Virus record (IMG/VR): IMGVR_UViG_3300035183_000214 | Span: 1-26,047 of that record | Reading direction: 5' to 3' (one strand) | Length of the DNA stretch: 26,047 nt | DNA from: a virus | Shown: piece after piece, positions 1-26,047 of the stretch | Numbering within the stretch: the first letter of the stretch is position 1 | How the letters are laid out: the number at the start of each line of letters is the position of its first letter | Notes under the pieces: model-generated | What the model was told of the DNA's origin: nothing | Database searches by the model: none | The model's input: the letters and a program-made list of their open reading frames with translations, nothing else | Made by a program: the position numbers and the translations under genes

Positions 1-744
1 GCACCCGAAAGCATTTGCTCCGTGGAAGAAGTTACTATAAACAGTAACTGTGGAGGCTTCTGTCTTCGGGTTGGTTGACTCAAGGAACCTCGCCCCGTGC
101 AACTCTCCTACCTCACCAGCATAGAGGGCTTTGACATCTGAGTAAGTTTTTGCATTTACCCAAACGTTATCAGCCATAAGGTCGTAGCTGGTATCGGGTG
201 AGATTTTAGCCAAGAAGAACCCATCGGGATACCTCATGGCCTTGTTCTTCTTGAGGGTTCGGACTGCTTTTCTAACCTCTGTCGCATTCAGTGTGTCTGA
301 AGCGGCGATGCTAGACAAAGAAGACTTTCCCGCTGCAAGTTGAACTGTCGCACCTGTAAAAAGCTCGTTTCTTGTCAATTCATCCAGTGTCTCACCCATA
401 TTTTGGCCAAGAAGGTCCGTTTTCTCTGCCCCTTCTCTATCAATAGAGACAGTTGAGAGCAGTTTGCCGACTTTTACAACATTACCGTATTCTGCCAAAG
501 TTGCATCAACATTAGCTTCGGTAATGTTAACCTCTGCGGGGTTATTACCCTCTGTCAAAGGAGTGGTTACAGTTGCGAGAGGCGTGTATCTAGTAAACCT
601 TATGGTTTTACCACTATTTGCCTTGTGAGTTCGCTTCTGTGCACCCTCATCATGAACAAGAGAGTTTTTAGCCCTTTCAAGGAACTTGGCCTCATAATAG
701 GTCATAACTTCCTGGGATAAACTGGAAGTTGTCTGAGCTGCCAC
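1..744 (-). CDS. Major capsid protein, N4-gp56 family (partial, C-terminus off the left edge)
   Basis: This is the N-terminal 248 residues of a phage major capsid protein that builds the icosahedral head. The sequence resembles the N4-gp56 family: an early segment containing YYEAKFLERAK and LVHDEGAQK, then GKTIRFTRYTPL and TTPLTEGNNP, then a segment on an 'EYGNVVKVGKLL' pattern followed by LTRNELFTGA. The start is a GTG at 744, missed if only ATG is considered; it sits 8 nt after a near-perfect ribosome site (AAAGGGGGTGA), and translation from there begins V/M-A-A-Q-T-T-S-S. It lies 23 nt downstream of the scaffold gene, the usual order portal-scaffold-capsid. The reading frame stays open to base 1, so roughly a third or more of the protein may be missing. 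Family assignment is from motif recognition, not a search. Confidence 0.85.
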   Translation of the reverse strand, partial: MAAQTTSSLSQEVMTYYEAKFLERAKNSLVHDEGAQKRTHKANSGKTIRFTRYTPLATVTTPLTEGNNPAEVNITEANVDATLAEYGNVVKVGKLLSTVSIDREGAEKTDLLGQNMGETLDELTRNELFTGATVQLAAGKSSLSSIAASDTLNATEVRKAVRTLKKNKAMRYPDGFFLAKISPDTSYDLMADNVWVNAKTYSDVKALYAGEVGELHGARFLESTNPKTEASTVTVYSNFFHGANAFGC

Positions 745-767
745 TATTTATTCACCCCCTTTCTTTT

Positions 768-1583
768 TTATTCTTCTGCCACCGGAAGCTTGGACTCAAG
801 AATTGCGACTACTTTAGCAGGATCTTTGGTAAGAAGCTGTTGCAAGTCAGAAGTCGAATAAGTTTGCCTTGCTTCACCGCTTGGCCTTATCGCTTCTTCT
901 GCTATCTGCTTTGCCAAACCTACCGTAACCTCTCCTTGAGCTTTGCTCTTTTCAAGCTCTAACGCCTCTTTAAAGTTCTTCCATATTTCGGAAACTTTAA
1001 GTTTGGGTATGAGCCGACCGTCTTCTGCAAAATTAGCCTTTTCGACTACTTCTTGCAGGGCAGAGTCGAGCTTTGCATTGTATTGTGAGGATTTGGAGTC
1101 GAGCTCTGGACTCTCTTGAATTGTTTTCTCCAGGTCATTTACCCAATCCTGAACAGCCTGACGATAGTTTGCCTCTTTTTGGACTTCAGAAATAATTTTC
1201 TTGGTCTGCAATTCAGCAATCGTTGCCGCCCGCTGTTCGACTGCTCGATTAAGCTGCTCCAGATCTACTTCACCAGTAGTTGGGTCTATTGGCAATCCTT
1301 GCTCTTGCCCATAACCTGGGTAGTTGAACGGAGGTATAAACTCCTGTTCCTGTTTTTGAGTAGTTGCCTTTTTCAGCTTAGTAACGAGGTCTCCAATACG
1401 TCGCTGAACTCTCGACGGCCTAGCCTCAGCCTCTGTTTTGGCTTCTGAAGTCTCACCTGCTCCGGCTTTAACTTCTTCTTCCTTAACTTCAGCTTCGGGG
1501 ACTTGCTTTTCGCTCTCACCAGTTGGCGCTTCTGGCTGGGAAGTTTCCGTTCCCGTATTTAACGCCTTATCCTCGTCTTGCAT
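768..1583 (-). CDS. Capsid scaffolding protein
   Basis: A 271-residue, highly charged, cysteine-free protein lying directly upstream of the capsid gene. The first ~60 residues are acidic and disordered-looking (many E, T, P, G), followed by a basic patch (RVQRRIGDLVTKLKK), a short Pro/Gly-rich segment and then long helical, coiled-coil-like stretches to the C-terminus. This composition and its position between portal and capsid are typical of podovirus and siphovirus scaffolds, which guide procapsid assembly and are then removed. The frame can be opened 9 nt earlier at a GTG, but that GTG is part of the ribosome site AAAGGAGGTGA itself, so the ATG at 1583 is the real start. Assignment rests on position and composition; no sequence motif is decisive. 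Confidence 0.8.
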   Translation of the reverse strand: MQDEDKALNTGTETSQPEAPTGESEKQVPEAEVKEEEVKAGAGETSEAKTEAEARPSRVQRRIGDLVTKLKKATTQKQEQEFIPPFNYPGYGQEQGLPIDPTTGEVDLEQLNRAVEQRAATIAELQTKKIISEVQKEANYRQAVQDWVNDLEKTIQESPELDSKSSQYNAKLDSALQEVVEKANFAEDGRLIPKLKVSEIWKNFKEALELEKSKAQGEVTVGLAKQIAEEAIRPSGEARQTYSTSDLQQLLTKDPAKVVAILESKLPVAEE

Positions 1584-1616
1584 CCTATTCACCTCCTTTA
1601 AGCGAGGTGCAAATCA

Positions 1617-1660
1617 GACTCCACTAAGGTGGGGTCGTCCGCACCGAGCCTTGAGGGCTC
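1617..1660 (-). promoter_or_regulatory. Two stem-loops between the 94-aa gene and the scaffold gene
   Basis: On the minus strand a 5-bp GC-rich stem (GAGCC / GGCTC, 5-nt loop, 1646-1660) starts right after the stop of the upstream gene. It is followed by an 8-bp stem with one mismatch around 1617-1636 (core CCAC-4 nt-GTGG). Neither is followed by a U tract, so they do not look like intrinsic terminators. They may mark an RNA processing or stability element ahead of the highly expressed scaffold-capsid pair; this is inference. Confidence 0.4.
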
Positions 1661-1945
1661 TTAATAAGGTCTATCCCTATTAACAGCCTTCAAGATTGGT
1701 ACGCCGTTCTCGTCAAACCCTGTCAAAACCCTATCTATTCCTATCCAAGTTGCATGCTTTAGTGGACAAGACTGACAAATAAGGTATGGCCCTTGTTGTA
1801 TCCAGTTGTGTCCCACTAACCCTTCTTTTATTTGACTTTTTAAGGTGCTTAAATCAATCTCAAAATTCTCACTAACGCCTTTTACCCCACCCTCCGTCTC
1901 ACTATTTCTCTCCTCGTTCTTGATTTCGCCGTTGGATTGAGTCAT
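1661..1945 (-). CDS. Hypothetical protein with a CxxC motif (94 aa)
   Basis: I do not recognise this protein. It has a polar N-terminal third followed by a compact C-terminal part containing LICQSCPLKHATWIG, i.e. a single Cys-x2-Cys pair with a nearby His, and a short tail GFDENGVPILKAVNRDRPY. The pattern suggests a small metal-binding or structural fold, but only two cysteines are present. The frame can open at a TTG at 1960; the ATG at 1945 is preferred because GGAG and AGG elements lie 4-10 nt before it. It overlaps the end of the preceding gene by 44 nt, so the two are probably translationally coupled. Located between portal and scaffold, a minor head or head-assembly role is possible. 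Confidence 0.65.
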   Translation of the reverse strand: MTQSNGEIKNEERNSETEGGVKGVSENFEIDLSTLKSQIKEGLVGHNWIQQGPYLICQSCPLKHATWIGIDRVLTGFDENGVPILKAVNRDRPY

Positions 1946-2249
1946 ATACCTGCTCCACAATGTTAATAATGTTTCTTAATTCTTCCGCTATTAAACTTGA
2001 AGCAATATACTTGAATCCTATTGCCTCAACACTTAATTCTGGATTAACCTCTCTTCCAAAAGACAAAACGCTTTCAATTCGTGCCTCAATTATTTTTTTT
2101 AATTCCTGCCAGCCTTCGGTTGTTGCCAATCCCGCAATCTTTTTTTCTTTTTTAATTTCTTCCGACTCTTCTTCACGACTCTCTTTCAAGTCCTGAATAG
2201 TCGCCAAAATTCCTGATTTAGAAATTGGGATAGCGTTATTGTCCTCCAT
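1902..2249 (-). CDS. Hypothetical helical protein downstream of portal (115 aa)
   Basis: Not recognised. The sequence is mostly helical and charged, with an EESEEIKKEKK patch near residue 30 and a C-terminal helix ending EQVYDSIQRRNQERGEK. It overlaps the portal stop codon by 14 nt and overlaps the next gene at its own 3' end, so it is part of the head operon. An earlier ATG exists at 2279; the ATG at 2249 is chosen because an AGGA element lies about 8 nt before it and the overlap with portal is shorter, but the start is not certain. Position suggests a small head or connector accessory protein. Confidence 0.6.
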   Translation of the reverse strand: MEDNNAIPISKSGILATIQDLKESREEESEEIKKEKKIAGLATTEGWQELKKIIEARIESVLSFGREVNPELSVEAIGFKYIASSLIAEELRNIINIVEQVYDSIQRRNQERGEK

Positions 2250-4068
2250 ATTGTTGTCCTGCCAGTCCTTTAATCTCATTAATCAACGCTTCCACATCTG
2301 GTGTTTGCCCTTGCTGGGGTTGAGCACCCTGCACGGTTTGTGGCGGATTACCTGCTTGCATAGTCATCGGCATCTGGTCATTTGGTTGCATTCCCATTAT
2401 TTGCTGATTCATATCTTCGGGTTTTACCTCCTCAACGATCTTGTCCCATTCCTGAATACCCGACGTGATAACAAATCTCTTAATAAGGTATCCAAGATTA
2501 ATTTTTATCCCCTCCTGCTGAACAAGTTGCAAGATATCTGGTCTTGCGAAGAATAACTGAATAAGAGAAATAAGATTTTGGTTCTCCATCGCTTCATCTT
2601 TTTTCATTGTGGTTCCAGGCTCTACATAAAACCTGAATTTGGAATTTGCAAACATTCCTTTTTTAACTGTTGCCCTGCCAAACTTACCGCTTTCAAAAAC
2701 CTCCACAATCTTTTCATTCGGATAAGCTTCCTGAAGTTGTTTAATCTCGCCCTCAAATAAATCAAGATTGATTGGTTTCTCCTGCCTGTTAACAAGAAGG
2801 TCAACAAAGAGGTTGTAAATCTTGTCTAGGGCTCTCTCCATCATTATCCTGTCAAAGTTGTCGCGGGTGTTTTCTCTTGCTGCCATATAGTTGATGGCTG
2901 CGGGTGTTTTACCTTGAGTGATATCAGCTTCTTTTGGAACAGCTACATCAGATGTCCCGCCAAGATTTGCCATTGCCGCAAGTAAAAACGCGTAAGTTGA
3001 TTGAAAGGTGTTTATGCCCATGGGCGATACTGGCAGGGTTCTAATCGAATTGGGTATAGTCTCTAACCACCTACCCAACGGCTTAAATTCTATAGTTGAG
3101 GCAATTACACCATTAGGATTGATGATTGTCGGAGGAAACAAACTCATTCTTACGCCGTCAAGGTAAAGGTTGATAAGCGAGTTAATTGAATACTGAAGCG
3201 TCTTGCCTTTCTCCATCTCCCCAAGTCCAAAAAATCTATCAAGAAGCGGAAAGGCGTGTTTTACTACAATGGGTATCTCGTTGTTTTTTTGGGGATTTGG
3301 TATATCCCTCACAATCACATCAAAATCGGGGGCAAAAGTTGTCCAGCGGTCTCTTTCATAGCGAGTGATTAATTCTATTTGTGCATAATCTCCTTTTTCG
3401 GCAAGTCCTGGCTCTCCGTATAGCGTCTCAACATAACTTTTACGGGTGGTAGTCAAATCGTTTTTTGTCTTGCCTGATCCTTTACCAATTTTATCTACAA
3501 TCTTGTTTATGTTTTTCCAAGTCTCTTTATTCCTCTTTTTAAGCCAACCCAAAGATACGAATGAAGAGACAAAAATATAATCGCAGTCATCTACTGTAGT
3601 TGCTCCAGCCTGAGGAAATAGGGAGCGAATAGGAATAAGCCACAAATCGGGCCCTATATAGCTATCTCCTACTCGCCAGTCCACAAGACAAGCAAAACTG
3701 CCATAAACAAGTGAATAAAGGTCAAGAAGTTGAAGCTTGGTCAAGAGGTCAAATTGGCTGTTGGCATTAGGTTCAACGTATCTTTCAATGACAATATTCA
3801 TTAAAACATTTTTACCGTTATTATCTTTCGACAAAGCCTGCACCTTACCCGAAGGAAATTGAGCCATTACCCTTTGGCTTCTTTCAATTACTTGTGTTTG
3901 AAGTCTGGGGTCAAAAACCTGAGATTTGGTTTGTGAAGCTATTGCTTCTAAATTTCGTCCCAAAAACAGAGCCTCTTTTTCATTCCAAGAGCAAAAGGGA
4001 TCATCTCGAAGTTTTGCGACTGCTTTTTCAGCTTTGGAAAACTGTGTCTTGATTTCTTCTAACTCCAT
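2236..4068 (-). CDS. Portal protein
   Basis: A 610-residue portal protein, forming the dodecameric channel at the capsid vertex through which DNA is packaged and to which the tail attaches. Features seen: a helical N-terminus, a middle region with 'LLDLYSLVYGSFACLVDW' and 'IPIRSLFPQAG' of the podovirus/SPP1-like portal type, a 'FPLLDRFFGLGEMEKGKTLQYSIN' wing segment (split here: FPLLDRFFGLGEMEK then GKTLQYSINS), a long helical crown, and a Gln/Pro/Met-rich disordered tail that ends in a short helix. Size is normal for podovirus portals. It follows TerL nuclease and one small gene, and precedes scaffold and capsid, the canonical position. The ATG at 4068 directly abuts a 7-U tract of a terminator-like hairpin; a GGGG purine stretch in that hairpin is the only ribosome-site candidate. 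Confidence 0.85.
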   Translation of the reverse strand: MELEEIKTQFSKAEKAVAKLRDDPFCSWNEKEALFLGRNLEAIASQTKSQVFDPRLQTQVIERSQRVMAQFPSGKVQALSKDNNGKNVLMNIVIERYVEPNANSQFDLLTKLQLLDLYSLVYGSFACLVDWRVGDSYIGPDLWLIPIRSLFPQAGATTVDDCDYIFVSSFVSLGWLKKRNKETWKNINKIVDKIGKGSGKTKNDLTTTRKSYVETLYGEPGLAEKGDYAQIELITRYERDRWTTFAPDFDVIVRDIPNPQKNNEIPIVVKHAFPLLDRFFGLGEMEKGKTLQYSINSLINLYLDGVRMSLFPPTIINPNGVIASTIEFKPLGRWLETIPNSIRTLPVSPMGINTFQSTYAFLLAAMANLGGTSDVAVPKEADITQGKTPAAINYMAARENTRDNFDRIMMERALDKIYNLFVDLLVNRQEKPINLDLFEGEIKQLQEAYPNEKIVEVFESGKFGRATVKKGMFANSKFRFYVEPGTTMKKDEAMENQNLISLIQLFFARPDILQLVQQEGIKINLGYLIKRFVITSGIQEWDKIVEEVKPEDMNQQIMGMQPNDQMPMTMQAGNPPQTVQGAQPQQGQTPDVEALINEIKGLAGQQYGGQ

Positions 4069-4092
4069 AAAAAAACCGCCCCTTTAAGGCGG
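4069..4092 (-). terminator. Terminator-like hairpin whose U7 tract abuts the portal AUG
   Basis: On the minus strand: CCGCC, a 7-nt loop containing AAAGG, GGCGG, then seven T residues, then ATG. It has the form of an intrinsic terminator but lies inside the leader of the portal transcript, after the promoter at 4123-4151. The loop and 3' arm carry the only Shine-Dalgarno-like purines (AAAGGGG), so folding could limit both elongation and ribosome access. Confidence 0.6.
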
Positions 4093-4122
4093 CAAACTAT
4101 CGGCTTGATACCTTGATTGAAG

Positions 4123-4151
4123 ATTATCTTTTATTTTTCCGTATTTGTCAA
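4123..4151 (-). promoter_or_regulatory. Sigma70-type promoter for portal and head genes
   Basis: A perfect -35 (TTGACA, 4146-4151) and a -10 GATAAT (4123-4128) are separated by exactly 17 nt. It lies across the 3' end of the upstream 101-aa gene. The predicted start is near 4116, giving a leader of about 47 nt that contains the hairpin at 4076-4092. Confidence 0.7.
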
Positions 4152-4436
4152 GACAACCTTCTCATTCTCGCTTAAAATAAGTTCTTTTATCTCTCCATTA
4201 ACAAAGCCTATCGTAAAGGTTAGAAGCCCTGACTGTTTTTTCTCTCGTGTAATTTTTACTCTATCTACAATCTCCTGCATCGCTTCAATTGCGCCATCTT
4301 GCTTGTAAAGCCTTCTTTTAAGATTATTCTTAAGAAGCCCAACAATTCTGCCTGAATGAATAGATAAAGTTAAAACTGATTGTCCATAATTTATATCTTT
4401 GGCGGTTTTTTCGAGCTCGGACAGCAAATCTTCCAT
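4131..4436 (-). CDS. Hypothetical protein between TerL nuclease and portal (101 aa)
   Basis: Not recognised. N-terminal helix (EDLLSELEKTAKDINYG), a middle helix with basic residues (LLKNNLKRRLYKQDG), and a C-terminal part predicted to be beta-strands (GLLTFTIGFVNGEIKELIL). Start ATG at 4436 is 1 nt after the stop of TerL nuclease, with the ribosome site GAAGGAT inside the end of that gene, so the pair is coupled. Its 3' end carries the promoter that drives portal. A packaging accessory role is possible from position only. Confidence 0.65.
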   Translation of the reverse strand: MEDLLSELEKTAKDINYGQSVLTLSIHSGRIVGLLKNNLKRRLYKQDGAIEAMQEIVDRVKITREKKQSGLLTFTIGFVNGEIKELILSENEKVVLTNTEK

Positions 4437-4437
4437 A

Positions 4438-5100
4438 TTAATAAAATCCTTCTTTTGTAAAATAATTTTCTTTCGGAAGTTGCTTTATAAAGTCTCTAAT
4501 TGTTCTTGCATCGCTTTGCCTAAAACCTGTTAATTGATAAAGTTGCCAAGCAATAGCTAGTGCCATAACCAAATCATCTTTCGCTCCTTTGTCGGCTTGT
4601 GCTTTCCAAGAGGATGAAGTTTGAACTACAACAAATGAATACAACTCATTTATCGTCTCCTTGTCGTGTATTCGTAAAACTTTGTTATCAATCGCCTGTT
4701 TTAAGTCTTGGAGCATCTTTGGTCTTGTTGACGAGGAGGTAGTCCAGCCATATTGTACGGCCTCTGGTGGATTTTCTCTTCCAAATGAAGGCATCTTAAA
4801 TAAGTCGTATTTATTAAGCCTATTTAGTGCCGCAAGCCTGTCCATCTCAAACGCTCCTCCGTTGTTTCTTTCGTATGCTACAACTGGTTTAATTCCTGTC
4901 TTATCATGTATTTTTTCTAAAATTGGCGCCAAAAGATTTGTAAACTCTGTCGTTGTGATGGGCGAGTGATAAACTAATGGAACATCTAACTTTGTTTTTG
5001 AAAGAAACTGAGCGGCAGTATAATCTCCGCCTCCTGATGCAGTATCAACACCAACAACAATAAATTCTCCTAGTTCTATTGGTCGGTATTGCCTAAACAT
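4438..5100 (-). CDS. Terminase large subunit, nuclease domain as a separate gene
   Basis: This 220-residue protein is the C-terminal RNase H-fold nuclease half of a large terminase, which cuts concatemeric DNA at the start and end of packaging. The catalytic acids are visible: D19 in VVGVDTASGGGDYTA, E77 in VVAYERNNGG, and D175/D176 in KDDLVMALAIAW. There is no Walker A or B motif; those are in the gene at 6302-7135. Its N-terminus (MFRQYRPIELGEF) begins just before the first nuclease strand, so the break is in the linker between the two domains. It follows a DNA methyltransferase gene whose stop codon is in the same frame, one codon before this ATG, and no Shine-Dalgarno sequence is visible, suggesting re-initiation. 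Functional packaging would need this product to act with the separate ATPase. Confidence 0.85.
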   Translation of the reverse strand: MFRQYRPIELGEFIVVGVDTASGGGDYTAAQFLSKTKLDVPLVYHSPITTTEFTNLLAPILEKIHDKTGIKPVVAYERNNGGAFEMDRLAALNRLNKYDLFKMPSFGRENPPEAVQYGWTTSSSTRPKMLQDLKQAIDNKVLRIHDKETINELYSFVVVQTSSSWKAQADKGAKDDLVMALAIAWQLYQLTGFRQSDARTIRDFIKQLPKENYFTKEGFY

Positions 5101-5103
5101 AGA

Positions 5104-6309
5104 TTAAAATAATGGTTTTTGGATACTACCAACTCTAGCTTCGGCTATTTTGGCATGCTCCTCCTCTAATTCTATTCCGATGTAATTTCTGCCTGTTTTT
5201 TTAGCCGCCATACAGGTTGTACCAGAACCAGCAAATGGGTCTAAAACTATTCCACCTGTTGGGGTTTTGGTTAGGATACATAGATACTCCATAAGTTTAA
5301 GAGGTTTGACGGTAGGATGATTATTAACAACTCCACCCATATTTCTTTCACTTTTTGATGTTTTTGCTATATAAAAGAAACGAGAAGCATTTATCCCACT
5401 CTGTTTATCTAATATATAACACGGACATTCGGGATTGGTGTGGATTCTTCCTGATTTAGCATCATTATAATTGCTTGGAGCTTGTGGTTGATTGTTTTTG
5501 ATAAATCCCTCAACTTTATACGATTTTCCTTTATAAGAATAAGGTTCTTTTTTTTCTTTTCCTTCTATTATCTCATCACAAATACATTCTAAAATAACAT
5601 TAGCTGGGAAGCGACCTTTTGAGACACTGTCAGGAGCAGTTTTAATTCTTCCCCCATCTATATTTAACCCCGCCACACCCCACCTCAAAGCATTATCAGA
5701 ATAACTACCTTCATTTGGTTTCATAGCCATAATAATTGGCTCCCAAGCAGGTTTTAAGCCGTGAGATTTCCAGCCGTTCCAGAGATTAGCTTCGGGGGTT
5801 GCAGGTTTAGTTATTTTTGGAGGTGGAGCATTATAAATTTTATAATCACTGAATTGTGGTGTCCACGCTTTTGGTTGTCTTTGGGAATATGGTTTGCCAT
5901 CGGGAGAAATCATTTCCCCGATTATCTCCCTTTCTTTTCCAGCTTTCTTATCTATCTGCTTACTAATATCGGTTGCCTTAGGAAAACCTTGTCCATATAA
6001 CCACATTAAAGTATCTTTAATAGCCCATCCTGCATCCTCTAATCCACACGCTAACCTATGCCAAGTTCGTGTCCCACCGAAGCAAAGTAAAGTGGCTCCT
6101 GGCTTTGCTACCCTCAACGCCTCAACCGCCCACTGTCTTGTCCACTCTTGGTATTTTTTAAAGTCTGTCCCAAATGAATCCCATTCGTTTCCCATGAACG
6201 ACAAAGCGTAGGGGGGATCGCAAATTACACTATCTATAACACAATCTGGTATTTCTTTTAAGACTTCAAAAGCGTCCCCGTGTATGATTTTATTCAAAAA
6301 TTTATCCAT
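5104..6309 (-). CDS. DNA methyltransferase (N6-adenine or N4-cytosine, beta-class order) inserted between the TerL halves
   Basis: A 401-residue SAM-dependent DNA methyltransferase. The catalytic motif IV DPPY is at residues 31-34, followed by a long variable region that would hold the target-recognition part, HPTVKP near residue 333, and the SAM-binding motif I DPFAGSGTT at 357-365, followed by NYIGIELEEEHAKIA. The order IV before I is that of the beta class. DPPY is compatible with N6-adenine or N4-cytosine methylation; the target base cannot be decided. No restriction endonuclease gene is adjacent, so it is likely a solitary phage methylase that protects the genome or marks packaging sites. 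Its ATG overlaps the TerL ATPase stop by 8 nt (ATGGATAA), and its stop is 3 nt from the TerL nuclease ATG, so it sits exactly at the TerL interdomain junction. Confidence 0.9.
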   Translation of the reverse strand: MDKFLNKIIHGDAFEVLKEIPDCVIDSVICDPPYALSFMGNEWDSFGTDFKKYQEWTRQWAVEALRVAKPGATLLCFGGTRTWHRLACGLEDAGWAIKDTLMWLYGQGFPKATDISKQIDKKAGKEREIIGEMISPDGKPYSQRQPKAWTPQFSDYKIYNAPPPKITKPATPEANLWNGWKSHGLKPAWEPIIMAMKPNEGSYSDNALRWGVAGLNIDGGRIKTAPDSVSKGRFPANVILECICDEIIEGKEKKEPYSYKGKSYKVEGFIKNNQPQAPSNYNDAKSGRIHTNPECPCYILDKQSGINASRFFYIAKTSKSERNMGGVVNNHPTVKPLKLMEYLCILTKTPTGGIVLDPFAGSGTTCMAAKKTGRNYIGIELEEEHAKIAEARVGSIQKPLF

Positions 6310-7135
6310 ATATCAAATCATTTTTAATTGGTTCTTTTATGTTTTCCAAATACCATTTCAACGCTAACTTATCAAAATAGTTTTGTCCGCTTGAAATAAA
6401 GGCATCAATGTCAGTCTCGGGGTATTCTTGAACAAAAAACTCTTTTAGTTCAAGTTTTTTTTGATTTAAGAAGTCCTGTGAATAAAAATCAGAAGCCTTA
6501 TAAAATAAAGGATTAAACGGCCTCTCCCCCCTCTTACACTCCTCCCAAAAAGTCTTAAAGAAGTTGAAGCCGTTGGCTGTTGTCTCAATGAAAATCTTCC
6601 CCTCTGGCACCACCGCCTGTAGAGCAGAGCGTAAGATTGCTTCTGAATCTTCATAGAAAGCGAATTCCGATAAATGAAGTCCAGTTAAGCTTTTACTTCT
6701 TCCAACCTCTTTATTCTCTGCAGTTCCAATTTTGTAAGTGGAATTTATCACCTCATTGTAAAGTTCGTATTTAGAGTTGTATTTTAGATTCAATTTTGTC
6801 TGACTTATCTCCTCAAACGACTTAATATAAAACTTTACTCTTGCCAGTAAATCTTCTGCGTTATCTGATTTATCAGCTATAACCATGGAATATGAATTGT
6901 CTTTCAGAAAAAAATCAGTTGCAAAGATAGCAAGAATGATTGATGAAAAGCCTAATTGTCTTGATTTTAAGATTACATCCCGCCCTGTTGCTTTGTTTAG
7001 AATAAAATCCTCCTGTATCCTCCAATGATTTGTATCATCATAAAATCTTTTAATAGTACCGTCTTTTGCAACAAGCATAAAGTTATCTTTGATGAAGTTG
7101 ATATATACCTGGGCTTTGTCTCTAAAGTTCGCCAT
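6302..7135 (-). CDS. Terminase large subunit, ATPase domain as a separate gene
   Basis: A 277-residue protein equal to the N-terminal ATPase motor of a large terminase, which powers DNA translocation into the prohead. Motifs: a Walker A-like loop VILKSRQLGFSS (residues 54-65, the variant R-x-x-G form common in TerL), Walker B with the catalytic Glu at LTGLHLSE (151-158), and the coupling motif ETTANG (185-190). The protein ends 87 residues after motif III, with no nuclease acids; those are encoded at 4438-5100. ATPase plus nuclease lengths add up to a normal complete TerL, so nothing seems lost. The start ATG overlaps the small-terminase stop by 14 nt. The stop overlaps the methyltransferase ATG, so translation is coupled through the inserted gene. 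Confidence 0.85.
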   Translation of the reverse strand: MANFRDKAQVYINFIKDNFMLVAKDGTIKRFYDDTNHWRIQEDFILNKATGRDVILKSRQLGFSSIILAIFATDFFLKDNSYSMVIADKSDNAEDLLARVKFYIKSFEEISQTKLNLKYNSKYELYNEVINSTYKIGTAENKEVGRSKSLTGLHLSEFAFYEDSEAILRSALQAVVPEGKIFIETTANGFNFFKTFWEECKRGERPFNPLFYKASDFYSQDFLNQKKLELKEFFVQEYPETDIDAFISSGQNYFDKLALKWYLENIKEPIKNDLIYG

Positions 7136-7475
7136 ATTTCTCTTTGAGCTTGTTGAAGATAAACTGCTGGTTGATTTGGACTTGCGGACTCTCCTTGTAT
7201 TGTGGGTGATTGTATTTTAGCCAAAAGATTAGGGCAGTATCACTTTTTTCAACGGCCCTACTTATCAATATCTGCTCCATCTCGTCACACATTTTCATCT
7301 TAGCCTCATACATTGCCTTTCTGAATTTTTTGTCTTTTTCAAGCCAATTGTAGTAAGTCTGGCGGTTAATTCCAACTGCCTCACAGGTCATCGAGATGTT
7401 TCCTTGTACTTTGGGGCGAGAGTAGAACTCAATAAATCTTTTTTTCTTGTCTAAAGTGTCGAGGGGAGCAGCCAT
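7122..7475 (-). CDS. Terminase small subunit-like HTH protein (phBC6A51-type)
   Basis: A 117-residue protein directly upstream of TerL. It has an N-terminal helix (KKKRFIEFYS), a helix-turn-helix around residues 28-47 (SMTCEAVGINRQTYYNWLEK), a connecting helical region with MCDEMEQILISRAVEK, and 'ALIFWLKYNHPQYKE', a pattern typical of phBC6A51-like small terminase proteins. It would recognise the phage packaging site and load TerL. The ATG at 7475 lies 9 nt after a TATAAT box, so the predicted transcript has a leader of about 3 nt and no true ribosome site apart from AGGG. Confidence 0.8.
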   Translation of the reverse strand: MAAPLDTLDKKKRFIEFYSRPKVQGNISMTCEAVGINRQTYYNWLEKDKKFRKAMYEAKMKMCDEMEQILISRAVEKSDTALIFWLKYNHPQYKESPQVQINQQFIFNKLKEKYGEL

Positions 7476-7484
7476 ATCAACCCT

Positions 7485-7493
7485 ATTATATCA
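7485..7493 (-). promoter_or_regulatory. Extended -10 promoter for TerS and the packaging operon
   Basis: Minus strand TGATATAAT, a perfect TATAAT (7485-7490) with an upstream TG extension. No good -35 is visible at 16-18 nt, which an extended -10 does not require. The predicted start (about 7478) is only 3 nt before the TerS ATG. Confidence 0.6.
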
Positions 7494-7678
7494 AATAAGT
7501 CCACTTCCCTGCCCTACCCTATTTTAGCTTCTAAGCGATAGGGGAGTGGTTTGAAGTAATTACCGCAGAATTAACGCAAATTACCTTGCCTTGCCAAACA
7601 ACACCTCACCTACCCTTACCTCCTTTTCTTTTCTTTTTTCATGGCTTGAATTTAATCTTTTTTGTTTTGTTTTTTCAT
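7494..7678 (-). promoter_or_regulatory. 185-nt leader region between Dcm and TerS with hairpin and orphan ribosome site
   Basis: This gap is the longest without a clear gene. It holds, in minus-strand order, an A-rich stretch, a tiny 8-codon frame (7616-7642), a strong ribosome site AAAAGGAGGT (7618-7627), a possible 12-residue leader peptide (7571-7609), then a stem-loop at 7517-7543 with outer arms CCCTAT/ATAGGG and inner arms GCTT/AAGC, and finally the extended -10 box. The stem-loop has no U tract. It could be an operator or a leader structure. Confidence 0.45.
7571..7609 (-). CDS. Possible 12-residue leader peptide
   Basis: A GTG codon at 7609 lies 8 nt after a very strong ribosome site (AAAAGGAGGT), and opens a 12-codon frame MRCCLARQGNLR ending in TAA. 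Nothing else uses this ribosome site. A leader peptide that couples translation to the downstream stem-loop (7517-7543) is possible, but the frame is too short for statistical support. Confidence 0.25.
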   Translation of the reverse strand: MRCCLARQGNLR

Positions 7679-7680
7679 TT
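7665..7680. repeat. 16-bp direct repeat, copy at the 3' end of dcm
   Basis: TTTTGTTTTTTCATTT on the plus strand, identical to 8799-8814. The two copies flank the cytosine methyltransferase gene, one beside its stop codon and the other at the 3' end of the YopX gene. The repeat is A/T-rich and low complexity, so chance is possible. Confidence 0.4.
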
Positions 7681-8716
7681 AACTAAGATTAATTTTTATA
7701 GCTTTCAAGATTTGTATTGCCACCTGCGGGACTATGGCGTTACCAAGTGCTTTTAACCTTTCCCGCCTGTGTCTTGCAGAGCTAATGGTAATTCTGTCCA
7801 TTTGTCTGGAAAACCCATCATCCATTCCACGAAGGCAGGTTGCAAACGCAACCTCTTTCCAGTCTCTTTCCCAATCTTTGCTACTTGATCTCTCATTTTC
7901 AATTTCGGTGCTTTGGCATTCCAGTATTTGTCGTCTGTTTTTTCTCCTCCCACTCCCTCGCTTGCTGATGGGGTTTTGAGCATCTGGATTTGTTCCGCCA
8001 ATACCCTCCCGCCCTTCTTGTTCGGTCTGCTTCCAGGATTGCCTACTCTTGGGGTTGGGGGCATTGCTATTGTCTTTGGAACATCTTGTGACTGATGTCC
8101 CGTTGCTCCTTTCCAATCCCTTGCTTGGCTTGTAGGCAATAATCCAGACTCTATCCCTTCGGTGCGGGGCATTGACGGCACAAGCCGGAATAATAAGCGA
8201 TTGTAAGGAGTAACCACAGCCTTCCAATTCAAGGCACAACTCTTCGAATACCAATCCGCCTTCAATAGTAAGTAATCCATAAACATTTTCAGCGATGACC
8301 CATTGCGGTTTGATAAGTTGAATAGCTCTAAACATTTCTGGCCAGAGGTAACGATTATCTTGCGTGCCTCGTCTTTTTCCAGCTTGGGAGAAAGGTTGGC
8401 AGGGGAAGCCTCCAGTAAGGATACATAATCCTTCAAATCCCCTCTCCAACTGCCCCTTGTGTTCGGATTTCTCTTCATATCCTTTTTCAATCTCAAATTT
8501 CTGCCCTGCCCAACTGCATCTATTGCTTGTGGTGTCGGCAATAAACTCCCGAATGTCGCCCCAGTATTCTCCTTCTGGCCAGTGCTTTTTAAGAACCGCT
8601 TGGCAGAATGGGTCGATTTCAACAAATATGTGTTTGGCATTTTCTTTGCCATAGACTTGGTCTATTGCATAACTAAACCCGCCAATACCTGCAAATAAAT
8701 CATAATGAATAATCAT
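7679..8716 (-). CDS. dcm: DNA (cytosine-5)-methyltransferase
   Basis: A 345-residue C5-cytosine DNA methyltransferase. Motifs in order: SAM-binding motif I DLFAGIGGF (6-14), GDI (53-55), catalytic motif IV GGFPCQPFS with Cys106 (102-110), motif VI ENV (143-145), motif VIII HRRDRVWI (185-192), a hydrophilic variable region (about 195-290) that should contain target recognition, and motif X RLKALGNAIVPQVA (320-333). All catalytic elements are intact. Unusual is a ~37-residue polar segment between GDI and motif IV and the very polar target region; both coincide with conserved-looking stretches of the overlapping +1 frame (7753-8652). No ribosome site is obvious before the ATG at 8716. It probably protects phage DNA from host restriction. 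It is flanked by 16-bp direct repeats. Confidence 0.9.
   Translation of the reverse strand: MIIHYDLFAGIGGFSYAIDQVYGKENAKHIFVEIDPFCQAVLKKHWPEGEYWGDIREFIADTTSNRCSWAGQKFEIEKGYEEKSEHKGQLERGFEGLCILTGGFPCQPFSQAGKRRGTQDNRYLWPEMFRAIQLIKPQWVIAENVYGLLTIEGGLVFEELCLELEGCGYSLQSLIIPACAVNAPHRRDRVWIIAYKPSKGLERSNGTSVTRCSKDNSNAPNPKSRQSWKQTEQEGREGIGGTNPDAQNPISKRGSGRRKNRRQILECQSTEIENERSSSKDWERDWKEVAFATCLRGMDDGFSRQMDRITISSARHRRERLKALGNAIVPQVAIQILKAIKINLS
7753..8652 (-). CDS. Overlapping +1-frame ORF inside dcm with LPTP-type motifs (299 codons)
   Basis: This long frame lies entirely within dcm, shifted by +1. Its translation looks like a real protein family and not random shadow sequence: it has repeated 'LLPTP' modules (GSLLPTPQAIDA, then GSWRGDLKDY; later ESGLLPTSQARDWKGATG and MPPTPRVGNPGSR), a segment SGQKCLELF followed by WYSKSCALNWK and RLLFRLVPSMPRTEG, and a C-terminal LQPAFVEWMMGFPDKWTEL. 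I recall these motif strings from many phage and metagenomic proteins annotated as hypothetical or methylase-associated. Possible starts: ATG 8652, or ATG 8478, which has AAAAAGGA just before it though with short spacing. Whether it is translated is unknown; it could also be expressed by frameshift from dcm. Function is not known. Confidence 0.4.
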   Translation of the reverse strand: MAKKMPNTYLLKSTHSAKRFLKSTGQKENTGATFGSLLPTPQAIDAVGQGRNLRLKKDMKRNPNTRGSWRGDLKDYVSLLEASPANLSPKLEKDEARKIIVTSGQKCLELFNLSNRNGSSLKMFMDYLLLKADWYSKSCALNWKAVVTPYNRLLFRLVPSMPRTEGIESGLLPTSQARDWKGATGHQSQDVPKTIAMPPTPRVGNPGSRPNKKGGRVLAEQIQMLKTPSASEGVGGEKTDDKYWNAKAPKLKMRDQVAKIGKETGKRLRLQPAFVEWMMGFPDKWTELPLALQDTGGKG

Positions 8717-8765
8717 GTCTTTTATTTTGTCTTTTCATCTTTGATTTTGTCCTTTTTTCCTTACA

Positions 8766-8797
8766 AAACAGAACATAAATTGTAATCTGTTCTGTTT
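8766..8797. repeat. 10-bp perfect inverted repeat (hairpin) at the YopX gene stop
   Basis: AAACAGAACA (8766-8775) and TGTTCTGTTT (8788-8797) form a perfect 10-bp stem with a 12-nt loop. It begins at the stop codon of the YopX gene and lies before dcm. On the minus strand it is followed by TTTTG only, so it is at best a weak terminator; it could be an operator or an mRNA end-protecting structure. Confidence 0.6.
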
Positions 8798-9146
8798 ATT
8801 TTGTTTTTTCATTTTGGTTCTTTATAAGTTCGGGATTTTCATAAATATTTCCGACAACTTCAGTAGTTACATTGATATAAGGACTCCAACCCTGAGACTG
8901 TTCTCTCCAAACGACCTCAACTGGTTTTTTTTGTCCTTCCCAAACAACCATATCACCTTCATATATTTCTTTTCCGCGACAATCTTTTAAGCCTGTGTAT
9001 TGCATTATAACCAAACCATCTTTTTGTAATTCCTTAAGCCACTCATTACATTCAATATCAGCAAAGTCTCCACCTGCTTTTGGCATAACAAAATTCTTTA
9101 CTCTTTTATCCCAAAATCTAAATTTTATTCTATTTTGTTTTGTCAT
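8796..9146 (-). CDS. YopX family protein
   Basis: A 116-residue protein of the YopX family, common in phages of Gram-positive and other bacteria; the molecular role is unknown. Diagnostic features are an N-terminal KFRFWDKRVKNFV, the central MQYTGLKDCRGKEIYEGD followed by hydrophobic strands (MVVWEGQKKPVEVVW), and the C-terminal VVGNIYENPELI. The ATG at 9146 overlaps the stop of the 51-aa membrane protein gene (ATGA) and has a good ribosome site, GGAGGG, just upstream inside that gene. The last codons include one copy of a 16-bp repeat that recurs after dcm. Confidence 0.85.
   Translation of the reverse strand: MTKQNRIKFRFWDKRVKNFVMPKAGGDFADIECNEWLKELQKDGLVIMQYTGLKDCRGKEIYEGDMVVWEGQKKPVEVVWREQSQGWSPYINVTTEVVGNIYENPELIKNQNEKTK
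8799..8814. repeat. 16-bp direct repeat, copy upstream of dcm
   Basis: Second identical copy of TTTTGTTTTTTCATTT, located in the last codons of the YopX gene. With 7665-7680 it brackets dcm and the hairpin 8766-8797. Confidence 0.4.
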
Positions 9147-9298
9147 TTACTCCCTCCAAACGCTGTCCCAATAACCATACCGGCCACGATGGAAAGGCAA
9201 ATTGCCAACCCAAGAGCATTGTGTTGCCAAGCAAACCAGATAGATAGGGCTTGGCAAATAAGTGAAATTAGATTAATTATTGTTTTCATTGTTTTCAT
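9143..9298 (-). CDS. Small two-helix membrane protein (51 aa)
   Basis: A short gene found in the gap between the YopX and PD-(D/E)XK genes. It encodes two hydrophobic segments: roughly INLISLICQALSIWFAW (residues 8-24) and LGLAICLSIVAGMVIGTAF (30-48), joined by QHNA, with a GGSK tail. The start at 9298 has AAGGA at 5 nt spacing; an in-frame ATG at 9289 is the alternative. It overlaps the upstream gene by 26 nt and its stop overlaps the YopX start (ATGA), which supports it as a real translated gene. It could be a holin or antiholin-like protein working with the lysozyme two genes upstream; this is inference. Confidence 0.7.
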   Translation of the reverse strand: MKTMKTIINLISLICQALSIWFAWQHNALGLAICLSIVAGMVIGTAFGGSK

Positions 9299-9638
9299 TA
9301 TATTCCTTCAACTCTTTTAGAAGATCTAAAAAAGTTTCAGCTTTCATCGCGCAAAGTATCGGCCTATAGTTTCCCCCAATCACCAATACCGGCGGCTTAG
9401 ACATCGTCGCTTCGGATTCAGCCTGTTCCCACCACTCCCACAATTTAACCTTTTCTTGATTCTTACACTCGAAAGAGAATGGCAACCTCGTTAAAATATC
9501 TCCCCTGCCCCTAACCATCGAGATCGCCCCTGAAAAAGCTCTACGTTGCGCTTTATCGTCTAAACCAAAATCACGAATCAATTGCGCGAATTTCCTTTCT
9601 AATCTTTTTCCCTTTATTCGCTTTCCGTAGGCTTTCAT
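9273..9638 (-). CDS. PD-(D/E)XK nuclease, Holliday junction resolvase-like
   Basis: A 121-residue protein with a compact PD-(D/E)XK pattern: a basic N-terminal helix with E14 (KGKRLERKFAQLIRDFG), then RGRGDIL with D47, and FECKNQEK with E57 and K59, followed by a helix with WEWWEQAE and a C-terminal strand-helix. This arrangement fits small phage resolvase-like or VRR-type nucleases that cut branched DNA during recombination or packaging. The ATG overlaps the lysozyme stop by 4 nt (ATGA). The C-terminus is an Asn/Glu repeat (NENNENNN) that overlaps the start of the membrane protein gene. The exact subfamily is not certain. Confidence 0.75.
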   Translation of the reverse strand: MKAYGKRIKGKRLERKFAQLIRDFGLDDKAQRRAFSGAISMVRGRGDILTRLPFSFECKNQEKVKLWEWWEQAESEATMSKPPVLVIGGNYRPILCAMKAETFLDLLKELKEYNENNENNN

Positions 9639-10207
9639 ATGTCGTAACCTAAGCTTTTATACCAGCCGCCACACGTCCATCTCTTGCTGAAAGTTCCCCC
9701 ATCTCTATCAAACATGCGCTTAGCGTAATCCACGTTTGCTTTCCAATCGTGATCTAGATTTAGTGCTTTTACGGGGTGAAACACGTCATTTATCTGAAAA
9801 ATACCAACGTCTCGGCCTACCCCACCCCACCAAGTGTTATCGTTGACGGCATTCGGGTCTAAATTCCTATTCTCGGCACAACTATTCGGAGATCCATTTC
9901 CTTGTAAAAGGAGAAATGCTTTAGATGCGTCCTTGCCAAACTTATAACGTATATACCCAGCGGGCGTGTCCAAGTCAGGGGTTGGTGTTGGAGATGGCGT
10001 TGGAGTCGGTGTTTGAGATGGTATCGGAGACGGCACAATTGTCGGTTCCGGCGTTTGAGTGGCGCTAGCGTTGACCACAGAGTCTCTGGTGATAGTTCTA
10101 GCCTTTATAGAGCCAGCAACAAAAAGAGCTGTTATAGCAAAAAGAAGAAACAGACCAAACTGGGGGGTAAAATAAGTTTCCCCGCGATATTTATGGATGA
10201 ATTTCAT
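9635..10207 (-). CDS. Membrane-anchored lysozyme / lytic transglycosylase-like protein
   Basis: A 190-residue cell-wall hydrolase. N-terminal basic residues and a transmembrane or signal-anchor segment (GLFLLFAITALFVAGSI, about 18-34), then a Pro/Thr/Ser-rich linker (about 50-78, PTPTPSPTPTP), then a lysozyme-like domain with the likely catalytic Glu112 in SCAENRNLDPNAVN, the GRDVGIFQIN motif (131-140) and NVDYAKRMF. It would cleave peptidoglycan glycan strands at lysis. The anchor suggests a signal-arrest-release or membrane-tethered endolysin. ATG 10207 has a strong ribosome site (AAAAGGAGG) within the end of the upstream HTH gene, with which it overlaps by 4 nt. Confidence 0.8.
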   Translation of the reverse strand: MKFIHKYRGETYFTPQFGLFLLFAITALFVAGSIKARTITRDSVVNASATQTPEPTIVPSPIPSQTPTPTPSPTPTPDLDTPAGYIRYKFGKDASKAFLLLQGNGSPNSCAENRNLDPNAVNDNTWWGGVGRDVGIFQINDVFHPVKALNLDHDWKANVDYAKRMFDRDGGTFSKRWTCGGWYKSLGYDI

Positions 10208-10374
10208 GATTGCCTCCTTTTAGCTTCCCTCTCTTTTTCTCTCTTGACAATTGCATGAACTCTACTGGCCGAGAGGTCATATCTTTTCTGGAGGGTCAAA
10301 ATTTTAGCCCCAGCCTTATAATCACGGTAAAGAGCCTGGTTTCTTTTTGTTGACTCCTGTGTTGCTTGTCCCAT
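10204..10374 (-). CDS. Small helix-turn-helix protein (56 aa)
   Basis: A short gene between the Cas4/RecB-like nuclease and the lysozyme. The product has the layout of a small HTH: NQALYRDYKAGAKILTLQKR (12-31) followed by YDLSASRVHAIVKRE (32-46) and a very basic tail (KEREAKRRQS). The pattern resembles a Mor/terminase-type or resolvase-like HTH and suggests DNA binding. The start ATG at 10374 is fixed by a consensus promoter whose predicted start is 3 nt upstream. A perfect dyad (10414-10428) sits just before its -35 and is a candidate operator. The stop overlaps the lysozyme start (ATGA), so it is the first gene of the lysozyme operon and may autoregulate it. Confidence 0.75.
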   Translation of the reverse strand: MGQATQESTKRNQALYRDYKAGAKILTLQKRYDLSASRVHAIVKREKEREAKRRQS

Positions 10375-10383
10375 AGTAGAAAT

Positions 10384-10412
10384 AGTATAAACATTCTAAT
10401 GGGTAATGTCAA
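10384..10412 (-). promoter_or_regulatory. Sigma70-type promoter for HTH-lysozyme operon (leaderless)
   Basis: Perfect -35 TTGACA (10407-10412), 17-nt spacer, -10 TATACT (10384-10389). The predicted transcription start is near 10377 and the ATG is at 10374, so the mRNA would have about a 3-nt leader and no ribosome site. Confidence 0.75.
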
Positions 10413-10413
10413 T

Positions 10414-10428
10414 AGTCATTTCATGACT
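10414..10428. promoter_or_regulatory. Perfect 6-bp dyad next to the -35: candidate operator
   Basis: AGTCAT-TTC-ATGACT, a perfect inverted repeat with a 3-bp centre, ending 1 nt before the -35 hexamer. It also overlaps the stop codon of the upstream nuclease gene. The spacing is right for a dimeric HTH regulator; the adjacent 56-aa HTH protein is the obvious candidate. Inference. Confidence 0.5.
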
Positions 10429-11404
10429 GTTCTCCACCCCACCTCTCAATGATGTGGGAAAACCCCCATTCCTCCATTTCCTCGATCTTTTCTAAATTGT
10501 CTTTGGTCATTTCCTTTCCGTCTTTGATCCTTGTCAAGACTCTATTCCACGAAGCTACCATCGGCTCAAATTTAGCTCGAACCTCCTCCTGATCTTTGTA
10601 GCCGTAAACCTTTGTAAGAAATCGGGAATACATTACTTTCCAATTCACTACAAATTTGCCCCATTCGTCGTCAAAAACAATTTCTTTCTCTTTTGGTGGC
10701 TCTTGGCCAGCATTCCAATAAGTAGAAAACTCTTTGACAAACTTCTCGTATTCCTCGTTTACCACAGAAGGATTGAACACTCCCAGCTCCAGAAGCCTTG
10801 CATCATCTTTTGAGATGTAAACTATATGGCCTTCGGGGAGGTTTTTGCAGATGAGGTAATGCATGAGTTGCAAACGGTGATTGGGATTAGGAATTTCTGA
10901 AGTTTGATACTTATCAAACATAAAAGATGAGATTGATTTGATTTCAAGGATAATTTGATTAATTTCTTCAGGTAAAAAGTCAATTATGCGAAGAGAGGCG
11001 TTGTAAACGTTTTCAGGTAAGATGTCTTTTATCTTCTCGAGCTCAAATTTCGCTTTTTCTTTATCTGTTTTACCACCCACTAGAAAATCTAACTTGCCTG
11101 TTACAGGGACGCAACCATCTATCTGATTTTTTAGCCATTCCTGAGTCTCAAGTAAAACCCCAGCTCTTTTAAGTATGACCTCAATTATTTTCTCCCAGAT
11201 TACTCCGGCGTCAAACTTCCTAAGTGCAGTGTCTGAAAAGTCGTTGGTGGGTTTTTCACCTTTTAGGGTTAGATACAAGTCGAGGTAGCCCTTGCCAAGC
11301 TCCGAAGCCCAGATGACCTCTCTTTCTTTGGGCTCGCGTGGTCGGCGAACCTCTTCTAAGCTTTCATTCCAAATCTGTCCAAAACTCCAAGTTAAGTTTC
11401 TCAT
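10421..11404 (-). CDS. PD-(D/E)XK exonuclease, Cas4/RecB-like
   Basis: A 327-residue nuclease of the Cas4/RecB-like PD-(D/E)XK class. Visible active-site elements: an N-terminal helix with SELGKGYLDLYL (35-46), 'GVIWEKIIEVIL' with E71, VTGKLDFLVGG with D106 (101-111), the IILEIKSIS strand with E154 and K156 (151-159), and HRLQLMHYLIC with Q179, which matches the RecB/Cas4 Q-x3-Y motif. No Cas4-type iron-sulfur cysteine set is seen. It probably resects DNA ends in phage recombination together with the OB-fold protein encoded just upstream. The ATG at 11404 has a GAGGAG ribosome site, but this lies in the 3' arm of a long hairpin (11407-11460). The 3' end overlaps the operator dyad of the next operon. 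Confidence 0.8.
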   Translation of the reverse strand: MRNLTWSFGQIWNESLEEVRRPREPKEREVIWASELGKGYLDLYLTLKGEKPTNDFSDTALRKFDAGVIWEKIIEVILKRAGVLLETQEWLKNQIDGCVPVTGKLDFLVGGKTDKEKAKFELEKIKDILPENVYNASLRIIDFLPEEINQIILEIKSISSFMFDKYQTSEIPNPNHRLQLMHYLICKNLPEGHIVYISKDDARLLELGVFNPSVVNEEYEKFVKEFSTYWNAGQEPPKEKEIVFDDEWGKFVVNWKVMYSRFLTKVYGYKDQEEVRAKFEPMVASWNRVLTRIKDGKEMTKDNLEKIEEMEEWGFSHIIERWGGEQS

Positions 11405-11406
11405 AT

Positions 11407-11460
11407 CTCCTCAGAGGATGGGGCGGTAACTCGCAAGAAACTGCCCCAACTTCTCAGGAG
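11407..11460 (-). promoter_or_regulatory. Long hairpin sequestering the ribosome site of the Cas4/RecB-like gene
   Basis: Outer arms 11407-11415 and 11452-11460 pair at 8 of 9 positions, inner arms TGGGGC/GCCCCA (11419-11424 with 11443-11448) pair perfectly, with symmetric 3-nt internal loops. On the mRNA the 3' outer arm contains the GAGGAG ribosome site located 2 nt before the ATG at 11404. Folding should therefore hide it. There is no U tract, so it is not a terminator. Confidence 0.65.
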
Positions 11461-11464
11461 ACAA

Positions 11465-11797
11465 TTACTCCCTAAAGATTTTTTCTGCTTCTACAACTGA
11501 GTCGTCGTATTCAAGCTCAAAGGCATGATATGTTCTCCCTCCTTTGGCTGATTTCATTTTGCCTTTGTGAGTGACCCTGATGAGGGAGCCAATCGGGATG
11601 TTCTGAAAGAAATTATTCAGCATTGACTTCCCCCAAACGTCTGCTTTAACCCCGCCTTTCTTCTCGACTGTGTAAAGCCAAGAGTCGCCGTTGATCGTTT
11701 GGATCTTTCTTTTAGAGAGATAAACCCCTTCGAGGACTTTTTCTCTTTCCCAGTCGTGAACTTCATTTCTATCTGCTTGGAATTTTTTGAATGCCAC
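11465..11797 (-). CDS. OB-fold ssDNA-binding-like protein (110 aa)
   Basis: The sequence has the strand pattern of a small OB fold: 'EKVLEGVYLSKRKIQT', 'DSWLYTVEKKGGVKADVWG', 'MLNNFFQNIPIGSLIRVTHKG' (described in pieces: MLNNFFQNIP, IGSLIRVTHKGK) and 'GGRTYHAFELEYDD'. The VWGKSMLNN and IPIGSLIRVTHKGK parts are typical of phage OB-fold proteins that accompany recombination nucleases. It likely coats ssDNA for replication or annealing and acts with the Cas4/RecB-like enzyme downstream. The start is a GTG at 11797 with a consensus ribosome site (AAGGAGGTGA) that lies within the last codons of the preceding gene. Family is inferred from fold pattern. Confidence 0.7.
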   Translation of the reverse strand: MAFKKFQADRNEVHDWEREKVLEGVYLSKRKIQTINGDSWLYTVEKKGGVKADVWGKSMLNNFFQNIPIGSLIRVTHKGKMKSAKGGRTYHAFELEYDDSVVEAEKIFRE

Positions 11798-11798
11798 C

Positions 11799-11993
11799 CT
11801 ATTTCACCTCCTTGCGGTAAAATCGTTGAATAGTGCTTTTTATTCCTTGCGAGGCTGGAAAAATCTCATTCTTTTTGAGAGTAAAGAAAACTCCATCTTT
11901 CTCAAATAGAAGTTCTTCGTTTTCCAGATCATAATACATCCTTAAGCTGTTAGTCTGTTTTACCGGAATTAGATTTTGGACTACTTTTCGCAT
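11799..11993 (-). CDS. Hypothetical protein (64 aa)
   Basis: Not recognised. The sequence begins MRKVVQNLIPVKQTNS and continues with an alternating pattern suggesting beta-strands (MYYDLENEELLFEKDGVFFTLKK), then a short basic C-terminus. The longer frame opens at a GTG (12014), but the zinc-ribbon gene upstream ends at 11995 and the ATG at 11993 follows its TGA after one base, so re-initiation at 11993 is more likely. Its last codons provide the ribosome site of the OB-fold gene. Confidence 0.6.
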   Translation of the reverse strand: MRKVVQNLIPVKQTNSLRMYYDLENEELLFEKDGVFFTLKKNEIFPASQGIKSTIQRFYRKEVK

Positions 11994-11994
11994 T

Positions 11995-12132
11995 TCAGCT
12001 TTGGGTTGCCCCACAATTCAGACAATAAATTATAGTTTCAAAATATCCTCCCTCTCTCTCCTCGATTTGCTCTTGGATGTTTAGACTTTGACACTCAGGG
12101 CACCTTTCTTGTTCTTCAGAATGTACTTTCAT
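11995..12132 (-). CDS. Small zinc-ribbon protein A (45 aa)
   Basis: A short gene with two CxxC knuckles: RCPECQSLNI (Cys11, Cys14) and IIYCLNCGATQS (Cys38, Cys41), separated by 23 residues rich in Glu and Arg. Four cysteines in this spacing form a classical zinc ribbon, used in binding nucleic acids or RNA polymerase. The ATG overlaps the stop of the preceding gene (ATGA) and the stop is 1 nt from the next ATG, so it is translated in a chain. No close family is recognised. Confidence 0.75.
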   Translation of the reverse strand: MKVHSEEQERCPECQSLNIQEQIEEREGGYFETIIYCLNCGATQS

Positions 12133-12317
12133 AGTTCAACTAATCTTTTTATTTCTTCGATTGGGTCTAAAATCTCTTTTAGAATCTCAACGGCTTCTTC
12201 CGTCTTTTCAAATTCAAGATTACGTAAAGCTAACTCTAATTTTTTTCTGGCAATAAAAGCTAATCCGCTAATCTTACCCTCTACCAGAGATTTTTTGATA
12301 ATTTCTTCTAGATTCAT
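12129..12317 (-). CDS. Hypothetical helical protein (62 aa)
   Basis: Not recognised; nearly all helical (MNLEEIIKKSLVEGKISG, then LELALRNLEFEKTEEAVEIL). The open frame extends upstream to 12353, but a TTGACA-17-TATCTT promoter places transcription start at about 12318, so the ATG at 12317 is the true start. The stop overlaps the next gene's start (ATGA). Confidence 0.65.
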   Translation of the reverse strand: MNLEEIIKKSLVEGKISGLAFIARKKLELALRNLEFEKTEEAVEILKEILDPIEEIKRLVEL

Positions 12318-12324
12318 TATATAG

Positions 12325-12353
12325 AAGATAACATACCACTTGCGGGTTGTCAA
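12325..12353 (-). promoter_or_regulatory. Sigma70-type promoter, leaderless (12317 gene)
   Basis: Perfect -35 TTGACA (12348-12353), 17-nt spacer, -10 TATCTT (12325-12330). The predicted start at about 12318 is 0-1 nt before the ATG. The TGA inside the -35 is the stop codon of the upstream KGG-like gene. The spacer contains CGCAAGTGGT, similar to the neighbouring promoter at 12533-12560. Confidence 0.65.
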
Positions 12354-12526
12354 GAAGCAATTTTAATTTTTTCTCCCCTTCTTATTCTTTTATAGTAGTC
12401 TTGCCCGTACTTAGCCTTGATTGCAGACGCACCCCGTCTTCCCATCTCCACAAAATGCTCTTTTCCGTATTTTTGAAGCACTGTTTTACCACCCATTGAA
12501 GCTACCTCGTTGATCGTTTTAGTCAT
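12350..12526 (-). CDS. KGG/stress-protein-like basic small protein (58 aa)
   Basis: A basic 58-residue protein with a repeated pattern: MGGKTVLQKYGKEHFVEMGRRGASAIKAKYG, in which GG-K/R-x...KYGK-x-HF and MGRRGAS... recall KGG-type (con-10/YciG-like) stress proteins common in phages and Patescibacteria. The function is unknown; a nucleic-acid-binding role is plausible from the charge. Although the frame can open earlier, a consensus promoter puts transcription start on the A of the ATG at 12526, which fixes the start. The last codon pair GCT-TCT-TGA supplies part of the next promoter's -35. Confidence 0.7.
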   Translation of the reverse strand: MTKTINEVASMGGKTVLQKYGKEHFVEMGRRGASAIKAKYGQDYYKRIRRGEKIKIAS

Positions 12527-12532
12527 ACCTCT

Positions 12533-12560
12533 ATTATACACGACTTGCCGTTTTTGTCAA
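12533..12560 (-). promoter_or_regulatory. Sigma70-type promoter, leaderless (12526 gene)
   Basis: Perfect -35 TTGACA (12555-12560) and perfect -10 TATAAT (12533-12538), 16-nt spacer. The start is predicted at 12526, the A of the ATG. The TAA stop of the upstream zinc-ribbon gene lies inside the -10 box. Spacer motif CGGCAAGTCGT resembles that of the promoter at 12325-12353. Confidence 0.8.
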
Positions 12561-12695
12561 CCTCTTCTGATAGCTGTATTTTTTGGTACCGCAACTAAAG
12601 CAATAGATTCTCTTAGGATTCCCATAAAAAAAGTATTCCCCACAAAGTTTACAGGGTTTTTGTAATTTTTCTAAGATTTTCTGGATTGTAACCAT
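12534..12695 (-). CDS. Small zinc-ribbon protein B (53 aa)
   Basis: A second short zinc-ribbon gene: an N-terminal helix (MVTIQKILEKLQ), then PCKLCGEYFFYG (Cys15, Cys18) and RIYCFSCGTKKYS (Cys32, Cys35), followed by a basic tail. The 13-residue gap between knuckles is typical of a compact ribbon. An in-frame TAA shortly upstream makes the ATG at 12695 the only ATG start; the ribosome site is weak. Its 3' end encodes the whole promoter of the next gene. Confidence 0.65.
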   Translation of the reverse strand: MVTIQKILEKLQKPCKLCGEYFFYGNPKRIYCFSCGTKKYSYQKRLTKTASRV

Positions 12696-12737
12696 TCTTT
12701 TTAGGTCTTATAGTAACACTGAATTTTCTCGAAAATT

Positions 12738-12896
12738 TTATCGCGGAATGCGCAAAAGTTCAGCCAACATCGTTTTAAATTCTTCTAGGATTTCTTTCAG
12801 AGTTTTACATTCCTCCGAACAAAAATAATTCTCGTCCTTTTTGTAGGATTCACCTGTAATTTTATTAAGACAGTAGGCACACTTTTTTAGTCTCAT
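12738..12896 (-). CDS. Small zinc-finger protein C, TRASH/treble-clef-like (52 aa)
   Basis: A third tiny cysteine protein: KKCAYCLNKITG (Cys6, Cys9) and ENYFCSEECKTLKE (Cys26, Cys30) followed by a long helix to the C-terminus (ILEEFKTMLAELLRIP). The CxxC plus FCSxxC pattern is that of TRASH/MYM-like treble-clef fingers. The start overlaps the stop of the upstream gene (ATGA). It could bind nucleic acids or a host protein. Confidence 0.75.
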   Translation of the reverse strand: MRLKKCAYCLNKITGESYKKDENYFCSEECKTLKEILEEFKTMLAELLRIPR

Positions 12897-13207
12897 AGGT
12901 ATTTCTCTTTTATTTTACTCCAACTAACATCTTTGCCTTCGGGGAGTAGATCCAAGCTAGGAAACTTCTTATAAAATAAGATTGCATCCCACAATTCCCC
13001 CTCGTCAATCTCAAGCTCGTCAGCTATTTTAGATAAACTGACTGAATTAATATCGTTTTCAGTTAAAACCTTGCCTACATTCCACCATTTTTCAATCTCG
13101 ACCCATCTGGCTTGAAAGCCATACTCTACTAAAATATAGTTTAATTCCCTTATGGATTTCTCCATAAATATTTCATCCAGTATTTTTTCATCAACATAGT
13201 CATTCAT
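12893..13207 (-). CDS. Hypothetical HTH-like protein (104 aa)
   Basis: No firm family. The N-terminal half is helical (ILDEIFMEKSIRELNYILVEYG), the middle has WWNVGKVLTEND, and the C-terminal half has a winged-HTH-like stretch SLSKIADELEIDEGELWDAI followed by LFYKKFPSLDLLPEG and DVSWSKIKEKYL. The last pattern is reminiscent of DUF1016-type N-terminal regions and of replication-linked HTH proteins. It overlaps the helicase-like gene by 4 nt (ATGA) and the next zinc-finger gene by 4 nt, so it belongs to the replication operon. Confidence 0.6.
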   Translation of the reverse strand: MNDYVDEKILDEIFMEKSIRELNYILVEYGFQARWVEIEKWWNVGKVLTENDINSVSLSKIADELEIDEGELWDAILFYKKFPSLDLLPEGKDVSWSKIKEKYL

Positions 13208-14721
13208 ACTTTAAAAATTTCTTCTATGTCTTTGAACGTTTTTTCACGATCATCTGCGGACGATGCGGACTGTGCGGTACGTAAAAGAGAACTAAAGAGG
13301 GTATCGTATGAGGCTAAGTCAATACCAAAATAGGAGGCTTTATTCTCTAAGTTTTCACGATTCATTACTACCCATCTCGCTTTATCGTGCCCTCTTTGCT
13401 CTATATCAAAACCTAAAACTTTCCTTATAATACTGGCTACTTTCTTATCTGTTAATTCACTCCTATAACCACCCGACTTTCTGTCTTCGTTTAGGATTGA
13501 AGTTAGACTCTTAAGTTGAACTTCATCTCCATTGTTCCATATATCAAGCATTAGTTCAAAGATAGATCCTTCTAACGATTCTCTTCTTTCCCGTAGTGTT
13601 TCTTCTTCTTGCTCTTTAGCAAATTGGAGTATATCTTTTCTCTTTTCTTCGTCTGAGAAATGATATATAGGAGTCAAGATTTGCTGAACACGGCGATCAA
13701 AAACCTCCAACTCTGGGAAGCCATACTTTATATCTTTAAGATTTACATTATCGTAGTTATTTAATCTCCACAATAATAGTTTATTCTGTATTTCTTGTGC
13801 TTCTTCATAGTCCTCCTTTAACTGATATAGAGGAAGTCTTTTTGTATTTTTTTCCATCTTAACAGTTATCGTTCTCGATTGAAGCCCCGCATCATCTATG
13901 GGTTTTTCTGAAGTAAATATCTTGGGTGATTTAACAATATAAGCAGTTAATTTTTTAATCTTTTCTCCTTCTGTTCTTACTATTAATCTATCTGACACTC
14001 CAGCTTTTAAGAATAATATAATGCTTTTGGTGTCTTCTCCCACCTTCTCAAATTCATCTATTAAGAGTGTTCCTCTCCAATAGGTTGACATCCTAAACAT
14101 TGAAGCGATTGTTAGTGAGCCCGCAGTATCAATAGACTTATAACATAGATTACCAATTGTATACATAGCCGTAGACTTACCCGTTCCCGTCCCTCCCACA
14201 AAATGGACATAAGGAACAAAAGGAAACTTATCATATAGCCAGTAAAAGAGGATTAGGTTGGGAATAAATTTCTCATAATTTACTGGGTTCTTTGGAATTT
14301 GTATTCTGTCGGTAACATATTGATATATCTGATCTGTTATCTCCTTTGTGTTTTGGTATTCTTCCACCCCCGTTGGGAGCATTACTCCACCTTTTAAGAG
14401 TATATCATCAACTATAGGACGATATACGACTCCTTTGTATTCAAACTCATTTACAATGTCAATTTCTCCGTTTAGCCTCGAAAACCTTACAAAAGATGTT
14501 CCTCCTAGTTCTCTTTTACGTCCCGCATCGTCCGCATCGTCCGCACTGGCAATTTGCTCTAGGATATATTCTGGAGTCTCCAAAAATGAAGTTTCAACTA
14601 CATTATCTTTTTTCTCTTTTTTCTCTTTCCTTTTCTTGATTTCATCCACGCCCATTTTAGATATGGGTATTCCAAGTTCTTCAGCAATAAACTCTTCTGG
14701 CTTTTTTATTGGTCTTTCCAT
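13204..14721 (-). CDS. P-loop ATPase, putative replicative helicase
   Basis: A 505-residue protein with a central ATPase domain: Walker A VGGTGTGKSTAM (175-186), Walker B LLIDEFEK (219-226) and an arginine-finger-like SRT (in LQSRTITVKM) after a sensor strand (SPKIFTSEKP). The upstream YVHF strand and downstream layout resemble helicase or primase-helicase ATPases of phages and plasmids; it is probably the replicative helicase or loader for this phage. The N-terminal 150 residues contain a charged coil (KKRKEKKEKKDN) and no primase motif; the C-terminal 130 residues look like winged-helix DNA binding. A 16-bp sequence near the 5' end recurs in inverted orientation near the 3' end, encoding SADDADD and SASSADD. 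The ATG overlaps the upstream gene's stop by 16 nt. Confidence 0.75.
   Translation of the reverse strand: MERPIKKPEEFIAEELGIPISKMGVDEIKKRKEKKEKKDNVVETSFLETPEYILEQIASADDADDAGRKRELGGTSFVRFSRLNGEIDIVNEFEYKGVVYRPIVDDILLKGGVMLPTGVEEYQNTKEITDQIYQYVTDRIQIPKNPVNYEKFIPNLILFYWLYDKFPFVPYVHFVGGTGTGKSTAMYTIGNLCYKSIDTAGSLTIASMFRMSTYWRGTLLIDEFEKVGEDTKSIILFLKAGVSDRLIVRTEGEKIKKLTAYIVKSPKIFTSEKPIDDAGLQSRTITVKMEKNTKRLPLYQLKEDYEEAQEIQNKLLLWRLNNYDNVNLKDIKYGFPELEVFDRRVQQILTPIYHFSDEEKRKDILQFAKEQEEETLRERRESLEGSIFELMLDIWNNGDEVQLKSLTSILNEDRKSGGYRSELTDKKVASIIRKVLGFDIEQRGHDKARWVVMNRENLENKASYFGIDLASYDTLFSSLLRTAQSASSADDREKTFKDIEEIFKV
13255..13270. repeat. 16-bp repeat, 3' copy inside the helicase-like gene
   Basis: TGCGGACGATGCGGAC on the plus strand, the exact reverse complement of 14530-14545. 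It encodes part of the SASSADD motif. In the mRNA the two copies could pair over about 1.26 kb. Confidence 0.55.
14530..14545. repeat. 16-bp repeat, 5' copy inside the helicase-like gene
   Basis: GTCCGCATCGTCCGCA on the plus strand, the inverted copy of 13255-13270, itself built from two tandem GTCCGCATC-like units. It encodes the SADDADD motif near residue 59. It is GC-rich compared with the AT-rich surroundings. Confidence 0.55.
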
Positions 14722-14903
14722 TTTAGATACATTTGTTTTAGCAAATTATCCAATTCCTCTTTTTTCTTTAGATAAATTTTTTTCATAAATTCACGCTTGA
14801 CTTTACTATTAGCAGTAAACGTTCCGATGTAACTATCAATCTCTTCGTCAATGGCCTCCATTACTTTGTTAAAATCACTTAGTAGTTCTAGAGTCTTGTT
14901 CAT
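14706..14903 (-). CDS. Hypothetical coiled-coil protein (65 aa)
   Basis: Not recognised. Two helices with heptad-like spacing: LELLSDFNKVMEAIDEEIDS and REFMKKIYLKKKEELDNLLK, the second strongly basic. It overlaps both the preceding and following genes, so it is probably translated as part of the replication operon starting at 15114. Confidence 0.6.
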   Translation of the reverse strand: MNKTLELLSDFNKVMEAIDEEIDSYIGTFTANSKVKREFMKKIYLKKKEELDNLLKQMYLKWKDQ

Positions 14904-15114
14904 ATTGTTTTTTAAGTTCCTTAAGTTCTTGAAGGACGTCCTCTACATCATAAATTAAAGCAAGATAGTTTTTTAAAAGCTGTGTCTCTGATTGTAATTC
15001 GCCAAGAGGAAATCTGTTTTGTAGTTCACGAACCACCCAGGTAATCTGTTCAAGTCGCTTGTATTGCGACCTTAATCTTAAGAGGATAGCAGAATTATCA
15101 GTCAAATCATTCAT
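14875..15114 (-). CDS. Hypothetical coiled-coil protein, first gene of the replication operon (79 aa)
   Basis: A helical protein (LLRLRSQYKRLEQITWVV, then YDVEDVLQELKELKKQYEQ) without recognised family. The frame opens earlier at 15150, but a TTGACA with a -10 17 nt away places transcription start at about 15115, next to the ATG at 15114, which has no ribosome site; so 15114 is the preferred start of a leaderless message. It overlaps the next gene by 29 nt. Confidence 0.6.
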   Translation of the reverse strand: MNDLTDNSAILLRLRSQYKRLEQITWVVRELQNRFPLGELQSETQLLKNYLALIYDVEDVLQELKELKKQYEQDSRTTK

Positions 15115-15121
15115 TATATCT

Positions 15122-15150
15122 ACCTTAAAACCTACATTTCTGTTTGTCAA
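15122..15150 (-). promoter_or_regulatory. Probable leaderless promoter for the replication operon
   Basis: Perfect -35 TTGACA (15145-15150), 17-nt spacer, weak -10 TAAGGT (15122-15127; only the T, A and final T positions match). Geometry to the ATG (7 nt from -10) equals that of the promoter at 12325-12353. It sits in the 50-nt gap after the metallophosphoesterase gene. Confidence 0.5.
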
Positions 15151-15165
15151 CTATGTCTTTCTGTA

Positions 15166-16116
15166 TCAACCTTTGTTCACCAAATCAATGAAATTTTTTG
15201 CAGTCTCTAAATTCTCAATTGCCTCAACATTCTTTTCTCCAGCAGATAGAAAAAGAATAGGGAAGCCAACCTGAGGATGGGGCGCCATTCCGTAACCTCT
15301 CTTGCCGTAACTGTCTTCCGTTTTAAAAGTCCCAAGTTGAATGACATAAGGTTTTTTATCTCGATGAGTTAGCTTCTCCATCCCAAACCTGTGCTTGTCG
15401 CCACTTATAACTATATCTGCGTCCCGATGAAGTTCAAGCATTCTCTTGCCAGCGTGGGTGGGATTGAAACTTGAATTATATTTTGATATTGCGTGGTAAA
15501 GCAGGATTCTGTATTTGACTTCATTAACTTCAAGGTTAAGCATCCCGCCTGAATTGAGAAGAGGAATATCTAAATCTTCTGCTAGCCACCTATAAGGTTC
15601 GACCCCAGCTGTTTTATAAATCCAATCGTCATGATTGCCGGTTGTGGCACATAGGATTTTTTCTTTGTATTGCGAGAAAAACTTTCGCAAAGTCATAAGT
15701 TGAGCATCGGCGTTGACTACATCCTCAACCATTCCTGTAGGGTGCTTAAAAGGTCCAAAAAAATCTCCCAAATCACCAAGCAGTACAGTATGGATGGGGT
15801 ACCTATCCATTGCTTGAAGATACTTCTCAAGTTGGTGGTAATTTGTGTGCTCTGAGCCTATATGAAGATCTGATAGTGGCATTAAAAAGAAGTATGGCAG
15901 TCTTCCCGTATCTACTCTGATAGTTACTTCGTCCCTCCACAACCCCAAAGCTTCTCTTTGCCTTTGTATCTCTTTCATCCGTTCAAGTTCTTGGCTGAAA
16001 GTTGTGGGTTGGTGGGGCTGTGGTTTACTTACTTGAGGTCGAATAGTCTCTCGTCTGATTTCGTCATCAGGTCTAAAACTTCCATCTGGATAAAAAAGTC
16101 CTTTTTCTTTACTCAT
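15166..16116 (-). CDS. Calcineurin-like metallophosphoesterase
   Basis: A 316-residue protein with all metal-binding blocks of the calcineurin-like phosphoesterase fold: SDLHIGS (D83, H85), LLGDLGDFF (D115), TTGNHDDW (N161, H162), LLYHAIS (H208) and ISGDKHRFG (D240, H242). The first ~65 residues are polar and probably disordered. Phage members of this family may act as nucleases or phosphatases, for example Mre11/SbcD-like; no further SbcD domain is present, so the substrate is open. The ATG overlaps the stop of the upstream gene (ATGAGTAA). Confidence 0.85.
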   Translation of the reverse strand: MSKEKGLFYPDGSFRPDDEIRRETIRPQVSKPQPHQPTTFSQELERMKEIQRQREALGLWRDEVTIRVDTGRLPYFFLMPLSDLHIGSEHTNYHQLEKYLQAMDRYPIHTVLLGDLGDFFGPFKHPTGMVEDVVNADAQLMTLRKFFSQYKEKILCATTGNHDDWIYKTAGVEPYRWLAEDLDIPLLNSGGMLNLEVNEVKYRILLYHAISKYNSSFNPTHAGKRMLELHRDADIVISGDKHRFGMEKLTHRDKKPYVIQLGTFKTEDSYGKRGYGMAPHPQVGFPILFLSAGEKNVEAIENLETAKNFIDLVNKG

Positions 16117-16369
16117 CGTCTAGCAAATCTCCGAAAGCATTAGCTATGTGTTCTTGATTTTCTTCCATCTCCTCTTCGCTTCCGAATAAAATAACGATGT
16201 CATTACCATTTTCTAGTTCCTTTCTCACAATCCCATCAATAAATAAATCTGTAGAAGTTGAATCTGATACCGCGATTGTCTCAAGTTCGCCTTGGTTTAT
16301 TTCTTTTCCTACGACACAAACCCCCCTGGCTACTTCATTTGAAAATCCCAGTTTAATTTCTAAACCCAT
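16109..16369 (-). CDS. Hypothetical acidic protein (86 aa)
   Basis: Not recognised. Predicted strands in the N-terminal half (MGLEIKLGF, VARGVCVVGK, ETIAVSDS) and a strongly acidic C-terminus (EEEMEENQEH...FGDLLDDE). A good ribosome site GGAG lies in the last codons of the preceding gene, 5 nt before the ATG at 16369. The 3' end overlaps the metallophosphoesterase start. Confidence 0.65.
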   Translation of the reverse strand: MGLEIKLGFSNEVARGVCVVGKEINQGELETIAVSDSTSTDLFIDGIVRKELENGNDIVILFGSEEEMEENQEHIANAFGDLLDDE

Positions 16370-16371
16370 AC

Positions 16372-16563
16372 TTACTCCAGTTTTCTAATTGCATCTCTAA
16401 TCCCATAAATAGAGATTGAGCCGCCCAAAGTAAGAATAAACTCATAGGTTTTCTCGTCAATTTTTCCTAACGCCTTTAATCCCCCGCCAACAAAAATCAC
16501 GATGGCTCCGATAATTGTTTTTTTTCCTTCTAACCAATTCCAGAGGTCTTTTGTAAGTCTCAT
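16372..16563 (-). CDS. Small two-helix membrane protein, possible holin (63 aa)
   Basis: Two hydrophobic segments: KKTIIGAIVIFVGGGLKALG (14-33) and FILTLGGSISIYGI (42-55), with charged ends (MRLTKDLWNWLEGKK and RDAIRKLE). Gly-rich double-helix proteins of this size are often encoded beside endolysin-like genes, and this one follows a C39-like peptidase, so a holin-like role is plausible. The ATG is 6 nt after the peptidase stop and a GGGGGGTGAG ribosome site covers that stop codon. Confidence 0.65.
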   Translation of the reverse strand: MRLTKDLWNWLEGKKTIIGAIVIFVGGGLKALGKIDEKTYEFILTLGGSISIYGIRDAIRKLE

Positions 16564-16569
16564 GTGTTC

Positions 16570-17568
16570 TCACCCCCCCCATCCATCTTTTTTATAAATA
16601 TTCACGATAAATTTCCCCAGCTTAAACATCAACCCAACCTTCTGCAGAGACAACCTCGACTGGCACTGTGCTAGCTCGTCTGCTAGTTTCTCCTTGTCTG
16701 TTTTAACTGCCCCCAACGCTTGCAAAAGCGCCTCGTCCGTTGCGAATACACCTACCACCTCCTCGACTGCGCTTCTAAACTTATTCACGGCATCTTCTAG
16801 TGGAAGAAGCTTGGACATCTCATTTTCAATCTCGACCAGCCCGCTACTAGCTGGTAGATAGTATTCCTGAACCCATTTGACTATGAAGCCGTCAAACTGT
16901 TTGGCCTTGTCTTGGTATTCTTTGTATGTTTTGTGCTCCTCGACGAGTGCCCGCGCGTAGCCCTCTAGGTTCCCCCCTTTGAGCGCGTCTTCCAGTGGCA
17001 GCCCCGCAAAAGCGCTCTTGATGACCTCTAGTACCCTCTTCTCCGGCTCGCCTGGGTCAGCTGGCGGTTGGTAGGGGTTGACGCCCAAAATACGAATACC
17101 CTTTACAAAACCGTAATTCCCCCACCTAGCCGATATTTTCTCCTCTTTCCCCGTCCATGGGTCGTGGATGACAGCTGTTCCTCCCTCCTTACCAGTCAAA
17201 AGTACGAAATGATCCGAATCAATTGCTCCACCAATCGGCTTCGCACTCACCCGACAAAGTACGACAAGATCAGGCTTTAGTAAGTCATCTAAAGAGGGGA
17301 CGTCGTTCCAGGGGTCAACACTTGTAAAAGAGACGAATATATTTGGGAAGATATTGGAAAGGCGGGCAACATCTATATAATTGTTAAATTGACCTGTCCA
17401 GGCATTGTTTTGCTTTAGAAGATCGTTAAACCCCTCGGGAGTAAAAGAGTAGCCCTTATTGTTTAGACCGTTCACTAAAGATACTAAATAGCAACCATAC
17501 GAGTAGATCGTGCCGTCGCCGAATCCTAGTTTTATGTATTTATATCTGTCTTCAGTTTGTCTAAACAT
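16570..17568 (-). CDS. C39-like cysteine peptidase with C-terminal helical region
   Basis: The N-terminal ~150 residues look like a C39-type papain-like peptidase: catalytic Cys26 in SYGCYLVSLVNGL, His120 in SDHFVLLTG, and Asp136 in AVIHDPWTG. A short Pro-rich linker (NPYQPPADPGEPE) leads into a ~160-residue helical region with coiled coil and a basic, hydrophobic end (KVGLMFKLGKFIVNIYKK). Such proteins occur in phages as cell-wall peptidases; membership in a cassette with an XhlA-like protein and a holin-like protein supports a role in lysis or entry. It starts 1 nt after the upstream stop with no clear ribosome site. Confidence 0.75.
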   Translation of the reverse strand: MFRQTEDRYKYIKLGFGDGTIYSYGCYLVSLVNGLNNKGYSFTPEGFNDLLKQNNAWTGQFNNYIDVARLSNIFPNIFVSFTSVDPWNDVPSLDDLLKPDLVVLCRVSAKPIGGAIDSDHFVLLTGKEGGTAVIHDPWTGKEEKISARWGNYGFVKGIRILGVNPYQPPADPGEPEKRVLEVIKSAFAGLPLEDALKGGNLEGYARALVEEHKTYKEYQDKAKQFDGFIVKWVQEYYLPASSGLVEIENEMSKLLPLEDAVNKFRSAVEEVVGVFATDEALLQALGAVKTDKEKLADELAQCQSRLSLQKVGLMFKLGKFIVNIYKKDGWGG

Positions 17569-17569
17569 T

Positions 17570-17779
17570 TTAGAGGTACTTTGAGATCAGTACACCTATT
17601 ATTATAGCGCCAACGTTAAGAAGAGTAAAAACATCAACTCTAGTTTTCAGGGAATGTAACGCCTCTTCTAGGTGGGGTAAGTGGTTTGTGAGAATTCTAT
17701 CCAACTTTTGATCCAAGTCGCGATAATTTCTCTCTAGTTGTTCCACTCGCCATTCTGTTGTTGATTTTGATTTTGTCAT
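17570..17779 (-). CDS. XhlA-like coiled-coil/TM protein (69 aa)
   Basis: Shaped like hemolysin XhlA/haemolytic phage proteins: a coiled-coil with repeating heptads (VEQLERNYRDLDQKLDRIL, then LEEALHSLKTRVDV) followed by one C-terminal membrane segment (FTLLNVGAIIIGVLISKYL). XhlA proteins attach a lytic enzyme or holin to the membrane. The longer frame starts at 17812, but that reading overlaps the adhesin gene; ATG 17779 follows its stop by 4 nt and is preferred. No ribosome site is visible. Confidence 0.7.
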   Translation of the reverse strand: MTKSKSTTEWRVEQLERNYRDLDQKLDRILTNHLPHLEEALHSLKTRVDVFTLLNVGAIIIGVLISKYL

Positions 17780-17783
17780 GTTT

Positions 17784-19052
17784 TTATAGGAAATTGTGAA
17801 AAAAGATACCACCAGCTGATTCTACTAAACTTGTATCTTGGTTAGCGTATAAGGTTGGATTGGTTGAACCAGAGTAAGAACTAGAGTAGTGGAGAGCAAT
17901 TGCGCCTTTTCTTCCATTTCCTCCCCCTCCACCGCTACCGCCAGACGCTCCTTCTCCTGCACCGTAATTACTGCCTGCAGAATTGTTTCCAGCCGAACTA
18001 CCGCCACCACCATAGTCTGAAACGACTAGTGAGCTTCCAAGTGTGGCACTAGAGCACACCAAAAGGATTGAGCCGCCACCACCACCTCCGCCTGCTCTCC
18101 ATCCGTTTGACCCGTGGCCACCAGAAGTGTTGATTGCCCCAGAAACGGAAATATTTTTGCCAATTAAAAAAACAATACCACCGCCGGAACCTCCTCCACC
18201 CGCACCGTAAGCCTCATCCGCTCCATTTCCTCCTCCTCCACCACCGCCACCAAATACAACTGTGGTTAAATCTGAAGAAGAAACACCGCTCCCGCCCAAA
18301 CCATAGTATGCATAACCACCGCTTGCAGTTCCTCCACTACCACCAGTCTGTTCAGACAAATTGCTTCCTCCCCCCCCAGCACCACCATTATTAGATGTAC
18401 CATTAGCCTTCCCAGCCCCACCACCATTACCATTGGCATTTCCATTTGACGAGGTCGCTGAAGTCCCAGCAGTCCCTTCACCATAAAATCCCGCTGCTTG
18501 TCCTTGTTTCCCAGTTCCGCCATAAAAACCGCCACCTGTCCCGCCAGCACCATCACCGCCTGATGGATTTGATGTTCCATTTCCGCCTTTATTGTTTATT
18601 GTTCCTGTTACTGTGGCTATTCCTTTCGCCGCCAAGACCAAAATCCCTCCCGTATCTCCGTCCCAACTAGGCACCGTCCAAGTCCCAGAGGGGCAGGTTA
18701 CATCGTTATATCTTGGAATTTTGACTGCTTGCGCTTGCGAAGCTCCGCTATCAGTGTAGGTATATTGAAGTGCTGTTTGTAAAGTTAACGAGGTTGTTCC
18801 ACCCCCAGAAGATATTTTGTTAATTTCCCATTGCCCAGCTCCCGTTCCTCTTGTTTGATGAATTAAAAGCAAATCTCCATCACTAAACCCAGAAGAACCT
18901 AAAGTTAGAGTTGTTGAACCAGAAGAACCGCTACAAGAACGGTAAGTCATTGTGGGGATGGTTGGAGAGTTGTAATCACCGTCAGCACCATCACCAAAAG
19001 GCTTACCAGCAATTACTCTGTCTATTCGTTGCCAAGAATTCAGATTTGCCAT
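17784..19052 (-). CDS. Glycine-rich tail adhesin / receptor-binding protein
   Basis: A 422-residue protein. The N-terminal 130 residues contain beta-rich segments (SGSTTLTLGSSGFSDGDLLLIHQ in two parts) and a WTVPSWDGDTGGILVLAAKG block, common in virion adhesins. From about residue 150 the sequence is dominated by Gly/Ser/Asn/Ala runs (GGDGAGGTGGGFYGGTG, GGGGSGGG, AGGGGGGGSI) interrupted by hydrophobic strand sequences such as GIVFLIGKNISVSG. This recalls the polyglycine sandwich tip of phage adhesins. Receptor binding is inferred from position after the tail genes and this composition. ATG 19052 follows the upstream stop by 3 nt without a ribosome site. Confidence 0.65.
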   Translation of the reverse strand: MANLNSWQRIDRVIAGKPFGDGADGDYNSPTIPTMTYRSCSGSSGSTTLTLGSSGFSDGDLLLIHQTRGTGAGQWEINKISSGGGTTSLTLQTALQYTYTDSGASQAQAVKIPRYNDVTCPSGTWTVPSWDGDTGGILVLAAKGIATVTGTINNKGGNGTSNPSGGDGAGGTGGGFYGGTGKQGQAAGFYGEGTAGTSATSSNGNANGNGGGAGKANGTSNNGGAGGGGSNLSEQTGGSGGTASGGYAYYGLGGSGVSSSDLTTVVFGGGGGGGGNGADEAYGAGGGGSGGGIVFLIGKNISVSGAINTSGGHGSNGWRAGGGGGGGSILLVCSSATLGSSLVVSDYGGGGSSAGNNSAGSNYGAGEGASGGSGGGGGNGRKGAIALHYSSSYSGSTNPTLYANQDTSLVESAGGIFFHNFL

Positions 19053-19055
19053 ATT

Positions 19056-19937
19056 TTATGCAAACTTTGCTCCCACTCCGTACCAAGTAGAGCCTACATA
19101 TCGAAGATTAATTACATTCATTTTTGAGGCAGTAGTTGTAAAAGTTGGGGTGGTGTTGTCTTGCCAAACTATAGTCGTGGTAAAAGATATTGTTCGTCCT
19201 CCAGTTGCATCTTCAATAAGAAATAGCTCCAAAGCCTCGCCCTCGCTAGGATTTGAGATTGTAATAGTTACATTTCCCGTCAAAGTCCCTTTTTGCCTTG
19301 TGCCTTTATTCATATCAATTGTAACTGAACCAGTAAGATTGCCGTTGTCATACACTCCACCCACTCGCGGAGAAGCTGATTTACCCTTTAAGAGAAGCGG
19401 AATGTAAGTATCATCTCCCGAAGCCTCAATAGATGGATTATTACCAGTTGCCGCGTTTGTGATTTTGACTTGATTTACAGCTGAAGCAGTAGCTGGTGTT
19501 TCTATGACCTCATTGCCGTTAGCATCTTTAATTGCGGTTGAGATTTTAGGGGTAGTTAAAGGCACATCTGCTATAATTGTTCCGTCCTGATTATGAGAAA
19601 CTAACCCCCAATCAACCATCCTATTCCACTGGTCAGCAGTTAGTCTTGCCTCAACCACTGCACCTGCAGAATGTCCTTGCGCCGTTCCCTCGACTCCCCT
19701 CACGAGATTGATAACGCTTGTCCCTGATACCACACCCCTCACAACCTCTTCTTTAGCTGGAGTCTTATTTTTATTTGCATCAATCCTATCTATCGTTAAC
19801 TCAACTGCCGTGTCTGTTGGGAGACCCGTGGTTGAGACTAAAGACATAGAAGTAGCTGTGCCATCAGCAATACTTCCCGCAAGGGTTGTGGTAAATCTTC
19901 TTGCTCCTTTTATAAGTCTGTCTGTATTGGCTGCCAT
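19056..19937 (-). CDS. Tail fibre / appendage protein
   Basis: A 293-residue, beta-rich protein typical of phage tail appendages. It begins MAANTDRLIKGARRFTTTLAG and contains a repeated 'TTGLPTDTAVELTIDR', 'GVVSGTSVINLVRGVEGTA' pattern found in virion surface proteins, then a VVEARLTADQWNRMVD segment and a C-terminal half of beta-strands (VTIDMNKGTRQKGTLTGNVT, split) ending YVGSTWYGVGAKFA. Strong ribosome site AAGGAGG at 4 nt before the ATG. It lies between nozzle and adhesin and likely links them. Confidence 0.65.
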   Translation of the reverse strand: MAANTDRLIKGARRFTTTLAGSIADGTATSMSLVSTTGLPTDTAVELTIDRIDANKNKTPAKEEVVRGVVSGTSVINLVRGVEGTAQGHSAGAVVEARLTADQWNRMVDWGLVSHNQDGTIIADVPLTTPKISTAIKDANGNEVIETPATASAVNQVKITNAATGNNPSIEASGDDTYIPLLLKGKSASPRVGGVYDNGNLTGSVTIDMNKGTRQKGTLTGNVTITISNPSEGEALELFLIEDATGGRTISFTTTIVWQDNTTPTFTTTASKMNVINLRYVGSTWYGVGAKFA

Positions 19938-19946
19938 ATTTCCTCC

Positions 19947-21917
19947 TTAATTCCAACTTGATGGTATTCTTGAACTTGTAACATAACCGAACGCTTGAAT
20001 ACCCAAAAGCGTCCAATCAGCGTTAGCCATATTCGATGACACTCTAAATTGAATATGAGATAACTTTTTCCTAATCTTTAACCTCTTTTTAACCGTTGCC
20101 TGTGAAAATGTCGTCGGCACATCGTCATCGTCTGACCAAGCGAATTCTCCCCATAAAGCATTAGCAAAATCAATGGTTGAAACTGTATCTGTAATTGATT
20201 TTGTTCCGACAGATGAAAACCCCCTCTTCTCCTCAATCCCCAACGCCTCAACGGTAATACTCCCTACTGGTCTTCCGACCTCAAAAATAACATCATTTAT
20301 TCTTACAAACTGCCTTTTATCAGACGAGAGTGGTATAAGAGGAGAATAATAAGATGTATAAATAGAGCTTCCTTCGTCGCTTGCATAGTTTTTTGACAAT
20401 TCCACTAAATAGTTTTTATTTGGTGCAACAAAAAGAAGATGGGAATTGTTAGATGTGTCTGTATATTCCAAAAATGTTTTAACCCCCAAATCCCAGTAAT
20501 AAATCCAAGCGTTGCGTTCCGTGTCATAAATTATAAGGGTATCGTTATCACTTGAACGGCTAACTGAAAAGAACACTTTACCTTCATAATAATAAGCAAA
20601 AATTTTATCATAACTTTTAAGACTTCTATATGATGGCCTTATTGGCACTGAAAACTCTGAAGTTGAAAGAATATTAAATAATTGAGGTTTTGAACCAAGA
20701 ATAAATACGCCCTTTTGGTTGGCAAAGTAAATGTTGTCTTGTGCATATACCGCCCCAGTTGGTGATGATATACCAATTCCAGATAAAATCTTTAAAGCAG
20801 ATGGGACGACAAAAGAAGTAGAGCCAACTGTAACACTATCCAATCCTATATGCCAAATAGAACCCGTCCCTTCGGGGTTTGAACAAAAAACAGTCAAGGC
20901 ACTATCTCCCTTACCAGTCCTAAAGTGTTTGACGGCGATGGGTTTATCCTTACCACCCTTTTCTAAATCTACCCATCCGCCCCCAAAGAATGCAGAGAAG
21001 AAAGATAGATATTTGCCGGAACCTGAAAAATACACTCGGTAAGGATTGTTGGGGTCTTTTGTTGCCCAAGTTCTATTTCCCGATAACTCCATATGAGAAA
21101 ATTTAGGTGCGGTTGTGGTATTATCAAGCGGAACAAAAACATAAGGATTGGGGGTTGCACTTCCATCGTCCTTATATGAGGTATTAGGTGTTGAGTCAAG
21201 CAAATTCTCGTACCCCGAAGCATCGGAAAAGTAAATTTGATAACGAACAGCACCCGTTACTGCGGACCAAGATATATCTATATACTCATTTGAGGTTGCG
21301 ACCCAAGTATCTCTATCTTTATTAACTGTAATTGATGTTTCTGCCGAACCAACTGTTTCCCCAATTTCATTTAAGGCAGTAATCTGATAATAATAGGTAT
21401 AACTCCCAGCGGTTAGTCCCGCTCCGCGAGTAAGGGTTACACCTGTGGGCGCTGATAACTGAGAATAGGTGAGAAGTGTCGCACCGTCATATCTTAAAAG
21501 ATTATCCACACCATTTGTAATGTAAAGATTATCGGCGATCTGTAAAAAGTAAGGGGTAGCTGTTGTTGATAGAGTAGTTGTCCCAACCTGTGCCCAAGTA
21601 TTGCCATTATCCGTTGATTTGAAAATTTTGCCTGTTGTTCCTCCAACGGTAATTAACTCACTTGTCCCATCGCTTTTAACAAAAGATGTGGCATTAAGAA
21701 TTGAAGACTCACCCGATATAGCGTTTCCGTATTTTGCCGTTCCCCAGCGCGGTTTCCAAAGTCCGTCTTGTTCCAAGATAAGATTAATAGACTCCTTACT
21801 CATTTCAGGAGCAAGCCTTGTATCATCCAAAAGAGTGTTTGTCCCTTTCTTAAATGAAGTAAGGGCAATGTTCAATTCTTTAACACTCGTATTGGGTCTA
21901 AAATTTACGTTAAGCAT
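19947..21917 (-). CDS. Tail nozzle / stabilisation protein (T7 gp12 / P22 gp10-like)
   Basis: A 656-residue protein with the domain layout of podovirus nozzle proteins, which extend the tail tube and close the DNA channel. The first ~150 residues have a beta-propeller-like run (DGLWKPRWGTAKYG, GKIFKSTDNGNTWAQVG), residues ~155-270 form a fibronectin type III-like module (SAPTGVTLTRG ... WSAVTGAVRYQIYFSD), and the remainder repeats propeller strands (NAWIYYWDLGVKTFLEYTD) and ends with HIQFRVSSNMANADWTLLG. The GGAG ribosome site is in the last codons of the adaptor gene. FnIII modules may help bind the cell surface. Confidence 0.7.
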   Translation of the reverse strand: MLNVNFRPNTSVKELNIALTSFKKGTNTLLDDTRLAPEMSKESINLILEQDGLWKPRWGTAKYGNAISGESSILNATSFVKSDGTSELITVGGTTGKIFKSTDNGNTWAQVGTTTLSTTATPYFLQIADNLYITNGVDNLLRYDGATLLTYSQLSAPTGVTLTRGAGLTAGSYTYYYQITALNEIGETVGSAETSITVNKDRDTWVATSNEYIDISWSAVTGAVRYQIYFSDASGYENLLDSTPNTSYKDDGSATPNPYVFVPLDNTTTAPKFSHMELSGNRTWATKDPNNPYRVYFSGSGKYLSFFSAFFGGGWVDLEKGGKDKPIAVKHFRTGKGDSALTVFCSNPEGTGSIWHIGLDSVTVGSTSFVVPSALKILSGIGISSPTGAVYAQDNIYFANQKGVFILGSKPQLFNILSTSEFSVPIRPSYRSLKSYDKIFAYYYEGKVFFSVSRSSDNDTLIIYDTERNAWIYYWDLGVKTFLEYTDTSNNSHLLFVAPNKNYLVELSKNYASDEGSSIYTSYYSPLIPLSSDKRQFVRINDVIFEVGRPVGSITVEALGIEEKRGFSSVGTKSITDTVSTIDFANALWGEFAWSDDDDVPTTFSQATVKKRLKIRKKLSHIQFRVSSNMANADWTLLGIQAFGYVTSSRIPSSWN

Positions 21918-21920
21918 AAG

Positions 21921-22601
21921 CTATACTCCAAAACCATAATCTAAAAAATTAATTGTTCCTGCTGGTTGGAAAAATCCTGGTGTCTCTTCTGCCACTCTCA
22001 TTGCCGCAAGCCTGTTATTAGCCAACTGGAAATAAAGCGATGACTTATCCGCTGATATCGGCCCGTCATTCGAGAACATCTTAAAAACTATCCAGTCCAC
22101 AATATAGTAAGGATCTGACATCTCGGGTGGGGTTGTCTCCTGTCCCGTCGAATAAGTTGTTGCTTTTTTGTAATAATCAAGCTCAAAAGTCTTGTTTGCT
22201 GTTCCTTGTGCAGTAGTTGGTGTAGGATAAATATTTATCTTATTTGTAATCCAAAAAACTTTATTATTGTTTCCTGACGCTTGAATTGTTTTTCCCTCTT
22301 CAGGCTTAACTTGCTGATAAGGTGTTGGTTTGACATCTGTTCCATTAACATAAAGCTTCAAATAACCATCAGACTGCTTAAAGTCAGAAGGCAAATCATA
22401 TTGGCTTACTCCATCTGAAGTTGTTGTTTGATAGGTAGTAAATAATTCCTTCCAAAAGATATTATTTTCCCTCTCCCAGTTTGAGACAGCCTCGTTGGCA
22501 GCGGCTACCATAAAAACCCAATCATCAGAGGAAGTATCAGGATAACTTGTATCCCCTGCATATAATTTATGTGCTTCTTTAATAATTTCTTCTATAGTCA
22601 T
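21921..22601 (-). CDS. Head-tail adaptor / connector protein
   Basis: A 226-residue protein of the gp11/gp4-type adaptor class that links portal and nozzle. Seen: an N-terminal helix (MTIEEIIKEAHKLYAG), a 'AANEAVSNWERENNIFWKEL' helix (split), beta-strand middle with DLPSDFKQSDGYLKLYVNG, and a terminal DPYYIVDWIVFKMFSND then SLYFQLANNRLAAMRVAEE, the pattern of phage adaptors. The longer frame opens at a TTG inside the hairpin; ATG 22601 is used because the promoter and U8 tract end there. It is encoded right before the nozzle gene. Confidence 0.7.
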   Translation of the reverse strand: MTIEEIIKEAHKLYAGDTSYPDTSSDDWVFMVAAANEAVSNWERENNIFWKELFTTYQTTTSDGVSQYDLPSDFKQSDGYLKLYVNGTDVKPTPYQQVKPEEGKTIQASGNNNKVFWITNKINIYPTPTTAQGTANKTFELDYYKKATTYSTGQETTPPEMSDPYYIVDWIVFKMFSNDGPISADKSSLYFQLANNRLAAMRVAEETPGFFQPAGTINFLDYGFGV

Positions 22602-22638
22602 AAAAAAAAGAGCGGTCAACCTATTAGGTCTTCCGCTC
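22602..22638 (-). terminator. Terminator-like hairpin whose U8 tract abuts the adaptor AUG
   Basis: On the minus strand: GAGCGG, AAG, ACCT, AAT, AGGT, TGA, CCGCTC, eight T, then ATG. Outer 6-bp and inner 4-bp stems with a 3x3 internal loop. It has the form of a strong intrinsic terminator, but it lies in the leader of a message starting at the promoter 22664-22693. An upstream CTCG/CGAG pair (around 22636-22652) would compete for the 5' arm. Confidence 0.7.
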
Positions 22639-22663
22639 GCTTTAAAATCGAGTAGTTTAGATC

Positions 22664-22693
22664 ATTATAAATTTGCCTTTTCTATCTTGTCAA
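22664..22693 (-). promoter_or_regulatory. Strong sigma70-type promoter for the tail operon
   Basis: Perfect -35 TTGACA (22688-22693) and perfect -10 TATAAT (22664-22669), spacer 18 nt. Predicted start near 22657; the leader is about 56 nt and contains the hairpin 22610-22638. The TGA stop codon of the upstream polyvalent protein is inside the -35. Confidence 0.8.
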
Positions 22694-25600
22694 GCCCTCC
22701 CAAATCTTATGGGAATGGGTTGATAGGCTTGCTTTGGAATTCTAATGCCTACTGTTTGCGCTTTTGGTTTAGCAATTTTCAGAACCACACCCCCTCTTGG
22801 ACGCGCTACTTTTACCCTCAGTGATGTGGTTTTTAATTTTGCGGGTTTTACTTTTTTGATTTTTAAGGTTAGCGATTTAGATGTTTTAATTTTTGGGGGG
22901 GCTTTAAATCCACCATAAGATTTATATTTATCATAGGATGCTTGTAAATCTTCAATAGTTTTTTGTAAAGCAATAATTTTTAATTTATCAGTGATTGGAT
23001 TAAGGATAGACTGATAATCTTTTAGATTTTGTATTTGTTTTTGAGTAGCATCTAACCATCCCTCAATATTTCCCATTCTTTTAAATCGTTCAGCATCAAG
23101 AGCATACTGAGCATTTAACAAGGCCTGTTTATCATTCATTTCTGATTTCTGAATTGTTTTTACTGCGGAAGTTTTGAGGTCTCCAGTATCCGGATCAATA
23201 TAATAAAATTTATTATCTAAAACATATCCGTCTATTGTTCTTCCATCTATAACATAGCTAGCTTTAACAGGATTTTCTTTAGGAGTTGAATTTATACCAA
23301 CTAGACTTTTCAAAGCACTAAATAAATCGTTAGATTGTGCTGGTGTCTTATTTTCTGTTAAATCTTTTTTTAATTGTAATTGAGCTTTAATATTGTCTAA
23401 TTGAGTATTAGCCGCAGTATTGATATCCTGCCCTGATTGTCCATATAACTGCCCCATAGTTTGAATTGCCTTAACTGACTTTTCAGCATTGATTCCCGCC
23501 AATTGAGCTTCCATATCACTTTTACCTTGTCCTATGGCATCATTATAAGCTTGGGTATAAGCATCTCTAGCTGGTCTTTTTGTGCTTATCCGCCCCATTC
23601 CTGTTGCAGCTAAAAGAATTTCTGCTGGTAAAGGAGAAGACCCTTGATTTTTAGCTCCTGTAAATAATTGAAATGGTGAGGATAATGAAAAAGGAATAGG
23701 TAATCCTCCAGCCAAATGTTGTGCAGTAGACAAAGTATTTCCGATAATTCCTTTCCCTGGATTTCTTATCGGATTACCAAAATAATCCTTATTCGTTATC
23801 TCCTGTGCTAATGTATTTATAAAAGGAGCAAGTTTGCCTGCTACAAAATCAATCGGTCCTTTGGTTACTAAATTAACTAAATCTTTCGTGCTTCCTGAAA
23901 AATACAGATTTGCTTTTACTTCTGTTCCGTCTTTTCGATAACCCAAAGTAACATTGAAAGGATCATTACTCATTTTTTTATTCAAAAGCAAATTTGTCAG
24001 TTGCGTCAAAACAATTCCCGTAGCAAAACTCATAGCAACAAATTTAGCACTTTGGCCAACAGGGACTTCTCCTTTTATTGCTTGAGGAATCATAGCCAGG
24101 TTAGAAAATGTCCAATCAGGAGCCAATAATAAACTTCTAAGAAGCGTAAGTGAAGATTTGTTAACACCCATCTTTTCCCAATTCAACCCGCCATAAGCAT
24201 CATTAACATAAGTAGCTATCTTTTCTCCCGCTGCTTTGACTTCTTCTGGTGTTGCGTCAGGATGATCTGCCAACCATGAGGCTTTTTTCATCGAATAATC
24301 CAGCACTTTAAATTTTCTTGCAATGGTGTCAAATGTTATTCCATTTGTTTTTTCTGCAAGAGCATTAAAGGCATCTGTAATGGGATTGGAAACAAGAATA
24401 TTCTTTGACTTATTACTAATATTCCGATAGGCATTATATTCACCGCCTAATATTGGTGATGTTCCGCCATCTTTAATTAAATCTAATTCTGCCTGCTTGA
24501 ATTCAGGAGAATTCATATCGGTTGTTATTGCTTTCGCAATCACCATTGGTTCACTATTAGCCGCCGTAATTGTTAGAGCTTTAGCATGAAAAAATGATAG
24601 AGAAAGATTAATATACTTAGCCCACGATTGTGCCCATCTCCATTTGTCTATCGCACCGACTCTTCTTAACCAATCTGGTTCAATCACGGGTTTCATCGAA
24701 TCAGCAATTTGTTTAGGTACTGCAAAGGTTTGGGTTACTTTAATCGGTTGTCCATCCCTCCCGCTTACTGCAATTGTATGTTCAAAATGTCTTCCATATT
24801 GATCTAATCTCACCCAATCATTCGGAATTTCGTCGGGATGAAACCATCCCCCCAATCCCGCGTCTTTTGCCGCATTAACAAATTTAGTACTGGCATTAGC
24901 AACCGCATCTCTTGACCCATAAATTCTTAAAATGTCTGAAGCATTTAGTGTCGCTGGTTTCTTACCATTTAGAATAGCGTCAATAATTGTGGGATAAGTC
25001 CTACCTTGTCCAAAAGGTGTCCATTGGGTCATTGATGGACGAGGAATATTAACACTTCCCAAAGGTTGAGCATTTTCACCCTGATCAATGATATGAGTAA
25101 TATAATCTTTGATGTCGCCCTTAATATAACCTAACTTCAATCCTTCTGTTTTCCGTTGATTAAAATACTGGCTTAATAAGTCTGACGCCTTAATCATTTC
25201 AGGAGTTGGATTAAGAGCCTTTTGAATAACATCTTCATATGGTTTTAATTGTTCGTTTCCTTTTGCTAATAAATCCTCAACTTGAGCAATTTTATCAGGA
25301 TTATTTCTTAATTCATGGTAAATATATAGGGCTTCTCTATCTTGAGGATTTTTTACCAGAGCATCTATTTGATTTGCCAATTGGTTTGTTTCAGCAATTC
25401 TAGCATTCCGTGTAGCCAAAAAGTCGTTTTTTAAATTTGTTTCTGGTAATTTACCCGATTCAGCTGCACTAATTTGACTGCCTTCTGCCATAGGTTTTGC
25501 CCCTTTAATCTTGATTTTGGCTGTTGCTGGTTTAACTTCTGGTATTCCTGCTCCTGCTTGTGATATGGAAGATTCTGATGATTGGGGTAATAATCCAACT

Positions 25601-26047
25601 TTCGATAAAGCCTGCCTACCGCTAGGAGAATTAGCTGCAAACTCTTCCAAACTAACCTCCGGAACATTAGTTAATTGTTTTGTCGCATTCAAATGCGTTC
25701 TGTCGCCCTCCACAAAAGGAATATTGGAAACTTCATTTTTAAGTAATTCTGCTTGATTTGCCGTCAACGGAGTCTTTATATTCTTATCAGGATTATATAA
25801 GGAAATCTCATAATCTTGGTATTTTCCAACAGGTGGTGTTTGAACAGCAGGAGATACCTCTGCTGATTTTTCTACTGGCTGTAAAATTTGCTTTGTCGCA
25901 TCTTTTTCTTTTATTCCCCCTTCTTTAGGAATTTCTGATTTAACTTCTGGTATTCCTTTAATGACTTGGTTATAAAAGTCAGCAAGTTGGGATTTGGCAA
26001 GCGTTGGACTTATTTTCCCAGTAACTTTTACAAAGTTTCCATTTCCT
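22690..26047 (-). CDS. Large polyvalent / DNA-ejection-type virion protein (partial, N-terminus off the right edge)
   Basis: The frame is open from the right edge to 22690, so at least 1118 residues are encoded; a TTG at 25767 is the first bacterial start-like codon if only in-window starts are considered, but the 93 codons before it read as normal protein (including KVTGKISPTLAKSQLADFYN and ILQPVEKSAEVSP), so the real start is outside. The middle contains KWRWAQSWAKYINLSLSFFH and GVNKSSLTLLRSLLLAPDW, a possible membrane-active helix (SFATGIVLTQLTNLLLN) and many helices, as in phage large polyvalent/LPD-type or internal virion proteins that are injected with DNA. The last ~75 residues are Lys/Arg-rich and repeat short beta-prone units (SLTLKIKKVKP, SLRVKVARP, VVLKIAKP, VGIRIPK), suggesting nucleic acid binding. 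Position before adaptor and nozzle supports a virion role. Confidence 0.7.
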   Translation of the reverse strand, partial: GNGNFVKVTGKISPTLAKSQLADFYNQVIKGIPEVKSEIPKEGGIKEKDATKQILQPVEKSAEVSPAVQTPPVGKYQDYEISLYNPDKNIKTPLTANQAELLKNEVSNIPFVEGDRTHLNATKQLTNVPEVSLEEFAANSPSGRQALSKVGLLPQSSESSISQAGAGIPEVKPATAKIKIKGAKPMAEGSQISAAESGKLPETNLKNDFLATRNARIAETNQLANQIDALVKNPQDREALYIYHELRNNPDKIAQVEDLLAKGNEQLKPYEDVIQKALNPTPEMIKASDLLSQYFNQRKTEGLKLGYIKGDIKDYITHIIDQGENAQPLGSVNIPRPSMTQWTPFGQGRTYPTIIDAILNGKKPATLNASDILRIYGSRDAVANASTKFVNAAKDAGLGGWFHPDEIPNDWVRLDQYGRHFEHTIAVSGRDGQPIKVTQTFAVPKQIADSMKPVIEPDWLRRVGAIDKWRWAQSWAKYINLSLSFFHAKALTITAANSEPMVIAKAITTDMNSPEFKQAELDLIKDGGTSPILGGEYNAYRNISNKSKNILVSNPITDAFNALAEKTNGITFDTIARKFKVLDYSMKKASWLADHPDATPEEVKAAGEKIATYVNDAYGGLNWEKMGVNKSSLTLLRSLLLAPDWTFSNLAMIPQAIKGEVPVGQSAKFVAMSFATGIVLTQLTNLLLNKKMSNDPFNVTLGYRKDGTEVKANLYFSGSTKDLVNLVTKGPIDFVAGKLAPFINTLAQEITNKDYFGNPIRNPGKGIIGNTLSTAQHLAGGLPIPFSLSSPFQLFTGAKNQGSSPLPAEILLAATGMGRISTKRPARDAYTQAYNDAIGQGKSDMEAQLAGINAEKSVKAIQTMGQLYGQSGQDINTAANTQLDNIKAQLQLKKDLTENKTPAQSNDLFSALKSLVGINSTPKENPVKASYVIDGRTIDGYVLDNKFYYIDPDTGDLKTSAVKTIQKSEMNDKQALLNAQYALDAERFKRMGNIEGWLDATQKQIQNLKDYQSILNPITDKLKIIALQKTIEDLQASYDKYKSYGGFKAPPKIKTSKSLTLKIKKVKPAKLKTTSLRVKVARPRGGVVLKIAKPKAQTVGIRIPKQAYQPIPIRFGRA

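Follow-up and report, generated by a model that had tools for sequence, protein, structure and literature searches.

The dcm locus and its two reading frames

The window analyzed here is the complete stretch of virus DNA in IMG/VR record IMGVR_UViG_3300035183_000214 (positions 1-26,047; 26,047 nt). Its minus strand encodes dcm, a C5-cytosine methyltransferase large subunit in frame 0 (hereafter alpha), and a second ORF in the +1 frame that is nested within it (hereafter beta; Table 1). With PCQ and ENV motifs inside a PF00145 domain, alpha belongs with the C5-cytosine DNA methyltransferases. The beta frame is free of stop codons from 7753 to 8661 (302 codons), its start being uncertain between the ATG codons at 8652 and 8640. 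No Shine-Dalgarno sequence was found in the window before alpha or before either candidate beta ATG.

Table 1. Features of the nested methyltransferase locus, in window coordinates
Feature	Position	Strand	Evidence or remark
Alpha, C5-cytosine methyltransferase large subunit, frame 0, 345 aa	7679..8716	-	PF00145, E=1.4e-39
Beta, +1-frame ORF nested in alpha, 299 aa from ATG	7753..8652	-	phrog_1008, 1e-31
Beta stop codon	7753-7755	-	
LLPTP of N-terminal beta module, within the III-IV insert of alpha	8530..8544	-	
Catalytic PCQ of alpha (motif IV, Cys106)	8396..8404	-	invariant in A4
ENV of alpha (motif VI, residues 143-145)	8282..8290	-	
Predicted beta hairpin, residues 140-159	8176..8235	-	pLDDT about 85-87 by 10-residue block
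LPTP-type modules of beta, residues 171-267, between hairpin and motif IX	7852..8142	-	
Recurrent beta module PTPRVGNPGSRPNKKGGRVL	7999..8058	-	found in other phages here and at the motif III-IV site
Alpha region predicted disordered, residues 203-282	7871..8110	-	pLDDT <50; expected site of the small (target-recognition) domain
Motif IX of beta, LRLQPAFVEWMMGFPDKWT, residues 268-286	7795..7851	-	best local profile match to 31 single-frame methyltransferases
Motif X of alpha, RLKALGNAIVPQV, about residues 320-332	7721..7759	-	profile alignment and sequence; beside/beyond the beta stop

The original prediction, made from the letters of the window, had described a candidate dual-coding region in dcm. 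All of the amino acid strings that it quoted are present in the +1 ORF, and the polar insert that it had noticed in the methyltransferase, after GDI (motif III) and ahead of motif IV, overlaps the LLPTP module of the +1 frame. Its proposal that the +1 product belongs to a recurrent phage family agrees with database searches: tblastn returned matches in 58 phage genomes, and the product falls within phrog_1008 of PHROGs (1e-31), a family labeled merely 'DNA methyltransferase'. Neither Pfam nor NCBIfam has a model that matches beta.

At lower window positions, the large terminase subunit looks split (4438-7135, minus strand), with an N-terminal ATPase part at 6302-7135 and a C-terminal part at 4438-5100. 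The ORF between these parts encodes an N6/N4-type DNA methyltransferase (5104-6309; PF01555, 3.9e-39).

Openness of the +1 frame

The length of the +1 frame was compared with that in 200 synonymous-codon shuffles, which kept the dcm protein and its codon usage. The longest +1 run in these shuffles averaged 99 codons and reached at most 165, against the 302 codons observed, about three times the mean; the +2 frame of the window (47 codons) matches the expectation from the same shuffles. The long open frame originally reported is therefore real.

A set of 81 distinct homologous loci was gathered solely with the frame-0 protein, as selection for an open +1 frame had to be avoided. The +1 frame is open over the overlap in all 81, with a median longest run of 292 codons, while the +2 frame has a median of 55 and the antisense frames run for 52-131 codons. 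Frequent stops in homologous dcm loci, which the original prediction had named as counter-evidence, are thus not found in this set. When both searches are pooled, the shuffle test gives p<=0.005 in 134 of 143 complete loci. By comparison, among 31 ordinary methyltransferases of the single-frame type, taken from bacterial genomes, the median +1 run is 55 codons and none is significant.

Chance openness through GC content or codon usage is ruled out for the window; at about 7 loci, most of them rich in GC, it could not be told apart from a constrained frame. Resampling the +1 similarity pair by pair gave no usable signal, since shuffling each sequence independently strips shared ancestry and the +2 frame scored likewise high.

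Selection on both frames

Substitution patterns provide further evidence. The share of substitutions at codon position 3 is about 0.6 in the methyltransferase-only flanks and 0.37-0.45 inside the overlap, where the share at position 1, the wobble position of the beta frame, is higher. The same region stands out in four-fold synonymous differences within the L103 group (21 sequences). These amount to 0.46-0.50 upstream of the overlap and drop to 0.05 immediately ahead of motif IV. Inside the overlap most bins lie at 0.01-0.28, the one containing PCQ reaching 0.40, and beyond the beta stop the values are back at 0.38-0.40; in control single-frame enzymes they are flat at 0.66-0.70. In this group the predicted beta start consists of AAGGAG, 9 nt and ATG, and it is located at the onset of the constraint, 16 codons ahead of PCQ. 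A good Shine-Dalgarno sequence with an ATG for beta is found at many loci. The residues of the module PTPRxxNPGSRPNKKGGKIL are kept at 83% in the +1 frame versus 40% in frame 0, the former figure being biased upward because the module was picked by its +1 pattern.

Excess constraint at frame-0 synonymous sites is therefore present and confined to the overlap. Because homologues keep the +1 frame open and these synonymous sites are constrained within the overlap, both frames are under constraint, as had been supposed. Two outcomes had been left standing, an overlapping gene pair or a conserved mis-frame family in the databases; constraint in both frames upholds the former and disfavors the latter. 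On this sequence evidence, the dcm/+1 locus is a real nested overlapping gene pair of alpha and beta, the latter presumably translated.

Division of the methyltransferase motifs

A frame-0 (alpha) family profile, when aligned to single-frame methyltransferases, matched motifs I-VIII (E=6.8e-45) and motif X (0.002) and skipped motif IX: it covers canonical columns 86-251 and 363-395, not 340-358, which hold motif IX. Single-chain enzymes have motif IX between VIII and X in the same chain, and the profile alignment did not find it there in frame 0. The C-terminal end of the +1 product, FVEWMMGFPDKWTEL, has its best alignment with precisely this motif. The beta-family profile likewise gives its best local match on motif IX (RLxPxFVEWMMGFPxxWT versus RLTPREcARLQGFPDxF), at a modest E=0.046 and with a score equaled by 1 of 150 column shuffles.

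A census of 229 related loci found motif IX in exactly one frame at 216: in the +1 frame only at 179, in frame 0 only at 37, and in both at none. The remaining 13 had it in neither frame by the strict pattern used, most of these being regex misses or contig ends. Motifs IX and X both lie in the +1 frame in 14 of the relatives; the window beta ends before motif X. The +1 protein thus carries a segment resembling the motif IX that is missing from frame 0, a point that goes beyond the original prediction, and alpha and beta look like subunits of one enzyme rather than a pair of unrelated proteins.

Structural models

The AlphaFold2 model of alpha has a large domain with pLDDT of about 90 or more, and its best PDB match is M.HhaI (VIA-align: Z 21.6, rmsd 2.9, 213 aligned). 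Modeled alone, alpha is disordered over residues 203-282, with only a floppy linker at the position of the small domain, a region that may fold on binding beta. Residues 68-90, the insert between motifs III and IV, are also predicted to be disordered. Modeled by itself with AlphaFold2, beta is predicted poorly (mean pLDDT 57, pTM 0.25) apart from the hairpin at residues 140-159 and the helix of motif IX, and neither Foldseek nor VIA-align found a PDB match for this low-confidence model. Because the beta model is poor and has no PDB fold, a target-recognition role for beta is drawn from position and analogy; by that analogy, beta probably takes part in sequence recognition.

Distribution and evolutionary forms

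The nested arrangement occurs in phages of Paenibacillus, Lacticaseibacillus, Bacteroides, Synechococcus and Stenotrophomonas, and on plasmids of Leptospira and an archaeon. The archaeal plasmid with the pair (L319) is Methanomethylovorans hollandica pMETHO01. A beta-profile search of 296 Bacteroidota genomes gave 3 matches, so that beta is rare in this set of chromosomes.

Actinophages display two further states. In one, represented by Firecracker gp6/gp5, Phanphagia 65/66 and phiBT1, frame 0 ends after motif VIII and the +1 ORF continues with LPTP modules followed by motifs IX and X, aligning colinearly over IX-X (E=8e-4). As judged from sequence, this state shows the beta family to be a genuine protein in a stretch free of any overlapping frame. 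In the other, frame 0 includes motifs IX and X as a fusion and a shortened +1 ORF persists; four such loci (L221, L228, L229 and L234) still have a +1 ORF with LPTP modules. This second state links both parts as one putative enzyme. It also suggests a role for beta beyond carrying motif IX, which cannot be its sole function because some actinophage loci keep the +1 ORF with motif IX in frame 0.

LPTP modules that are near-identical were also observed in different phages at two sites of the overlap, the III-IV insert and the VIII-IX region (window 7999-8058; L091, L014, L017 and L012).

A probable two-subunit methyltransferase and alternative readings

We consider it very likely that the nested same-strand pair encodes the two subunits of a single DNA-cytosine-C5 methyltransferase, with translation, complex formation and activity inferred from the features described above. 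Alpha and beta would be translated separately from one transcript. Alpha, bearing motifs I-VIII and X, would form the catalytic large domain, and beta would be a separate polypeptide contributing motif IX and probably elements of target recognition, namely the hairpin and the variable LPTP modules. By docking on alpha, beta would complete the small domain and the DNA-binding cleft, as in M.EcoHK31I. The enzyme would most likely methylate phage DNA against host restriction.

It is extremely improbable that alpha alone is translated and that its amino acids and codon usage merely keep the +1 frame open and conserved. The conserved alpha motifs PCQP, ENV and PHRRDR do dictate part of the +1 sequence, and most records encountered annotate alpha alone; however, synonymous shuffles never reached the observed run, synonymous sites are frozen within the overlap only and not in the control enzymes, and the beta modules, although picked by their +1 pattern, keep +1 residues (0.83) better than those of frame 0 (0.40). 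The actinophage +1 ORF moreover runs far past the frame-0 stop, and alpha by itself would be without motif IX. Such an artefact was ruled out by the shuffles, the codon-position test and the single-frame controls.

Ribosomal frameshifting from alpha, yielding an alpha-beta fusion and no free beta, would agree with the fused single-ORF forms of actinophages and with the order of the frames, which is the same. We nonetheless regard it as highly improbable: synonymous constraint starts near the beta start, about 100 codons ahead of any position at which a shift would be useful, which argues that beta is read in its own right from near that start; many loci offer beta a good ribosome-binding site and ATG of its own; and a fusion at the window locus would stop before motif X. 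That beta is real and independent of the methyltransferase, for example as a regulator or counter-defence factor, is also quite unlikely. Its persistence at some actinophage loci with motif IX in frame 0 and the lack of a fold match for beta would fit this reading, but motif IX lies in beta exactly where alpha is without it and never in both frames, fused forms exist, and M.EcoHK31I provides a precedent for a divided enzyme.

Within the two-subunit reading, a more tentative possibility, somewhat less likely than not, is that beta is the target-recognition subunit and that the LPTP modules are exchangeable specificity cassettes moving between the III-IV and VIII-IX sites. The modules appear as if they move between sites while staying open in both frames. 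If this were so, one DNA cassette would alter specificity in one frame and be a tolerated linker in the other, and a two-frame modular recognition system would extend across phages of many bacterial phyla and archaeal plasmids.

Annotation of nested methyltransferases

Many database entries hold alpha only or beta only. Actinophage records annotate two overlapping 'DNA methylase' genes or the N-terminal half alone (L182, 1158-2184; L180, 1089-2034; L181, 1227-2274). The record of phiBT1 gp9.1 remarks that it 'may be inactive', probably because the +1 C-terminal half is unannotated. A Pseudomonas aeruginosa plasmid (L321, 1075-1761) shows the reverse situation, with beta alone annotated as a hypothetical protein and the alpha frame open across it and unannotated.

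A whole class of phage methyltransferases is thus probably annotated with half of the enzyme. In this large phage and plasmid C5 methyltransferase class, whose frame 0 ends in ...DDGxxxxxDRLKALGNAIVPQ, the annotated protein is without motif IX, which by the present evidence would reside in a nested +1-frame gene missing from the annotation. The long ORF cloned or annotated alone would be half an enzyme, and this would account for phage methyltransferases regarded as 'inactive' and for specificities that could not be assigned. As an overlap that is long, deeply conserved and represented by many natural sequences, the pair is also a good test of two-frame coevolution. No paper on the nested phage pair was found in the open-access literature searched; the kind of enzyme is already known but obscure, and the spread and age of its nested phage form seem little recognized.

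Comparison with known methyltransferases

The large domain of alpha resembles that of M.HhaI and single-chain C5 methyltransferases. Unlike the window pair, the single-chain enzymes encode motif IX and the small domain together in one frame, without an open +1 frame.

The enzyme M.EcoHK31I recognizes YGGCCR, and its small subunit is likewise encoded within the gene of the large subunit, in another reading frame. Of its two polypeptides, the large one has motifs I-VIII and X together with the predicted target-recognition domain and the small one has motif IX (PMC3404938). By this described motif split the window pair is alike: alpha has motifs I-VIII and X without IX, and motif IX lies in a second, smaller polypeptide, the beta match taken alone being modest (E=0.046). 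It differs in that the pair is found in a phage with no linked restriction enzyme recognized, contains extra LPTP modules in two places, and has an alpha without a folded target-recognition domain in the AlphaFold2 model of alpha alone.

Paenibacillus phage Shelly gp55/gp56 has the same +1 nesting and a beta annotated as a hypothetical protein. At least this one GenBank phage record thus includes the nested ORF, under the label 'g55 internal gene'; the literature searched gave no published study of the two genes.

A different division is seen in M.AquI (CYCGRG), whose two polypeptides are divided in the variable region, with motifs IX and X in the small subunit. Unlike M.AquI, the window beta has motif IX only and alpha retains motif X. 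The actinophage genes Firecracker gp6/gp5, Phanphagia 65/66 and phiBT1 9.1 with its unannotated ORF do resemble M.AquI, with halves that overlap.
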